Below are positions 1 to 64,000 of a stretch of 64,000 nt of DNA, piece after piece. The translations under genes were made by a program, and so were the position numbers. The notes under the pieces are model-generated. The model had not been told where the DNA came from. It saw only the letters and a list, made by a program, of their open reading frames with translations, and did not search any database. This stretch comes from an archaeon. GTDB taxonomy: Archaea; Nanobdellota; Nanobdellia; Pacearchaeales; GW2011-AR1. How positions within the stretch are numbered: the stretch's first letter is position 1; every line of letters starts with the position of its first letter. The stretch lies in contig JABHNB010000015.1 in the NCBI GenBank assembly GCA_018694115.1, positions 1 through 64,000 of the forward strand, in the 5' to 3' direction.

Positions 1-1
1 A

Positions 2-481
2 TTTACTGTTGATGGCGATTCTAATGATACTAACAAATATTCTATGGTTTTCTTCAAGGGAGATAACCCTGCTGGTTTTGTGGATAGAAACGAATTTGTG
101 GGTTCTTTCCTTAGTGGTTCCATTGATGTAGATCCAACAACTAGCAATCCTGCAGTTAATCCTTATGAACTTGTAGTTGGAGAGGCATTAAACCCAGGCA
201 CAATTTGGGGACTTTATGATGCAAATAGCGACGGAGACTTTGGATCCTGGAGCCTTAATGGTTTGGGAGGAACGGATATTACTTTTGATGACGGAGAATT
301 AACCCTTGATCCTGCAGCCTTCAATTTCGGAGGGCCCTTACCCCACTTTACTGGAACTGGGATGAGTGGAGATTTACCTTCTTTAGATTTTGATACTAGT
401 TATGCCGTTCCAGAACCTTCAACATTATCTCTTTTGGCTATTGGTGGAGCTGCTTTAGCGTCTAAGAAACGAAGGAAGTAG
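2..481 (+). CDS. Secreted protein, C-terminal part, with PEP-CTERM-type sorting tail (5' end outside window)
   Basis: Frame is open to the left edge; C-terminus AVPEPSTLSLLAIGGAALASKKRRK = VPEP motif + hydrophobic segment + basic cluster. Confidence 0.75.
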   Translation, partial: FTVDGDSNDTNKYSMVFFKGDNPAGFVDRNEFVGSFLSGSIDVDPTTSNPAVNPYELVVGEALNPGTIWGLYDANSDGDFGSWSLNGLGGTDITFDDGELTLDPAAFNFGGPLPHFTGTGMSGDLPSLDFDTSYAVPEPSTLSLLAIGGAALASKKRRK

Positions 482-517
482 AGGAATATTTATAAACTTC
501 TTTAGTGTTTGGTTTTG

Positions 518-2104
518 ATGAGGTGGAATGTATTAGTCTTGGTTGTCTGTTCTCTTTTTTTGATTAGTTTTGCTTCTGCGGCGATTCCTGCAGATTGTGA
601 TGCGAACATGGTTAGCTATTGGAAATTTGATACTACCCCCCTTGGTGCCGATGATGTTTTGAATTTGAACGATGGTGTTTTGGATGGCGCGGTGGCGGGA
701 AATGACGATATTGCAGTTTTGGGATCGTTATTTAGTTCTCAAGTGGCCAATAATGCAAATGTCCCCCATTCTTCAACGTTAGTTCCTTTTTCTGGATTAA
801 CTCTTAATTTTTGGTTTAGTCCGTCTGCCCCCCTAGTAGCTGCTATGCCCTTTAATTCTATTATTAAAAAAACTGGTTACAATTTTTCTATTGCTCTTGA
901 TGGTTCCCTTTCTTCTTACGTTGGGGACGTATTACTTTCTAGTCCTGCAACTTATGTCCCAAATACAAAATATTTCATCACAATGACTTGGGATGGATCA
1001 AATGCAAAATTATATGTCAATGGAACGCTGGAAGACACAAAGCCTTTAACCTCAATAACTTACGGAACTGATCCATTAACTATCGGGGAAGGATATGTGG
1101 GTTACATAGATGAGTTCGCGATCTACAACAGATCCCTAACTCAAGCAGAGATAACCAAACACTTCACGGATTCTTCGGATGGTAAGGACTACTGTTACAA
1201 ACCTTCAACATTCACTGGATCTGGAGAGGGGTCTACTACTCAAGTAAACTTTAGCATCTTTGGATGTACGGTTCCTGGGGGAGAGCAGATTCCTTATGGG
1301 GGGTGTTCTAGTGATGGGCTTTACTATTGTGATCGAAGCGCTTCAACATATTTTGATACTATTGAATCTCCGGGGATGTGTAAGCTTTATGCGGATGATA
1401 TGGGGGGAAATTGTTGTCCTACAGATCGGGAATGTGTAGTGAGGGGCCAGGCAGAGTTTGGGGATGGTTCTTATGGGGAAGATGAATATTGTTATCCGAG
1501 ACTTCAGTCATGTTCTTCTTATGATGATTCTACCGAGTGTGGGGATCATTCTTGTTGTTGGATAGGGAGCAGTACTGATGGAATTTGTTATAATTGTAAT
1601 GATCCTTCATTGAGTTGTAGTGTTTATACTTCTAAGGACCCTTGTGAGGAGGATAGATGGGATCTTGGTCAAAATGGTGCTGGAACAGATGTTTGTGGAA
1701 CTTTTGTTGGAGATAAGGTTATTCCAACTCCTTCATGTGAATGTGTATGGGATGAAATTGGGGGGGACGATTGGGAGGCCGATAGTTGTGTTCTTGGGAG
1801 AGATATAACTGATGAATTTCATGATGGGAATCCGGAAACATTTAAGTGTTTAAGGTCTACTAAGAGTGAAGGGTGTATTGAGGGAGAACAGTTTATGGAG
1901 TGGACTGTTAGGGCGACCAATCCTCAGAATTTTTTGAATAATATTGTAACTCCGGCTGCAATGATTCGGGACGGATGTGTTGCGGGAAATGTTACTCGAA
2001 GCTGTGGAGAACCGATTGTAAAGTTGCCTGGTTTCGGAATGCTAAATGTCCTCGTTGCGGTTTGTTTATTGGGCGTGATTTATTTATTTTGGAGAGATAA
2101 TTAA
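518..2104 (+). CDS. Secreted LamG/concanavalin-like domain protein with Cys-rich region and C-terminal PGFG + TM tail
   Basis: Signal peptide; VSYWKFD...GYIDEFAIYNRSLTQAEI typical of LamG; C-term LPGFGMLNVLVAVCLLGVIYLFWRDN. Confidence 0.75.
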   Translation: MRWNVLVLVVCSLFLISFASAAIPADCDANMVSYWKFDTTPLGADDVLNLNDGVLDGAVAGNDDIAVLGSLFSSQVANNANVPHSSTLVPFSGLTLNFWFSPSAPLVAAMPFNSIIKKTGYNFSIALDGSLSSYVGDVLLSSPATYVPNTKYFITMTWDGSNAKLYVNGTLEDTKPLTSITYGTDPLTIGEGYVGYIDEFAIYNRSLTQAEITKHFTDSSDGKDYCYKPSTFTGSGEGSTTQVNFSIFGCTVPGGEQIPYGGCSSDGLYYCDRSASTYFDTIESPGMCKLYADDMGGNCCPTDRECVVRGQAEFGDGSYGEDEYCYPRLQSCSSYDDSTECGDHSCCWIGSSTDGICYNCNDPSLSCSVYTSKDPCEEDRWDLGQNGAGTDVCGTFVGDKVIPTPSCECVWDEIGGDDWEADSCVLGRDITDEFHDGNPETFKCLRSTKSEGCIEGEQFMEWTVRATNPQNFLNNIVTPAAMIRDGCVAGNVTRSCGEPIVKLPGFGMLNVLVAVCLLGVIYLFWRDN

Positions 2105-2147
2105 TCTTCCTCGAAACATTTATAACTATCTTTTGTATTAGTTTGAT

Positions 2148-2444
2148 ATGAAAAGGGTGATGCTGACTGTCTTGATGGTTATGTTGATTTGTAGTACTTT
2201 TGTTTTTGCAGATTCTACTTCTAAAATCCGAAGAGAATTCTATGTTGGAGATAGCCCTGTATCCGGAGATGCTTCTGGAACCCCCTCCGAAGTAAGCGAT
2301 TACGATTTTTTCAATAGTTCTGACCTGGCTTGGATTGTTGGTGCGGTGATTTTTGTTATCGTTCTCGGTTCTTGGATTTTGTATGGGAAGAAGAAACGAA
2401 GGTCCAGAAATAAGAAAAAGACTAAAAGAAAGTCTAAGAAATAA
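2148..2444 (+). CDS. Small secreted/membrane protein with Lys/Arg-rich C-terminus
   Basis: Signal peptide, one TM segment, basic tail KKKRRSRNKKKTKRKSKK. Confidence 0.6.
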   Translation: MKRVMLTVLMVMLICSTFVFADSTSKIRREFYVGDSPVSGDASGTPSEVSDYDFFNSSDLAWIVGAVIFVIVLGSWILYGKKKRRSRNKKKTKRKSKK

Positions 2445-2473
2445 TTTATAAAGTGTGATTCCTTTGATTCTTG

Positions 2474-5206
2474 ATGAGAAAGATTGGTGTGATGCTTATA
2501 TTTGTATTAGTATTCTGCTTGGGTGTTGTGTCTGCAGAGGTGACTGTCCATAATTATAGTGTGAAGGGAGCGTATGCTCCTTCGGATGTTTTAGAAGGTA
2601 TGATTAATTTGAGTATATCCGATATCGATTATGACTCTAAATTAACTACTGATAGTGGTAAAGAAATGTTACTTGGGGATTTTCTGAGTGCAAATGGAAT
2701 TATCCTTAGCGAGGTTTGCTCTCCTTCGGATTGTTCTGGTAGTTATGCGACTTCAGCTTCGGGGAGCACTGCAAAAAGTTTTTCAGTTAGTGCAGGGACT
2801 CCAATATCTGCAGGGTTTGTCCTTAGTGGGGATAATATTCAAATTTCTGGACTGAGTTTTGATATTGCAAGTGATTTTCCGATTGGGCAAATTTTGCCAT
2901 TGAAGATTCAATTTTTTGAAGACTCAACTTGGAATTATGATATTTTTTCCGACGAGTATTCTCAAAAAAATTATGGTTGTTATGATGCAACAGTTGGAGT
3001 GCCTGGCCCTCCAATTATTACTTCTAGTTATTGTGAGAAAATCAGCATTTTAGAAAGTGGTTCCCTAAGAATTGGTGCGAAGGTGGATGCTGCAGATGAT
3101 AAGGAATTAAAGATGGTTATTTACTCCGATACTGGTGGAGCTTCTGTTGCCGATTGTTTATTTAATCCATCCAGTGAAGAGGATTGTGTGGTATATCCTG
3201 AAGAAACTGTTTTTGATGAAGGAGAATATTATTTCTGTGTTGAGGCGGAAGAGGCGACAGGATATCATCTTTATGTTGAAGAGTCTTCGGGAACTAATTG
3301 TGGATTTATTTATCCAAATGCGGCGAATATGGTCCGAGATTATGGGATCTTTGTTAAGACGGCAAAATATGCGGATGCTAGTTTGGCAACTATTTCTGAT
3401 TTTTCAAGTTATTTGACTTCTGCAGAGGATTTGATTTCTAGTAGATACTCAAATAATTGTTCGGATGATTGTATTCTTCCCCTTAAAATTTCTGGAGTTT
3501 CCCAATCTTTAGAGATTTCTAATGTGGCAATTACATATGTTTCTGATGATGGGGACGGTCAGGAAAATAAAATTTATCCATTAAGTATTGCTCCTGCAAC
3601 TGTTGATTATACTGGGGAGTTGGATTTAGAACTTTTAGACTTCGAACTTAGTGATGAAGATGAAGATTTTGTATTGTATCTTGGAAGTACAAAGATTATT
3701 GATAAAAAATTAAACATATTGCCTGCCCCAGTTATTAATTCGGTTTACCCAACTAATCCTCCTGCAGGTATCCCGGTTACTTTTTATGCAGATATTGAAT
3801 TTAAATCCAATGCTACCCTTAGTTACAAATGGGATTTCGGTGATGGAACTAAAGAAACAACATTCAATCCCCAGGTCGTTCATACTTATAATGATTTGAA
3901 AAATTATACCTTGAAGTTGAATGTGAGTGCCGGCGGTAATTTAACGAAGGTTGCTACATTTCAAATTGAGGGAGTCAATCCCGAGGCTGCGGTAAATGCT
4001 ACGATTGCAAATAAAAGGAAAAGCCTGAATAATGCAATAAAGGAAGTTAATGCTATGCCTGCATGGTATCAGAGTGCGATAGAGAAAACAATCAATATGT
4101 CTTATTATGATGATGAGTTGAAACGTATTGAGAAGGCAAGAGATAGTGCATATGATGAAGAAGGATTCTTGAAAGTTGCAAAATCGCTTTACGCTCTTGA
4201 TGTTCCTGCTACTGTTTATGTTTCTGATCAGAGTCAATCTCCACTAATGACCGATCTTAATGATATTGATCCGGAACCTGTTCAGATGATCGGCGGAGGT
4301 TCATCCGAAGAGAATCTTGATGGTTATAAGAATCCGATCCTGAGATGGCAAAGTGAATTTGTGGATTCTACGATTTCAATTGAAAAAATTTCTTCTGTTA
4401 GTTCAAGCGGAACTCGTTCTAATGTTTTAGTTGCTTATTCAGTGAGTGTTACTCCTAATGATGTTGGAGAGAGTTATTTTATTATTGGAAAGGATAGGGG
4501 GGATTTATACTTTAAGGAAGATGCCGGGGCTCGGAAAGAAGGTAGTTCTACCGCAATTATTCTTGAGTCTGGAGAAACTAAGAATTTTGACTTCTATTAC
4601 ACTGGATCAGAAGATGCTTCACTTTTTGTTTCTCCTAAGTTGGGTGTTCTTGTAGTCAATGCAGATATTGATACTACATGCAATTCCAATAATCGCTGTG
4701 AAAAGGATCTTGGTGAGAATTCAGATAATTGTAGGCATGATTGTAAGCCGGTTTGGAGAATGATAATCTACTTGATTTTGGCTTTAGTTTTTGTATTGAT
4801 TCTCTATACAGTTCTTCAAGTTTGGTATAAGACTCGTTATGAGAGATTTTTGTTCAGTGATAGAAGATTATTGTTTAATCTTGTGATGTTTATTACTAAT
4901 GCTCGGGCTAGGGGAATGAGTGATGACCAAATCTATAAGATGCTTGCTAAGAATGGATGGTCAAGTGAAAGAATTAATTATGCTCTAAGGAAATCTCGTG
5001 GTGTCCGAACTGGCATGTATGAGATTATCCCTATTGAGAAACTATTTGCCGGAGTAAGAAATCGTGGAGCTAAGAAAAAGGCTTTAGCGGGGACATTACC
5101 TGCGGCAATTCCTCCTAAGATGGGTCCTCCAGTGAACAAGAAGATTGCTACTGAAAATCGGCAACAAATTGGGAGAAAGATTAATAAGGCTGGTTCTCGG
5201 GTGTAG
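2474..5206 (+). CDS. Large surface protein with PKD-like domain, TM anchor and cytoplasmic basic tail
   Basis: Signal peptide; YKWDFGDGTKETTFNPQVVHTYNDLKNYTLKLNV PKD motif; TM near residue 760. Confidence 0.75.
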   Translation: MRKIGVMLIFVLVFCLGVVSAEVTVHNYSVKGAYAPSDVLEGMINLSISDIDYDSKLTTDSGKEMLLGDFLSANGIILSEVCSPSDCSGSYATSASGSTAKSFSVSAGTPISAGFVLSGDNIQISGLSFDIASDFPIGQILPLKIQFFEDSTWNYDIFSDEYSQKNYGCYDATVGVPGPPIITSSYCEKISILESGSLRIGAKVDAADDKELKMVIYSDTGGASVADCLFNPSSEEDCVVYPEETVFDEGEYYFCVEAEEATGYHLYVEESSGTNCGFIYPNAANMVRDYGIFVKTAKYADASLATISDFSSYLTSAEDLISSRYSNNCSDDCILPLKISGVSQSLEISNVAITYVSDDGDGQENKIYPLSIAPATVDYTGELDLELLDFELSDEDEDFVLYLGSTKIIDKKLNILPAPVINSVYPTNPPAGIPVTFYADIEFKSNATLSYKWDFGDGTKETTFNPQVVHTYNDLKNYTLKLNVSAGGNLTKVATFQIEGVNPEAAVNATIANKRKSLNNAIKEVNAMPAWYQSAIEKTINMSYYDDELKRIEKARDSAYDEEGFLKVAKSLYALDVPATVYVSDQSQSPLMTDLNDIDPEPVQMIGGGSSEENLDGYKNPILRWQSEFVDSTISIEKISSVSSSGTRSNVLVAYSVSVTPNDVGESYFIIGKDRGDLYFKEDAGARKEGSSTAIILESGETKNFDFYYTGSEDASLFVSPKLGVLVVNADIDTTCNSNNRCEKDLGENSDNCRHDCKPVWRMIIYLILALVFVLILYTVLQVWYKTRYERFLFSDRRLLFNLVMFITNARARGMSDDQIYKMLAKNGWSSERINYALRKSRGVRTGMYEIIPIEKLFAGVRNRGAKKKALAGTLPAAIPPKMGPPVNKKIATENRQQIGRKINKAGSRV

Positions 5207-5209
5207 AGA

Positions 5210-5851
5210 ATGATTAAGATTATAAGGAATTTTGCTAAGAGAATCCTCTCTGGAATTTTTGGTAAAAGGGGCGAGGTAAAACTTGGTTTTTATGGATCAC
5301 CTAATGCGGGAAAGACTAGTTTAGCTAATAAGATTTGTCAGGATTGGTTAGGGGAAGATTTGGGAAGTGTTAGTAAGGTTCCTCATGAGACTCGGGAAAT
5401 TCAGGTTAAAGAAAAGGTTATGATTGAGAAAGATGGGCGGAGGGTTGAGTTCAAATTGATTGATACTCCTGGAATCGCAACAAAGATTGATTTTGAAGAC
5501 TTCTTGAAGTTTGGTATGAAGAAGAAAGAGGCTCAGGGAAGGGCTAAAGAAGCTACACAAGGTATTATTGATTCTATTAAATGGTTAGATGACATGGATG
5601 CAGTTATTGTTTTGATTGATGCTACTGCTAATCCCTATAGTCAGGTAAATATTACAATTATTGGAAATCTTGTTGCACGGAAAATTCCGGTTTTGATCGT
5701 CGCTAATAAGATTGATCTAAAAAAAGCAGATATGAAGAAAGTTAGGGCTGCCTTTCCAGAATATGATGTTGTTGGTATCTCCGCAAAGACTGGGGAGAAT
5801 ATAGAAGAGTTTTATGAGTCGTTATTTAAATTGGTAAAAAAGGCGAAGTAA
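5210..5851 (+). CDS. Era/Obg-like archaeal small GTPase
   Basis: G1 GSPNAGKTS, G3 DTPG, G4 ANKIDLKKA. Confidence 0.85.
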   Translation: MIKIIRNFAKRILSGIFGKRGEVKLGFYGSPNAGKTSLANKICQDWLGEDLGSVSKVPHETREIQVKEKVMIEKDGRRVEFKLIDTPGIATKIDFEDFLKFGMKKKEAQGRAKEATQGIIDSIKWLDDMDAVIVLIDATANPYSQVNITIIGNLVARKIPVLIVANKIDLKKADMKKVRAAFPEYDVVGISAKTGENIEEFYESLFKLVKKAK

Positions 5852-5882
5852 CCTTTAAATAATACTAGAACTAAGTAATAAC

Positions 5883-6338
5883 ATGGCGAAAAAGAAGGTG
5901 ACAAAGAAAGTTGTGAAAAAGAAATCTAAGGCTGGCAGGGCTAAGACTAAAGCTAAAGCTAAGGATTTAACAATTCACTTTATGCCATTTTCAGAGATTG
6001 CTAATGAGGATACTATTGGGCGTATTAAGAAAATTATGGGGCTGGTCCTTGAGGGCAAGGTAATCATTCTTCAGGGTTGTCTTAAGTCTGATGAAGAAGC
6101 AAGATTGATTGAAAATTCTATGACTTTGATTGGAAATATCGAAGGATTTCAGGGAATTGAACTTGCGACGGTTTCTGGGGAGAATGATAGTGTGGGAGTA
6201 TTTAACAAGATTAGGCATAATCTTGCGAGGATCTTGGTGGGAGAACAAGATGCAATTACGATAATTGGCCCTGCTTCTGTTGTGAAGGATGTAAAGAGAG
6301 ATCCAAAGAAGATGGAACTGATGCTTCAGAGGAGATAA
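5883..6338 (+). CDS. DUF2073-family protein with Lys-rich N-terminal extension
   Basis: GKVIILQGCLKSDEEARLIENSMTLI...FQGIEL...ITIIGPA resembles archaeal DUF2073; follows the GTPase as usual for this cluster. Confidence 0.7.
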   Translation: MAKKKVTKKVVKKKSKAGRAKTKAKAKDLTIHFMPFSEIANEDTIGRIKKIMGLVLEGKVIILQGCLKSDEEARLIENSMTLIGNIEGFQGIELATVSGENDSVGVFNKIRHNLARILVGEQDAITIIGPASVVKDVKRDPKKMELMLQRR

Positions 6339-6340
6339 TC

Positions 6341-8077
6341 ATGGAATTTTTTAAAAGGCCGATTGGAAAAAAGGCAATTTCAGCGACTATAGCAGTTATT
6401 CTAATGATATTAATTGTTGTGGCGGGAATAGGCATTTTATGGGGGGTCCTTCTTCCACTAATTCGAGATAATACGGAGTTTAGTGGGTATGATATTGATT
6501 TGGTAATTGAAACTGGGGGGGGATATACCTATTATGACGCAGATAAGGAAGTGGCGTGTGTTCAAGTTAAACGGGGTGGAGATGTCTATAATTTATCTAG
6601 AATCGATATCTTCTTCGGATTTAATGGAACCTCCCATATTTCTAATTTTAGTGGTGTTGAGATCCCAGATCCTAATGAAGCTAAGACCAAGTGTTTTAAC
6701 CTTGAAGGTTATGGTGGCGCTCCCGAATCAATAAGAGTATCTCCAGTTATCTGGGATGGAAACCGGGAAGTGATGGGAGAAGTTAGTTCTGAAACAAGGT
6801 CAGTTAGTGAGGGATTTTATCCTGATGATCAGGCTCCTGCTGCAAGTTTAGAGAAGCCAAGGAAAGGTAATGGTGGAGGTAAGCCTGCTGCAGAATGTAG
6901 CAATAATCTTGATTGCGGAACCCCAAGTTCAGTAAATATTTGTGAGGGGAATATAATTAATATTACTAATACTATTCCTACCTGTACTGGAGGTGTTTGC
7001 GGTGATATTATTGACAGATCTTATGACGATTGTGGTGATGGTGGAACTTGTGTTGTTGATACATGTGTTTATGATAATCCTATCTCTGAGTGTCCATATA
7101 ATTTAGATCAGGGGGGACAAACATATAATCTAATTAATGATCTTTATAGTACTAGTAGCTGCTTAATTGTAAGTGCTGATGATATTACTATTGATTTTAA
7201 TGGATTCAATATTACAGGAAATGATCCTCGGGGAGGAACTATTTCCGGTGTTTACGTGAATGGTTATGGTGGTGTGACAATTAAGAATGGGAAAATTTAT
7301 GATTTCAGATTTGGAGTTTATTTGAGAGAAAATCAAAATAATAATCTCCTGAATCTTACCTCCAGTTCAAATGGGGGTGGCGGAGTCTATTTTTATTCTA
7401 GCTCAAATAATCAGTTAATGAATTTAACCTTAAATTCAAATGGTTATAACGGGGCTGCTTTTTATTCTAGCTCCAATAATAATCAATTAAATAATATTTT
7501 TACAAATGCAAGCAAGGGAAATATCGGGATTTTCTTTTCTTCAAGCTCAAATAACACTTTAACAAATATAACTGCGATTACATGGATTCATTCTGGAATC
7601 TATCTTTATCAAAGCTCAAATAATACTCTAACAGATATTATGGCAAGGGCGGAGTCTGGGATAGGAATCTATGTTTCTTCAAGTTCAAATAATGTTTTGG
7701 ATAATGTTTTGGTAACTTCAAATGGAGATCAGGGAGTTTGGATTTCTTCAAGCTCAAATAATACCCTATCAAATATTATCTCAAACCTAAATGCTCGTGA
7801 CGGAATTATTATTTCTTCAAGCTCAAATAACACCTTATTTAATACTTCTACAAACTCAAATGGCCGGAACGGACTTTATTTTTCGGGTAGTTCAAATGAC
7901 AATACTATTGACAATGCCACTTCCTGTGGGAATGATTTATGGGATTTCTATTGTTCTTCATCAAACAGAAATTCTGGACAGGGAAATGTTTTTAGTGGAG
8001 TGAACATTACGAATTGTGTAGATATCTGGCCTGTCCAAGGGATTGGTCCCGAGGGAGACTATGTGGCCTGTCCCTAA
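6341..8077 (+). CDS. Pilin/archaellin-like N-terminus fused to right-handed beta-helix (NosD/PbH1-like) repeats
   Basis: KKAISATIAVILMILIVVAGIG class-III-like signal; repeated SSSNNTL rungs. Confidence 0.75.
   Translation: MEFFKRPIGKKAISATIAVILMILIVVAGIGILWGVLLPLIRDNTEFSGYDIDLVIETGGGYTYYDADKEVACVQVKRGGDVYNLSRIDIFFGFNGTSHISNFSGVEIPDPNEAKTKCFNLEGYGGAPESIRVSPVIWDGNREVMGEVSSETRSVSEGFYPDDQAPAASLEKPRKGNGGGKPAAECSNNLDCGTPSSVNICEGNIINITNTIPTCTGGVCGDIIDRSYDDCGDGGTCVVDTCVYDNPISECPYNLDQGGQTYNLINDLYSTSSCLIVSADDITIDFNGFNITGNDPRGGTISGVYVNGYGGVTIKNGKIYDFRFGVYLRENQNNNLLNLTSSSNGGGGVYFYSSSNNQLMNLTLNSNGYNGAAFYSSSNNNQLNNIFTNASKGNIGIFFSSSSNNTLTNITAITWIHSGIYLYQSSNNTLTDIMARAESGIGIYVSSSSNNVLDNVLVTSNGDQGVWISSSSNNTLSNIISNLNARDGIIISSSSNNTLFNTSTNSNGRNGLYFSGSSNDNTIDNATSCGNDLWDFYCSSSNRNSGQGNVFSGVNITNCVDIWPVQGIGPEGDYVACP
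7390..7900 (+). repeat. Tandem imperfect beta-helix repeats (tcttcaagctcaaataa-type units)
   Basis: Recurring (T/S)SSSNN(T/Q)L motifs at DNA and protein level. Confidence 0.75.
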
Positions 8078-8149
8078 TTGAAAATTCGTTTTTAATCTGG
8101 AATTTTTTGTTTTATAAAAATATATAAACTTATTTTTGCTGTATTACCT

Positions 8150-9640
8150 ATGGAAAAGAGAGGTATTTCAGCGACTATAGCAGTTATTCTAATGATATTA
8201 ATTGTTGTGGCAGGGATAGGCATTTTATGGGGAGTTCTTCTTCCACTAATTCGAGATAACACTTCTTTTGGCGGTTATGAGGTAGATTTAGTAATTGATA
8301 CTGAGGGCGGATATACCTATTATGATGAAGATAAGAAGGTGGCATGTGTTCAGGTTAGGCGGGGAAATGATGAATTGAATTTATCTCGTATTGATGTATT
8401 CTTTGGATTCAATGGAACTTCCCATATTTCTAATTTTAGTGGAGTTGAAATCCCTGCCCCAAATCAGGCCAAGACCAAGTGCTTTAATTTAGTAGACTAT
8501 GGGGTCGCTCCCGAATCAATAAGAGTATCTCCGGTTATCTGGGATGGAAATAAGGAAGTTGTGGGGGAGGTTAGTTCTGAATCAAATAATGTGAGGGACG
8601 GTACTTATCCTGGCGATCAGACTCCTGCGGCGAATTTGGATAAACCTCGGAAAGGCGGTGGAGGAGGTCCATCTCCCCCTTCAGAGGGTTGTGGCGATAA
8701 TTGTGTCCTTGATCCAATTTTGGTTACTGCCTGTGATGAACCTAACCCTGACGGAAGTATTAAAACTTATAGATTGGCCGAAGCAGGTAGGGAGTATATT
8801 CTTCAAAATGATGTTGAACAAACTATTAACCACCTTAATTGTTTTGAGTTTATGGCAGAAGGTATAACTTTTGACTTGAATGGGAATGGGATTGGTCTCG
8901 ATGGGATAGATTATCTTGGAGCTACAGGTATCAATTCAAATGGTTATGATGATTTGGTAATCCGAAATGGAACTATCGGCTTATTTACATTTGGTATCTC
9001 AGTTAGGGGCAATAATATTACAATTGAGGAAATAAATGTATCCTCAATAACTATTGGAATTAATCTCCTGGACGTGTCCAATTCTAGTATTCGGGATGTG
9101 ATTATAACTAAAGTGCATGCGGATTACTCATTGAGGGTTAGTGATCCAAGTACTTCTGCAAATAACGTTTTTACTAATATAAAAATAAATGGGAGTGGTG
9201 GAGGGGGATTTGCTAATACTGGGACTGGGATATTTCTTTCTTCATCCGGGAACTCTTTCAATAATTTGACTATAACCAATTTACAGTATGGAATAAATCT
9301 TCGATGGGACGGGGATAATGAATTTCGTGACAGCAATATCATCAATAACGAAAATGGAATATATTTCCATAATGCAGATAGTAATAGATTTTATAATAAC
9401 AACATTTCCAATAATGATAATGGGGTACATCTCTTAAACTCCTATGATAATAGATTTTATAATAACAACATTTCCAATAATGATAGGGGAGTATATTATC
9501 CTGATTTAGGTGTGAATACATTTTATAGTAACACGATTCTGAATAATGGGTGGGATTTATATTGTGATGGTGGCGGAACTATTCTTCCACTTGAAGATTT
9601 TGTATACGGTAGTAATCACAATTGTTTATTTACTGATTGA
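8150..9640 (+). CDS. Pilin/archaellin-like N-terminus with beta-helix domain (paralogue of 6341-8077)
   Basis: Near-identical N-terminal 160 aa to the preceding gene; NISNNDNGVHLLNSYDNRFYNN rungs. Confidence 0.75.
   Translation: MEKRGISATIAVILMILIVVAGIGILWGVLLPLIRDNTSFGGYEVDLVIDTEGGYTYYDEDKKVACVQVRRGNDELNLSRIDVFFGFNGTSHISNFSGVEIPAPNQAKTKCFNLVDYGVAPESIRVSPVIWDGNKEVVGEVSSESNNVRDGTYPGDQTPAANLDKPRKGGGGGPSPPSEGCGDNCVLDPILVTACDEPNPDGSIKTYRLAEAGREYILQNDVEQTINHLNCFEFMAEGITFDLNGNGIGLDGIDYLGATGINSNGYDDLVIRNGTIGLFTFGISVRGNNITIEEINVSSITIGINLLDVSNSSIRDVIITKVHADYSLRVSDPSTSANNVFTNIKINGSGGGGFANTGTGIFLSSSGNSFNNLTITNLQYGINLRWDGDNEFRDSNIINNENGIYFHNADSNRFYNNNISNNDNGVHLLNSYDNRFYNNNISNNDRGVYYPDLGVNTFYSNTILNNGWDLYCDGGGTILPLEDFVYGSNHNCLFTD
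9382..9485 (+). repeat. 38-nt exact direct repeat (9382-9419 and 9448-9485), 66-nt period
   Basis: taatagattttataataacaacatttccaataatgata twice; 22-aa beta-helix rung. Confidence 0.9.
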
Positions 9641-9704
9641 AGATCGGGCATCTAATCAAAAACTTTAATAACTTCTTAGTTGTTGTTTATTTAGGAGTTA
9701 TAAA

Positions 9705-10088
9705 ATGCCACACCAATGTGTACACTGCAGTAAAATCATCGAAGTAGGAAGTAAGGAAATCCTAGAAGGTTGTAATGCTTGCGGCGGGAAGTTCTTTTTT
9801 TATATCCGAGATGAGCAGGCAGACAAGATTCGAGAGGCTCGAGAGATCCCAATTCCGGAGTTTAATACTATTGATAAGAAACAAGTTGAGGAAGATGTAC
9901 GGAGCATCTTGAAAATTGAAGATGAAGATAAGCCGGTTATTCTTGATTTAGAAAGTGTTAGGGTTCTTAATCCTGGGAAGTTTGAGATAGATATTGTTAG
10001 TTTGATGAATCGAAAGCCGATTGTGTTTAAGCTTCAAGAGGGAAAATATTTAATTGATATTGAGAGTGGAATTAATCTTCCTAAGTAA
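9705..10088 (+). CDS. Zn-ribbon protein (DUF2072-like), third member of the GTPase/DUF2073 cluster
   Basis: N-terminal CVHCSKIIEVGSKEILEGCNACGGKFFFYI zinc ribbon. Confidence 0.7.
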   Translation: MPHQCVHCSKIIEVGSKEILEGCNACGGKFFFYIRDEQADKIREAREIPIPEFNTIDKKQVEEDVRSILKIEDEDKPVILDLESVRVLNPGKFEIDIVSLMNRKPIVFKLQEGKYLIDIESGINLPK

Positions 10089-10142
10089 CCTCTTTCAGAG
10101 GCCCAGGAAGGAAAATATTTGATTGATATTGAGAGTGGAATT
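10041..10142 (+). repeat. 33-nt direct repeat (10041-10073 / 10110-10142): duplicated 3' end of the Zn-ribbon gene
   Basis: ggaaaatattt(a/g)attgatattgagagtggaatt twice with one mismatch; second copy translates EAQEGKYLIDIESGISMRGDD*. Confidence 0.9.
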
Positions 10143-10193
10143 TCTATGCGTGGAGATGATTAAATTTAAATAGTATTTTTGTTAGTATTTATT

Positions 10194-11354
10194 ATGAAAA
10201 AGGGTGATAAGAGGGGTATTTCTGCGACGATCGCAACTATATTAATAATTTTAATAACTGTTGCGGCCATTGGAATTATTTGGGGATTGGTTATTCCAAT
10301 GATTAGGGATAGTGCCAGTTATGGGGGATATGATGCAGATTTGATTATTGAAACGGAGGGAGGTTATACTTATTTTGATTCTGATAAGGGGGTTGCTTGT
10401 GTGCAGGTTAGAAGATTGTCCGAAGGCTCTAACTTAAGCAGGATTGATGTTTTATTTGTCTATAACGGAACTACACTAGAAGATCGGGGAAATTTTTCTG
10501 GTGAAGAAATACCTCAGACCAATGAGGCCAAGACTAAGTGTTTTAACTTGACTATCTATTCGGATGGTGTTGGAGGATATGACGCTCCAGATTCTATAAA
10601 GATTCTTCCAATATACCTTGATGGTGCGGGAGAGGTTGAAGGGGAGGTTATTTCCACTGTTGGCGGTGATGGTAGTGGAGATGATTCATATAGTTCGGGA
10701 AATTTTCCAGACGGTGGCTCGGCTGATCCAATTGGAACTAAAGTTTGTGAAGGTGGTTGTGATGATGGAAATGATTGTACTGATGATGTTTGTTTAGAAG
10801 GCGTTTGTTCTTATTCAAATAAGGCGGAAGGAGATTCTTGTTCTTCCGGGGGAGAATGTTATGAAGGAACTTGTTATACGGAGTTACTTCGAAGTTGTGC
10901 TACATTGAGTGTTGAGAATGGAAAGTATCTCCTGAGACAACTTGTTTATGGCGATTCGGGTACTTGTTTTAGTATCGAAGCTGATGGAATAGATTTTGAT
11001 TTGGGCGGTAATAGTGTTTATGGTCCGAATGATCAGACTGGAATCGGTGTTAGCATCAATGCAGATGATGTTGAGATTCATAATGCTGGTGTGACTAATC
11101 CTTCGGGGGGAGGTTCTGGAGGAATAGTTTATTTTAATTATGGAATTGCTATTGGTGCGGAAACTAGTGGGGGAGTAATTCGGGATGTTCGTGCGTGCGA
11201 TAGTCAGAACGGATATGATATTTCTTGTGGCAACAATGGCGAGGGATATTCTGGCGAGGGTAATAATTTTGATCCGGCTAAAACTAGTGCTTGTGATAAT
11301 AGTTGGCCTCGTTTGGATAAGCGCCAGTATGCTCCTTGCGTTGCTCCAGTATAG
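10194..11354 (+). CDS. Pilin/archaellin-like secreted protein, third paralogue, Cys-rich insert
   Basis: KRGISATIATILIILITVAAIGIIWGLVIPMIRDSASYGGYDADLIIETEGGYTY. Confidence 0.7.
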   Translation: MKKGDKRGISATIATILIILITVAAIGIIWGLVIPMIRDSASYGGYDADLIIETEGGYTYFDSDKGVACVQVRRLSEGSNLSRIDVLFVYNGTTLEDRGNFSGEEIPQTNEAKTKCFNLTIYSDGVGGYDAPDSIKILPIYLDGAGEVEGEVISTVGGDGSGDDSYSSGNFPDGGSADPIGTKVCEGGCDDGNDCTDDVCLEGVCSYSNKAEGDSCSSGGECYEGTCYTELLRSCATLSVENGKYLLRQLVYGDSGTCFSIEADGIDFDLGGNSVYGPNDQTGIGVSINADDVEIHNAGVTNPSGGGSGGIVYFNYGIAIGAETSGGVIRDVRACDSQNGYDISCGNNGEGYSGEGNNFDPAKTSACDNSWPRLDKRQYAPCVAPV

Positions 11355-11407
11355 GAATCTGAAGGAGAGATGAAAGCTTTAATAACTAGTTTTTCTTTAG
11401 TATAATT

Positions 11408-12640
11408 ATGGGTGTTAAGAAAATTCTGAATGATGTTTTGTCGGAGATTTCGCTTTCTGGGGAGGAGGTTAGTTCATTGAAGGCTTCTGCCAGTGATGCA
11501 GTTAAGCGGATTTCTTCTGGTAAGGTTAAGGCATTTGTTGGGGGAAGTTTGGCTAAGGGAACCCAGATCCGGAAAGAAGGGCCCCAGGATATTGATATTT
11601 TTGTTGTTTTTGAGGATGAGAAGGAAACTAAAAAGTTGGGAACTATTTTGAAGAAAGCGAAGTTGCCAGGAAAACTTAAGGTTGTTCATGGATCTAGAGA
11701 TTATTATCAGGCAGTTTCTAAGAATGTTGTTTTGGAAATTATCCCGGTTGTGAAAAATGTTCGTCCGGAAGATGCTGAGAATGTGACTGATGTTTCTCTT
11801 AGTCATGTTAAGTATGTTGGGGGGAAGATAAGGAAGAATCCCACCCTAGCAGACGAAATAAAGCTTGCTAAGACGTTTTGTTATGCAAATCGGTGTTATG
11901 GGGCCGAGGGATACATTAAAGGATTCTCGGGGTATGGATTAGAGATTTTGATTATCCATTATGGTGGTTTTGTGAAGATGTTGAAGGGGCTTTTGAAGCG
12001 ACCTAGAACATTGGATCCTGAAAAAGCTTTTCGTGGAGAGCGGGAAGTTATGTCTGAGTTGAATGCGTCTAAGTTGCAATCTCCAGTTATAGTTGTTGAT
12101 CCGACATATAAATATCGAAATGTTTTAGCTGGACTTGGGAGTGAAACCTTTGAAAAGTTTTTGAAGGTTGCCCATGGTTTTTTGAAATCTTCTTCTTCGA
12201 ATTATTTCAAGAAGGAAGAATTTGATGTTGCGAAGATGAAGAAGCTTGCTTCAAAGAAGAAGGCACAGTTTATTGAATTGGATCTTAAGACTGATCGACA
12301 AGCGGGGGATATTGCAGGGACTAAGATGAAGAAGTTTTTTGATTTTATTTGTAATGAATTTCATAGAAAACAGCAAGAGGTAATTGGAAAGGAGTTTGAT
12401 TATTCTGGGTCGGGTAAGAAGGCTAAGGGATATATTGTGGTCAGGGAAAAGAAGGTAATTGAAGTTCGTGGACCTGCAGATAGGATGATTGATGCGATTA
12501 AAGGATTTAAGAAAGCAAACAAAGGTGCAAAGATTTTCAAGAAGAAAGGATTCTTATGGCGAAGGGAAAAGATCTCGCTAAAGAAGATATTAGGTTCTTT
12601 TAAGAAAGTTGGAAAAGAGATGGGCGCTGGGTTAGCTTAG
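11408..12640 (+). CDS. cca: CCA-adding enzyme (archaeal class I tRNA nucleotidyltransferase)
   Basis: [25 protein letters not shown] nucleotidyltransferase motif; archaeal domain layout. Confidence 0.9.
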
Positions 12641-13795
12641 TTCAGCTTCTTGTCTTAGAATTTCTGCTTTGTCTGTTTTTTCCCAAGTGAAGTCTTCATC
12701 TTCTCTTCCGAAGTGTCCGTAACTGGCAGTCTTTTTGTATATGGGCCTTCGTAGATTAAGTTGATCTAGGATGTCGTGAGGTTTTATTGGGAAGTGTTTT
12801 CTGGCCAGTTCAGATAATTTTTCTTCATTGATCTTTCCGGTTCCAAAAGTGTTTATATTGACACTGACTGGTTCTGCTACTCCGATTGCATAGGCTAGTT
12901 GTACTTCGCATTTTTCTGCTAGTCCTGCCGCTACAATATTTTTTGCAATGTATCTTGCGGCGTATGCTGCACTTCTATCAACTTTTGTTGGGTCTTTTCC
13001 AGAGAATGCTCCGCCCCCGTGCCTTCCTACCCCTCCATAAGTATCTACAATTATTTTTCTCCCCGTTAGTCCCGCGTCGGCATATGGTCCCCCCCTTACA
13101 AAACTCCCCGTTGGATTGATGTAGATTTTTGTTTGTTCATCCATTAGATCTTTGCAGATTGGATTAATTACTTTTTCTAAGATATCTTTTCTTATTGTTT
13201 CATGATTTATTTGTTCTGCGTGTTGGTTTGAAACAACAACTGTTTCAATTCTTTTTGGTTTATCATCTTCATAATCTATAGTTACTTGACTTTTTCCATC
13301 AGGTCCTAGATATGGGATTTCACCAATTTTCCTAACTAGTGCTAGACGTTTGGTTAGTTTATGTGCGAGTTGGATTGGTAGAGGCATTAATTCCTTTGTT
13401 TCATTGCAGGCATAGCCGAACATCATGCCTTGATCGCCGGCTCCTTGTTCTTGGAATTTTCCTTTGCCCTCGGTTACCCCCTGACTGATCTCGGGGGATT
13501 GTTCTTCTAGATGAACTAGGACTGCACATGTTTCGTATTCGATTCCATGGGATGATTTTGTATATCCTATTTCTTTTAGAGATTGTCTAACAATTTTTGG
13601 AATATCGAGATTTGCGTGTGTTGTGATTTCGCCCATCACTAAAACCATTCCTGTTTTTGAACAAGTTTCAACACCTACTCGGGATTGAGGATCTTGTCTT
13701 AGGCATTCGTCTAAAATAGCGTCGGAGATGTGATCACAAATTTTATCGGGGTGGCCTTCGGTTACACTCTCGGAGGTGAACAAATAATTTTTCAT
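12632..13795 (-). CDS. metK: S-adenosylmethionine synthetase, bacterial type
   Basis: [68 protein letters not shown]. Confidence 0.95.
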
Positions 13796-13835
13796 AATAT
13801 ATTGTAAGCTCTTTTGTTTATATAATCTTTTGACT

Positions 13836-13859
13836 AAAATATTCCGATAGGAATATTTT
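13836..13859. promoter_or_regulatory. Perfect inverted repeat AAAATATTCC-GATA-GGAATATTTT between divergent metK and XRE-CBS genes
   Basis: 10-nt arms exactly complementary; right end abuts the TATA-like TTTTATA of the regulator. Confidence 0.85.
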
Positions 13860-13884
13860 TATAGTGTTGTTTATTCCTTTAATT

Positions 13885-14430
13885 ATGGAAAGCTTGGAGT
13901 TGATTAAGAAGAGAAGAATTGCTGTCGGGGCAACTCAAAAAGAATTGTCTGATTTGAGTGGGGTTTCTCAGTCAATGATTGCAAAGATTGAGGCTGGAAG
14001 AGCAGAGGCGAGTTATAGTATTGCTAAGAGAATTTTTGAGGCGCTTGATTCCATGGCACACTCTCATGATCCGCGGGTTAAAGATTTTATGGTCAAGAAG
14101 GTTTTGTTTTGTAATGTTGGAGATAAGGTTGGCGATGTTGTAAAAAAAATGAAGAAAGGGGGAATATCGCAATTACCGGTTTTAGATGGAAAAGAATTAG
14201 TTGGTTTGATTAGTGAAAGTGTTTTAGTTGACAATATGGATAGATTATCAAGTTTAACTAAGGTCAATGAAATAATGAATGATGCGCCACCAGTTATTTC
14301 TGAGGAAACTTCTTATAAGACTACAGTTTCATTATTGAAAGAATTTTCGTTTGTTTTGGTTAAGGGAAAGAAAGGATTTGTTGGATTAGTTACAAAAAGT
14401 GATATATTGGGCGCTAGGCTGAGTTTTTAA
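13885..14430 (+). CDS. XRE-type HTH regulator with two CBS domains
   Basis: RIAVGATQKELSDLSGVSQSMIAKIEAGRAEASY HTH; KGGISQLPVLDGKELVGLISES CBS. Confidence 0.85.
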   Translation: MESLELIKKRRIAVGATQKELSDLSGVSQSMIAKIEAGRAEASYSIAKRIFEALDSMAHSHDPRVKDFMVKKVLFCNVGDKVGDVVKKMKKGGISQLPVLDGKELVGLISESVLVDNMDRLSSLTKVNEIMNDAPPVISEETSYKTTVSLLKEFSFVLVKGKKGFVGLVTKSDILGARLSF

Positions 14431-15212
14431 TCGTTCTTCCAAGCTAATTCAAACATGTATGCTAACGAGTTTGTGAAGAATGGAGAATTAATCCAAACAC
14501 CATAATCAAAATCTTCGTGTACATTTGTTGGTTTGATTGTAAAGATAAGTTCTCTCTTGTCTGCGATTATAAATCTTGCATTAAGTGGTTTTGATCTTAT
14601 TGGAACACCGAATTTCTTAGAAAGTTTCTTTGCTTCATCTTCATTATCTGAAACCATTACCTTAACATCAACTTTTCTTCTCACAAGTTTTGCAAAAGCA
14701 TCCTTGAACATCTTCTGTTTTGATAAAAGTTCGTATGCAGATGAAGTAATATAGATAGATTTTTCTGCATTTTCCATAACATCTCTCATTTGAACATAAA
14801 GATTGCTTCGTCCCTTGATGGATGTTGAAAGTTCGTGGTTTTTGATTGGTTCAATACCTGTTTTATGAAGTTCTTCTAATTCCTTATATTCTGTAGTATC
14901 TTTAAGGTTTGCAAGTGTTTTTATCTTGTCTTCTGCGTCTCTAACTGTGTTATTCTTTAATTTTTCAATAACAACTTCGGGTCTTACAGCGATATATTTT
15001 ACTGGTTTTCCTAGTTTTTGGATTACAAATCCTCTCTTTTCGAGGGATTCTAGAACATCATAGGTTCTACTTCGTGGAACTCCAGAAATCTCTGCAATTT
15101 CTCCAGCTGAGGAGATACCCTTAGAAAGCAAAGCTAACCATACCTTTGTTTCATAAATATTTAGATCGAAATAACCTTTCAATTTCCTTACTAATTCTTG
15201 ATTTACTGCCAT
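14427..15212 (-). CDS. TrmB-family transcriptional regulator
   Basis: YETKVWLALLSKGISSAGEIAEISGVPRSRTYDVLESLEKRGFV wHTH plus PLD-like C-terminal domain. Confidence 0.85.
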   Translation of the reverse strand: MAVNQELVRKLKGYFDLNIYETKVWLALLSKGISSAGEIAEISGVPRSRTYDVLESLEKRGFVIQKLGKPVKYIAVRPEVVIEKLKNNTVRDAEDKIKTLANLKDTTEYKELEELHKTGIEPIKNHELSTSIKGRSNLYVQMRDVMENAEKSIYITSSAYELLSKQKMFKDAFAKLVRRKVDVKVMVSDNEDEAKKLSKKFGVPIRSKPLNARFIIADKRELIFTIKPTNVHEDFDYGVWINSPFFTNSLAYMFELAWKND

Positions 15213-15325
15213 TTTTACTACTATGTCAAGATAAAAACCCTTTTTAAATCTTTCGTTTCTGTTGTCTTTTCATAGGAGTTACAATTCGGAATGAAATTTA
15301 TATAGTCTGTTATTAGTTTTGCTTT

Positions 15326-15811
15326 ATGAATGAATGGTTTATTGGATATGGGGCGGTTTTTTTGATTGGTTTTCTAAGTTGTGCAGTTCTTTTTTATGGA
15401 TTTTTTTACCTTGGGGCCGAAATGCCGCTTGGAATGGGTGCTTGGGGGGCCGATGTTGAAGCTCCTTCGGATTATGTTGGGAGTGATGACGTTTTTATTA
15501 GAGGTAATGAGGTAGTTTTAAGGATTCCTGATGCAAGTCTATCTAGATATGCTCCTACGGGGAGTATGAGGCCGGTTTTAGATGTCGGTACAACGGGGGT
15601 ACGAATTATTCCTCAAGGCGAGGATGAGATTAGTGTGGGAGATATTGTGACTTTTCAGAGAGGTTTTGACCTAATTGTTCATAGGGTTATTGAAAAAGGA
15701 ACAGATTCTGAAGGGATTTATTTTGTTACAAAGGGAGATAATAGTGATATGGCTGATGGGAAAATCAGGTTTGAAGATATTCGGTATAAAACGATTGCAT
15801 TAATCTATTAA
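15326..15811 (+). CDS. Type I signal peptidase, archaeal/ER type
   Basis: N-terminal TM; APTGSMRPVL (Ser), FDLIVHRVIE (His), VTKGDNSD box. Confidence 0.8.
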   Translation: MNEWFIGYGAVFLIGFLSCAVLFYGFFYLGAEMPLGMGAWGADVEAPSDYVGSDDVFIRGNEVVLRIPDASLSRYAPTGSMRPVLDVGTTGVRIIPQGEDEISVGDIVTFQRGFDLIVHRVIEKGTDSEGIYFVTKGDNSDMADGKIRFEDIRYKTIALIY

Positions 15812-16788
15812 ATTAGAAATTTCCAGATTGCAAGACTTGCAAAGATTCCTGCAGTTATGTATGGCATTGCAGGATATGCTTTCCCCTTCTTTGTTATTAA
15901 GAATAGGAATGTTAGACCAACTAATGCTCCTGCGATTATGAATAGTGCAGGGATTAATCCTGCAACTCCGAAAAGTGCTTGTTCTGGAAATGCCCTCATG
16001 AAGACTCCTGCTGCGATTATTGGGAAGATAACATCTCCGCCTCCAAGAATTGCTAGTGAAACCTTGAACTTCTTCTCTTTTACTCTCTTTGGCATTGATT
16101 TGCCCTTGTATTTCTGCTTGATTTTGGTGATTTGAGCTCTGACTTTATTTGAGACGCTTGGAATTAGAAATCCTCCGAAGATCCTAAGTTCTTCCATTTG
16201 GAACTTTGCCATTTTTTGCATTATTCCGGAACGCCAGACTGCCCAGGCATCATATAATGAGATCAATATCAATAGGGCGATCATTGACCATGGAAGAAGG
16301 ATTGGGATGAAAACTGCTGCGATTCCGGGATAGATTAGAAGTTCTGTCAAGTTGTGAATGTATGTATTTGGAATGAATATTTTTGCGTATGCTAATGGAA
16401 TTGCTATTGCTATTGCAATTATTGACGCTTGGACTAAGTGAGTTCTTAGGAATGCATTTATTGAGATTCCCAATGCAAGGGTTATTACCAAGAAGAACCA
16501 AGACCTAATTACAAATTTCCATTTGTATTTCATTAAAATGAATATTATCGCGAATGCGAGTGCGAAAGAGATAACTATGGATAATAGACTTGGGGTAGCT
16601 TCTTGTTCTGGAGTCTGTAGACCGAATGGAAGGTTTTGTTGAGAAGTGATATTTTGTATTTCTCCTGTTTCTGGATTAACTACCGTTTGTTGTACTGGGG
16701 CGTAGGCATTGATTACGAGAAGTCCTATGATTTGTGTTGCAAGGAACATTCCGAGTAATAAAAGTGTAATATGTGCTTTATGTTTCAT
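15808..16788 (-). CDS. Presenilin/signal-peptide-peptidase-like intramembrane aspartyl protease
   Basis: SLYDAWAV (YD), GGGDVIFP (GxGD), PAMPYI (PAL-like). Confidence 0.8.
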   Translation of the reverse strand: MKHKAHITLLLLGMFLATQIIGLLVINAYAPVQQTVVNPETGEIQNITSQQNLPFGLQTPEQEATPSLLSIVISFALAFAIIFILMKYKWKFVIRSWFFLVITLALGISINAFLRTHLVQASIIAIAIAIPLAYAKIFIPNTYIHNLTELLIYPGIAAVFIPILLPWSMIALLILISLYDAWAVWRSGIMQKMAKFQMEELRIFGGFLIPSVSNKVRAQITKIKQKYKGKSMPKRVKEKKFKVSLAILGGGDVIFPIIAAGVFMRAFPEQALFGVAGLIPALFIIAGALVGLTFLFLITKKGKAYPAMPYITAGIFASLAIWKFLI

Positions 16789-16835
16789 CTCTTTTCCTCC
16801 TGGTTATCTTAGGGTTGAAGAGTTTTTAAAGTGTT

Positions 16836-19283
16836 CTAGAAGTCTCCTAGGCTACTCTGAGAATGTCCTTCTGCGATTTCCTTAACATTGATATTGAAAA
16901 CATCGAATATATTTTCTACAGGTGGAAGGATTTGATTGTTTAGGTAATAATCAATGTTATATTTGGTTTTCTCGTCGGGAAGAAAGACTTTATCTCCAAT
17001 TCTTTTTGATGGTTTGGTGGTCTCTCCGATGAAATATTCAATAATCATTCCTGGAGATATTGGGATTTCTTGTGCTTCCATCTTCTTTGCAGCAACTACA
17101 TGAGGACCCTCTGCAAGATATTCATTTATTGGCTTTTTTAATTGGGTTCTGATGATTAATTCTTTTAGGGCTACTTTTCTATTTTGAAGATTTGAGATGG
17201 TTTCTTTTAGAATCTTTAGCGATTCCTTTTCATCTCCGTCGTGAAGAACTTGATTAAGAACCTTATTTTGAAGATTTCTTGCAAGTTTGCACCAATCCCT
17301 TCTTACTGTTTCAAATCCCCTGATCTTTAGTTTATCTTTTTCATCAAGTAGGGCATATTTCTTTTTAGCTCCGGTTTGTGTTGTTCTTTTTGAAACAAAT
17401 AGCCCCCTTTTGTAGAAGTCTTCTAGATCTAGTTCCATTATTCCCGGAAGTTCCGTATTAATTTTCTTTAGAAGGTCTAGGATCTGTTTCTTATTCTTTT
17501 TTCCTTGTAAGAAAGCAATGGAATCTGTATCTGAGTAAATTATCTTATGTCCTGCCTTTTCTATCTTATTAATTGCTTCGTGTATATTCTTTCTTGCTAG
17601 TGATGCTGTTGCTGCAGCGGCTTCACGACAGTAATATCTTGCTCCGAAGAATCCTTGGTAACCGTATGATGCATTTGCTAGGAGCTTGTAGGCATTACTT
17701 CTTGCTCTTTGCATTCCTGAAGGATTTTTTGCAAATTCTTTTTTGTGTTCTTTTCTTTTTTCGATGATCTCGTTAAGCATTATCGGGAAGAATCCCTGTT
17801 TCTTGGAAAATTTTGCATTCTCTTCCTTTATTTTTCCTGCGAAAACTTTTTCCTTATCCTTTAATGTAGATAGTGAAAGGTTGTATGAAACTATGACTGA
17901 AGCATACATGCTTGTGAAGTCGAACATTACCAGATTTTCATAGAGTCCGGGTGTTGGTTGGAAGACAAAAGCTCCCTCGTATTTTCCTTTTGCCCTTCTT
18001 TTGCCGACTTCATTATTCATTGGACGTTTCTCAGCTATTTCTTCAAATCGATCTAAATTATGGAGCATATAGTTCTCAACATGTGTAGACATTCTGTCTC
18101 TGGTTATGTCGAATAGTGGCTCCTTTACTATTTTTGAAAATTCAATCATGTCTGGCCAAATCTTTTCGGCTAATTTGTGTGTAACTCGTGCATCCTGTAA
18201 GTTGTATGAAAAGAAGTCTCGCCAATCCGAGTCGGTCATGTGGGGAAGTTTATTGAAATCGAATTCTTCTTTTCTTTCGTCCACTAGTTCTTTTGCAACC
18301 TCATTTAATGAAAGTGTTTCTGATTGGAGATATTGGGAGAAAACCGCATCGATAAATCTGTATAAGTCGATGTGAACGATCCCGGATATTTTTCCTGAAG
18401 GGATCCTTCCTCTTGTGAATGTTGGCTGTTTGTTGTCGATTCCTAGGGCGAGTTTTATTTTATTTTTTTCTGCCGCCGCCTTTAAGTATGGGAGATCGAA
18501 TCCATCTGAGAAATATCCAGTTAGAATATCTGGGTCATATTCCTTTACCGATTCTACAAATTTCTCTAGCATTTCTCCTTCATCTTCAAAACATTCTACA
18601 TAGTCTTGTTTTTGGTCGCAATGCTTCCATGTTAGAACTTTTTTGAAGTCTTTTCCATATAGCGAGATCATCAATATATTTCCTTTTCCAAGTTCTGCTT
18701 CATCGGTTTCAATATCGTATGCGAGGATTTTTGGTTCAAACTTCCTCTGCTCTGATTTTTCTATTTTTCTTGCTTTGATACAAATTTCTAAATCTAGTGA
18801 ATCCGCGATTCCTCCGAAGTCTTCTAGTGTACACATATCTCCTTCTATTGTGTGCCAGGTTAGTGGTTGGACTTTTTTCTCTTTGATATATTTAGTAATT
18901 ATTGGAATGTCGTATTCTCTTCTGTTTATGATTTCTTTAACATCTCCGATTTCTGAGGCTACATCGTGCGCATCCTTGTGGTTTGATACAAAGATTTGTA
19001 GGGCTTGAACATCTTCTCCTAGGAATTTCTTATTTTGAAGCTCGATCTTTTCAACTTTTGTTTCTCTTTGGCCTTTTTCCACAGTTATTTTTTCTATTTT
19101 CTTCTTTATCTTATCAATACGGTCTTTTGAAGTTCCTTTCTTGAGAATTATCCAAAAATTAGGCTCATAGCTATCGATGACGCATATTTTCTTTCCTTTT
19201 TCAGTTCTACCAATCAATTTAATGAAGTTTTTACCTTCAAAATCGAAATAATCATAGTCGATGGGGATAAATTCTAGTTTCAT
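16836..19283 (-). CDS. polB: Family B DNA polymerase
   Basis: DIETDE exonuclease, DFTSMYASVI, YSDTDSI motifs; C-term QSSLGDF PIP-like box. Confidence 0.95.
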   Translation of the reverse strand: MKLEFIPIDYDYFDFEGKNFIKLIGRTEKGKKICVIDSYEPNFWIILKKGTSKDRIDKIKKKIEKITVEKGQRETKVEKIELQNKKFLGEDVQALQIFVSNHKDAHDVASEIGDVKEIINRREYDIPIITKYIKEKKVQPLTWHTIEGDMCTLEDFGGIADSLDLEICIKARKIEKSEQRKFEPKILAYDIETDEAELGKGNILMISLYGKDFKKVLTWKHCDQKQDYVECFEDEGEMLEKFVESVKEYDPDILTGYFSDGFDLPYLKAAAEKNKIKLALGIDNKQPTFTRGRIPSGKISGIVHIDLYRFIDAVFSQYLQSETLSLNEVAKELVDERKEEFDFNKLPHMTDSDWRDFFSYNLQDARVTHKLAEKIWPDMIEFSKIVKEPLFDITRDRMSTHVENYMLHNLDRFEEIAEKRPMNNEVGKRRAKGKYEGAFVFQPTPGLYENLVMFDFTSMYASVIVSYNLSLSTLKDKEKVFAGKIKEENAKFSKKQGFFPIMLNEIIEKRKEHKKEFAKNPSGMQRARSNAYKLLANASYGYQGFFGARYYCREAAAATASLARKNIHEAINKIEKAGHKIIYSDTDSIAFLQGKKNKKQILDLLKKINTELPGIMELDLEDFYKRGLFVSKRTTQTGAKKKYALLDEKDKLKIRGFETVRRDWCKLARNLQNKVLNQVLHDGDEKESLKILKETISNLQNRKVALKELIIRTQLKKPINEYLAEGPHVVAAKKMEAQEIPISPGMIIEYFIGETTKPSKRIGDKVFLPDEKTKYNIDYYLNNQILPPVENIFDVFNINVKEIAEGHSQSSLGDF

Positions 19284-19393
19284 GTTATTTGTTGTGGAAA
19301 GAATTATTTAAAGGTTGTTGGGAGTGATATAGTTGTCCCGTATGAATGGTAACAAATAGAAAGCTTTATATAGTAATTCCGCCTTAGTTAAGC

Positions 19394-19846
19394 ATGAGAA
19401 AAAGTGTGAATAAACAATGGAATTTAGCAAGTCAGATGGATGAATCCCCTGTTAGTTTTACTAGTGGAAACCAATTATCTTTAATTGCTGAGCCATCAAA
19501 AGCTGCAGTTGTTTTGAAGAAGGTAGATCTTAGGAATTTAAGTGATTCTTCATTGAAGGTTCTTGCTTGGCAGTCAGGTGTTCCCGCTGTAAAACTTAAA
19601 CAAGTTCGTTCAGCAGTAAGATCCCAGGACTGCCCAGAAGTTGATCCAGAAGATGTTCAGGGAATAAGGGATAGTTATCTTCACCGGAAGGGGCCTGATG
19701 CGACTTATAGGTTTGGTGAGGGGCGTGTTTCTTTATCTGAACTACCTGATGAGGTAGTTATTCGAATGAATAAAAATCAGCCAGGAGTGGATGGCCGTTT
19801 TGTTAAGGAATTTAATCACAGATATGGGACAAATATCCAGTTATGA
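19394..19846 (+). CDS. Hypothetical protein
   Basis: Intact ORF with TATA-like sequence upstream. Confidence 0.5.
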   Translation: MRKSVNKQWNLASQMDESPVSFTSGNQLSLIAEPSKAAVVLKKVDLRNLSDSSLKVLAWQSGVPAVKLKQVRSAVRSQDCPEVDPEDVQGIRDSYLHRKGPDATYRFGEGRVSLSELPDEVVIRMNKNQPGVDGRFVKEFNHRYGTNIQL

Positions 19847-19891
19847 GCCTAAACGAACATTTTATTAATTTAGTTAACATATATTTCTTGT

Positions 19892-20923
19892 ATGGGCGTA
19901 CAGATTTCAGAGATTATTCCTAAAAAGGAGATCTCGATTAAGGATTTGAAGGGAAAAGTTGTAGCGATAGATGCATTTAACACGCTTTATCAGTTTTTGA
20001 CAACTATTCGGCAAATGGATGGAACTCTTTTGATGGATAAACAAGGAAGAGTGACTTCCCATTTGTCTGGATTATTTTATCGTAATATTAATTTACTTCT
20101 TGAGGGAATTAAGCCAGTTTATGTTTTTGATGGAACTCCTCCTGAGTTGAAGATGGCGGAGATTGAGCGTAGGAAGGAAGCTAAGAGGATTGCTGAAGGG
20201 AAGTATGAAGAGGCTAAATCTGCGGGGGATGTTAAGGGAATGGGAAAGTATGCTGGAAGATCTGTTAAGATTACTGATGAGATTATTGAAGATTCTAAGA
20301 AACTACTGATTGCTATGGGGATTCCGGTTATTCAGGCTCCGGGCGAAGGAGAAGCTGAAGCTGCGGTTCTTGCTCGTGGCGGAAAGGTTTGGGCTGCTGC
20401 GTCACAGGATTATGATGCTTTGCTTTATGGAACTCCGCATTTGGTTAGAAATTTGACCCTTTCTAGAAGAAGAAAGACTCCCTCGGGAATTTATGTCGAG
20501 GTTAAACCTGAGTTGATCGAGTTTCAGGATGTTTTGAATTCATTGCTTATAGATAAGGACCAATTGATTTGTTTGGCGATTCTTGTGGGGACAGATTATA
20601 ATCCTGGCGGAGTTCGCGGGCTTGGTCAGAAGAGAGCATTAGAGATTGTTCAAAAGTATAAATATCCTGTAGCGATTTTTGATCATGTGAAGAATAGCGA
20701 TAAGTATGATTTTATTTTTGATTGGCAGGAAGTTTTCAAACAGTTTCACGAGTATGAATCGTCTTCTACTGAGGAAATTGATTTTAAGCCAGTTGATGAA
20801 GCGGCAGTGAAGGAGATCTTATCCTCCCATGATTTTTCTGATTCGAGGATTGATTCCGGATTATTGAAGTTAAGGAATTTGGAAGAGGGTAAGAAGCAGA
20901 AGGGATTGGGCGATTTCTTTTAA
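19892..20923 (+). CDS. fen: Flap endonuclease 1
   Basis: MGVQISEIIP...AIDAFNTLYQFL; APGEGEAEAAVLARGG; C-term QKGLGDFF PIP box. Confidence 0.95.
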   Translation: MGVQISEIIPKKEISIKDLKGKVVAIDAFNTLYQFLTTIRQMDGTLLMDKQGRVTSHLSGLFYRNINLLLEGIKPVYVFDGTPPELKMAEIERRKEAKRIAEGKYEEAKSAGDVKGMGKYAGRSVKITDEIIEDSKKLLIAMGIPVIQAPGEGEAEAAVLARGGKVWAAASQDYDALLYGTPHLVRNLTLSRRRKTPSGIYVEVKPELIEFQDVLNSLLIDKDQLICLAILVGTDYNPGGVRGLGQKRALEIVQKYKYPVAIFDHVKNSDKYDFIFDWQEVFKQFHEYESSSTEEIDFKPVDEAAVKEILSSHDFSDSRIDSGLLKLRNLEEGKKQKGLGDFF

Positions 20924-20950
20924 TTGGTAACATTTAAATACTATTGGTTA

Positions 20951-20966
20951 CTATAGTCTACTATAG
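20951..20966. promoter_or_regulatory. Inverted repeat CTATAGT-CT-ACTATAG before the antitoxin start
   Basis: Perfect 7-bp arms directly upstream of ATG at 20970. Confidence 0.7.
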
Positions 20967-20969
20967 AAA

Positions 20970-21230
20970 ATGATAACTACAATACAAATTGATAAGGGCT
21001 TGAAGGCAAGACTTGAAGAATTAAAAATTCATCCTCGAGAAACTTTTAATGAACTTATTTCGCGAATGGTTGATTCGGGGGGTATAGAAAGTGCAACTCG
21101 GGAAAGTTTAATTGCTACTATTGAAGTTATGTCTGATCCTTATTTGATGAAAGATTTGGGTGAAGCCTTGAAAGAAGAAGGGGGAACTCCTCTTGAAGAT
21201 CTTGAAGAAGAGTTTGGAATGAATGTATAA
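20970..21230 (+). CDS. Putative antitoxin (RelB-like)
   Basis: Short ORF MITTIQIDKGLKARLEELKIHPRETFNELI overlapping a RelE-like ORF. Confidence 0.7.
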   Translation: MITTIQIDKGLKARLEELKIHPRETFNELISRMVDSGGIESATRESLIATIEVMSDPYLMKDLGEALKEEGGTPLEDLEEEFGMNV

Positions 21231-21480
21231 TATAATTCTTAAAAAACCTGCTAAGAAATTTCTTCGAAAATTAGATTCAAATTCTAGAAATATGGTGTTG
21301 AAAAGATTGAAATTATTAAGAAAAAATCCTTCCATGGGGATTCCACTTGGGGGAAAATTGAGAGGTTTGTGGAAACTTAGAATTGGAAAATATAGGGCAA
21401 TTTGTGAATTAAATTCTGGAAAATTGGTAATTTACGTTCTTACAATGGGTCATCGAAAGAATGTATATAAACAACAATAA
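21223..21480 (+). CDS. RelE-family toxin
   Basis: KPAKKFLRKLD...LRGLWKLRIGKYRAICELNSGKLVIYVLTMGHRKNVY. Confidence 0.8.
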   Translation: MYNIILKKPAKKFLRKLDSNSRNMVLKRLKLLRKNPSMGIPLGGKLRGLWKLRIGKYRAICELNSGKLVIYVLTMGHRKNVYKQQ

Positions 21481-21492
21481 CGATTAATTAAC

Positions 21493-21699
21493 ATGATAAA
21501 ACCCATGGCTTTAGGAGTTTCAATTGCAACTTTTTTTGTATCTTTAGTCTTTATTATCTCAGGATTCGCAAAAGGTCTTAAGCCAAATATTATTACAGGT
21601 AATGTGATTGGCCCATCCCAACTCGCATCTTATTCAATAATTGTACTTGTTGTTAGTTTTATAGTTGGAATGATTATTGTAATGTCGATGAGAAAGTAA
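21493..21699 (+). CDS. Small membrane protein
   Basis: Two predicted TM segments. Confidence 0.5.
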   Translation: MIKPMALGVSIATFFVSLVFIISGFAKGLKPNIITGNVIGPSQLASYSIIVLVVSFIVGMIIVMSMRK

Positions 21700-22434
21700 T
21701 TATCTGTTTTTTGTGGCTGCTTCAACCAATTTGTTAACTGATTCTGTGCCCATTTGTTGTTCCAATTTTTCTTTAGCTGCTTTTTTCGTTGCATTATATT
21801 TTCTAATAAGGTTTCCAAAGACTGCGATGGCAGGGATACCGAACATTAATAATACAAGTAGGATGATGAAAACTAGTACTCCCCACCAAATGGAGACTTC
21901 TACCACATGGGATTTTTGAACTTCCGGCAATAATTGTGAGGCCGGAATCAATACTGTAAAAATATATATTCTCCAACTTTCTATGATATTTGCTAATCCT
22001 ATATAAAATTTGAGAACCATTAAGACAATAAATAGGGCGATACCAAAGAAATATTGGTAACTTCTTTTTCCAATAAAGAAGAAGATGTCGGAATTTAATA
22101 TTAGGGCTACTATAAAGAACAGAATAAAGTAAAGATTGAATGCGAATAACCAAGAAATTTGAGGCTTCATATTGAAAAGGTACTTCATCCACCCGACATT
22201 GTCTTCCAGCCAGAAATCTATTGCTTCAATTCTTTTTGTGGCGTTAGATTTAAATCCTGCAGTAAGATTTCCTTTTACTAGTTTGCCGGCTTCTTTTCCC
22301 CACTTATTGACTGTTTCAACGTCCCCACTCCCAATGTCAACTCCTGCATCTGGAGTTTCTCCTGTTTCTTGAGCAAAGACAAAACTTACCGAAACTAAGA
22401 GTAGAATAAAAATTAATACACCAATCTTTTTCAT
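21700..22434 (-). CDS. Signal-peptide polytopic membrane protein (array member 1)
   Basis: Signal peptide, several TM segments, charged C-terminal tail. Confidence 0.65.
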   Translation of the reverse strand: MKKIGVLIFILLLVSVSFVFAQETGETPDAGVDIGSGDVETVNKWGKEAGKLVKGNLTAGFKSNATKRIEAIDFWLEDNVGWMKYLFNMKPQISWLFAFNLYFILFFIVALILNSDIFFFIGKRSYQYFFGIALFIVLMVLKFYIGLANIIESWRIYIFTVLIPASQLLPEVQKSHVVEVSIWWGVLVFIILLVLLMFGIPAIAVFGNLIRKYNATKKAAKEKLEQQMGTESVNKLVEAATKNR

Positions 22435-22505
22435 ATATAATCTAATCATCCCTAACTTTTAAACTTTGTGAGAAGATATTTAAACATGTTTTTGTTAAAA
22501 GAGAT

Positions 22506-23234
22506 ATGAGAAAGAGTGTGATTGTGTTTATATTGTTATTATTAATTTTGATGCCCATAATTTCTGCAGAAAATAATACAACTTCGATCTTAGGGAAGGC
22601 AAAGGGAGTTATTTCTAATGTTAGTAGGGGGGCGGGAGTTTTAAAGGAAAATTTTTCTCAGATTAGCTCAGGGTTTAAGGATGCAGCAAAAAAGGCGGAT
22701 CCTTGGAATGCCTCTATGGATAATGCCGTTACAATTTCGCCAACTTGGCAAAAGGTCATGGGGGGATTCTTTGGCTTAAATCTTCACGGAGAGTCTACGG
22801 AAATTAGTGTTCGTGAAGCAATGGTTTTCTTTATGATATTCATAATGTTCCTTGTAATAATTCTTGATATTATCAAACTGACGCCTTTTTTTGAGGGGAG
22901 GATTGGTGGGATCGTTTCAAAGAACTTTACTGCGGCCCTTATCATCTCGATCTTAGTTTCGATAACTGGGGCATTTATTAATTTGAAGGGAGTATTTTTT
23001 AAGGGAGTAGCATACGTTGTGAATAGTTTAAATTGGGGATGGTTGAATTATGCTAATCAAAATACTACTTGGGGAATCATCTTCACTATGTTCGTTGTCA
23101 TTCCGATAATATTCTTGATCCATGAGCTAATTGATTGGATTTCCCCCGTGATCAAAAAGTATAGTCAAGTTTCAAAGGCAGAAGCAAAAGGGAGAAAATT
23201 AGGAGATATTATTGAGCAGTCTAGCCAAGAGTAG
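22506..23234 (+). CDS. Signal-peptide polytopic membrane protein (array member 2)
   Basis: Same architecture as neighbours. Confidence 0.65.
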   Translation: MRKSVIVFILLLLILMPIISAENNTTSILGKAKGVISNVSRGAGVLKENFSQISSGFKDAAKKADPWNASMDNAVTISPTWQKVMGGFFGLNLHGESTEISVREAMVFFMIFIMFLVIILDIIKLTPFFEGRIGGIVSKNFTAALIISILVSITGAFINLKGVFFKGVAYVVNSLNWGWLNYANQNTTWGIIFTMFVVIPIIFLIHELIDWISPVIKKYSQVSKAEAKGRKLGDIIEQSSQE

Positions 23235-24042
23235 AATCTCTTTCAAGCTTTTTATCAACGATTTCTTGTCGCGCCTTTCTTATTTCTTTTTTTGCCTTGT
23301 ATGCATCTTTTGCTGCCTGGCCGATCCATCTTGCAAGCATTTTGTACAATAATAGTTGCCCAATTCCTAAGCCGATCAAAACCCACCCAGAAATGTACCT
23401 CATAATGGCTATGGCGCCTTCTTCGGAATAACTGTATCGGATAAAGAAGTTTCCGAAGAAGATTAGAAAGACAAGATTGAATAATTCTGCGTAAAATGGA
23501 CTTCCCTTTTCTCCTTCGTAGGCTCTTTGGTAAATTCTGAATGTAAATGCCAATATGATGAGAAGTGGGAGTACAACAGTTATGGCTATTCCCATTGCTT
23601 CATAATTTCCTAAGATTACCTGAATTGATTCTGCATCGATGGCTATGAATGCAAGGAGGGTGATAATTGAGGCAATGAGAATATTATATTTCTTGAATAT
23701 AAATCCTGCGGTTCCGTGTACGACCATGAAGACTAGTACCATAAAAAGAAATTGTGCAAAGGCTAACTGTCCACCTTCCCTGAAAACTCCGAAGCTGAGG
23801 AATGCTAGGGCCCCCATAAAAAACTCTTGAAATTTCAAAATATTCTCTCCGACGATTTCAGCATATTTGTCTATCTTTGATGGGGCACTTTTTATCGCTC
23901 CGGTGATTTTTGTCTTATTGACTATTCCACTCACTTTTTCTTTTAGGCTGCTTGAATTGTCTTCATCTTCTGCAGCGTAGACTCCGACAATGCTAGACAA
24001 TAGGAGGACTAATAGAATTAATGACACACCAATCTTTTTCAT
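23221..24042 (-). CDS. Signal-peptide polytopic membrane protein (array member 3)
   Basis: LGNYEAMGIAITVVLPLLIILAF motif shared with members 4-6. Confidence 0.65.
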   Translation of the reverse strand: MKKIGVSLILLVLLLSSIVGVYAAEDEDNSSSLKEKVSGIVNKTKITGAIKSAPSKIDKYAEIVGENILKFQEFFMGALAFLSFGVFREGGQLAFAQFLFMVLVFMVVHGTAGFIFKKYNILIASIITLLAFIAIDAESIQVILGNYEAMGIAITVVLPLLIILAFTFRIYQRAYEGEKGSPFYAELFNLVFLIFFGNFFIRYSYSEEGAIAIMRYISGWVLIGLGIGQLLLYKMLARWIGQAAKDAYKAKKEIRKARQEIVDKKLERDSTLG

Positions 24043-24084
24043 AGATATCTAAGAGGTCGCTTATTTAAAAAAGTTTAGGAAAGA

Positions 24085-24930
24085 TTATACTGCACCTTCA
24101 ACAGATCTTGCGTGAGCGTCGAATGCTCTTGCCTGTGCTCTTAGCAGTCTTGCTCCGTCTGCATCGCCCGCCGCTGCCAATGTTGTTGCTTGTTGCCTTA
24201 GCGAGATTGCAGCTGCCGTAGCTTTCTTACGGCTGGTTACTTCAGATATATCAATCAATGATCCTGTAGCTTGCCTTAACATAAAGCCCCTTATAGTATC
24301 GAATGCTATTATAAGGATTATAATTATAAGTAGAGTTCCGCCATATAATGGATATGCTAACTTGGAGATTTTTGCAGCGTCTACACCGGTGGAAAGTCCA
24401 AAGGCTCCCCAAAGTTCTAGAAGCTTGTAGGCTAATACTAGTGCATAGGTTCCCATTATAACTTTTTGGAGTATGATCTTTCCTGCGGAAGGATTGTTTG
24501 CTAGTTTATATGTAAGCGCAAGAATTACTGCTAATGGAATTGCTGAGGTAATTACAATGGCCATTGTCGTATAAGAGACCAAAATGGTGTAGAAATCATT
24601 TGGAGTAATGTACATTACAGACAAGTAGGTAATTATGGCAGAAATAAGAATTGCCATTTTTCTTTTATTTTCTAAGAAAGGAAGAGCATCACTAACGGAA
24701 TAGATAATTAAAAATAATAAAAGAGCGAAAAGGGCCTTAATTACTGCAAGTTCAATAACTCCTGTGCCTGCTTCAAGTCCAAATATTGTCATGAATGCGG
24801 AACCTAGAAAAGTCTTAGTACTCTCAAAAAATTCTTCGGGAGTAATCGCTGAAACAATACTCATAGCGAGAGTAGTTAAGAATATGCTGAATGTTCCGAG
24901 AGTTAGACTTTTCTTGATTCCTCTTTTCAT
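24085..24930 (-). CDS. Signal-peptide polytopic membrane protein (array member 4)
   Basis: LVSYTTMAIVITSAIPLAVILAL motif. Confidence 0.65.
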   Translation of the reverse strand: MKRGIKKSLTLGTFSIFLTTLAMSIVSAITPEEFFESTKTFLGSAFMTIFGLEAGTGVIELAVIKALFALLLFLIIYSVSDALPFLENKRKMAILISAIITYLSVMYITPNDFYTILVSYTTMAIVITSAIPLAVILALTYKLANNPSAGKIILQKVIMGTYALVLAYKLLELWGAFGLSTGVDAAKISKLAYPLYGGTLLIIIILIIAFDTIRGFMLRQATGSLIDISEVTSRKKATAAAISLRQQATTLAAAGDADGARLLRAQARAFDAHARSVEGAV

Positions 24931-25002
24931 ATTCTTTATTAGAGATTAATTCTTTATAAATCTTTCTTAATTAAATCATTGAATAGAAGTAGTTAACTGA
25001 GA

Positions 25003-25764
25003 CTAATGTTTTCGAAGATCTTCTATCTGTTTTACAAGTCTTCTTCTCATTCTCTTGAATGCTGCCGTCGGGTAACTAGCCCTTCGATCGTCCAATTTAC
25101 CGAGTTCTTCTTCTAGTTTAGCAGCTTTGGATATTCTTTGATCTGAAGTTATCGTTTCAAATTGTTGTCTTAACATTGCTCGTCTTATGGTTCCATCGAA
25201 AAGGAAAAAGATTAGTGCCAATACTCCCGTAATAAGGTAGATCCAGGCTATATCTCCTAGCTCGTTATATCTTGAAGTCCAAAGTCCTACAAAAATTACT
25301 AGGAAGAATAACCAAAGGCTCTTTCTAATTAATGAACTTTCAAATCCTTCTGCGAAAAAGAAGAAGAGTATTAGTGGCAGTGCAGAAGTTAAGGCTACTC
25401 CAAAAACCCCATATGGAAGAAGAATAGTTTGGATTAATTGAGTTTCAGTTAGGAATCTTGCAGAAAGAAGTGAAACTGCGATGGTAATTATCCAGATAAC
25501 TCCTTTTTGTCCTTGGAAGATTGGCACCCTGTCTGATTTGAGTACTACATAAACTAGTGCGAAAATAATAAAGAAGAATAGTATTCTTTCAAATAAATGT
25601 TCTCCTCCGCCTCCGAGAAAAACTGAGAAAAATGGTCCAAGAACATTTTCAACTATGTCAATTAGTTGTTCGGATCCCCTTGCAAGACTGTCGCTTAAAT
25701 CATATGCGCTAACAAGGGAGATGGTCATTAGAGCTAGAATGAATATTGTAATGCTCTTTTTCAT
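25003..25764 (-). CDS. Signal-peptide polytopic membrane protein (array member 5)
   Basis: LLPYGVFGVALTSALPLILFFFF motif. Confidence 0.65.
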   Translation of the reverse strand: MKKSITIFILALMTISLVSAYDLSDSLARGSEQLIDIVENVLGPFFSVFLGGGGEHLFERILFFFIIFALVYVVLKSDRVPIFQGQKGVIWIITIAVSLLSARFLTETQLIQTILLPYGVFGVALTSALPLILFFFFAEGFESSLIRKSLWLFFLVIFVGLWTSRYNELGDIAWIYLITGVLALIFFLFDGTIRRAMLRQQFETITSDQRISKAAKLEEELGKLDDRRASYPTAAFKRMRRRLVKQIEDLRKH

Positions 25765-25811
25765 AATAATATATAGAACCGGAGTTTATAAAATTTTACT
25801 TAGCAACCTTC

Positions 25812-26612
25812 TTAGGAGATGATCCCTGCATCCTTTTCTAGTTTTTTCAGGGCAGTATCTAATCTTCGATAGTCTTTTGGAGGCGTAGTTGCCTTTTCAT
25901 TTTCTAGTTTAATCCTATCTTGTATTAGTTGGACCCTTCTCTTTGATTCTTGTATTCCCAATATTTCCTCTACCTTGGTTCTCTGAAAGAATCTTTTAAC
26001 AGTTCCATCAAATATTAGCATTAGCAATGCAAGTCCTGCCGCCACGAGGTAGATGAATCCAAAGTCTCCTATATCATCCATTCTTGTAAACCAGAGTGCT
26101 GTAAAGATTGTCGCGAAGAAAATCCAAGAGATTTTCCTGTAGGTTGCCCTCCAGTCCATAGTTATTATGACGAAGACTACGAATGGAAGTCCTGCCGTTA
26201 GTGCAATTCCGAGTACAGAATATGGAAGAAGAACTGTTCTTACTGCCCAATCGTTTACAAATATTCTTATGGATAAAACTGTAGCACTAATACTAACAAT
26301 AATTCTTACCCATGTATGGGCTGCGAAAAAATCAACTCTTTCTAGTGCTGCCCATAAAATTGAGAAGATTAATATCATGAATAAAACTTTTGCAGTAAAT
26401 AATTCTCCTCCTCCTGCAATTCCGGCCTTATCAACATCTCCAACCATTGCCTCAAGTAGGGGTTTGACTAATTCGAATGCTGCTTTTCCAACTTCCTGAA
26501 TTTTTATTACTGCATCATTTATTGGTTGGGCAGAAGCTAAGTTTATTGATAATGCAAATAGAAATGTAGTTAATATTACTAATGATAGAACTCTTTTTGT
26601 ACTCTTTTTCAT
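25812..26612 (-). CDS. Signal-peptide polytopic membrane protein (array member 6)
   Basis: LLPYSVLGIALTAGLPFVVFVII motif. Confidence 0.65.
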   Translation of the reverse strand: MKKSTKRVLSLVILTTFLFALSINLASAQPINDAVIKIQEVGKAAFELVKPLLEAMVGDVDKAGIAGGGELFTAKVLFMILIFSILWAALERVDFFAAHTWVRIIVSISATVLSIRIFVNDWAVRTVLLPYSVLGIALTAGLPFVVFVIITMDWRATYRKISWIFFATIFTALWFTRMDDIGDFGFIYLVAAGLALLMLIFDGTVKRFFQRTKVEEILGIQESKRRVQLIQDRIKLENEKATTPPKDYRRLDTALKKLEKDAGIIS

Positions 26613-26651
26613 GTTGATTTTAGTGTGTTGTTATTTATAAGTATTTAGCTT

Positions 26652-26906
26652 TTAGTTGCTCCTTCGATATCCCACGATTTCTTTTCCCTCGTAGATTGGA
26701 ACTTCAACTGATTTTTGTTTTCTTCTTCCGCCTTCGCCCATCATCGTTAATCCGATTCCCACTACAATAATAACTATTCCTCCAATTGTTACAAATATTG
26801 GATTGAAGTTTTGGAGGATTGGGAGGTCAAATTGAAGAAGGCCGAAGCTTATTGCCATGATTGCAAGACCCACTATGGATACTATATATCCCACCAACTT
26901 TTTCAT
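26652..26906 (-). CDS. Small two-TM membrane protein
   Basis: MKKLVGYIVSIVGLAIMAISFG...ITVIIVVGIGLTMMG-type hydrophobic segments. Confidence 0.5.
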   Translation of the reverse strand: MKKLVGYIVSIVGLAIMAISFGLLQFDLPILQNFNPIFVTIGGIVIIVVGIGLTMMGEGGRRKQKSVEVPIYEGKEIVGYRRSN

Positions 26907-26984
26907 GTTTCTTATTAGTATATAATGTTTATAAATATTCTGTAGTGACAAAACATTTATTAAGACCATGATATACGAGTTTTT

Positions 26985-27170
26985 ATGAATAAATTCGCAG
27001 AAATTTTGTTCGGACTAATCTTGTTGGTTGTGCCTATTTATGCATGGATCGTCGACTTTTGGGGAGTCGGTTCAGCAGCAACGGCGTTCTTCAAGGGCGG
27101 TTTAGTTTGGTTATTGATCCTTATAGGGGCTTTATTCCTCCTTTTGGGAATCAGTGATCTGAAAGGATAG
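26985..27170 (+). CDS. Small two-TM membrane protein
   Basis: 61-aa ORF with two hydrophobic segments. Confidence 0.45.
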   Translation: MNKFAEILFGLILLVVPIYAWIVDFWGVGSAATAFFKGGLVWLLILIGALFLLLGISDLKG

Positions 27171-27240
27171 TTTTGATAACATAAATTATTATAACTCTTA
27201 GTTGTTACTCGAAACGTTTATATAGCTATAGTTTATTATA

Positions 27241-27258
27241 TAGTTACTATGGTAACTA
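27241..27258. promoter_or_regulatory. Inverted repeat TAGTTAC-TATG-GTAACTA spanning the antitoxin start codon
   Basis: 7-bp perfect arms around ATG 27249. Confidence 0.65.
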
Positions 27259-27482
27259 CAATTCAAATAAGTAATCCCCTCTTAGAGCAACTTAAGCAAA
27301 TGAAAATTCATGATAAAGAAAGTTATGAAGAAATAATTTGGGATATGGTTGAAGATAGGATGGAATTATCTGAAGAAACAAAGCAAGCTATAAAAGATTA
27401 TGAAAAAGATGTTAAGGCTGGAAACTGGGACAACTTCACAGGTCATGAGGATTTGAAAAAGGAGTTGGGGATAAATGTATGA
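27249..27482 (+). CDS. Putative antitoxin (RelB-like), second TA locus
   Basis: MVTTIQISNPLLEQLKQMKIHDKESYEEII resembles the antitoxin at 20970. Confidence 0.7.
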   Translation: MVTTIQISNPLLEQLKQMKIHDKESYEEIIWDMVEDRMELSEETKQAIKDYEKDVKAGNWDNFTGHEDLKKELGINV

Positions 27483-27729
27483 AATTATTTATCATAAATT
27501 AGCAAAAAAACAACTTAAGAAACTTCCAAAGGAAATACAAATAAGAATTCTAAAAACAATAGAAAGGATAAGGGTTCGGCCGCATCATTTTATAAAGAGT
27601 TTATCTGGATCAAAATATCATTCCCTAAGATCTGGAGATTATCGAATTATTTTGGATATTCAAAATAAAAAATTGATTATTTTCGTTGTAGAATTGGGTT
27701 TAAGGAAAAAGATATATAAGAATGTATAA
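27475..27729 (+). CDS. RelE-family toxin, second TA locus
   Basis: MYEIIYHKLAKKQLKKLPKEIQIRILKTIERI...LRSGDYRIILDI. Confidence 0.85.
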   Translation: MYEIIYHKLAKKQLKKLPKEIQIRILKTIERIRVRPHHFIKSLSGSKYHSLRSGDYRIILDIQNKKLIIFVVELGLRKKIYKNV

Positions 27730-27761
27730 ATGAATAAATACTCGGATTGTTACTCTATTAT

Positions 27762-28961
27762 ATGGACTCACTGTGTATTCGATGTAAGGGGAAGGGATTG
27801 TGTGGGAAACCATGCAAGATTCTTAGCAGATTTATGGATAGTGCCCCAAAGGTGAAATTGCATTTTTCTGGGAAGAGTGCTCCTGAGCTTTTTGTGGGGC
27901 GGGTTGGTTATCCCCATATAAATTCGGGGATCCTTGCCCCGAGCGACAATGATGAGATTTCTAATTTTGCAACAGCTGAAGAGTGGTCTAAGAATAATTT
28001 TTCTATTGAGAATGTTCTGCGTCTTAGGGGACAGTTAATTTATGGGCGAGGATTGTCCCATGTTAAATCTACAAATCAACTGAAAAAGGTGACTCAAGAA
28101 TTGGCATTGAGTTCTAAGCCGGTATCTACTGAGTTTTTTCTTAAGAAGAAACCAATCTTGAGTCTTAGTTCAAGCTCAGTTTTTAGGCCGATGACAAATC
28201 CTGCTCCGATAAAGAGGGTCCTTCTTGGGGAAAATGTTAAGGTTGAGAAAAAGATTGACTATCTTACCTCGGATTATGATATTAAATCTATGACTGCCTT
28301 GAAAGAACTTTATGGTTCGGGGGTTAGGGTTGATCATCTCCAAAAATTATTATCTGTTGGAATGCTGGGGGCGAAGATTGCCCGGAGAATGGTCCCTACC
28401 CGTTGGTCGATTACTGCAGTGGATGATACAATTTCTAAACAGTTGCTTAAGAAAATCAGATATTATCCTGAACTGAATGAGATTCTTCTTTTTTCTGGAA
28501 ATTTTGTTGGAAATTATATTGAAGTTTTGTTATTGCCTGGAAGACTTTCATTTGAGGCACTTGAAGGATGGTTGGCCGGGAATTTTTATGCCGGAGCTGA
28601 AACTAAGATCGGGCAAGATTATGAGGGATTTCATGATCGGAAGAGTTATGCTTCAAATATAACTGGAGGTTATTATGCAATGAGGCTTCCGGTATGCGAA
28701 TATCTTGATAAGATCGGGAGGCAGGCGACGATTTTGGTTCTTCGTGAGATTAGAAAGGAATATTATGCACCACTGGGAGTTGGGATTGTTCGGGAGTGTA
28801 CTCGTCGAGCAATGCGGAGTGTGCCTAGGAAGGTTGAGAGTATTGATGAGGCCTTTAATTTCATGAAGACTCGATTGAAAATCTCTGTTGACGATTTAAA
28901 AAACAGGTCGTGGGTTTTGGAGAATTATGGAAAGCAGAAGGGGCTTAGTGAATATTATTAG
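27762..28961 (+). CDS. Nre-family DNA repair protein
   Basis: CIRCKGKGLCGKPC, FVGRVGYPHINSGILAP; C-term QKGLSEYY PIP-like box. Confidence 0.85.
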   Translation: MDSLCIRCKGKGLCGKPCKILSRFMDSAPKVKLHFSGKSAPELFVGRVGYPHINSGILAPSDNDEISNFATAEEWSKNNFSIENVLRLRGQLIYGRGLSHVKSTNQLKKVTQELALSSKPVSTEFFLKKKPILSLSSSSVFRPMTNPAPIKRVLLGENVKVEKKIDYLTSDYDIKSMTALKELYGSGVRVDHLQKLLSVGMLGAKIARRMVPTRWSITAVDDTISKQLLKKIRYYPELNEILLFSGNFVGNYIEVLLLPGRLSFEALEGWLAGNFYAGAETKIGQDYEGFHDRKSYASNITGGYYAMRLPVCEYLDKIGRQATILVLREIRKEYYAPLGVGIVRECTRRAMRSVPRKVESIDEAFNFMKTRLKISVDDLKNRSWVLENYGKQKGLSEYY

Positions 28962-29626
28962 ATCATCTTTATGATATCGCCGATTTTTCCGGTAAATTTG
29001 TAAAGGTGTGCTGGTCTGAATGAAACTCCTTCTTGGAATTCTTGTGTTTCTTTTACTATGTCTAAGGATAGGATCTTTTTTCTGAAGTTTCTTTTATCGA
29101 ATTTCTTGTCGAAAATAGTTTCATAGATTTTTTGTAATTGAGTTAGCGAGAATTTTTTTGGAAGTATTGAGAATGCTATTGTAGTATATTCGAATTTCCA
29201 TCTGAGTCTCTGAATTGCGTAATCAAGAATTTTTTTATGGTCAAATGCAAGTTTGGGTAGGGATTTTACCGGAAACCATTTTACTTCCTCTGCTTCGGGA
29301 GAAGTAGAGAGTTTTGTGTCATTAGGATTAATGAGGGCAAAATATGCTATGGAGATAACTCTCCCCCTAGGATCTCTTTTAGGATCTCCGAAAGTATAAA
29401 GCTGTTCTAGATATTTTGCATCAACTCCTGTCTTTTCTTTTAGCTTTTTCTTTGCGGTATCTTCTATTGAATCTTTGATGTCTACAAATCCTCCCGGGAC
29501 GGTCCATGATCTCTTAAATGGTTCAATTCCTCTTTTGATAAGTAGTACATTTAATTCATTGTTCTTAATTGCGAAAATTATTACATCTGTTGTTACGGAG
29601 GGCTGTTTGTAGTCTGTTAGTTTCAT
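28958..29626 (-). CDS. nrtR: NrtR-type regulator (degenerate Nudix domain + winged helix)
   Basis: TVPGGFVDIKDSIEDTAKKKLKEKTGV (degenerate Nudix box), GDPKRDPRGRVISIAYFAL, C-terminal wHTH ending FRPAHLYKF. Confidence 0.8.
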   Translation of the reverse strand: MKLTDYKQPSVTTDVIIFAIKNNELNVLLIKRGIEPFKRSWTVPGGFVDIKDSIEDTAKKKLKEKTGVDAKYLEQLYTFGDPKRDPRGRVISIAYFALINPNDTKLSTSPEAEEVKWFPVKSLPKLAFDHKKILDYAIQRLRWKFEYTTIAFSILPKKFSLTQLQKIYETIFDKKFDKRNFRKKILSLDIVKETQEFQEGVSFRPAHLYKFTGKIGDIIKMI

Positions 29627-29676
29627 GGTGTAGTGAACACAATAAGGTATTTAAGCTTTGTTTTATTTGGGGCATT

Positions 29677-30159
29677 ATGGGAAATGAGGCTGCAAAAATG
29701 ATTGGGGAGTTATTGAAATCTCGTGGAGAGAGAATTGCAGTTGCGGAGAGCATTAGCGCAGGAAACATCCAGGCAGCTCTTTCTTCAAATTCTGGGGCTT
29801 CGGATTATTTTGAGGGTGGAATTACTGCATATAGCTTGAGACAAAAAGTTAATTTGTTGGGGATTGATGAGCAGAAAGCCAGGGAAGTTAATTGCGTTTC
29901 TCAGGATATTGCTAGAGATATGGCGGTGGCAGTTTCTTTGAAGTTTGGTACTGATTATGGAATTGGAACTACTGGTTATGCAGAACCTTGGGGGGAGATT
30001 AAGGTGCCCCATGCGTATTATTCAATTGCTCACGGAGGAATTGCCTTTCGTGGTGGCTGTATTGATGGAACGGGGCTAAGTCGCGAATCAATGCAAATTA
30101 AAGTTTCTAATGTGGTTCTTAAGGATCTTCTTTATCATTTGGATCTGTGGATCCGTTAG
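29677..30159 (+). CDS. CinA C-terminal/PncC-like (NMN amidohydrolase-like) protein
   Basis: RIAVAESISAGNIQAALSSNSGASDYFEGGITAYS...GIGTTGYAEP. Confidence 0.75.
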   Translation: MGNEAAKMIGELLKSRGERIAVAESISAGNIQAALSSNSGASDYFEGGITAYSLRQKVNLLGIDEQKAREVNCVSQDIARDMAVAVSLKFGTDYGIGTTGYAEPWGEIKVPHAYYSIAHGGIAFRGGCIDGTGLSRESMQIKVSNVVLKDLLYHLDLWIR

Positions 30160-30171
30160 TTTTCTTTAGAG

Positions 30172-31044
30172 TTATAATAAAACTGCGCCCTTAAATTGCC
30201 AGTCGTATCTTAAATGTCCGTCTGGGAAGAAAATAAGTTGTCTGAGATCTTTGCCTTCAGGTTTTATTGTTAGGCAATCTGAAAGACAAATGTTTTGTCC
30301 GTGAAGATCGTAAACAACTCCTCCGTGATCTAGGGTCATAAGCTTGTTTCCTTCTTCTTTTAGAAATGCGTCGATTTCCTCTAATTGTTTTCTTGTTAAT
30401 TGTCTCTTTTTAGTCCAGTTGAAGACTTCGATATCTTCTGATTCTTTTGGAGTTGTGACTCCCCTAACTGTAAGTTGTTCTACTCCCCATTCCTCAACTT
30501 TCTTAACTAACTCTTTTACTTCTTTTGCCGAGTCTATGTAGTCTTTTAGCATTATGCAACTAAGTCTAATTGAATATCCTAGCTTGTGAAGTTTATCGAT
30601 TACCTCTCCAAGTTCAATGTAGTCTGAGTGTGGCGTATAAATCTCCTTATTTCTTTTCTTGTCATAGTGGACCATAGAAATTGCGATTGTGTTTAAACCT
30701 AACTTTCTCCATTCTTTTAGATAGGGTTCGTATTTCTCAAATTGATTTCCAATTACTAATGCATTTGTTTGGATTTCAACTAATGGAAAATCAAATTTTT
30801 TCATGTGTTCTAGAAATTCAGTTATTTGATCTGGGTATAACAGGGGTTCTCCTTTTCCAGTTAGTAAGACTGTACTGACGTTATTTATTTGTGCTAATCT
30901 ACATGCTTTATCGAAGTTTAGCCAATTTACATCTTGTAGTTCGAAATTTAATCCTTGTTTTGGAGTCATCCTAGAAATACAATACGGGCAACTCGCGTTA
31001 CATGCTGCAGTTCCGACGACGATTGTGAATGTCTGTATTTTCAT
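30172..31044 (-). CDS. Radical SAM protein
   Basis: CNASCPYC cluster motif; VLLTGKGEPLLYP; end of NAD salvage operon. Confidence 0.85.
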   Translation of the reverse strand: MKIQTFTIVVGTAACNASCPYCISRMTPKQGLNFELQDVNWLNFDKACRLAQINNVSTVLLTGKGEPLLYPDQITEFLEHMKKFDFPLVEIQTNALVIGNQFEKYEPYLKEWRKLGLNTIAISMVHYDKKRNKEIYTPHSDYIELGEVIDKLHKLGYSIRLSCIMLKDYIDSAKEVKELVKKVEEWGVEQLTVRGVTTPKESEDIEVFNWTKKRQLTRKQLEEIDAFLKEEGNKLMTLDHGGVVYDLHGQNICLSDCLTIKPEGKDLRQLIFFPDGHLRYDWQFKGAVLL

Positions 31045-31619
31045 TTGTAAAGTCCTTTTTGTTTAATAAGTTCTACAATATTTGAGGGAAGGAATTCCTT
31101 AAATGTCTTCCCATTCTTGATCCTTTCTCGAATTTCTGTTGAAGATGTGGAGTCTGGATTGGAGGTTATTGTTCCGGCAATTTTCATTCCGAATTCATTA
31201 GTTATTGGGTAGCCAGGTCTTTTGAATACAATGAATTCTATTTCATTTATGAGTTCTTCATATTTGTTCCATCGAGAAATTTGTGAAGGGATGTCGGATC
31301 CCACGATTAGAAAAAACTTGTGGGGATGAATTTCCTTTAATTTTTTTATTGTATCTATCATATAACTTTTTTCTTCGGATTGGAGTTCTATTTCTTCGAT
31401 TTTTGTATTGGGTATATGCTCTATTGAACGCTTTATCATTTCGACTCTTGTTGGTCCATCAACTAGATCTTTTCCGAAAGCATGATTCCCACAGGGGAGT
31501 GCCCAAATTTCATCAACAAGTCCATTTTTTAGAGTATCTTCAATTAGGCGAACGTGTTCTTTGTGAATTGGATTAAAACTTCCTCCGAGAATTCCGATCT
31601 TCTTTGATTCAGCGTCCAT
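31041..31619 (-). CDS. nadD: Nicotinate-nucleotide adenylyltransferase, bacterial NadD type
   Basis: IGILGGSFNPIHKEHVRL; FLIVGSDIPSQISRW; STSSTEIRERIKNG. Confidence 0.85.
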   Translation of the reverse strand: MDAESKKIGILGGSFNPIHKEHVRLIEDTLKNGLVDEIWALPCGNHAFGKDLVDGPTRVEMIKRSIEHIPNTKIEEIELQSEEKSYMIDTIKKLKEIHPHKFFLIVGSDIPSQISRWNKYEELINEIEFIVFKRPGYPITNEFGMKIAGTITSNPDSTSSTEIRERIKNGKTFKEFLPSNIVELIKQKGLYK

Positions 31620-32043
31620 TTCTTTTTCTCCAGACTAGATAATCGTTTACCATGTCATTGTGGTCGAATGCAAGTTTTGGTATTTCGTCTAGTGAGAACC
31701 ATTCTACTTCTTTTGCATCGTCTCTTGGTTTTGCTATTCCTGAATATCTGCTTGCGATGTAGGTATGGGAGATTACGTGTCCACGTGGATCACGATCTGG
31801 GCTAGAATAATTATTTAATAGGATTAGGTCTTTCTCTTTTGCAATTAAACATGTTTCTTCTCCAAGTTCCCTGCAGGCTGCATGTTCAAGAGTTTCTTTT
31901 CCACAATCAAGATATCCTCCAGGTAATGCCCATTCTCCATTGGCTTCTTCTCCTCCTCGCTTAATTAGGAGGATTCTTTCCAAATTATCTTCTACAATCA
32001 CATCGACTGTTGCTGCTGGGTTAATGAATTCAACTTCGTGCAT
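31609..32043 (-). CDS. Nudix hydrolase (ADP-ribose pyrophosphatase-like)
   Basis: LPGGYLDCGKETLEHAACRELGEET Nudix box; SSPDRDPRGHVISHTY. Confidence 0.8.
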   Translation of the reverse strand: MHEVEFINPAATVDVIVEDNLERILLIKRGGEEANGEWALPGGYLDCGKETLEHAACRELGEETCLIAKEKDLILLNNYSSPDRDPRGHVISHTYIASRYSGIAKPRDDAKEVEWFSLDEIPKLAFDHNDMVNDYLVWRKRNGR

Positions 32044-32048
32044 TTTCC

Positions 32049-32903
32049 TTATACTCCGTTAATTTCATTTTCCTTGTAGGATAGATTTACTTTTCCTACG
32101 GGGGGAACCTTTCTTTTGTGTTCGTTTATTTTGTGTCTATGTGATACATCCTCTATGATTCTTCTTTCAAAACCTGTGATTTGTTGAATTTGTTCTGCGT
32201 CATACCCTTGATCAAAACCGTTTTGAACTATTTCTGCTTGGTCGTAGGTATATCCTAGATCTCCTTCATCAGTTTGGCCTTGACATAATCCTGCAGTTGG
32301 TACTCGGCCTACAAGATCTTCGGGGGCCCCAAGGTGTTTTGCTAATTCCCTAACCAATCTTTTTGGCAGATTTCCTAGTATGTTGTTATCTACTGCTCCG
32401 TCTCCTCGTTTTGTAAAATAACCCAATACATAATCTTCATCTCGATTTCCAGTTCCCATAACTCTGCAATTTTTGGCTGCGGCAATTCTGCTTAAGATAA
32501 CTGCCCTTGTTTCGGAGTATAAGTTTCCTTTATCAAATTCATTATCTATTTCTGGGAACTGATTAATGAATGCCTCGGCGATTGGCTCAATTGGAATTGT
32601 TATGTCCTTTATTCCTAGGTTTTTTGCTACCTTTAAACCGTCTTGTTCATCACTGACGTGATTTGCTTTTGAGGGCATTATAATTCCAAATAATTTTAAT
32701 GGTTTTTCACCGGGATTGTTTTTGTTATATTTATCAAAGGCATATTTGCATAGGTATGCAACAGTTGTTGAATCGATTCCCCCACTTAATCCTAGAACTC
32801 CTCCGTCTGCTCCAGATCCTCTTGTGAATCTAATAATTTCTTCGGCAAGCTGATTTAATGCTTCTTTTGTTCCTTCTGTGAAATACGCTTTTTTTATTTT
32901 CAT
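32049..32903 (-). CDS. nadE: NH3-dependent NAD+ synthetase
   Basis: LGLSGGIDSTTVAYLC; TGNRDEDYVLGYFTKRGDGAVD. Confidence 0.9.
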   Translation of the reverse strand: MKIKKAYFTEGTKEALNQLAEEIIRFTRGSGADGGVLGLSGGIDSTTVAYLCKYAFDKYNKNNPGEKPLKLFGIIMPSKANHVSDEQDGLKVAKNLGIKDITIPIEPIAEAFINQFPEIDNEFDKGNLYSETRAVILSRIAAAKNCRVMGTGNRDEDYVLGYFTKRGDGAVDNNILGNLPKRLVRELAKHLGAPEDLVGRVPTAGLCQGQTDEGDLGYTYDQAEIVQNGFDQGYDAEQIQQITGFERRIIEDVSHRHKINEHKRKVPPVGKVNLSYKENEINGV

Positions 32904-32940
32904 TTTATTGTAATTATTTCTCAATTTAACTTTATAATCG

Positions 32941-33591
32941 TTAGCTTCTCCATATTTTGCCTTCAAGAACATCTTTCAGGTTTACAAATTCAGCTCCTGC
33001 CCTTTCCATATCATTTACTGCTTTTTTTGTGTCTCCGGGATTGGCTTCTAATGCATATATTCCTTCATTTACGACATACGTTTGAATTCCATTTTTTTGC
33101 ATTCCCAAAACTGCGTCTTTAACGCACCAGTCAGTCAAAACTCCATAAACTACTGCTTCATCTATTTTTGCATAGTTCATGAATTCTCCAACTGCAGGAT
33201 TTGTGTGGATGTCATACATTTGTTTTTCGAAGAGGATTCCCCTTTGTTTGAGACCTTGCTTGAATATCTCTAGATCTATGTGTTCATCCAGATAGTGCGG
33301 ATGTATTATTCCTCCAAAATCTGTTTCCGGAATTTTTCTTAGGCCTTCTGTCCCCTTTTTTGTATGCATTGGAAATGGTCCTCCGTTTACAATTAATTCT
33401 ACTTCCCTATGGCTATATTCTGGAGTTCCAAAATGAACATCCATCCCCCCGACCAACATAATGCCGTTATCTTTTGCATATTGTGTTAATTGACCTAATG
33501 CTGGTCTAATTATTTCTACACCCTTAGCATACATTGGTGCTCCAAGATCCATAAAATCCTTTTGTGTTTCTACGTCGTAGAAGATTCTCAT
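32941..33591 (-). CDS. pncA: Nicotinamidase-like (isochorismatase fold)
   Basis: VETQKDFM (Asp), DVHFGTPEYSH metal motif, VYGVLTDWCVKDAVLGM (Cys). Confidence 0.8.
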   Translation of the reverse strand: MRIFYDVETQKDFMDLGAPMYAKGVEIIRPALGQLTQYAKDNGIMLVGGMDVHFGTPEYSHREVELIVNGGPFPMHTKKGTEGLRKIPETDFGGIIHPHYLDEHIDLEIFKQGLKQRGILFEKQMYDIHTNPAVGEFMNYAKIDEAVVYGVLTDWCVKDAVLGMQKNGIQTYVVNEGIYALEANPGDTKKAVNDMERAGAEFVNLKDVLEGKIWRS

Positions 33592-34730
33592 TATAATACT
33601 CTCTCCATATATTTTTTATTTGGTTTTGGGGGCCTTCCGTTCTTGTGAGTTATGTTTCTTGCTTCGACATCTCTTCCGACGTAAAAGTCTACTTGATCTG
33701 GTTCTTCCCCAACTGCAATAACATCTGCTGTTGCTGTCCGAATTCCGTCAAGAAAACCTGCACCAAGGAAATCATATAATCTCATTTTGAATTCTCTTTC
33801 TCCTTCATTGAAGGCCTTGACTTTCTCAGGATTACTAAATCCACTACTTAGTCCGGTTTTTACATACTCATGACTTGCTTCGTTAAGTGCTTTTCTTAGT
33901 GCACGTACTCCATAAACAGTGACCCCATTTCCTTCCCAGAATTTTCTATTTCCGGACCTTCCACCTTCTGAAAGATTTTCGCCACAGGTATCTGTTCTGA
34001 CCCCATATAGATTTCCATTAAGAACTTCTGCGGTTGCTATAGAATCTGTTATTTCTCTATTTGCATAATCTATTAGTGCAATTCTTGGAACTGCCGGATC
34101 GATAACTTCGTTGAATGCTTTTGTGGATTCTACTACCGCGTTATTTCTTCCGAAATAGTATGCGAATATGTTTTCTAATGCATGGGGGATTGTTCCTGAC
34201 CCTTCTTTTCCGACTAGTTCTGCCCCATTATCTGTTGCAACTGCAGCACATCCATTTGCAAACGCTAGATTTGCTAATGCAGAATCATAAGTCCAGTGCC
34301 AGTGCCTTGCTCCAAAGTATAAAACGGGCCTATCTCCTGCAAGATCTACCACTTGCCTCATTTGCTCTCCGATAGCATTGAAATCAAGATCTTTCTTGTC
34401 GTTTTCTCTTGTTACTTCTGCTGCGATTGGCCCTAGATATACCGTTTCTAATTCGTCGATTTCCTGGATTGGCGAAATGATGTTTAGTTGAGTTTCCCCA
34501 GATTCATATGTTGACCCTTTTGGCTTTGCATAAATTCTTCCTCCAACTTCAGCTATATTAGAATTACTTGTAATTATGTCTACTGCTTCTTCTAAGCCTG
34601 CAACTTTTCCTGGGCCCTTCCTCACAAATACTTGCATATTTACCCAAGGATTCATATCCTTTGCTTTCAAGATTTCGTTGAATCTTAGGAAGTATTTGTC
34701 CGTGTACTTTTGCATCTTGTTCTTTGCCAT
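33591..34730 (-). CDS. pncB: Nicotinate phosphoribosyltransferase
   Basis: FGARHWHWTYDSALANLAFANGCAAVATDNGAELVG; operon neighbours. Confidence 0.8.
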   Translation of the reverse strand: MAKNKMQKYTDKYFLRFNEILKAKDMNPWVNMQVFVRKGPGKVAGLEEAVDIITSNSNIAEVGGRIYAKPKGSTYESGETQLNIISPIQEIDELETVYLGPIAAEVTRENDKKDLDFNAIGEQMRQVVDLAGDRPVLYFGARHWHWTYDSALANLAFANGCAAVATDNGAELVGKEGSGTIPHALENIFAYYFGRNNAVVESTKAFNEVIDPAVPRIALIDYANREITDSIATAEVLNGNLYGVRTDTCGENLSEGGRSGNRKFWEGNGVTVYGVRALRKALNEASHEYVKTGLSSGFSNPEKVKAFNEGEREFKMRLYDFLGAGFLDGIRTATADVIAVGEEPDQVDFYVGRDVEARNITHKNGRPPKPNKKYMERVL

Positions 34731-34733
34731 GAC

Positions 34734-34754
34734 ATAGTGTATAATATACACTAT
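34734..34754. promoter_or_regulatory. Perfect 21-nt palindrome ATAGTGTATA-A-TATACACTAT at NAD operon promoter (candidate NrtR operator)
   Basis: 10-nt exactly complementary arms; lies between the minus-strand TATA (TTTATATAG) and the pncB ATG at 34730. Confidence 0.8.
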
Positions 34755-34815
34755 ATAAAGATTGTGGTTCTGGAATATATGTGTTTTTTAGGTGATTTTT
34801 GGAATAATTTGAGAA

Positions 34816-35394
34816 TTAAATTGCTAGAGCGATTAAAGTACCTTCGATGATTCCTGCAATTATAAGAAGTGGAACGATTACGAAGACGAAAAATCTCATG
34901 GATTCCTTGAAATCTTTTTTGAATGATTTCCATTTATCTTTCTTTTTGAAAAGATTACTTCCGAGTTTTATTCCAAATCCGATTGAAAGAATTATTGCCG
35001 GAAGTTCAAAAATCCCATGTGGTAGAAGTCTCCAGAGTATGAAGATACCATTTTCTTCAACTGCGAATCTCATGACGAATCCTATTAGATAACCATTGAA
35101 GATGCTGGTGATGAATGGGAATACTCCGAATAACGCTCCAAGAATTATTGCGAAGAAGCTTGCTTGTAAGTTGTTAAAGAATATGTAGGAGATTATTTCT
35201 TGAGTATTAAGTCCTTCAAGACCGAGCATCATTTCTTGGATAAGTGCGTTAATTTGGTCGGTAAAAAATATTGGTGCTGCGAATCCAATTAGAATAAATA
35301 TGCAGAAAGTTAATAGGGCTGTTACAACATACCATCTAGACTCCTTAAGAAATCTCCAACAGGCTGCGTAGTTTCCTTCTTTTTGTTTTTTCAT
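34816..35394 (-). CDS. SpoIIM/DUF95-family membrane protein
   Basis: ILGALFGVFPFITSIFNGYLIGF...LWRLLPHGIFELPAIILSIGFG. Confidence 0.8.
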   Translation of the reverse strand: MKKQKEGNYAACWRFLKESRWYVVTALLTFCIFILIGFAAPIFFTDQINALIQEMMLGLEGLNTQEIISYIFFNNLQASFFAIILGALFGVFPFITSIFNGYLIGFVMRFAVEENGIFILWRLLPHGIFELPAIILSIGFGIKLGSNLFKKKDKWKSFKKDFKESMRFFVFVIVPLLIIAGIIEGTLIALAI

Positions 35395-35400
35395 TTGTAG

Positions 35401-36042
35401 TTATCTTGAAAAGTATCTACTAATCATCTTAGTTTTTCTTGGATATTTTTTCTTTAGATAGAATCCGTAAGCAAGTCCGATGATCAATCCTCCAAGGTGT
35501 GCAGTATTTCCAATTGGGAGTCCTGCTGCTAGGGATAGTGCCCAAAGACCGAACATTAAAACTCCCATTGCTGCCCACATTGGCATTGGAATGATAAAGA
35601 AAACTAGAACTGGAAGCCGGGGTGTCAAAACTGCAAGCAATCCCCCTAAACCAAATATTGCTCCAGATGCACCGACGGCAAAAACGTTAATATCTGATCC
35701 GGTTATCCATGAAATTAATACGAAGAGTATTCCTGCAGAAAGTCCTGCTACAAAATAGAATGTTAGAAATCTCTTTTTCCCTATTAATTTTTCTACAAAA
35801 CTTCCAATGAACATTAGTGAAATCATGTTAGCTACCAAATGTAAAACTCCTGCATGTAAGAACATGCTTGTAATGAAGGTCCAAATGTTTTTCCCTGCTA
35901 AAATTGCTGCTGGTTGAAGTGCTAATAATGAGATCACAGTATCTTGGCTCATTGAGTTTAGTAAAATTAAAAAGACGAGAAATGCTACCGCATTAATTGC
36001 GATTATCCAGCCAGTATATGTTGCAAATATTTTTTGTCTCAT
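35401..36042 (-). CDS. Rhomboid-family intramembrane serine protease
   Basis: GASGAIFGLGG (GxSG), NTAHLGGLIIGLAYG (His), HLVANMISL. Confidence 0.9.
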   Translation of the reverse strand: MRQKIFATYTGWIIAINAVAFLVFLILLNSMSQDTVISLLALQPAAILAGKNIWTFITSMFLHAGVLHLVANMISLMFIGSFVEKLIGKKRFLTFYFVAGLSAGILFVLISWITGSDINVFAVGASGAIFGLGGLLAVLTPRLPVLVFFIIPMPMWAAMGVLMFGLWALSLAAGLPIGNTAHLGGLIIGLAYGFYLKKKYPRKTKMISRYFSR

Positions 36043-36081
36043 GTGATTAGTGGGGAATCTCCATTTAATAAAAGTTTGTAA

Positions 36082-36912
36082 TTATTTCTTCTTTTTCTTA
36101 GAAAGCTTTTTCTTCAATTTGCTTGCAAGGCTTGATTTTTTCTTCACAACTTTCTTCTTAGCAACCTTTTTCTTAACCGGCTTCTTCTTTTTCTTAGCAA
36201 CCTTTTTCTTCACAACTTTCTTCTTAGCAACCTTTTTCTTCATAACTTTCTTCTTAGGATTTTTCTTTTCTTCTTCTGCTTTCAGTTTTGCTCTTGCTGC
36301 AGCTCTTGCTTTCTTAAGAAGCTCTTTCCTTGCTGCTTCTTCTTTTGCAAGTTTTTTATCTGCACGTGCTCTTCTCTTTCTATCTTTCTCTCTTAATTCC
36401 TCTAGCTCTGATTCTATTAGTGTAAGATCTTTTCCTGTCTTCGTGATCTTTGCTTTTGTATCTCTAATTGACTTAGAATTATCGGATAACTCATAAACCT
36501 CTGCACATTCTTCACAGGTAAATCCATGTTCAAGTGCCTTTTCTTCTGTGACTTCAATATCACATTGGTGGCAGATATAGAATCTTTTTGTTTCTCTACT
36601 GTTGAGAATTGCATTGAGATCGTTTATCTTTTTTTGTAATGATTGTTGGAGTTTCTCAAGACATTTTTCTGATTTGAGTGTCCAATAATAAATATACCAT
36701 CCTTTTCTCTTATCCTTTTTTCTAATGAAAGAGACAAGTCCTTCGGCAGATAATTTATATAAAATATTTCTAACTTGATTTATCGTTAGTTCCATCTTCT
36801 TTGCAATTAGAAATTCGTTTACATCTTTCTTTCCGAATAGAGTATCTACGATTCTTCCGGTTTCAGCTCCGGCGAGTTCTTCGACGAGATCTTGTAGAAG
36901 TTTTACTTGCAT
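36082..36912 (-). CDS. tfe: Transcription factor E alpha with long Lys-rich C-terminal tail
   Basis: N-terminal wHTH, CHQCDIEVTEEKALEHGFTCEECA zinc ribbon; tail of KKKVAKKKVVKKK repeats. Confidence 0.85.
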   Translation of the reverse strand: MQVKLLQDLVEELAGAETGRIVDTLFGKKDVNEFLIAKKMELTINQVRNILYKLSAEGLVSFIRKKDKRKGWYIYYWTLKSEKCLEKLQQSLQKKINDLNAILNSRETKRFYICHQCDIEVTEEKALEHGFTCEECAEVYELSDNSKSIRDTKAKITKTGKDLTLIESELEELREKDRKRRARADKKLAKEEAARKELLKKARAAARAKLKAEEEKKNPKKKVMKKKVAKKKVVKKKVAKKKKKPVKKKVAKKKVVKKKSSLASKLKKKLSKKKKK

Positions 36913-37013
36913 AGATAATAAAATTTTCTTTCTTTTAAATACCTTTCTTTTGGGTCTGTAGTCATTATATAATTAATATAAACCTATAAAAAAGAAATCT
37001 GGTTTTTACTGAC

Positions 37014-37649
37014 ATGGGATTGTTTAGTAGTAAGGAAAAAGTACCCGAGATTCCTCCGGCACCTCAATTACCAGAATTGCCTAGTGCACCTGTATCTGAA
37101 TCCGAGAAGAAAGATCTTCCCGAATTACCTTCCATTCCAATTTCTCCCCATAACAGTGCTCTGAATCAGGAAATGGTTAAATCTGCAGTTAGTGATGATA
37201 ATGTCCCTGAGGAAAATGAGGTGAATGTGGATATCCCTGCGGACCTCCACATTAAAGAGGAAGGAGAGGAATCAATGATTCCTCCTAAGCCTTCTGAGAC
37301 AGAGATTCCAGAACCTTCCAGTACGATTCCTGAGCCTCCAAAATCTATGCCCTCTGGAGAAACTAAGAAGACTCTAGAACTTACTCCGTCGATGGGAAGT
37401 ACGGCCTCTCCGGTGAAACCCGTAACTCAATCTCACGAACCAATTTTTGTGAGAATTGATAAGTTTCAGGAATCTCAGAAGAATTTTGATCAGATAAAGG
37501 AGGGTGTTAAGGAAATTGAATCGATTTTGAAGAAGGTGAAAGATGTTAAGGCGAAGGAGGAGGAAGAGCTAGCTGCCTGGACCCAAGATTTGGAGAAGAT
37601 TAAGTCGCGGTTGGCAGAGGTTGATTCAAATATTTTCGATCAAATTTAA
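37014..37649 (+). CDS. Pro/Glu-rich coiled-coil hypothetical protein
   Basis: Intact ORF, low-complexity N-terminus, coiled-coil C-terminus. Confidence 0.55.
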   Translation: MGLFSSKEKVPEIPPAPQLPELPSAPVSESEKKDLPELPSIPISPHNSALNQEMVKSAVSDDNVPEENEVNVDIPADLHIKEEGEESMIPPKPSETEIPEPSSTIPEPPKSMPSGETKKTLELTPSMGSTASPVKPVTQSHEPIFVRIDKFQESQKNFDQIKEGVKEIESILKKVKDVKAKEEEELAAWTQDLEKIKSRLAEVDSNIFDQI

Positions 37650-37657
37650 TTCTCAAA

Positions 37658-38017
37658 ATGGCAGATAAAAAAGAATTGTATGTTTCAATAGATCCTGCAG
37701 TTTATCGAACGAATAAATCTAATGTTCTTCTTTGTCAGGCAGATTTATTGGATGCAATTAAGCGATTACAGAACCTAAGAGTTCTTGCTCGTCAGAAAGC
37801 TAAGTTAAAAATTGAACTGCATAAGTTGTTCTCTGCAGTTTTAACTAACCTGGATAAGATAAAGGGAAGATTACCTACTCCCAAGGTTCCTAAGTCGGTT
37901 AAGGAAGTGGCTGAGAAAGAGGATAAGGTCGGAGTTAAGATAGATCTTTCAAAGCGGGCGGCTGTTGATCAAGAGCTAAGGGAGATTCAAGAAAAGTTAA
38001 GAGAGCTTAATGGCTAA
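37658..38017 (+). CDS. Coiled-coil hypothetical protein
   Basis: Intact ORF co-directional with the preceding gene. Confidence 0.55.
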   Translation: MADKKELYVSIDPAVYRTNKSNVLLCQADLLDAIKRLQNLRVLARQKAKLKIELHKLFSAVLTNLDKIKGRLPTPKVPKSVKEVAEKEDKVGVKIDLSKRAAVDQELREIQEKLRELNG

Positions 38018-38048
38018 ATCTTAAAAACCCCCAACTCCTTCTCATTTT

Positions 38049-39809
38049 ATGGATAGAAAAGAATTGATTAAGAAATATATTGAATTTTTCAAGTCGAAGA
38101 ATCATAAGGAAATTCAGAATGCTAGTCTGATTCCTGAAAATGATCCGACAACATTATTTATTGGATCTGGAATGGAGACAATAATTCCTTTCCTTTTAGG
38201 ACAAAAACATCCGCAGGGCAAAAGGATAGTTAATATTCAAAGATGTTTAAGGACTGGAGACATAGAAGAAGTCGGGAATAGCACCCACCACACCCTGTTA
38301 GAAATGATGGGAAATTGGTCATTGGGAGATTATTTCAAAAAAGAAGCAATAGAATACTCATTCGAATTAGCAACAAAAGTTTTCAAATTACCTATTGAGA
38401 GATTAGCAGTTTCAGTATTTGCAGGAGATAAGCGATCATCGAGGGATGAAGAGGCTGCGGAGATTTGGAAGTTATTGGGAATTCCAGAAGAAAGAATAAC
38501 ATTTTTAGAAGATAATTGGTGGGGCCCAATAGGAGAAACAGGGCCTTGCGGAACTGACACCGAAATGTTTTTTTGGAAACTAAATGATGTTCCTGCCCCA
38601 AAAAAGTTTGATCCCCAGGATGAAAATTGGGTAGAAATTTGGAATGATGTTTTAATGGGATTTATAAAAAATAAAGATGGAAGTTTTGAAGAGTCAGATC
38701 AAAAAAACATAGACAATGGCCGAGGTCTCGAAAGAGTTCTGGCAGTCTTAAATGGTTTTGATGACAATTATCTCACAGACATCTGGCAACCTTTAATAAA
38801 ACAAATAGAAAAACTCTCAAACAAAACCTACAAGGGAAACGAGAGAATAATGAGAATTATTGCAGACCATATTAGGGCATCGGTTTTCTTAATTGCCGAC
38901 GGGGTAACTCCATCCAATACTGAACAGGGTTATATTTTAAGAAGATTAATCCGGCGGGCAGTAAGGTATTCTGGGGAATTGGGTATTTCCAAGGATGCAG
39001 ATTTAACAACACCAATAGTAAAAAAGATCCTCGAGATATATGACGATTACGATATCCTAAAAAAGAATAAGCAAAAAATAATTGATGAGTTGAATAAGGA
39101 AGAAGATAAGTTTGAGAAAACTCTTGAAAAGGGCTTAAATATTTTCAATAGAATTACAAAAGATAAAAAAACCATTGATGGGAAAAATTCATTCTTACTT
39201 TTTCAGTCCTATGGTTTTCCAATCGAAATGACAATTGAGTTAGCAAAAGAAAATGGAATAAAAGTTGATGAAAAAGGATTTGCTAAGGAATTGGCAAGTC
39301 ATCAGGAATTGAGTAGAACTGCTTCTTCCGGGAAATTCAAATCAGGACTTGCAGATGATAGTGAGGCGACTAAGAAGTTGCATACTGCAACACACCTTAT
39401 GAATGAAGCTTTGAGAATTGTCCTAGATAAACCTGATTTACATCAGAGAGGTTCTAATATTACTTCTGAAAGATTGAGGTTTGATTTTAATTTTGATCGA
39501 AAGTTAACTCCTGAAGAACTCAAAGAAGTGGAGGATATGGTGAATTTGAAGATTAAAGCTAACTTGCCTGTTGTTTGTGATGTCATGCCTGTTAAGAAGG
39601 CTAAGGCGGCTGGTGCAGGAGGAGTATTTGATAGTAAGTATGGTGAAGATGTTAGGGTTTACACTGTCGGTTCAATTGGAAAGGAATTTAGTAAGGAAAT
39701 TTGTGCGGGCCCCCACGTAGATAATACTTCCGAGTTAGGAACTTTTAAGATTGTTAAGGAAAGTTCTTCTAGTTCTGGTGTAAGAAGGATTAAGGCTGTT
39801 CTTGAGTGA
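38049..39809 (+). CDS. alaS: Alanyl-tRNA synthetase, bacterial-like short form lacking C-Ala domain
   Basis: LIPENDPTTLFIGSGMETIIPFLLGQKHPQGKRIVNIQRCLRTGDIEEVG; LHTATHLMNEAL; CAGPHV editing motif; ends at 586 aa. Confidence 0.9.
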   Translation: MDRKELIKKYIEFFKSKNHKEIQNASLIPENDPTTLFIGSGMETIIPFLLGQKHPQGKRIVNIQRCLRTGDIEEVGNSTHHTLLEMMGNWSLGDYFKKEAIEYSFELATKVFKLPIERLAVSVFAGDKRSSRDEEAAEIWKLLGIPEERITFLEDNWWGPIGETGPCGTDTEMFFWKLNDVPAPKKFDPQDENWVEIWNDVLMGFIKNKDGSFEESDQKNIDNGRGLERVLAVLNGFDDNYLTDIWQPLIKQIEKLSNKTYKGNERIMRIIADHIRASVFLIADGVTPSNTEQGYILRRLIRRAVRYSGELGISKDADLTTPIVKKILEIYDDYDILKKNKQKIIDELNKEEDKFEKTLEKGLNIFNRITKDKKTIDGKNSFLLFQSYGFPIEMTIELAKENGIKVDEKGFAKELASHQELSRTASSGKFKSGLADDSEATKKLHTATHLMNEALRIVLDKPDLHQRGSNITSERLRFDFNFDRKLTPEELKEVEDMVNLKIKANLPVVCDVMPVKKAKAAGAGGVFDSKYGEDVRVYTVGSIGKEFSKEICAGPHVDNTSELGTFKIVKESSSSSGVRRIKAVLE

Positions 39810-39848
39810 TTTTAATAAATCAAAAAATAAAAAATAAAAAATTTGGTT

Positions 39849-40217
39849 TTAATACATGAAGAGTGTTTTTGCTCCCCAAATTATTAATGCGATCCAGATT
39901 AGGATATAAAGCCATGACTTCTTGATTATCTTCTTGTCTTTCATTAACTTATCTGCAAGTTTGATAACTTCCTTCTTGTAGATTGCTATTCCGCTTGCCA
40001 TTAGGAAAGTTAGGAAAAGAAGTACTGCAAAAATCTGGATAATTGTTATCCCCCCTTGGATTAAGTAGTACAACGAAGCTGCTGCAAGAATAAGCGATAT
40101 GCCCATTATTAGTCCGCTATTTGCCCAAGTAGTTTTTATTACGTTATTCCACTTACCCGGACTTATTAGAATGACAATAATCTTGATCGCGGCAATAGCC
40201 ATGAAAATTAAAGCCAT
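39849..40217 (-). CDS. Small polytopic membrane protein
   Basis: Four hydrophobic segments. Confidence 0.5.
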   Translation of the reverse strand: MALIFMAIAAIKIIVILISPGKWNNVIKTTWANSGLIMGISLILAAASLYYLIQGGITIIQIFAVLLFLTFLMASGIAIYKKEVIKLADKLMKDKKIIKKSWLYILIWIALIIWGAKTLFMY

Positions 40218-40263
40218 CCACTCTATTGGTGTAAATGCTATTTTCTATCACCCCCTTTCATTA

Positions 40264-40644
40264 TTATTTTTTCAATCTTTTTTCAATCCGATTAAGTTGT
40301 TCTTGGATTTGTTCAATTTCTTTTTCTGCCTTTCTATTAACTTGATAATCGTATTCTGCCTTTTTTCTATCCTTTTGACCTTGCCTATTTTGACTCATTA
40401 AAATTATTGGTGCTTGGATTGCTGCCAAACAAGATAGCACAAGGTTTAGTAAAATGAAAGGGTAGATGTCCCACTTTCCAAATAGAATTACCGCAGTATT
40501 GAGAATCATCCAGATAACTAAGAATATTGCGAAGCCAATAATAAATGCCCAGCTTCCGGCCCATTTTGAAAGATTGTCTGCCGATTTTTCTCCAAAAGTT
40601 CGTGTTGTACGGGTTAACTTTGAGGTCTCACCATTCTTTTTCAT
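40264..40644 (-). CDS. DUF1003-family membrane protein
   Basis: ADNLSKWAGSWAFIIGFAIFLVIWMILN...YPFILLNLVLSCLAAIQAPIILMSQNRQ. Confidence 0.8.
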   Translation of the reverse strand: MKKNGETSKLTRTTRTFGEKSADNLSKWAGSWAFIIGFAIFLVIWMILNTAVILFGKWDIYPFILLNLVLSCLAAIQAPIILMSQNRQGQKDRKKAEYDYQVNRKAEKEIEQIQEQLNRIEKRLKK

Positions 40645-40699
40645 ACCTTGTCGAAGAGAATACAGTTTATATACTTTATTCTGAAGATGTGGGGTTGTT

Positions 40700-41059
40700 T
40701 TATCTTTCTGGGGAGAGAAGTTTGTGGGTTTTAACCCAAAGATTTCTGAATCCCTCACGATGTTGGAGGATCCATTCGAATCCTGCTTCATTTTCTTGAT
40801 CTCGTGTAGGGTTATCCCCATATTTTTCCCTAATATGATCTTTCATTTCTCTTTGTTGTATAAGATCGTATATTTTTTCTGCTAGGGGAAGATTACGATA
40901 AACAATTTTTTTAATATTATGATCATAACGGCAGGCTCCATTAAATTGGTGGAGTTCGCCCTCTAATCTTTGAACAATATCTTTTGGTAGTTTTCTCTCT
41001 TCTATGACTTCCGGAGGGAAATCGTTTTCTATTGTTGTATGGTTTATTGTGTGTCTCAT
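40700..41059 (-). CDS. Hypothetical protein
   Basis: Intact ORF overlapping leuS start/stop region by a few nt. Confidence 0.45.
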   Translation of the reverse strand: MRHTINHTTIENDFPPEVIEERKLPKDIVQRLEGELHQFNGACRYDHNIKKIVYRNLPLAEKIYDLIQQREMKDHIREKYGDNPTRDQENEAGFEWILQHREGFRNLWVKTHKLLSPER

Positions 41060-43557
41060 TCTTCCAGATAAATTGCTGGGCTGCCGGGTTTGGCCTTTCT
41101 TGATTTGTTTTCTGGGTCATATTTCTTTGGGTCATTGACCGCAATAATCTCGACATTTTTCCCAATAGTTTTATTGATATTTTCTACATCAGTCATTGCT
41201 AATTCAAATGGCATAACATAAACATAAATTTTCTTTGCATCTTTCGTTTTATTTAAAAAATAATTAATGTTTTTGATAATTTTTTCATTTAAGTCTCCAA
41301 CTTGCCCCTTTTTTACAATTTTAGATTCATTAAATTTTGGCCACGAAGCAAGTGAGATAAAACTTTTTCCGCCGATCTTCTCCCAAAGCTCTTCTGCAAT
41401 ATGTGGGCAGAACGGCGCCAACATTTTCAAAGCACCCTCCAAGGTAGCTTTTGAAACCTCTTTCTGTTTAGCAAGCAAGTCAAATAATTCTTTAAGCTTA
41501 ATTGTGGCAGCCCTATAATCAAACGAATCAACTTGTATGCTAACATTCTTGATGGTTTCATTTAACTTAGATAAAACTTCTTCGCTGTCTTTTCCAATCT
41601 TCGCATTAGAATAAAGACTGACAACTTTCTTCATAAATCTCAATGAACCATTGATTCCTTTCTCGCTCCAATCAATATTCTTATCTGGTGATGCAATGCC
41701 TGACAAAAAGAATCGGGCCGTATCAATTCCATACTTACTAGAAACTTCTTCAGGTAAAACTCCATTCCCCTTAGACTTACTCATTTTTTCTCCATTTTCG
41801 CCGTGTAACATTCCTTGATGAAATAACTTAATGGCAGGTTCATCAAAGTCAATTAGTCCTAAATCTCTCAAAAATTTAACATAGAACCTAGAATAAATCA
41901 AATGCATACAAGCATGCTCGGCCCCGCCGATATATGTATCTACTGGACACCAATATTTTGCCTTTTTAGTATCAAAAATCTTTTTGCCATTATTCGGATC
42001 ACAATATCTCAAAAAATACCAGGACGAGTTCACAAAAGTATCCATAGTATCACTTTCTCTTTTTCCGGCCCCACCACACTTCGGACACTTAACATTCAAC
42101 CATTTCTCATTTGTCTCAAGAGGGTTTCCTTTCCCGAACTTAACTTCCTTAGGTAATTTAACTGGTAGGTTTTTCTCTGAAACTGGAACGGCCCCACATT
42201 TCTCACAATGGATAATTGGGATTGGAGTACCCCAATATCTCTGACGAGAAATTCCCCAGTCTCTAAGTTTAAAGTTCGTGATCCTTCTACCTTTCTTTTC
42301 TTTAATTAACCAATCCGTAATTTTTACAATTGCCTCTTCACTTTTTAAACCATCAAACTTTTCGCTTTTGGTTAAAATTCCATAATCTGTGAAAGCCCTT
42401 TTTGCTTTATTTGGGTCACTTGATGTTCCATTAACTGGTAAGATTGTCTCAATCAAATTAATTCCATACTTTTGTGCAAATTCCAAATCTCTTTGATCAT
42501 GAGCATCTGCCATAACCATTCCACTTCCGTAATCTGCGATAACAAAGTTGGCAGCCCAAATTGGGATTTTTTCATTCGTTGCCGGATTAATTGCGTAGCT
42601 CCCTGTAAAGACTCCTTCTTTGTTTAATTCTTCAACATCCTTCATAGCTTTCTGTGAAACGCTTCCAATTTTCTTCAAAAACTTTTCAACATCTTTTTCT
42701 TGATCTGCAGTAACTAGTGAATCTAACTTGGAGTGCTGAGCTGCTACAACCATAAAAGTTACTCCAAAAAGGGTATCTGGGCGAGTCGTGAAGATTGGCC
42801 AAGTATTTACTTCAGGATCCCTACTACATCCCTCATGTGCATGTGTTTCAATCTTAAAATCAATTTCAGTCCCGTGCGACTTTCCAATCCAATTCCTTTG
42901 CATGGCTTTTGTCCTATCTGGCCAATCCATGTTCTCAAGATTAGAATACAATTCATCCGCATACTCTGTCGTCTTTAGAAACCACTGCTTCAATTGCTTA
43001 ACCTCGACATTCGTATCATCATGTCTCCAACATTTTCCGTCATGAACTTGTTCATTAGCTAAAACAGTATTACATTTATGACACCAATTGACTGCGGAAG
43101 TTTTTTGATAGGCCAATCCCTTGTCTAACATCTTCAAAAAGATCCATTGATCCCATTTGTAATAATCTGGTGAAGAGCTATTCACCATTCTTGACCAATC
43201 ATAACTAATCCCCAGAGACTTAAATTGTTTCGTAAAATTAGCAATTGATTTCTTTGTATATTCCTCAGGATGCTCTCCTGCTTTAATTGCTGCATTTTCT
43301 GCGGGTAAACCCAGGGCATCATATCCCATTGGATGTAAAACGTTAAACCCTTGCATTATTTTAAATCTTGCAAGAATGTCTCCAATCGTATAGTTCCAAG
43401 CATGACCCATATGCAATCCGGATCCAGACGGATATGGAAACATCTCTAAAACATAGAACTTATCTTTTCCTGAATCTTTTACTTCGAATACCTTATCTTT
43501 CGCCCATTTGTTTTGCCATTTTTTTTCTATTTTTGCGAAATTTATTTCTTTGGTCAT
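41056..43557 (-). CDS. leuS: Leucyl-tRNA synthetase, bacterial type
   Basis: FPYPSGSGLHMGHAWNYT (HIGH-like), GENGEKMSKSKGN (KMSKS), bacterial LeuRS architecture. Confidence 0.95.
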   Translation of the reverse strand: MTKEINFAKIEKKWQNKWAKDKVFEVKDSGKDKFYVLEMFPYPSGSGLHMGHAWNYTIGDILARFKIMQGFNVLHPMGYDALGLPAENAAIKAGEHPEEYTKKSIANFTKQFKSLGISYDWSRMVNSSSPDYYKWDQWIFLKMLDKGLAYQKTSAVNWCHKCNTVLANEQVHDGKCWRHDDTNVEVKQLKQWFLKTTEYADELYSNLENMDWPDRTKAMQRNWIGKSHGTEIDFKIETHAHEGCSRDPEVNTWPIFTTRPDTLFGVTFMVVAAQHSKLDSLVTADQEKDVEKFLKKIGSVSQKAMKDVEELNKEGVFTGSYAINPATNEKIPIWAANFVIADYGSGMVMADAHDQRDLEFAQKYGINLIETILPVNGTSSDPNKAKRAFTDYGILTKSEKFDGLKSEEAIVKITDWLIKEKKGRRITNFKLRDWGISRQRYWGTPIPIIHCEKCGAVPVSEKNLPVKLPKEVKFGKGNPLETNEKWLNVKCPKCGGAGKRESDTMDTFVNSSWYFLRYCDPNNGKKIFDTKKAKYWCPVDTYIGGAEHACMHLIYSRFYVKFLRDLGLIDFDEPAIKLFHQGMLHGENGEKMSKSKGNGVLPEEVSSKYGIDTARFFLSGIASPDKNIDWSEKGINGSLRFMKKVVSLYSNAKIGKDSEEVLSKLNETIKNVSIQVDSFDYRAATIKLKELFDLLAKQKEVSKATLEGALKMLAPFCPHIAEELWEKIGGKSFISLASWPKFNESKIVKKGQVGDLNEKIIKNINYFLNKTKDAKKIYVYVMPFELAMTDVENINKTIGKNVEIIAVNDPKKYDPENKSRKAKPGSPAIYLEE

Positions 43558-43586
43558 GTTTTCTTGAGCATTTGTTTATATTTAAA

Positions 43587-43823
43587 CTATTCTCTCGCCC
43601 CCATTGTTAGTCTTGCAATTCCCCTGTTTTCATTTGTATATTCTGGAAAGCAAATTTTGGAGGCTTCTTCTGGAAGTGCCCTTACTTCGGGATCATCTAT
43701 GGGGAGATTAACCCTGATGAATTGCAATTTTCCCGATTTATGTTGATAGTGCGTCGTAGCCCTAGGTATATCGATCGGTTGTCCGCGCATAATTCTCACA
43801 GAGGTTAGATATTCGAGAGCCAT
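43587..43823 (-). CDS. Hypothetical protein
   Basis: Short intact ORF. Confidence 0.35.
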   Translation of the reverse strand: MALEYLTSVRIMRGQPIDIPRATTHYQHKSGKLQFIRVNLPIDDPEVRALPEEASKICFPEYTNENRGIARLTMGARE

Positions 43824-43954
43824 TTTATAGAAATGAAATAACTCCCTTAAAGGAGAGCTAAAGCTAGCAAGAGGTTCAAGTTAGTTCCTGCTAATGTTTT
43901 CATATTATTATTTTGGTTAAGAAGTTTATATACTTTTGGGGATTGTAGATTATA

Positions 43955-44446
43955 TTAAAGACACATCAAACAATTTTCAGTCTTTTGGGTTGGCGTGTGC
44001 TTCATGGAGACGGTTACTTTTTGTTCTAGTGGTGCGCCAATACGGTTACAATGTAAATCATAGTGTCGTACTGGTCCGGTTAATATTGGTGGTTGATCTT
44101 CTGTCATTCGAACATCTTCTATTTTGAATAGATATAATTCAAACACTCTATCTACTAGCTTTCCCAAGGGAGTACCATCTGCCAAAAGGATCTTATTGAC
44201 TTCACCAAGTTCATAGAATTTATATGAATGGGGCGCTCTGCTTATTACTTCACCGAGTAGTCCTGCCGTTTCATTAAAAACTTCCAGTGCTTCTTTCGGA
44301 ACGCCACCCCTGTCATCCATTTCCCTATAAAGCTCTTTTCTTGTTTTATGTCCGATTACTGTAAGGCAGAATTCTGAGTCGGTCATATCTCTTAATTGTT
44401 CCGCGTTAAATGGGATTGCTTCGGGTTTTTGATATTCTTTGGACAT
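43955..44446 (-). CDS. Hypothetical protein
   Basis: Intact 163-aa ORF. Confidence 0.45.
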   Translation of the reverse strand: MSKEYQKPEAIPFNAEQLRDMTDSEFCLTVIGHKTRKELYREMDDRGGVPKEALEVFNETAGLLGEVISRAPHSYKFYELGEVNKILLADGTPLGKLVDRVFELYLFKIEDVRMTEDQPPILTGPVRHYDLHCNRIGAPLEQKVTVSMKHTPTQKTENCLMCL

Positions 44447-44554
44447 TATATTTTCCTCTAAAAAAAATATGCGGGGTTTGATTAATAAGCTTTTGTATAC
44501 TCTATTTTATCGATGTCGTAAGTTTTAAAAGCTCATATAATCTTTTTGTGATAT

Positions 44555-44708
44555 GCTCTCGTAGTCTAGTGGCCAAGGATGCCGCCCTCTCAAATCGGAG
44601 GTTTTAGTCGATGAGATGATAAACCTCAGCCCAATTCTTGGGCACGATAAGCTCCAAGAGTTTTTTTGGAGAACGGCGGTGACCCGGGTTCAAATCCCGG
44701 CGGGAGCA
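44555..44708 (+). tRNA. tRNA-Glu(CTC) with ~81-nt intron after position 37
   Basis: Acceptor GCTCTCG/CGGGAGC, anticodon stem CCGCC/GGCGG, T-arm CCGGG-TTCAAAT-CCCGG, anticodon CTC at 44589-44591; intron approx. 44593-44673; no encoded CCA. Confidence 0.85.
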
Positions 44709-44876
44709 TTTTATCTTTTTAGGATTTGTTCAAATGGCTTCTGTGAAGAAGTGTGCCGGCAGGCCGAGGCGGGAACATTTTCTTAAATCGAAATCTTTAA
44801 AACTGCATCATTCTATTATTAGTTATGGAATTTTGGAGCAGAAATACTGGCTCGCGAGAGCACGATTATATTCCTT

Positions 44877-45080
44877 GTGAAAGGAAATAGGCTTCGGATA
44901 TCTAGGATTGGGACTCTTCTTGACGAATTTATTGAAGATCAACAGATGACATATGATCGAGAGTTTAGTGATGTTGAATTAAATGAAATTGAACGGTTGA
45001 GGAGGCAACCTCGTGATTTTGTCGGGAGTTTTATGTACGAAGAACTTGATCCTTATGCTCTCGTATATTTTGAAAGGTAG
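44877..45080 (+). CDS. Small hypothetical protein (GTG start)
   Basis: Intact ORF; overlaps a short ATG ORF at 44825-44890. Confidence 0.35.
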   Translation: MKGNRLRISRIGTLLDEFIEDQQMTYDREFSDVELNEIERLRRQPRDFVGSFMYEELDPYALVYFER

Positions 45081-45113
45081 GTTTAAAAATCGCGGATTGT
45101 ATATTGTAATATC

Positions 45114-45155
45114 ATGGGCACACGCAAAGGTGTACCCGTTTTAGGAGATCCCTAG
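45114..45155 (+). promoter_or_regulatory. Putative 13-aa leader ORF MGTRKGVPVLGDP* upstream of proS
   Basis: ATG lies about 30 nt after TATA-like GTTTAAAAA (45081-), where a leaderless start is expected; out of frame with proS. Confidence 0.45.
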
Positions 45156-45171
45156 AATCTCAATTCATATC

Positions 45172-46626
45172 ATGGGCAAAAAAACAACATTTAATATATC
45201 GAAATCGGAGAATTTCTCTGAATGGTATTCTGAAATTTTACAAAAGGCAGAGGTAACTGATATTCGTTATGGTGTTAAGGGCTTTGTTGTGATTAGGCCA
45301 TGGGGCGCAAGAATTATTGATAAGATGTATAGGCTTTATGAATCTGCATTTCAAAGAACTGGACATGATCCGGCTATTTTTCCTACAGTAATTCCTGAAG
45401 AGAATTTTAAGAAAGAATCAAGTCACGTAAAAGGGTTTAGTCCCGAGGTTTTTTGGTTAGAACAAAAGGGTGATGAAGATAAGGTTGCATTGAGACCGAC
45501 ATCTGAAACTGCGTTTTATCAGATGTATAATCTTTGGATTCGTTCTTGGAGAGACTTGCCATATAAGATGTATCAGAAAGCTAATATATTTAGGTATGAG
45601 ACTAAAGCTACTCGTCCATTGATTCGTTCTAGAGAATTTCTATGGTTGGAATCCCATAATGCTTTCGCTACTAAGAAAGATGCTGAGGCGCAGGTTTTGG
45701 AAGATATTAGAATGACAGAGGCAGTAATGCACGATATTTTTGGAGTTCCGTTTCTTCCTATGAAGCGGCCTCAATGGGATAAGTTTCCTGGTGCAGAGTA
45801 TACAATTGGAAGTGATTCAATTTTACCTGATGGAAAAATTATCCAGCAACCATCTACTCATTTAATTAGCCAGCATTTCTCTGAGGCTTTTGATGTTAAG
45901 TATGTGGATAAGAACGAGAAGGAGAGACTTGTCTGGCAAACTTGCTATGGCCCTGCAGTTTCTAGAATTTTAGCTTCGGTGATTGCGATTCATGGGGATG
46001 ATAATGGATTGGTTATACCTTATGCTATTGCGCCTTCGCAAGTCGCTATAGTTCCTATCTTGAAAGGAGAGGATAAGGGTGACAAGAAAGTAATTGAATT
46101 TGCCGAAAAGCTAGCCGAGGATTTGTTTAAGGAAAATATTACGACCTCCTTAGATCTTTCCGATAAACGGCCTGGTGAAAAGTTCTTTCATTGGGAGATG
46201 AAAGGTGTTCCATTTAGGATTGAAATTGGTGGGCGAGAGATTGAATCTGGAGAGCTGCCTTTATTTATTCGAGATACCAAGGAAAAGATTAGTGTTAAAG
46301 TTGATGGAATTGCTGAGACGATTAAGAATCTTGGTGCGGAATATGATGTTCGATTGATAGCTAAGGCGGATGAATTCTTTTCGGATAAGATTGCTGATTG
46401 TAAAACTAAAGAAGAAATAAAGAAAGCTCTTGATGGGAAGAAGATTGCGAGGTTTAGTTTCTGTTCGGCGGAAGAGCGGGGAGCTGATTGTGCGGCATTT
46501 GTTGAGAAGGAACTTCAGGCAAGAGTTATGGGAACGCGTGGAGATAAGAAAGAGAAAGCTAGTGGGAAATGTTTATTTTGTGGAAAGAAAGCTGGTGTAG
46601 TTGTTTATGCTGGGAAGAGTTATTAG
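45172..46626 (+). CDS. proS: Prolyl-tRNA synthetase, archaeal/eukaryotic type
   Basis: RPTSETAFYQMYNLWIRSWRDLP, FRYETKATRPLIRSREFLWLESHNAF. Confidence 0.95.
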   Translation: MGKKTTFNISKSENFSEWYSEILQKAEVTDIRYGVKGFVVIRPWGARIIDKMYRLYESAFQRTGHDPAIFPTVIPEENFKKESSHVKGFSPEVFWLEQKGDEDKVALRPTSETAFYQMYNLWIRSWRDLPYKMYQKANIFRYETKATRPLIRSREFLWLESHNAFATKKDAEAQVLEDIRMTEAVMHDIFGVPFLPMKRPQWDKFPGAEYTIGSDSILPDGKIIQQPSTHLISQHFSEAFDVKYVDKNEKERLVWQTCYGPAVSRILASVIAIHGDDNGLVIPYAIAPSQVAIVPILKGEDKGDKKVIEFAEKLAEDLFKENITTSLDLSDKRPGEKFFHWEMKGVPFRIEIGGREIESGELPLFIRDTKEKISVKVDGIAETIKNLGAEYDVRLIAKADEFFSDKIADCKTKEEIKKALDGKKIARFSFCSAEERGADCAAFVEKELQARVMGTRGDKKEKASGKCLFCGKKAGVVVYAGKSY

Positions 46627-47186
46627 GAGCCGAGTTTGTCTTTGACTTCTGCCGGTTCGTAGTTTTTTATATAATCTAATGCTTCTTCGGGGGTGTCGAC
46701 TACGTGGAGGAATGGTAGGTTGTCTTTTGGGGCTAATCCTTCGTCGATTATTTTTTTGACTTGTTCTATTATTGGTGTGTAGAGATTGTTCGTGTTTACT
46801 ACGACTAGTGGTTTGTTGTGTAATCTTATTTGTTTTGCTACGAGGACGTCGATTAATTCATGGATGCTTCCGAATCCTCCAGGTAGTACAATGAATGCAT
46901 CTGATAATTCCTGCATATTTCTTAGTCTTTCTCCGAAGTTTTCAGTTACTATGCAATTGTGTTTTTTGACTGCGACATGCTCGAATATCTTTGGGATTAT
47001 TTCGGTTATTTCTTCGCTGTGTTCTGCGAATTCTCTTGAGAGTTCACCCATTAATCCGAGGTGACTTCCGCCGTAGATTAGATGATGTCCTTGTTCCCCC
47101 ATGAGTTGGCCCATTTTTATTGCCGTGTCAATGTAATCTTGATTAAGTTCGTCTGTTGATGAACAGAATACGCATATTTTTGCCAT
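46623..47186 (-). CDS. LOG-family (TIGR00730-like) nucleotide phosphoribohydrolase-like protein
   Basis: IYGGSHLGLMGELS...VLPGGFGSIHEL (PGGxGTxxE-like). Confidence 0.85.
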   Translation of the reverse strand: MAKICVFCSSTDELNQDYIDTAIKMGQLMGEQGHHLIYGGSHLGLMGELSREFAEHSEEITEIIPKIFEHVAVKKHNCIVTENFGERLRNMQELSDAFIVLPGGFGSIHELIDVLVAKQIRLHNKPLVVVNTNNLYTPIIEQVKKIIDEGLAPKDNLPFLHVVDTPEEALDYIKNYEPAEVKDKLGS

Positions 47187-47271
47187 GATAATCTATCTTA
47201 GCGTTTCTTTAAAAATCTTATGATATGTGGAGTGTAATAATCCTTAAATAACCTGAATTGATTGGAAGGGC

Positions 47272-47874
47272 ATGGTGATGAGCATTGTTACTGCTGCAGA
47301 CTTCTTAAGGAATGTTAATAACTATTGTCCTGGGGAAGATAGTGTTATTGCTGTTGCAGGGGGATCGGGGAGTGGGAAGAGTTATATCGCTCGGGAAATT
47401 GTTAAGATAATTGGGGGGAGAGTTATTAGTCTTGATGATTATATTATCCCTGAGAAGATTGTTTCTGGAGGAAACTGGGATTTACCTGATGTATATGATT
47501 TAGGGATGGCTCGGAGAACCCTGGGGGCCTTAAGTCGTGGAGAGAACTTTGATAAACCAATTTATGATTTTGAACAGGGAATCATTGGAGGATATGAGAC
47601 TGTTTCTCCGGGGAAGCCAATTGTTTTTGAGGGATTACATACAATTGGTGATTATTTTGAGAAATTTATTGATTTTGGTATTTTTGTGGGTGCTGGGGAG
47701 AAAATTCGATTGAATCGACGTTTGAGCCGAGATGTTGCTGAGCGAGGTCAGGGAGTTGAGGAGATTAAGGCTAGGTGGAATGGGACTGTTGAACCAACCT
47801 TTAGGGAACATATTGCGTCTCAGGCATATGATGCAGATTTGGTTGTCATAAACAATGATCCTTTGGCGCAATAA
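47272..47874 (+). CDS. Uridine kinase/phosphoribulokinase-like P-loop kinase
   Basis: IAVAGGSGSGKSYIAREI Walker A; VISLDDYI; VFEGLHTI. Confidence 0.75.
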   Translation: MVMSIVTAADFLRNVNNYCPGEDSVIAVAGGSGSGKSYIAREIVKIIGGRVISLDDYIIPEKIVSGGNWDLPDVYDLGMARRTLGALSRGENFDKPIYDFEQGIIGGYETVSPGKPIVFEGLHTIGDYFEKFIDFGIFVGAGEKIRLNRRLSRDVAERGQGVEEIKARWNGTVEPTFREHIASQAYDADLVVINNDPLAQ

Positions 47875-47905
47875 ACTTTATATATCCGTTCTTACTTTTT
47901 TTTGT

Positions 47906-48190
47906 ATGGTAGTAAAAATAAAACAGAGTAAACCAATTACTGAACTTGGGAAAGGCGATAAGTTAAAGATTAACGGTCGAGAGTTTGAGATTGACGCCCA
48001 GGTTGTTTTGATTGAGCATGATAAGGATACTAGGGAAATGGCGCTTGAAATCTTTGATTCTAAGGCTGATGAAGATTTTCAGTTAAGATACTTTTCTAAT
48101 AATATGGAAAATAGTTTGGAATTTTATGAGCTTAAGAATGAGTTTATGTATTCTAGAGTTCGTGATGAATTGAAGAGTGTTGAGTGGTAG
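47906..48190 (+). CDS. Hypothetical protein
   Basis: Intact ORF with ATG start at 47906. Confidence 0.5.
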   Translation: MVVKIKQSKPITELGKGDKLKINGREFEIDAQVVLIEHDKDTREMALEIFDSKADEDFQLRYFSNNMENSLEFYELKNEFMYSRVRDELKSVEW

Positions 48191-48267
48191 TTTTTTGTAT
48201 ATTCTTGAGTGCAGTATAATTTATAATGTTTGATTAACGCTATTTATTATGATAATTGGGGTGAGTA

Positions 48268-49683
48268 ATGGGATCATTCACTGATAAGAGCGATAATTAC
48301 AAAACTTTTAAGGGAGTTCAGCCTGCGGCAGATTATGTTGGTGCTGAAGTTAGGGAGCAGATTTTTGGAAGTGAGGTTCCGGGACTTGTGGATTTCCTCC
48401 AAGCGAGAATTGCACATGAAAGTGTGTTAAAGGCCAGGGATTTGGCTTCAGAGGTTGGTGTTTCTTGCGGTGCTCCTTGTGATGGACCTTATTTTGTGAG
48501 TGATAGAGATATGGGTTTTGGAGCTTCTACGGATGACAGTTCTTATGCCTTGGTTAAACCCGGTAAAAAGGGGGCCCCACTTAGAATTATCTTGGCTCAC
48601 ACCGATAGCCCGTGTCTGAGACTGACTCCTCAACCGGTTTTTATTGAAAGTGATGCAGATCTTTGTTTAGCATATCCTAGTTTTTCACTTATGACTCGGC
48701 CATCTGGTGCAATTAGGGTTGATGATTGGTTGGGGATGGATGTAGATATTATTGGTAGAGCTTATGGGGAAAAGACGCGACATATCGATATTCCTGGAAG
48801 AATAAAACATAGATCTTTTCATGTAGATTCTGGAGAGGAGACTCGGAGACCTTTCGAATTAAAAATTGATAGTGGGGTGAGGAAGTTAGGACGTTTATAT
48901 GAATTATTTGGAATGAAAGATGGCATGGATTTTGCATGTGCGAAACTTTATGCGGTGCCTCATTTTCCAGGAACTAATGGTCGACTTGTGGGGAATGAAT
49001 TGGGGGCTTATGGATTAGATGATCGAGCGAGTCTTTGGGCAGCTACGAGTGCAGGATTGGAATCCCTTAGTCTTGAGGAATCAGATAATACTTGGATAGT
49101 ATTGGGGTTGGATAAGGAGGAGACCGGCAGTACGGGGGCAAATGGGGGTTATCCTGGTTTTTGTGAGAGTGTTATAAAGGAAACCTTGGAAGTTGTTTAT
49201 GGTGATGAAGCAAAGAATTTTGATATTCCATTAGATTTGAGGAGAAGATTCTTGGGAAATATGCCCGTTATCTCTGCAGATTGTGATGTTGCACTGGGAG
49301 ATGCTGAGCTCCAGCAGACTGGAGATAGTTTAGACTTTTTTAATTCTGCAAAAACGGGGTGGGGTCCTTTTATTTCTTCAGAGGGTCCGGAGTGGAATGA
49401 TCGAGAAGTTTCTCCCGAGCATGTTGCTCGACTAGCAAGCCTTTTTTCTAATGGATTGGGGGGAAAGAAACCTCGGGATCGTTTTCATATGATTGGAAAA
49501 GGCACTGCATATGATTCTGAATTTGCTACTGGAACAATGGCAGATGTTTTTGATAGGTTTTTCCCTTGTGTTGATGTCGGACTCCCAATTACCGGGTTAC
49601 ATAGTCCTCGTGGCGAGGCTGTGAATGTTTATGACGTACACTGGCTTAAGGAAATGTTGGGATTATATCTGGATTCTGAATAA
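48268..49683 (+). CDS. M18-family aminopeptidase
   Basis: LAHTDSPCLRL, LDDRASLWAA, GLDKEETGSTGANG; GGGGTGAG SD-like before ATG. Confidence 0.85.
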   Translation: MGSFTDKSDNYKTFKGVQPAADYVGAEVREQIFGSEVPGLVDFLQARIAHESVLKARDLASEVGVSCGAPCDGPYFVSDRDMGFGASTDDSSYALVKPGKKGAPLRIILAHTDSPCLRLTPQPVFIESDADLCLAYPSFSLMTRPSGAIRVDDWLGMDVDIIGRAYGEKTRHIDIPGRIKHRSFHVDSGEETRRPFELKIDSGVRKLGRLYELFGMKDGMDFACAKLYAVPHFPGTNGRLVGNELGAYGLDDRASLWAATSAGLESLSLEESDNTWIVLGLDKEETGSTGANGGYPGFCESVIKETLEVVYGDEAKNFDIPLDLRRRFLGNMPVISADCDVALGDAELQQTGDSLDFFNSAKTGWGPFISSEGPEWNDREVSPEHVARLASLFSNGLGGKKPRDRFHMIGKGTAYDSEFATGTMADVFDRFFPCVDVGLPITGLHSPRGEAVNVYDVHWLKEMLGLYLDSE

Positions 49684-49734
49684 TTAGTTATTTTTTAGTA
49701 ATTTTATTTTAAATCAAAATGTTTATATAGTCTT

Positions 49735-49762
49735 GGTTACCATTTGTTTATTAATGGTAACC
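49735..49762. promoter_or_regulatory. Perfect inverted repeat GGTTACCATT-N8-AATGGTAACC overlapping a start codon
   Basis: 10-nt arms exactly complementary; ATG at 49754 lies in the right arm. Confidence 0.8.
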
Positions 49763-49933
49763 CAAAAAAGAAAAGATACGGCGATTAGGGTGAGCAAGTG
49801 GTTGGACAAGGAGGTTCAGAAATATATTTCTCATGATAAAAAAATTGCGTTAGAGTTTCCGTCAAAACGAAACTTTGTTGATAAGGCAGTTATGAGATTC
49901 TTGGAGGAAGAAGGAGTTAAACTAAACAACTAA
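49754..49933 (+). CDS. Small ribbon-helix-helix-like DNA-binding protein
   Basis: TAIRVSKWLDKEVQKYI...SKRNFVDKAVMRFLEEE. Confidence 0.6.
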   Translation: MVTQKRKDTAIRVSKWLDKEVQKYISHDKKIALEFPSKRNFVDKAVMRFLEEEGVKLNN

Positions 49934-49943
49934 TGGAGGCAAA

Positions 49944-50072
49944 ATGAATAACATAGAAAAAGCAAGGGAACTTTTTGAGCGGTTAGAGGGTATGGGTGGA
50001 CAAAAGGCGGCTGGAGAGATTGCTAAGAGAAGTTTTTTGATTCGACAGAGATTAGCAGATAGCGTTTGTTAA
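49944..50072 (+). CDS. 42-aa small ORF downstream of the RHH gene
   Basis: GGAGG SD-like six nt before ATG; MNNIEKARELFERLEGMGGQKAAGEIAKRSFLIRQRLADSVC; not in supplied ORF track. Confidence 0.45.
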   Translation: MNNIEKARELFERLEGMGGQKAAGEIAKRSFLIRQRLADSVC

Positions 50073-50138
50073 TTGGGCCATTTAGGGCATTTATCACAAT
50101 AATCTTCTTAAAGGGATAATTCTGGTAATTGTTTAAAG

Positions 50139-51923
50139 ATGGTGGATATAATTATTAATGAGAATTTTGAGGACGATGCTTCAGAATTATTTGGGGATAT
50201 TGAGAATAAGAGTTTTGATTCTTCTGAGTTGTTTAAGTTGCAGATGGATGCAAAGGAGCTTGTTTCTGACAAGGAGATTGATGAATTGATTTCTTATGGG
50301 ATGATAAAAAAGAATTTAGCTTATGATTTGCCATATCAGCGTGAGGGTGCCTTGAGATTGATTAAGGATTTGAATGCGACGGCTTTGTTAGCGGATGAAG
50401 TTGGTTTGGGGAAGACGATTACTACTGCAATGGTTATCAAGGAAGGTATTGTTCGGGGATTTTTGAAGAAAGTTGTAATTTTAGCTCCCCCAAGTTTAGT
50501 TGATCAGTGGGTTGCGGAATTATGGGAAAAGTTTGAATTGGATTTTCATATCGTTGAGACTTCTGCGGATTGGAAGAAGCATGATCTTGTGATTGCGTCT
50601 ATTGATAGGGTTAAGATATTTGATAGGGTTGAGAGGAAGTTTAAGCATAAGGATGCACATTCCGTTTCTTGGGACTTGGTTATTGTTGATGAGGCGCATA
50701 AGTTGAAGGAGAAGAATACTGTTCGATGGAAATTTGTTGATAGATTGCAAAAGAAGAGGTTTTTGTTGTTGACTGCGACTCCGTTTCAGAATGATCTATT
50801 GGAATTGTATAATTTGCTTCATTTATTGAAGAGAGGACATTTAGGTACTGTTAAGGAATTTAGACGGAATTTTTTATATAAGGGTAATAAACGGCATCCC
50901 TTGAATCCCCTTGAGTTGAAAAAGAAATTAGAAGAAGTTATGGTTCGCCGACGCCGTGATGAAACTGGCATAGATTATAAATCTCGTATACCTAAAATTA
51001 TTACCATCGAAATGACACCTCCCGAGAAAAAGATCTATGAGAATACTGTGAGATTATTGAAGGAAAATTATTTCCGAGCGGACGGCCGTGAAATTAATGG
51101 GCGACTAATTGTTTTTGCAATTTTACCTAAAATAACTAGTTCGTCTAAGGCCGCTATTGAGAGTTTGAATAAGATTGTTAATAGTGAAACTTATCACGAA
51201 GGAACAAGAGATTTTGCTCAGGGAATCCTGGATGATTATGCTGCATTGAAGACTGATTCTAAGATTGAGCGATTGGTAAAACTTGTCGAGGAAATTCGTA
51301 ATCGTTCTGGCGATGAAAAGATTTTGATTTATACACGACATCCCACAACATTGAGATATATTGTTGAGAAGTTGAAACCTTTTAATTTAAAGATAATTGA
51401 ATTTATGGGTGGTCTTGATAGGGAAGAGAAGTCAAGAAGGATTAATGAATTTAAGGCAGGGGGAGCAGACATTTTGATTTCTACAGATACTGGGGCAGAG
51501 GGTTTGAATTTTCAATTTTGTAGGAATCTGATTAATTATGATTTACCCTGGAATCCTATGAGTGTTGAGCAAAGGATTGGTAGATTGGACCGTATTGGGC
51601 AAAAACGTGATATGTATATTTATTCGTTTGCTACTAAGGGAACGATGGAGGAGCATGTAGTTGATTTGATTATCAATAAGATGTGTTGCGTCGGATTGGT
51701 GATTGGAGAATTACCTATTATTCTCTTTAATTTGGGATTGGATGGAAATGGGGGATCTGGGAAGAATAGGATTGAGGAAAAATTAATGAATTCATTTATT
51801 GAAGGAAAAGGAAATCTGGATTTTTTTGCCAGGGGTGTTGATGAAATTGCTGATGAAATTGCACTTGGTATGAAAGATTATGATAAAGAAAAGAAAGAGA
51901 ATAAGAAATTCTTTGATGAGTAG
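50139..51923 (+). CDS. SNF2/RapA-like helicase
   Basis: ALLADEVGLGKTITT, VDEAHKLK, TDTGAEGLNFQFCRNLINYDLPWNPMSVEQRIGRLDRIGQ. Confidence 0.9.
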   Translation: MVDIIINENFEDDASELFGDIENKSFDSSELFKLQMDAKELVSDKEIDELISYGMIKKNLAYDLPYQREGALRLIKDLNATALLADEVGLGKTITTAMVIKEGIVRGFLKKVVILAPPSLVDQWVAELWEKFELDFHIVETSADWKKHDLVIASIDRVKIFDRVERKFKHKDAHSVSWDLVIVDEAHKLKEKNTVRWKFVDRLQKKRFLLLTATPFQNDLLELYNLLHLLKRGHLGTVKEFRRNFLYKGNKRHPLNPLELKKKLEEVMVRRRRDETGIDYKSRIPKIITIEMTPPEKKIYENTVRLLKENYFRADGREINGRLIVFAILPKITSSSKAAIESLNKIVNSETYHEGTRDFAQGILDDYAALKTDSKIERLVKLVEEIRNRSGDEKILIYTRHPTTLRYIVEKLKPFNLKIIEFMGGLDREEKSRRINEFKAGGADILISTDTGAEGLNFQFCRNLINYDLPWNPMSVEQRIGRLDRIGQKRDMYIYSFATKGTMEEHVVDLIINKMCCVGLVIGELPIILFNLGLDGNGGSGKNRIEEKLMNSFIEGKGNLDFFARGVDEIADEIALGMKDYDKEKKENKKFFDE

Positions 51924-51953
51924 ATTTAAATAATCATATAGCTTTTGTTAGGA

Positions 51954-52307
51954 ATGGCGAAGAAAAAGAAGGTTGATGAAGAAGAAGAGCTTTCAGATCT
52001 TAGGGCAAGAGTGAGAGAATTGAAATATGAGGATGATGATGAGCGAGAGAAGACGATTAAGGAGGCACTTGCATCTGGGAAAGATGACATTTTAGCTCCA
52101 ATTTATTTTCATCTAGGAGTTAATGAAAAAAAATATTCTGTGGCAATAGATTATCTTACAAGGGCCCGGGAGGCGTGGAGGAGGGAAGGTCATGCCTATT
52201 ATGTGCGAAGTGCTGAGAAAAGAATTAGTATGAGAAAAGAAGAGGAACAAGAAAAGAGAAACAGCCTTGTCGGAAGAGTTAAGGGCTGGTTTAAGAAAGC
52301 GGCTTAA
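51954..52307 (+). CDS. Charged TPR-like small protein
   Basis: DDILAPIYFHLGVNEKKYSVAIDYLTRAREAWRREG. Confidence 0.55.
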   Translation: MAKKKKVDEEEELSDLRARVRELKYEDDDEREKTIKEALASGKDDILAPIYFHLGVNEKKYSVAIDYLTRAREAWRREGHAYYVRSAEKRISMRKEEEQEKRNSLVGRVKGWFKKAA

Positions 52308-52361
52308 TTATGTTAATTCTATCACAATAATACTCTTAAAGCATTTATCCAATGATTTTTG

Positions 52362-53759
52362 ATGGATCAGATAAAAAAGTTTGTGATTGAGTTTTTTAAG
52401 AACCTGAAATGCTCGGTTTCACTAGACGGCGAAGTATTAGTTGTTGAAAATGTTCCCAAAAGTTTCGAAGATTTATTTGGAAAGGAATCCCCCTATAGAT
52501 TAGGGTTTGAATCTGGAACTGGGGCTATTTTCGTAGGGAAAGGGAGTTCTTTGCTAGCTGCTATGACTAAATATTTGGAGGGTGCTGGAAAGACGACATT
52601 ATTGAAGATTGATTTTGATGTAGACCCTGAAAAAGAGATTTCTAAGGTATTAAGTTTGAAGAATTGCGAAATTAGCAATCTTGTAAAAAAACATAAGAAT
52701 AACTTTTTTTCTAGATTCACTTTTATGACTACTTTTAGATACTTGAATGAGTCAGAACAGATTGTGAATGAAATTTATGTTCATAATGGCGAAGTTGTTG
52801 ATGGGGATCTGGGAGGATATAATGTTGTTGAGGGAGATAGTGATTTGTCTTCTGGAGAGCATATTGGTGGGGATTATGATATTGCGAAAGTATTTTTGAA
52901 GGGTGCATTGCAAGATAAGACTTCTGAGATTAGTAAGGTTTTGGGAGATAAAGTAGAGAAAGAGATTGAGAGAATTAATTTACATTATGGGAACCTTCTT
53001 GGTGAACTTGGGGGAGATTTGAATGGACAACTGGAGAAGGTTAAGAAGCTTGAGTTGGAATTGAGGATGGCAGAGGATTCTGAGAAAGATGGGCTTAGGA
53101 TCCGACTGGATAGGTTGAGAAAAGGGCTGGTTAAGGTTGGAGATGATAACGCTAGAGATAAGATTTTGAAGGAACAGAAATTTACTGTCAAGGATGCAAT
53201 GCATAAGCATAGTTTGGGAATTGATAATAAGTTGGTCAATACTACTGTGATCTATTATCCGGTTTTTACTTTTAATTTATTATTGAAGGGAGATGGAACT
53301 TCTGGACGTTATATTGATATGATTTATGATCCTTTGACTAAGAGTTTAAATCAGGTCGATTGTGAGGGGTGCGGAACTAGGCTCAATGTTTTGAATCTTT
53401 GCTCTGGAGGGCATATTTGTTGTGGGAATTGTTTGAGAAAATGTGGAGAGTGTTGTGAGCAATTTTGTGTAAAGTGTTTGACTAGAAGTTGTTCTTGTTG
53501 TGGAAAGGCACTGTGTAAGAATTGTTCTAGGATGTGTCTTGGTTGTGGGAAGAATGTTTGCGAGAATCATATGCGGGTAGATTGTGTTTCTGGAGAAGAT
53601 AGATGTGTTAATTGTTTAAGGGCCTGCATGAGATGTCATGGATTATCTAGTCCTAAGTTTTTTGGAGAAGCAATGGATGGTAGTAAAGTTTGTCAGAAGT
53701 GTTTGGGCGCGGAAAGAAGAGGAAAAGTTGTTGAGAGTATTTTTAGGGATCGGAATTAA
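52362..53759 (+). CDS. Protein with C-terminal multi-CxxC zinc-binding domain
   Basis: CEGCGTRLNVLNLCSGGHICCGNCLRKCGECCEQFCVKCLTRSCSCCGKALCKNC. Confidence 0.65.
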   Translation: MDQIKKFVIEFFKNLKCSVSLDGEVLVVENVPKSFEDLFGKESPYRLGFESGTGAIFVGKGSSLLAAMTKYLEGAGKTTLLKIDFDVDPEKEISKVLSLKNCEISNLVKKHKNNFFSRFTFMTTFRYLNESEQIVNEIYVHNGEVVDGDLGGYNVVEGDSDLSSGEHIGGDYDIAKVFLKGALQDKTSEISKVLGDKVEKEIERINLHYGNLLGELGGDLNGQLEKVKKLELELRMAEDSEKDGLRIRLDRLRKGLVKVGDDNARDKILKEQKFTVKDAMHKHSLGIDNKLVNTTVIYYPVFTFNLLLKGDGTSGRYIDMIYDPLTKSLNQVDCEGCGTRLNVLNLCSGGHICCGNCLRKCGECCEQFCVKCLTRSCSCCGKALCKNCSRMCLGCGKNVCENHMRVDCVSGEDRCVNCLRACMRCHGLSSPKFFGEAMDGSKVCQKCLGAERRGKVVESIFRDRN

Positions 53760-54661
53760 TCAAGAGTATTTGCGAAAATTAGAGGTAATGCGATTGTTGC
53801 ATCACAGTTAACATCTACGAATTCTGCGTCTTGTTTGAGTTTCCCCCAAGATTTTCCCTCTTCTAATGGTGCTCCTGATGAACCTCCCCCTGCTGGGCTG
53901 TCTGTTGTTATTTGAATTCCGTAATCTGCCCCGCTTGAGAATTGTAATGATTGTTGGATGAAGTTTTTTGGTGTTCCGCCTCCAATATAAATGACTCCTT
54001 TTGTTTTTGAAGTCCATGCAGTGTCAATTATCTCTTTCATATCTTCGAAAGCGTCTATTTTGATTTCCTTCCCTGAGGCGAGTCTACCCCAGATCATTAA
54101 GCCGATTCCGGAGTCTGCAAGCGCGGGACAATAAATTGGTATGTTATTTTTTTGGCATGCCTTGATAATGCTGTTTGAATCTTCAGGAAGTAATTCTCCT
54201 ATTTTCTGGATTAAATCTTTAATATTGTTTGTGGACTTTAACTCTTCCCAGTTTTTTTCGAAAAAGTTTTCTAATTTTTCATAGACTTTGTTTTTCATAA
54301 GAACATTGTAGATTCTGTCGTAGCCTTTTTTGTTAAATTCTTCGTCGTTCCAGGTGTCACAATGAAAGTGTTCCTCTCCGAGAGCTTCAATTAAATCGTG
54401 GGTTAGATTTGCTCCAGTGGTGACTAGGACGTTTATTTTTTTTGAGTTAATTAGGTCGATGATTATTTGTTTCATTCCCGCTGGGACCATTGCTCCTGCG
54501 AGCCCAAGAAAAACATTACAGTCTTCCTTTGAGAACATTTTATTTGCAATTCCGTTTGCAATTCCGATTTTTCTTGCTCCGAATCCTGCGGTTGACATTT
54601 GTTTTACTAGATTGGTGACAGTCATGTCTTTTGAGATTTTTATTGATTTTATTTGATCCAT
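53756..54661 (-). CDS. dys: Deoxyhypusine synthase-family protein
   Basis: GGGTPKNFIQQSLQFSSGADYGIQITTD; EEGKSWGKL active-site-like Lys. Confidence 0.85.
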   Translation of the reverse strand: MDQIKSIKISKDMTVTNLVKQMSTAGFGARKIGIANGIANKMFSKEDCNVFLGLAGAMVPAGMKQIIIDLINSKKINVLVTTGANLTHDLIEALGEEHFHCDTWNDEEFNKKGYDRIYNVLMKNKVYEKLENFFEKNWEELKSTNNIKDLIQKIGELLPEDSNSIIKACQKNNIPIYCPALADSGIGLMIWGRLASGKEIKIDAFEDMKEIIDTAWTSKTKGVIYIGGGTPKNFIQQSLQFSSGADYGIQITTDSPAGGGSSGAPLEEGKSWGKLKQDAEFVDVNCDATIALPLIFANTLD

Positions 54662-54664
54662 TTT

Positions 54665-55036
54665 TTAACAGAATCCTCTTTTGAGAAGATGTTTTTTGTA
54701 TTTAGTTAATTTTAATTTTTTTGTTAGATATTTTATCGTTTTGTTTATGGGAAATTCATTGCAAGAGAAGATGTCTAGTGCGAACCATTTTTTGGAAGGA
54801 TAGGTATGGATTGTAATGTTACTTTCTGCTAGGATGATTGTGCCTGTGATTCCCGATTCTGATTCTTCTTTTGCTTTGTGATTTATGATTAAGGGTTTTG
54901 AGATTGCTTTCATTTTAATTTTTTTTGGAAGGGTTATTAGAAATTTTCTTATGAATTCTGGATCATCTAATTTTGCGTTTGAAGTCCCATCTAAAATTAG
55001 GTGATTTCCTTGGCCGTGAAGTTTAGTTAATTTCAT
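54665..55036 (-). CDS. speD: S-adenosylmethionine decarboxylase (SpeD-like)
   Basis: GTIILAESNITIHTYPSKKWFALDIFSC retains the pyruvoyl-precursor Ser (ES), His and Cys positions. Confidence 0.75.
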   Translation of the reverse strand: MKLTKLHGQGNHLILDGTSNAKLDDPEFIRKFLITLPKKIKMKAISKPLIINHKAKEESESGITGTIILAESNITIHTYPSKKWFALDIFSCNEFPINKTIKYLTKKLKLTKYKKHLLKRGFC

Positions 55037-55218
55037 AATAGAATTAAGAAGGTTTAGAGTTATGACTAGTATAAATTGATCGGGATTGCGATTGTATTCG
55101 TATTTGTCATGTTTTTATGAGAGAAATTTGATTTTTAAGGGTTTCTAATGACTAACTTCTTTATTTTTCCTCTTAGGAGAATCAAAATATTTTTAATGGG
55201 CGGATTCTTTCATTTTTT

Positions 55219-56314
55219 ATGGAGATCCCAATTTCGAGTAGATTCCACCTTGTAATAGACGCATTTAATTGTGATAGTGATAAATTGGGCAGTAAGGACG
55301 AACTAGTTAAAATGATAAAAGATATTTCTGAACTTTTGAATATGAAGATCATTTCTGGACCTATTGTGGCTGATGGGATTGAAATTAATCCGGGTTTAAC
55401 CGCTTTTGCCATCATCGATTTCTCCCATATCTCAATTCATACTTTTACTGATAAAAATGAATTTTGTTTAGATATTTTCTCCTGTAGGCAATTTGATTTT
55501 TCTAAGTTAGAAGATTTTATTAAAAAAACTTTTAATTTAAGGAAGGGCCAAATGTTTAAGTCGATTGTGAAGTATGACGAATTTGATATAACATATAATT
55601 GGCAAAATTTTTCTCCTAAGGAATATCTAAATGAATATTTTGATACCTTGAGTAATGAAAATAAGAAAATTCTTGATTGGTATCGTGAGATTTATTCAAA
55701 TATGGCTGGGAGTGAGCTTTTATTGGAAGTTGGTGGCGGTCCTACGATTTATCAGTTTATTTCGGCACAAGATAGGGTGGGTTCTATTTATTTTACAGAT
55801 TATTTAGAAAGTAATCTTGAGGAAATAAAATTGTTAAAAGAAAATAATGGTTTTTGTTGGGATCCTTTTATTGAGTATGTGATGGAGAGAGAACAATGAT
55901 TCTTCTAAGGAAGATGTACGAGAGCGAAAGGAGAAAATTCTTGGTAAAATACAAGATATTTCTGTTTTAGATGCTTCTGAGCTTAAGAAGGATTATGAGA
56001 ATAAGTTTGATATTGTTCAATCAAATTTTGCTATCGATAGTTCTACAAATGATATTACTAAATTTTATCAGATGCTTTATAATATAAGGAGTTATCTTAA
56101 GGTGGGTGGAAAATTTTTAATGACTGCTCTGGGAGGTGCTTCTGTTTATAGAAGTGGTAATCGATATTTTCCCGCAATTTATCTTGATAGGGGTTTAATA
56201 GAGAAATATTTATCTGAAGTGGGATTTAAAATAGTAAAAATAAATAAATTACTTGCTGATAATCCCGAGGTTTCTAAGTATCATTCTATTTATTTAATTG
56301 AAGCTGAAAAATAA
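55219..56314 (+). pseudogene. SpeD-like domain fused to NNMT/PNMT/TEMT-like methyltransferase, interrupted by one frameshift near 55885-55899
   Basis: FSHISIHTFTDKNEFCLDIFSC SpeD motif; LLEVGGGPTIYQFISAQDRVGSIYFTDY methyltransferase; continuation KFDIVQSNFAID...YLKVGGKFLMTALGG in frame 2 after stop at 55897-55899. Confidence 0.7.
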
Positions 56315-56375
56315 ATCGGGATTTTTAAGGTTTTTGATTTATATTTTGGAGTATCTATTTGTTTATTAATGAATA

Positions 56376-56888
56376 ATGTGTGAATTTTTTATGATAAATA
56401 AGAAACCCTCTTTGACATTTCACCCTTTTGTCAGAAGATGGATGAAAAAGTTTTCTCTTGTGTCTGAGGATACATGTACTCAGTTTGGATACGCTGCGAA
56501 TCCACAAAGAGATAGATTTCCTGACGATTTTCTATTTAATTTTGATGATGTGCAAGGGGATATTGAAAGATTGAATTCGGTTTATGGGACTTCGTTTGAT
56601 ACTGGATTATTAGATGCGAGGTTTCCTGGACGTAATACTTTGAGAGAGTTAATCCAACAATTTTCTGAAGTGCGTAGGGCTTTGGATATTTTGCCAGAAT
56701 TGAAATCTACAACCTCAGGGATTTATATCTGTGGTTTAAAACTTCCTAAGAGGAATTTTCTTTATCTTGAATCTAGCAAATTAAGTGAAGGATTGAAGGA
56801 AGAGTATTCTTTTTCAGATATGCATCTAACTTTATTACAGAGTATTACATTTATCCCAGTTGCAAAAAAATATAGGCCTAAATTCTAA
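56376..56888 (+). CDS. Hypothetical protein
   Basis: Intact 170-aa ORF. Confidence 0.5.
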   Translation: MCEFFMINKKPSLTFHPFVRRWMKKFSLVSEDTCTQFGYAANPQRDRFPDDFLFNFDDVQGDIERLNSVYGTSFDTGLLDARFPGRNTLRELIQQFSEVRRALDILPELKSTTSGIYICGLKLPKRNFLYLESSKLSEGLKEEYSFSDMHLTLLQSITFIPVAKKYRPKF

Positions 56889-56896
56889 CTTGTTGC

Positions 56897-57943
56897 TTAA
56901 TCTTCTTCAATCATCTCTTCGAATATTGCCTTAAACTTGTCTAGATCATCTGTGTTTACTCTTGCGCCTGTTGCGTGTTTATGTCCTCCGCCCCGAGCAC
57001 CTTCAAGTTGTTCAACTGCCTTGAGGGTCATCTCTCGAACATCCACTAAGTTCCCTCTGATTGAGAGATTTGCAAAACTACTATTTACATAGGCTACAAC
57101 GATGACCTTATTTGGGAATTCATAGCTTATTTGGTTTGCGAGGTTTGAACTTAGGCTTACATCCCCACTATATCTAAAGAAAATCATCTTTTCTTGAAAT
57201 TGATCTCTTGCTTTTTTTAGAATTGCTTGGTATTTTGTGTTTAATTCCATATAACGTCTTAGAATATGTCTCGTTGTGGAATTTTCTTCTAAGATATCCA
57301 TTGGGCCCTTTGCCTTTGACATGAAATGAATCATCTTTAGGACGTTTGTCGTTTTATCTTTTAGGGAGAAGTCGAGGATTCTTGCTATTTTTCCTATTTC
57401 TGTGCTAAAGAGAACATCGAATGGTGAATCTGGATCTGCTTTTCCTAATTCTGGAAATTTTTCTATAAATTCGTCGTAGAAATCTGGCATATAACAATCA
57501 CTTATGCATCCTATCACGGCGAGCCAGATATCCTGCGGTCTGTTCGCAATTTTGTGACAAAGATATGAGACTGGTTCATTTGTTTTATCGTTGTGAAATG
57601 GATTATAGTATGTGACGTTTTTGTTTGTTGGTGCTTCAACGTCATGGTGGTCTATCCAAACTATCGGAATATTATCTTGCTCAGCTCTTTCAAGAAATTC
57701 ATCAGAAATTCCCGGGATATCAAGTACAAAGATTGTGTCGGGTTTTAATTCGTCAACTTTTCTATAATAAACTTCTTCTACACTATGTGAGCCTTTTGCT
57801 GCAACGCCCTTTCCTCTGTCTAGGAATCTCTTTAGGAGAAGAAAACTTGTCAGGCCGTCATTATCGTTATCAAAGAAGAATAATGGGTTTTGTGAAGCTT
57901 CTAGGCGTTCTCTGATCTCTTGATTTTGTTCTGGTGTTAACAT
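56897..57943 (-). CDS. DHH/DHHA1-family phosphoesterase
   Basis: FDNDNDGLTS, VWIDHHD; ARGGGHKHATGA DHHA1 motif. Confidence 0.85.
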   Translation of the reverse strand: MLTPEQNQEIRERLEASQNPLFFFDNDNDGLTSFLLLKRFLDRGKGVAAKGSHSVEEVYYRKVDELKPDTIFVLDIPGISDEFLERAEQDNIPIVWIDHHDVEAPTNKNVTYYNPFHNDKTNEPVSYLCHKIANRPQDIWLAVIGCISDCYMPDFYDEFIEKFPELGKADPDSPFDVLFSTEIGKIARILDFSLKDKTTNVLKMIHFMSKAKGPMDILEENSTTRHILRRYMELNTKYQAILKKARDQFQEKMIFFRYSGDVSLSSNLANQISYEFPNKVIVVAYVNSSFANLSIRGNLVDVREMTLKAVEQLEGARGGGHKHATGARVNTDDLDKFKAIFEEMIEED

Positions 57944-57982
57944 ATCAGAAAGGAAAATAATTTAGTTTAAATGTCTTTGTTA

Positions 57983-59026
57983 TTAACAAACAACTTTCCC
58001 ATTTAAGATTTGTTCTCTTAGATGAGTTATTTCTTCTCTTATTGAAGCTGCACGGTTCTTTAAGATTGGTTCGAGATCTGCGGATTCTGATCCTAGAACC
58101 TGGGCGATACTGCCGAATTCATTAACAATTAATGAGATTTCTTTATCTGAAAGAGTTAGATGAGATAGGAACCGATATCCTCTTGGCGAGATATTTTCTT
58201 CAGGAGTTTTTTCCATGATTAATCTTGCGAGGGATTCTAGATCAAGGATTCCATCATAGCTTAAGTTTGATAGAAGAGTCTTCGTTCTTTTAAGAGTCAA
58301 ATTGCTATAGTCTCTTAAGATTTCACTTTCCCTCTTTTCAACATTTCTAATAAGCTCTCGGTATCTTGTACGCATGATGTTTCCTTCTTTTCCTAGTTCA
58401 GTGAAATCTCTTTTAACGGATTCTGAAATTTTTAGAATCATTTCTGCCCTTTGGATTACTTGACATGCATCACTTACTGAGACTAATTCGGACATTTCTA
58501 AAACATTAAGATCTCCGAGGATTTGATCGAAAGCTTCTCTGTGCTTTTCAAGAACTTGAAGAGTTGAACTTAGATTTCTTAAAAGTTCGTCAGAGGATTT
58601 TAGGAAGTATCTTGATTGGTTGTGGTAAAGCGTTGTTTTTTTACGTCTTTCTGAAACTGCAATTGCAAATGTACTTGCTTGTTTTGCCGATCTTTCAGCG
58701 GCTTTATGCCTTGTTCCAGTTTCGGTTGTATGGATGGAGACATCTGGATTGATTAGAACATTTGCAAATAGAATCCTCTTAAGATCTGATGAAACGATTA
58801 TTGCTCCGTCCATTTTGCAAAGCTCAAAAAGTTTTTGTGGAGTGAATCTACAGTTTATTCGGAATCCACCCTCAATTACCGATTGGTTGTGTAATTCTGG
58901 TGCATCAAAGATGATTAGGGCACCTAGGCCTGATCTTACTAGATCATCAATTACTGTTCTTAGTGCACTACCTGGAGAAACTTTCTTAAGATAATCTATC
59001 ATAGTTTTTTCTTTCTCTGGTGTCAT
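57983..59026 (-). CDS. disA: DisA-type diadenylate cyclase, full-length
   Basis: DGAIIVSSD (DGA), TETGTRHKAAERSAKQ (RHR), linker and C-terminal HhH-like region. Confidence 0.85.
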   Translation of the reverse strand: MTPEKEKTMIDYLKKVSPGSALRTVIDDLVRSGLGALIIFDAPELHNQSVIEGGFRINCRFTPQKLFELCKMDGAIIVSSDLKRILFANVLINPDVSIHTTETGTRHKAAERSAKQASTFAIAVSERRKKTTLYHNQSRYFLKSSDELLRNLSSTLQVLEKHREAFDQILGDLNVLEMSELVSVSDACQVIQRAEMILKISESVKRDFTELGKEGNIMRTRYRELIRNVEKRESEILRDYSNLTLKRTKTLLSNLSYDGILDLESLARLIMEKTPEENISPRGYRFLSHLTLSDKEISLIVNEFGSIAQVLGSESADLEPILKNRAASIREEITHLREQILNGKVVC

Positions 59027-59120
59027 GCTTAAAAAAAGTCAAACTAGTATTTATAATTTTATGTGTAATTTTGAGAATTTGTTGGATAATCTTATAAACT
59101 CCATAGTTTGTTATATTTTT

Positions 59121-59312
59121 ATGGCAATTGAAGGTTCTTTTAAGAATGATTGTAGGAATCAGAGAAATAATCCACTTTATGTTCCCCAAGCAGTTATGGA
59201 TGGTAGATGTTCTCCAGAGTATGGGACGAAAGTTGTTAATTATGTCGAAGAGGGTTTAAGGAGAAGGGTTGGAAGATTTCTTCTTTCTTCGATGGATGCT
59301 CTTCTTGGATAA
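59121..59312 (+). CDS. Small hypothetical protein
   Basis: ATG about 27 nt after TATA-like CTTATAAAC; 63 aa. Confidence 0.45.
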   Translation: MAIEGSFKNDCRNQRNNPLYVPQAVMDGRCSPEYGTKVVNYVEEGLRRRVGRFLLSSMDALLG

Positions 59313-59342
59313 TCTTATAAATTAGGATTGTTATTTTGTTTC

Positions 59343-59816
59343 ATGGATAAATATGTTGAAAAATATCAGAAAATTGTTAATGATCTGATCAAAAAAAGTT
59401 TTCCTGAATTGAAGGGAAAAAGAATCTATGTTTCTGAGGCTTCTAGCAAGGTTAGTGAAAAATGTTCTGCAGTTAATTATTATTTTATTTGGGTTTCTTT
59501 CATTAAGGTAAGTCAAAAACTAAGAAAATACTCTGACTCTGAATTGAAAGGGATCCTTGCTCATGAACTTGGACATGGTCTTCGTTTTGAAAACTGTAAC
59601 TTTATTGGAAAACTTTGGAAGGGTTTTAGATATATGACCTCGAGAAAAGCTCGAACTATTGAGGAGAACGCTTGTGATAAGATTTCAGTTGAAAGAGGTT
59701 ATGGTCGTGGGCTTTCATCTGTTAAGGTTAAGCGAAGGAAGAAGGGAAAATATGCTAAATGTTACATGTCTGCCGAGGAAGTTAGAGATTATGCTAAGGA
59801 GATTGGGAAATGGTAA
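59343..59816 (+). CDS. Zinc metalloprotease-like (M48-type HExxH)
   Basis: KGILAHELGHGLRFENC. Confidence 0.65.
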   Translation: MDKYVEKYQKIVNDLIKKSFPELKGKRIYVSEASSKVSEKCSAVNYYFIWVSFIKVSQKLRKYSDSELKGILAHELGHGLRFENCNFIGKLWKGFRYMTSRKARTIEENACDKISVERGYGRGLSSVKVKRRKKGKYAKCYMSAEEVRDYAKEIGKW

Positions 59817-60817
59817 ATAAAAAATACGTCCTAGGAATAGAATCAACAGCTCACACATTTGGAGTCGCTGTTGTAGACGATAAGGGAAAGATTCTTTCAA
59901 ATGAGAAGGATAGTTATACAACTGAAAGTGGTGGAATGATCCCTATGGAAGTTCGGGCACATCATGCGCAGGTTGGAGATAAGGTTTTTGATGCTGCGCT
60001 TGAGAAGGCGGGGATTTCGGAGGACGAGATTATTGCGGTTGCTCTTTCAAATGCTCCTGGGCTTGCGCCTTGTTTGCTTGAGGGAATGGCTTTTGCTAAG
60101 AAAGTTGCTAAGAGATTGGATGTTCCGATTGTTCCGATTAATCATTGTATTGCTCATTTGGAGATTGGAAGTTCTGTCGGGGCAAAGGACCCTGTGATGC
60201 TTTATGCTTCTGGGGCGAATACTCAGGTGATTGCATATGAGGCGGGGAAGTATCGGGTTTTTGGAGAGACACTTGATTTGGGTGTTGGGAATTTTATTGA
60301 TACATTCGCTAGATTTGCCGGGCTCGGATTTCCGGGAGGACCGAAAATTCAGAAGTTGGCTGAGGCTTGTAAGAATAAGGATGAGTTGATTGAGTTGCCG
60401 TATTCGATTAAGGGGATGGATGTTGCTTTTTCGGGGTTGCAGACTAAGTTGAAGAATTTTTTGGATAAGAAAACCTATACGATTGAGGAGTTGAGTTATT
60501 CTATGCAAGAGCATGTTTTTGGGATGTTGGTTGAGGCTGCTGAAAGGGCTTTGGCGCATACTGGGAAGAAGGAGTTGTTGCTTGGTGGTGGAGTTGCTTG
60601 TAATTCGAGGTTACAGGAAATGTGTAGGATAATGTGTGAGGAGAGGGGTTGTAAATTGTTTGTACCAGATTTTTCTTTGTTGGTGGATAATGCTGGGATG
60701 ATTGGATATTTGGGTTTGAAGATGTTTAAAGCTGGTTTGGGTGAAAAAGATTTGGATAAAATTGATATTGCACCTAGGGAAAGGACTGATGATGTTGAGG
60801 TTAGTTGGAAGAAGTAA
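59810..60817 (+). CDS. kae1: Kae1/TsaD tRNA t6A modification protein
   Basis: LGIESTAHTFGVAVV; HHAQVGDKV; INHCIAHLE; GGGVACNSRLQEM. Confidence 0.95.
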   Translation: MVNKKYVLGIESTAHTFGVAVVDDKGKILSNEKDSYTTESGGMIPMEVRAHHAQVGDKVFDAALEKAGISEDEIIAVALSNAPGLAPCLLEGMAFAKKVAKRLDVPIVPINHCIAHLEIGSSVGAKDPVMLYASGANTQVIAYEAGKYRVFGETLDLGVGNFIDTFARFAGLGFPGGPKIQKLAEACKNKDELIELPYSIKGMDVAFSGLQTKLKNFLDKKTYTIEELSYSMQEHVFGMLVEAAERALAHTGKKELLLGGGVACNSRLQEMCRIMCEERGCKLFVPDFSLLVDNAGMIGYLGLKMFKAGLGEKDLDKIDIAPRERTDDVEVSWKK

Positions 60818-61364
60818 TTTCGGGCATGACTGTTCTGAGGATACAGTCTATATTATATTCTAGGTCCTTAAGTGTTGTATTATTTTTGAGTCTGTAATCT
60901 GCCATTCTCATACATTCTTGGACCCTCATCGTGTTTGGTCCAGAGTTTTCTAGTCTGTCATGTCGAATAAATTCTTCAAGGCTTGCGGCTTCGGGGAATT
61001 TCCCTCTTGACTTTGCTCTTTCAAATCTTAATCTTGTCTCTGCATCAATTGCTAATAGGATTAGGTGGGAATTACTTCTTAGATATTCTATTTGTGCGAC
61101 TTGTCTCATGCCTGTTATGATGCCCAGACTTTCTATTTGTGCTAAGTGAACTCTTGCACTATAATCTTCTCCCTTTTCTTTTGCGAAGATTGGTGAAAAT
61201 TTTGTGATTTCTTCTCTTGTTGGTGAGATCCCTCTTTGTCGTGCAGCTTCTATAATTGGTCCACTAATTTCAAATAGGGGAACTTCTAGCTTTTTAGAGA
61301 TGTATTTGCCTGCATGATCTTTTCCTGATGCGATTGTTCCAGTTATTCCGATAACATTTTTCAT
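60801..61364 (-). CDS. AAA/dephospho-CoA-kinase-like nucleotide kinase
   Basis: MKNVIGITGTIASGKDHAGKYI P-loop. Confidence 0.75.
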   Translation of the reverse strand: MKNVIGITGTIASGKDHAGKYISKKLEVPLFEISGPIIEAARQRGISPTREEITKFSPIFAKEKGEDYSARVHLAQIESLGIITGMRQVAQIEYLRSNSHLILLAIDAETRLRFERAKSRGKFPEAASLEEFIRHDRLENSGPNTMRVQECMRMADYRLKNNTTLKDLEYNIDCILRTVMPEITSSN

Positions 61365-61450
61365 GAAACTTGGGAGAAATGGGTGTTTAAATTAATTTAT
61401 GTCCCAGAGTAGCAACCTTTAAATACCCAAATTCAAACTAAATTATACCA

Positions 61451-61516
61451 ATGAAGGTAAATCCTGAGGGTTACTTCTTGGAATTAAACAAAACGAAAAA
61501 ATCACAAAAATGGTAA
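61451..61516 (+). promoter_or_regulatory. Putative 21-aa leader ORF MKVNPEGYFLELNKTKKSQKW* overlapping the L7Ae start
   Basis: ATG about 30 nt after TATA-like TTTAAATA (61418-61425); stop TAA overlaps ATGGTAA of L7Ae. Confidence 0.45.
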
Positions 61517-61806
61517 CCACATATGATATTGTCGAGAAAGCAGCCAAAACCGGACAGGTTGACAAAGGCGTTAACGAAGTGACTAAGGCCGTCGAGAGAG
61601 GCGTAGCTAAATTAGTTGTCGTTGCATCTGATGTTGATCCTAGGGAGTTGACACAGCACTTACCCATCCTCTGTAATGAGAAGGAAATTAAGTTTGCTGA
61701 AGTTGATTCACGAGAGAAGTTAGGAATTTCTGTCGGAATTAGCCGACCAACTGCTGCTGTTGCTGTCGTCGAAGTTGGCGAAGCTAAACTTGATCTCTTA
61801 AAGTAA
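61510..61806 (+). CDS. Ribosomal protein L7Ae
   Basis: KGVNEVTKAVERGVAKLVVVASDVDPRELTQHLPILCNEKEI. Confidence 0.95.
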   Translation: MVTTYDIVEKAAKTGQVDKGVNEVTKAVERGVAKLVVVASDVDPRELTQHLPILCNEKEIKFAEVDSREKLGISVGISRPTAAVAVVEVGEAKLDLLK

Positions 61807-61832
61807 TTTATTCGTTTTATTGAAAGACAAAG

Positions 61833-62138
61833 ATGGCAAAAGAACAGAAGAAACAAGAAAGTAAGCAGCAGAAAAAAGCTGGCGGATCTAAGGGTTCGGA
61901 GAAATTGACAGAGGAGGGAGCAGTTCCCGCAATTGTTGAGGCAGTTATGGGTAGAACTGGAACAAGAGGAGAGATTACGCAAGTTAGATGCAGAATTCTT
62001 CAAGGTAAAAATATGGGTAAATCTATGAGACGAAATGTTCGTGGACCTATAAAGAAAAGAGATATTTTGATGTTAAGAGAAACAGAAATTGAAGCACGTA
62101 GAATTTTTAAGAAAATAAACAAAGGGAGCCAGAGTTAA
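61833..62138 (+). CDS. Ribosomal protein S28e
   Basis: PAIVEAVMGRTGTRGEITQVRCRILQG...RNVRGPIKKRDILMLRETEIEARR. Confidence 0.95.
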   Translation: MAKEQKKQESKQQKKAGGSKGSEKLTEEGAVPAIVEAVMGRTGTRGEITQVRCRILQGKNMGKSMRRNVRGPIKKRDILMLRETEIEARRIFKKINKGSQS

Positions 62139-62139
62139 C

Positions 62140-62355
62140 ATGCCAGTTTGTTCATTTTGTAAAAAGGGATACGAATTTCCTAAGGGAACTACAGTAATTC
62201 AGAAATCTGGGGATGTTAGATACTATTGTTCTTCTAAATGTAGAAAGAATTCTGAGATGGGTAGACTTACTAAGAAGGTAAAATGGATTCGGAAATCCGA
62301 TGTTGTTAAGGCTGAGAAGGCAAAGAGAGATGCTTCAAGAGCTGCTAAAAAGTAG
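62140..62355 (+). CDS. Ribosomal protein L24e
   Basis: CSFCKKGYEFPKGTTVIQKSGDVRYYCSSKCRKNSEM. Confidence 0.95.
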   Translation: MPVCSFCKKGYEFPKGTTVIQKSGDVRYYCSSKCRKNSEMGRLTKKVKWIRKSDVVKAEKAKRDASRAAKK

Positions 62356-62412
62356 GGGTCGTATATTCTCGAGTGCAATAGTTTTTATAAAGCTAAAAGT
62401 TGAATTTTTTTT

Positions 62413-63219
62413 ATGAGAAAGGTCGGAATTATCGGGGGAGTTGGTCCCGAAGCATCGAATAAGTTTTGTGAGCTTTTAATTAAAAATACTCCTGCAAGAA
62501 GTGATCAAGACAATATACCCTTCATTCATTTTTGTAATCCTCAAATTCCCGATAGAACAGATTTTATTCTTGGACAAGGTGAAAGTCCTGTCAATTCCTT
62601 GATTGAAACTGCTACAACTCTTGTAGGTGCTGGAGCGGATTTTTTGGTTATTCCATGTAATACTGCACATCACTTTTTACGTGAAGTTCAGAAAAATGTT
62701 TCTGTTCCAATTGTAGATATGACTAAAATTTTGGTTAAGAACGTATTATCGGATAATCTTCAGATAAATAAGATTGGAATTTTGGCTACTACGGGAAGTA
62801 TCGAAGCAGGAATCTACCAAAATTACTTTGAGAGTCTTGGTATAGGGAGTATTTTGCCAAGTATGGAAGATCAGAAGGACTTGGTGATGGGAGCTATTTA
62901 TGGAGATCATGGAATTAAGGCTGGAAGGAAACTTATCCCTAAGAAGTTATTGAGGCGAGCTGCAGAAAAGCTTATCGCGGAAGGTGCGGAGGCTATTATT
63001 CTTGGATGTACCGAAATACCCCTTGTATTAAAGCAAAGAGATTTTGATATTAGATTATATGATCCTATGGATCTTACTGCTAAGGAGATTGTGAGATACA
63101 GTGGAAAGTGTCCTGCAAAGGACATTATTAGTGTACAGTTCGTTTTAGAAGATTTTGCGGAGAGTCTTGGTAGGACATTTGAACATAGAAGGGGCGTTGG
63201 TGGGGGGGTTACTATTTAA
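62413..63219 (+). CDS. Aspartate/glutamate racemase family protein
   Basis: GIIGGVGPEAS; VIPCNTAHHF; EAIILGCTEIPLVL. Confidence 0.9.
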   Translation: MRKVGIIGGVGPEASNKFCELLIKNTPARSDQDNIPFIHFCNPQIPDRTDFILGQGESPVNSLIETATTLVGAGADFLVIPCNTAHHFLREVQKNVSVPIVDMTKILVKNVLSDNLQINKIGILATTGSIEAGIYQNYFESLGIGSILPSMEDQKDLVMGAIYGDHGIKAGRKLIPKKLLRRAAEKLIAEGAEAIILGCTEIPLVLKQRDFDIRLYDPMDLTAKEIVRYSGKCPAKDIISVQFVLEDFAESLGRTFEHRRGVGGGVTI

Positions 63220-64000
63220 TGAATGTAGGAATTTTACATCATGATTTGGAGCATCAGGAAGAATATTTGATTAAAAGACTTAAAGATGCAGGATTTGATT
63301 CTTCCCTGGTAGATGTTAGAAAGACTTCTGCCAAAAAACTATCCAAGTTTAATTTTATTTTAAATAGAGTTTTTGCAAGTGTCGCTAATCGAGATTGTAA
63401 ATCAAATAATAGAACTCTTAAATTATTAAAAAAAATTGAAGAATTGGGAGTTAAATGTATTAATTCCCATTATGCGACTAGATGTGATTACGATAAGTTT
63501 TTTTCTGGAGAGGTTTTAGAATCTAAGGGTATTAGGACTCCAAAAACATTGTTAATTAAACATAAGCAGGATATTGGTCGTGTTGAAGATTTTGTTAGCG
63601 TAGTGGGTCTTCCAGTAATTGTTAAGAGAAATATGGGTGGCAGGGCAGTCAATCTTATTAAGGCAGATAATCTTAATGAAGCAATTTCCTTCCTGGAAGA
63701 AGAAATTACCAATCCTGATGAACAATATTGTGAGGGATATATTGTTCAAGAGTATGTTGAATCTGCTTTAGATCACGACTATCGAATTTCTGTTATTGGG
63801 GGAGACATCGCTTTTGGAATTACTCGTTCCTTAGTTCCTAAGAATGAAAATGAGGCCCCGTGGATTGCTAGTGCAAGTAATGGGTCGGTAGTTAAATCAA
63901 TTGATGAGAATATTCCGGATGATGTTGCAGAGATTGCACTAAATTCTACAAAGGCAATTAAGGCAAGCCTTAATGAGGTAGATATTCTAATTTCTAAGGA
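63219..64000 (+). CDS. RimK/ATP-grasp ligase family protein (3' end outside window)
   Basis: MNVGILHHDLEHQEEYLIKRL...FSGEVLESKGIRTPKTLLI...GLPVIVKRNMGGRAVNLIK...YIVQEYVES; open to right edge; not in supplied ORF track. Confidence 0.75.
   Translation, partial: MNVGILHHDLEHQEEYLIKRLKDAGFDSSLVDVRKTSAKKLSKFNFILNRVFASVANRDCKSNNRTLKLLKKIEELGVKCINSHYATRCDYDKFFSGEVLESKGIRTPKTLLIKHKQDIGRVEDFVSVVGLPVIVKRNMGGRAVNLIKADNLNEAISFLEEEITNPDEQYCEGYIVQEYVESALDHDYRISVIGGDIAFGITRSLVPKNENEAPWIASASNGSVVKSIDENIPDDVAEIALNSTKAIKASLNEVDILISK

Follow-up and report, generated by a model that had tools for sequence, protein, structure and literature searches.

Very probably (we put the probability at about 0.85), a small DPANN archaeon dependent on NAD salvage possesses an NrtR regulon, in which a putative NrtR repressor would bind a palindromic operator and be released by ADP-ribose. 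The gene content, the operator and its placement, a second operon elsewhere in the genome and the co-occurrence of operator and NrtR across the phylum were all computed, starting from the 64,000 nucleotides of DNA analysed here (the window). An NrtR-type regulator with its regulon had been proposed by a sequence-only reading, and the operator, found and tested across the phylum, bears this out. The host is an archaeon, as indicated by an archaeal NreA gene on the same contig, which overlaps nrtR by 4 bp, and by the named relatives of the NrtR protein, which come from Woesearchaeota and Pacearchaeota. The genome is 83% complete, and gene absences are accordingly soft.

The salvage operon and other routes to NAD

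The contiguous minus-strand run pncB-pncA-nadE-nudix-nadD-radical SAM described by the sequence-only reading was recovered as open reading frames (Table 1). Adjacent genes overlap or are 5 bp apart, as in a single operon. Just beyond lie the expected pncC-like gene (plus strand) and then nrtR (minus strand); nrtR is not a member of the operon, since pncC intervenes. We place the start of pncB at the ATG at 34730, within a GTG frame that begins at 34751.

Table 1. Genes and predicted regulatory sites of the NAD salvage locus (window coordinates).
Feature	Position	Strand	Basis
pncB, putative nicotinate phosphoribosyltransferase (archaeal/mollicute type)	33591..34730	-	NF006415 and PF02749 matches
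pncA, nicotinamidase (isochorismatase fold)	32941..33591	-	PF00857; triad and ligands by eye
nadE, NAD synthetase without glutaminase domain; start codon uncertain	32049..32972	-	TIGR00552; tree
Nudix hydrolase, intact catalytic RELGEE, probable ADP-ribose pyrophosphatase	31609..32043	-	PF00293
nadD, nicotinate-nucleotide adenylyltransferase, bacterial type	31041..31619	-	TIGR00482; tree
rSAM1, radical SAM protein, C15-x3-C19-x2-C22	30172..31044	-	Pfam radical SAM domain, gene neighbourhoods, AlphaFold model
pncC-like NMN deamidase domain protein, divergent from nrtR	about 29677..30159	+	TIGR00199, PF02464
nrtR, Nudix-related transcriptional regulator, degenerate Nudix box	28958..29626	-	PF00293 and PF21906
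NrtR operator (predicted), perfect palindrome ATAGTGTATAATATACACTAT, between TATA box and pncB start	34734..34754	.	Sequence; genome scan
Archaeal TATA box TTTATATA of pncB, overlapped by operator	34752..34759	-	Sequence
Weak NrtR operator (predicted; 3 mismatches to core), at nrtR start	29626..29644	.	Genome scan

Several of the enzymes are assigned by curated family models. NadE scores 182.2 bits with TIGR00552 (cut-off 63.65), NadD 130.6 bits with TIGR00482 (cut-off 112.45), and the PncC-like protein 88.7 bits with TIGR00199 (cut-off 68.9) and 97 bits with PF02464. PncA matches PF00857 at 39.6 bits (cut-off 27), and its D/K/C triad and DxH..H..H ligands can be recognised by eye. The best NCBIfam match of PncB, NF006415, stays below its curated cut-off (133.9 against 243 bits) and PF02749 is just reached (27.4 bits, cut-off 27); similarity and the operon context suggest its role as nicotinate phosphoribosyltransferase. 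The Nudix hydrolase of the operon scores 78 bits with PF00293, and its top NCBIfam matches include NadM-Nudix fusions; ADP-ribose is its probable substrate.

The sequence-only reading had expected nadM to be absent from the genome. This is not the case: a NadM-like gene on contig C14 passes the subfamily cut-off of NF002243 (140.9 against 127 bits), if not that of the narrower TIGR01527 (115.1 against 181.2), and NadR is encoded as well. The nadA part of its suggested check on de novo synthesis held, with no nadA detected in the host genome (83% complete) or its genus. The archaeon appears to lack de novo NAD synthesis and to recycle NAD instead.

Operator, promoters and co-occurrence with NrtR

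The palindrome that the earlier reading mentioned was located upstream of pncB; it is perfect over 21 bp (10+1+10) and overlaps the TATA box. The centre of the TATA box lies some 25 bp upstream of the ATG, which makes a leaderless pncB mRNA probable. We scanned the genome with the 19-bp core pattern TAGTGTA-N5-TACACTA. The only exact match is the pncB promoter, and the only match with one mismatch ends 4 bp before the ATG of pnuC, the first gene of an unlinked operon on contig C13 (pnuC-nadR-ADP-ribosylhydrolase-SLOG-NDT). From base composition, about 0.01 exact and 0.4 one-mismatch matches would be expected by chance. The pncB and pnuC promoters share the same TATA/operator layout and are identical at 33 of 36 bases. 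A core match with three mismatches overlaps the start of nrtR, possibly reflecting autoregulation; in other DPANN loci the operator precedes nrtR at a similar position. A two-mismatch palindrome at C11:77815 is located inside a reading frame of 713 residues, and we regard it as a chance occurrence.

Across the phylum, 22 of the 25 genomes with the operator consensus have NrtR, compared with 58 of 371 overall (p = 6e-17), the 58 including several partial or plain Nudix matches. A control with the reversed pattern gave p = 0.30. Among the genomes with an NrtR-like match, 36/58 lack the operator at one mismatch or fewer; the host is one of them, as the outer bases of its operator depart from the consensus that was searched. 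When the DPANN nrtR loci were taken together with the host pnuC locus, 65 of 95 operator-like sites are near the starts of NAD genes, which make up 6% of the sequence, and shuffling of these loci gave an expectation of 14 operator-like sites in all. In a second genome of the same genus (G015), the identical 21-bp operator precedes a different, bacterial-type NAPRT gene, and the cluster ends with nrtR.

The NrtR protein, its proposed mechanism and its origin

The window protein combines an N-terminal NUDIX domain (PF00293, 71.5 bits; cut-off 21.1) with a winged helix (PF21906, 87.9 bits; cut-off 27). It is a member of the NrtR family by these Pfam domains and not by the narrow 'ADPR responsive NrtR' equivalog NF050029, with which it scores 198 bits (198.4) against a cut-off of 400. 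Its Nudix box reads G-x5-D-x7-KKLKEKTGV, with DKKEK in place of the signature EREEE; an impaired signature has been reported for NAD-regulating NrtRs (PMC4666351). The ADP-ribose contacts R41, K76 and R98 of SoNrtR (PMC4666351) align with R32, K65 and R87. ADP-ribose would thus be the likely effector, as judged from these residues; this is not proved, given that the protein falls short of NF050029 and that the family also has arabinose- and NAD-responsive members (PMC4666351).

We infer the following mechanism for binding, repression and signalling. A dimer of NrtR would bind the palindrome (consensus TTAGTGTA-N5-TACACTAA). Since the operator is flanked by the archaeal TATA box and the start codon, the bound dimer would stand in the way of TBP/TFB or RNA polymerase. 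NrtR would control both the pncB and the pnuC operon, and probably its own gene. ADP-ribose arising from NAD breakdown would enter the dead Nudix pocket and release the repressor, and the derepressed operons would take up and rebuild NAD. PncA, PncB, NadD and NadE would lead from nicotinamide through nicotinate, NaMN and NaAD to NAD, PnuC and NadR would provide a nicotinamide riboside route, and the intact Nudix hydrolase of the operon would destroy the ADP-ribose signal.

We think it very unlikely that the window NrtR is instead a bifunctional enzyme-repressor hydrolysing its own ligand. The full Nudix signature is kept in 44 of 55 archaeal (DPANN) NrtRs and in 55 of 74 bacterial relatives, which makes a working enzyme plausible for most of the family, but the window protein is altered at four of the five positions, has a lysine where SoNrtR has K76, and is accompanied by a separate intact hydrolase in the operon. 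The degenerate box pointed out by the sequence-only reading is therefore real and sensor-like, yet an exception among archaeal NrtRs. It is also highly improbable that the palindrome is the site of another regulator, with NrtR acting at other sites or solely as a Nudix protein. The position of nrtR outside the operon would allow this, as would the fact that its binding to the operator is predicted rather than direct; against it stand the co-occurrence across the 371 genomes, the presence of the motif before nrtR itself in archaea and bacteria, and the residues aligned with DNA contacts (D177, N180, K183 and R204 of the DNA-binding domain), which are invariant in 55 archaeal NrtRs.

The sequence-only reading saw the locus as a bacterial regulon transplanted into an archaeon, and a recent transfer of the complete regulon as one block has some appeal. 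NadD is indeed of the bacterial type and is seldom found in the phylum: 3 of 237 genomes exceed the TIGR00482 cut-off, each time beside nrtR. CPR bacteria are its closest relatives among those sampled (96/81), and many bacteria and CPR have the same operator before nrtR and NAD genes. However, NadD itself is placed in a DPANN clade of 8 (95/85), NrtR belongs to a clade of 22 made up wholly of DPANN members (96/96), and NadE to one of 14 (SH-aLRT 95). The NrtR and NadE trees weaken the case for a recent wholesale transfer; the loci also differ in gene order and content, and the promoters have an archaeal look, with TATA boxes and starts that seem to be leaderless. We consider such a block transfer unlikely. 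A bacterial acquisition is suggested for NadD alone, NrtR and NadE being in all-archaeal clades. A bacterial origin may lie in deeper time; the NrtR tree requires four changes of domain label, transfer between the domains may have gone in either direction, and a single origin is possible.

rSAM1 and relation to known systems

The last gene of the operon encodes a radical SAM protein, rSAM1, that belongs to no named family in NCBIfam, Pfam or PHROGs. Only the Pfam radical SAM superfamily domain passes its cut-off (46.7 against 29.5); the top NCBIfam match, MoaA, reaches 52.8 bits against 284, and no curated family cut-off is reached. The AlphaFold model (pLDDT 92) has MoaA, SuiB and viperin among its nearest folds (TM about 0.6-0.7). 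MoaA and viperin act on nucleotides, yet their identity is 12-17%, and the peptide-modifying SuiB is equally near by E-value. NAD genes are neighbours of rSAM1 in DPANN archaea, in one CPR bacterium and on some metagenomic viral contigs, several of which hold pncA-rSAM1-NAPRT-nadD-nadE or nrtR. A PLP-fold enzyme frequently accompanies rSAM1 in DPANN archaea, and does so in one sampled CPR bacterium; this partner was not found in the host genome but is present in other DPANN genomes.

There are many matches to rSAM1 among IMG/VR contigs, none in 50,697 phage records, and few viral hallmark genes among the neighbours tested on the IMG/VR contigs. The viral status of these contigs is thus not proved, and on the same grounds we rejected a phage origin of the cassette. 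NAD-rebuilding genes do occur in large viral genomes, as the phage salvage genes NadV, NadM and NadR illustrate (PMC9503650); the main text of that survey does not mention radical SAM. We tentatively suggest, while thinking it somewhat doubtful, that rSAM1 is a new NAD salvage enzyme of an undescribed radical SAM family, controlled by NrtR here and distributed across DPANN, CPR and large metagenomic viruses, which might make or repair a pyridine nucleotide or precursor outside the known salvage steps.

The NrtR literature we found treats bacteria; no NrtR was detected in Sulfolobus acidocaldarius (PMC10311068). Bacterial NrtRs such as SoNrtR (Shewanella oneidensis) and MsNrtR (Mycobacterium smegmatis) have the same Nudix and winged-helix architecture, and likewise a degenerate Nudix box with a lysine at the K76 position, and their regulons target NAD genes and nrtR itself; the GTGT-N7-ACAC spacing of the window operator resembles the N7 spacer of the MsNrtR site, GTTTTCGA-N7-TCGAAAAC (PMC6800001, PMC4666351). 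Unlike these regulons, the window system has an archaeal host and TATA-type promoters overlapped by the operator, is restricted to salvage, and takes in a radical SAM gene as well as an ADP-ribosylhydrolase operon. Of the solved structures, BtAraR, an NrtR family member from Bacteroides (PDB 5bs6), matches the window protein best in sequence (202 bits, both domains). BtAraR senses L-arabinose and controls sugar genes, whereas the window NrtR has NAD genes as its predicted targets and possesses the nucleotide-phosphate contacts R87 and K65.

These findings extend to archaea a metabolite-sensing repressor known from bacteria, with an operator that sits on archaeal promoter elements and recurs across a phylum whose small cells have for the most part not been cultivated. 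The regulon predicts how small archaeal cells would watch and rebuild their NAD, and rSAM1, common to archaea, candidate-phyla bacteria and metagenomic viral contigs, may be a missing piece of NAD metabolism.

Genes of the NAD locus and the NrtR protein

The sequence-only reading had proposed a contiguous minus-strand run from pncB to a radical-SAM gene (rSAM1), with a pncC-like gene and nrtR beyond it, and reading frames and family scans bear this out. From pncB to rSAM1, neighbouring genes overlap or sit a few bases apart. Family scans back the gene names, PncB being the weakest (top NCBIfam match under the cut-off). Bacterial contamination is unlikely, since on this contig nrtR shares bases with the gene for the archaeal protein NreA. 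Among the relatives identified through NrtR, those with names belong to Woesearchaeota and Pacearchaeota.

Features of the NAD locus and the predicted NrtR regulon
Feature	Position	Strand	Remarks
palindrome (predicted operator)	34734-34754		upstream of pncB
pncB	33591-34730	minus	family scan
pncA, nadE, Nudix hydrolase, nadD, rSAM1	down to 30172	minus	downstream of pncB; family scans
pncC-like gene	29677-30159	plus	beyond rSAM1
nrtR	28958-29626	minus	beyond pncC-like gene
PnuC, NadR, ADP-ribosylhydrolase, SLOG protein, nucleoside deoxyribosyltransferase-like (NDT) protein	L019:4910-8359 (contig C13)		five overlapping genes; predicted operator upstream

NrtR matches the solved NrtR-family structures 5bs6 and 3gz5 across both domains. 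Its Nudix box, KKLKEKTGV, is degenerate as proposed (DKKEK for EREEE at the five signature positions), but this does not hold across its relatives: EREEE is kept in 44 of the 55 archaeal proteins and in 55 of the 74 bacterial ones. K65 aligns in sequence with K76 of Shewanella oneidensis NrtR (numbering offset derived here), which touches the α-phosphate of ADP-ribose (PMC4666351). Invariant in the 55 archaeal NrtRs are R32, R87 and H130, aligned with effector contacts, and D177, N180, K183 and R204, equated through motif spacing with DNA contacts of Mycobacterium smegmatis NrtR (PMC6800001). With an altered Nudix box and retained contact positions, the protein seems to be a sensor only; many of its relatives may have kept enzymatic activity. 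The putative effector, repression and Nudix hydrolase substrate are assigned by homology.

A second, deeply separate (100/100) group of DPANN NrtR-like proteins has another impaired box (loci L178-L183; genomes G241, G205, G122, G115, G332, G186), and some members have a different palindrome, of the TTACGTAA...TTACGTAA type, upstream of nrtR. A clade of mostly Gastranaerophilales NrtRs (L041, L043, L045, L048, L050-L052 and related gut bacteria) has lost the catalytic box independently (RILKEKT or RVLKEKT).

The NrtR literature we found deals with NrtR as a bacterial protein. The eLife study (PMC6800001) took in archaeal sequences in its homologue search, and bacterial groups are among those it describes. 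No description of an archaeal NrtR regulon was found in the literature searched, mostly without subscription papers and without the founding NrtR paper.

Predicted operators in the genome and across the phylum

The perfect 21-bp palindrome overlaps the pncB TATA box, TTTATATA, with its downstream end 3 bp short of the ATG. Genome-wide, its 19-bp core (TAGTGTA-N5-TACACTA) has this site as its sole exact match; the sole single-mismatch match lies directly upstream of pnuC on C13, another contig of this genome, and a three-mismatch match covers the nrtR start. Between the pncB and pnuC promoters, 33 of 36 bases are identical. Although unlinked, the C13 operon is a member of the predicted regulon, because its operator and promoter closely resemble those of pncB. 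In G015, a genome of the same genus, an identical 21-bp operator lies upstream of a NAPRT gene of different type, heading the cluster pncB-pncA-rSAM-PLP-nadE-nadD-nudix-pnuC-nadR-nadK-nrtR, in which both operons are merged. Other DPANN nrtR loci likewise contain NDT-like genes.

NrtR-like proteins occur in 58 of 371 phylum genomes, mostly adjoining NAD genes. The scanned loci contain 95 operator-like sites, and 65 of these lie close to NAD gene starts, in regions that make up 6% of the sequence. Searched independently of gene positions in all 371 genomes, the operator consensus was present in 25, of which 22 have NrtR (Fisher p = 6e-17, somewhat overstated as related genomes are non-independent); the reversed control pattern gave p = 0.30. 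This strict search did not pick up the window's own operator, because its outer bases differ.

A protein of ~500 residues recurs near nrtR, often divergently (L013, L014, L139, L144, L157, L176, L026, L040); it combines an N-terminal nucleotidyltransferase-like part (GRHH motif, by eye) with a methyltransferase domain. At L004 (G000:C1), a single protein with apparently fused CoaD and CoaE-like domains has a Nudix gene and a Dfp/CoaB-like gene next to it, as judged by eye from sequence alone.

The radical-SAM gene

Family profile searches placed rSAM1 in no named family. It occurs in 18 of 371 phylum genomes, most copies adjoining NAD genes and several directly followed by a PLP-fold gene; the window genome yielded no such partner. 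A CPR genome (L075) has the order nrtR-pncB-rSAM1-PLP-pncA. Complete or almost complete relatives are present on some 55 contigs of a viral collection, in a few cases in the order pncA-rSAM1-NAPRT-nadD-nadE. The confident predicted structure (pLDDT 92) is closest to MoaA, viperin and the peptide-modifying SuiB, and we guess that the substrate is a nucleotide. A distinct radical-SAM protein, rSAM2, directly adjoins nrtR at L015:7385-8218, with an operator-like site upstream, and at L017:8748-9578.

Origin of the genes

NadM is the usual archaeal enzyme, and the sequence-only reading expected it to be missing; it was matched in 76 of 237 phylum genomes, this one included. NadA, also expected to be missing, was indeed not found in this genome (899 kb, 16 contigs, 83% complete) or its genus. 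NadD exceeds the cut-off in only three of the 237 genomes, each time adjoining nrtR. The eight DPANN copies group in a single clade (95/85). Closest to it in the sample are two CPR bacteria, which likewise have nrtR clusters (96/81); the CPR sample comprised only genomes found through NrtR. A 334-residue protein of G070 (L144:3898-4902), encoded in a cluster that contains nrtR, appears to be a fusion of NadD with a Nudix domain.

For NadD, these bacterial kin agree with the proposal that a bacterial regulon was transplanted into an archaeon. NrtR and NadE speak against a fresh transplant of the whole: NrtR groups with DPANN proteins only, in a clade of 13 (100/89) nested in one of 22 (96/96), and NadE is likewise inside an all-DPANN clade; deeper branching of archaeal and bacterial NrtRs has no resolution. 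Judged from these trees, the locus appears mosaic, with a bacterial nadD added to a DPANN regulon that was already established.
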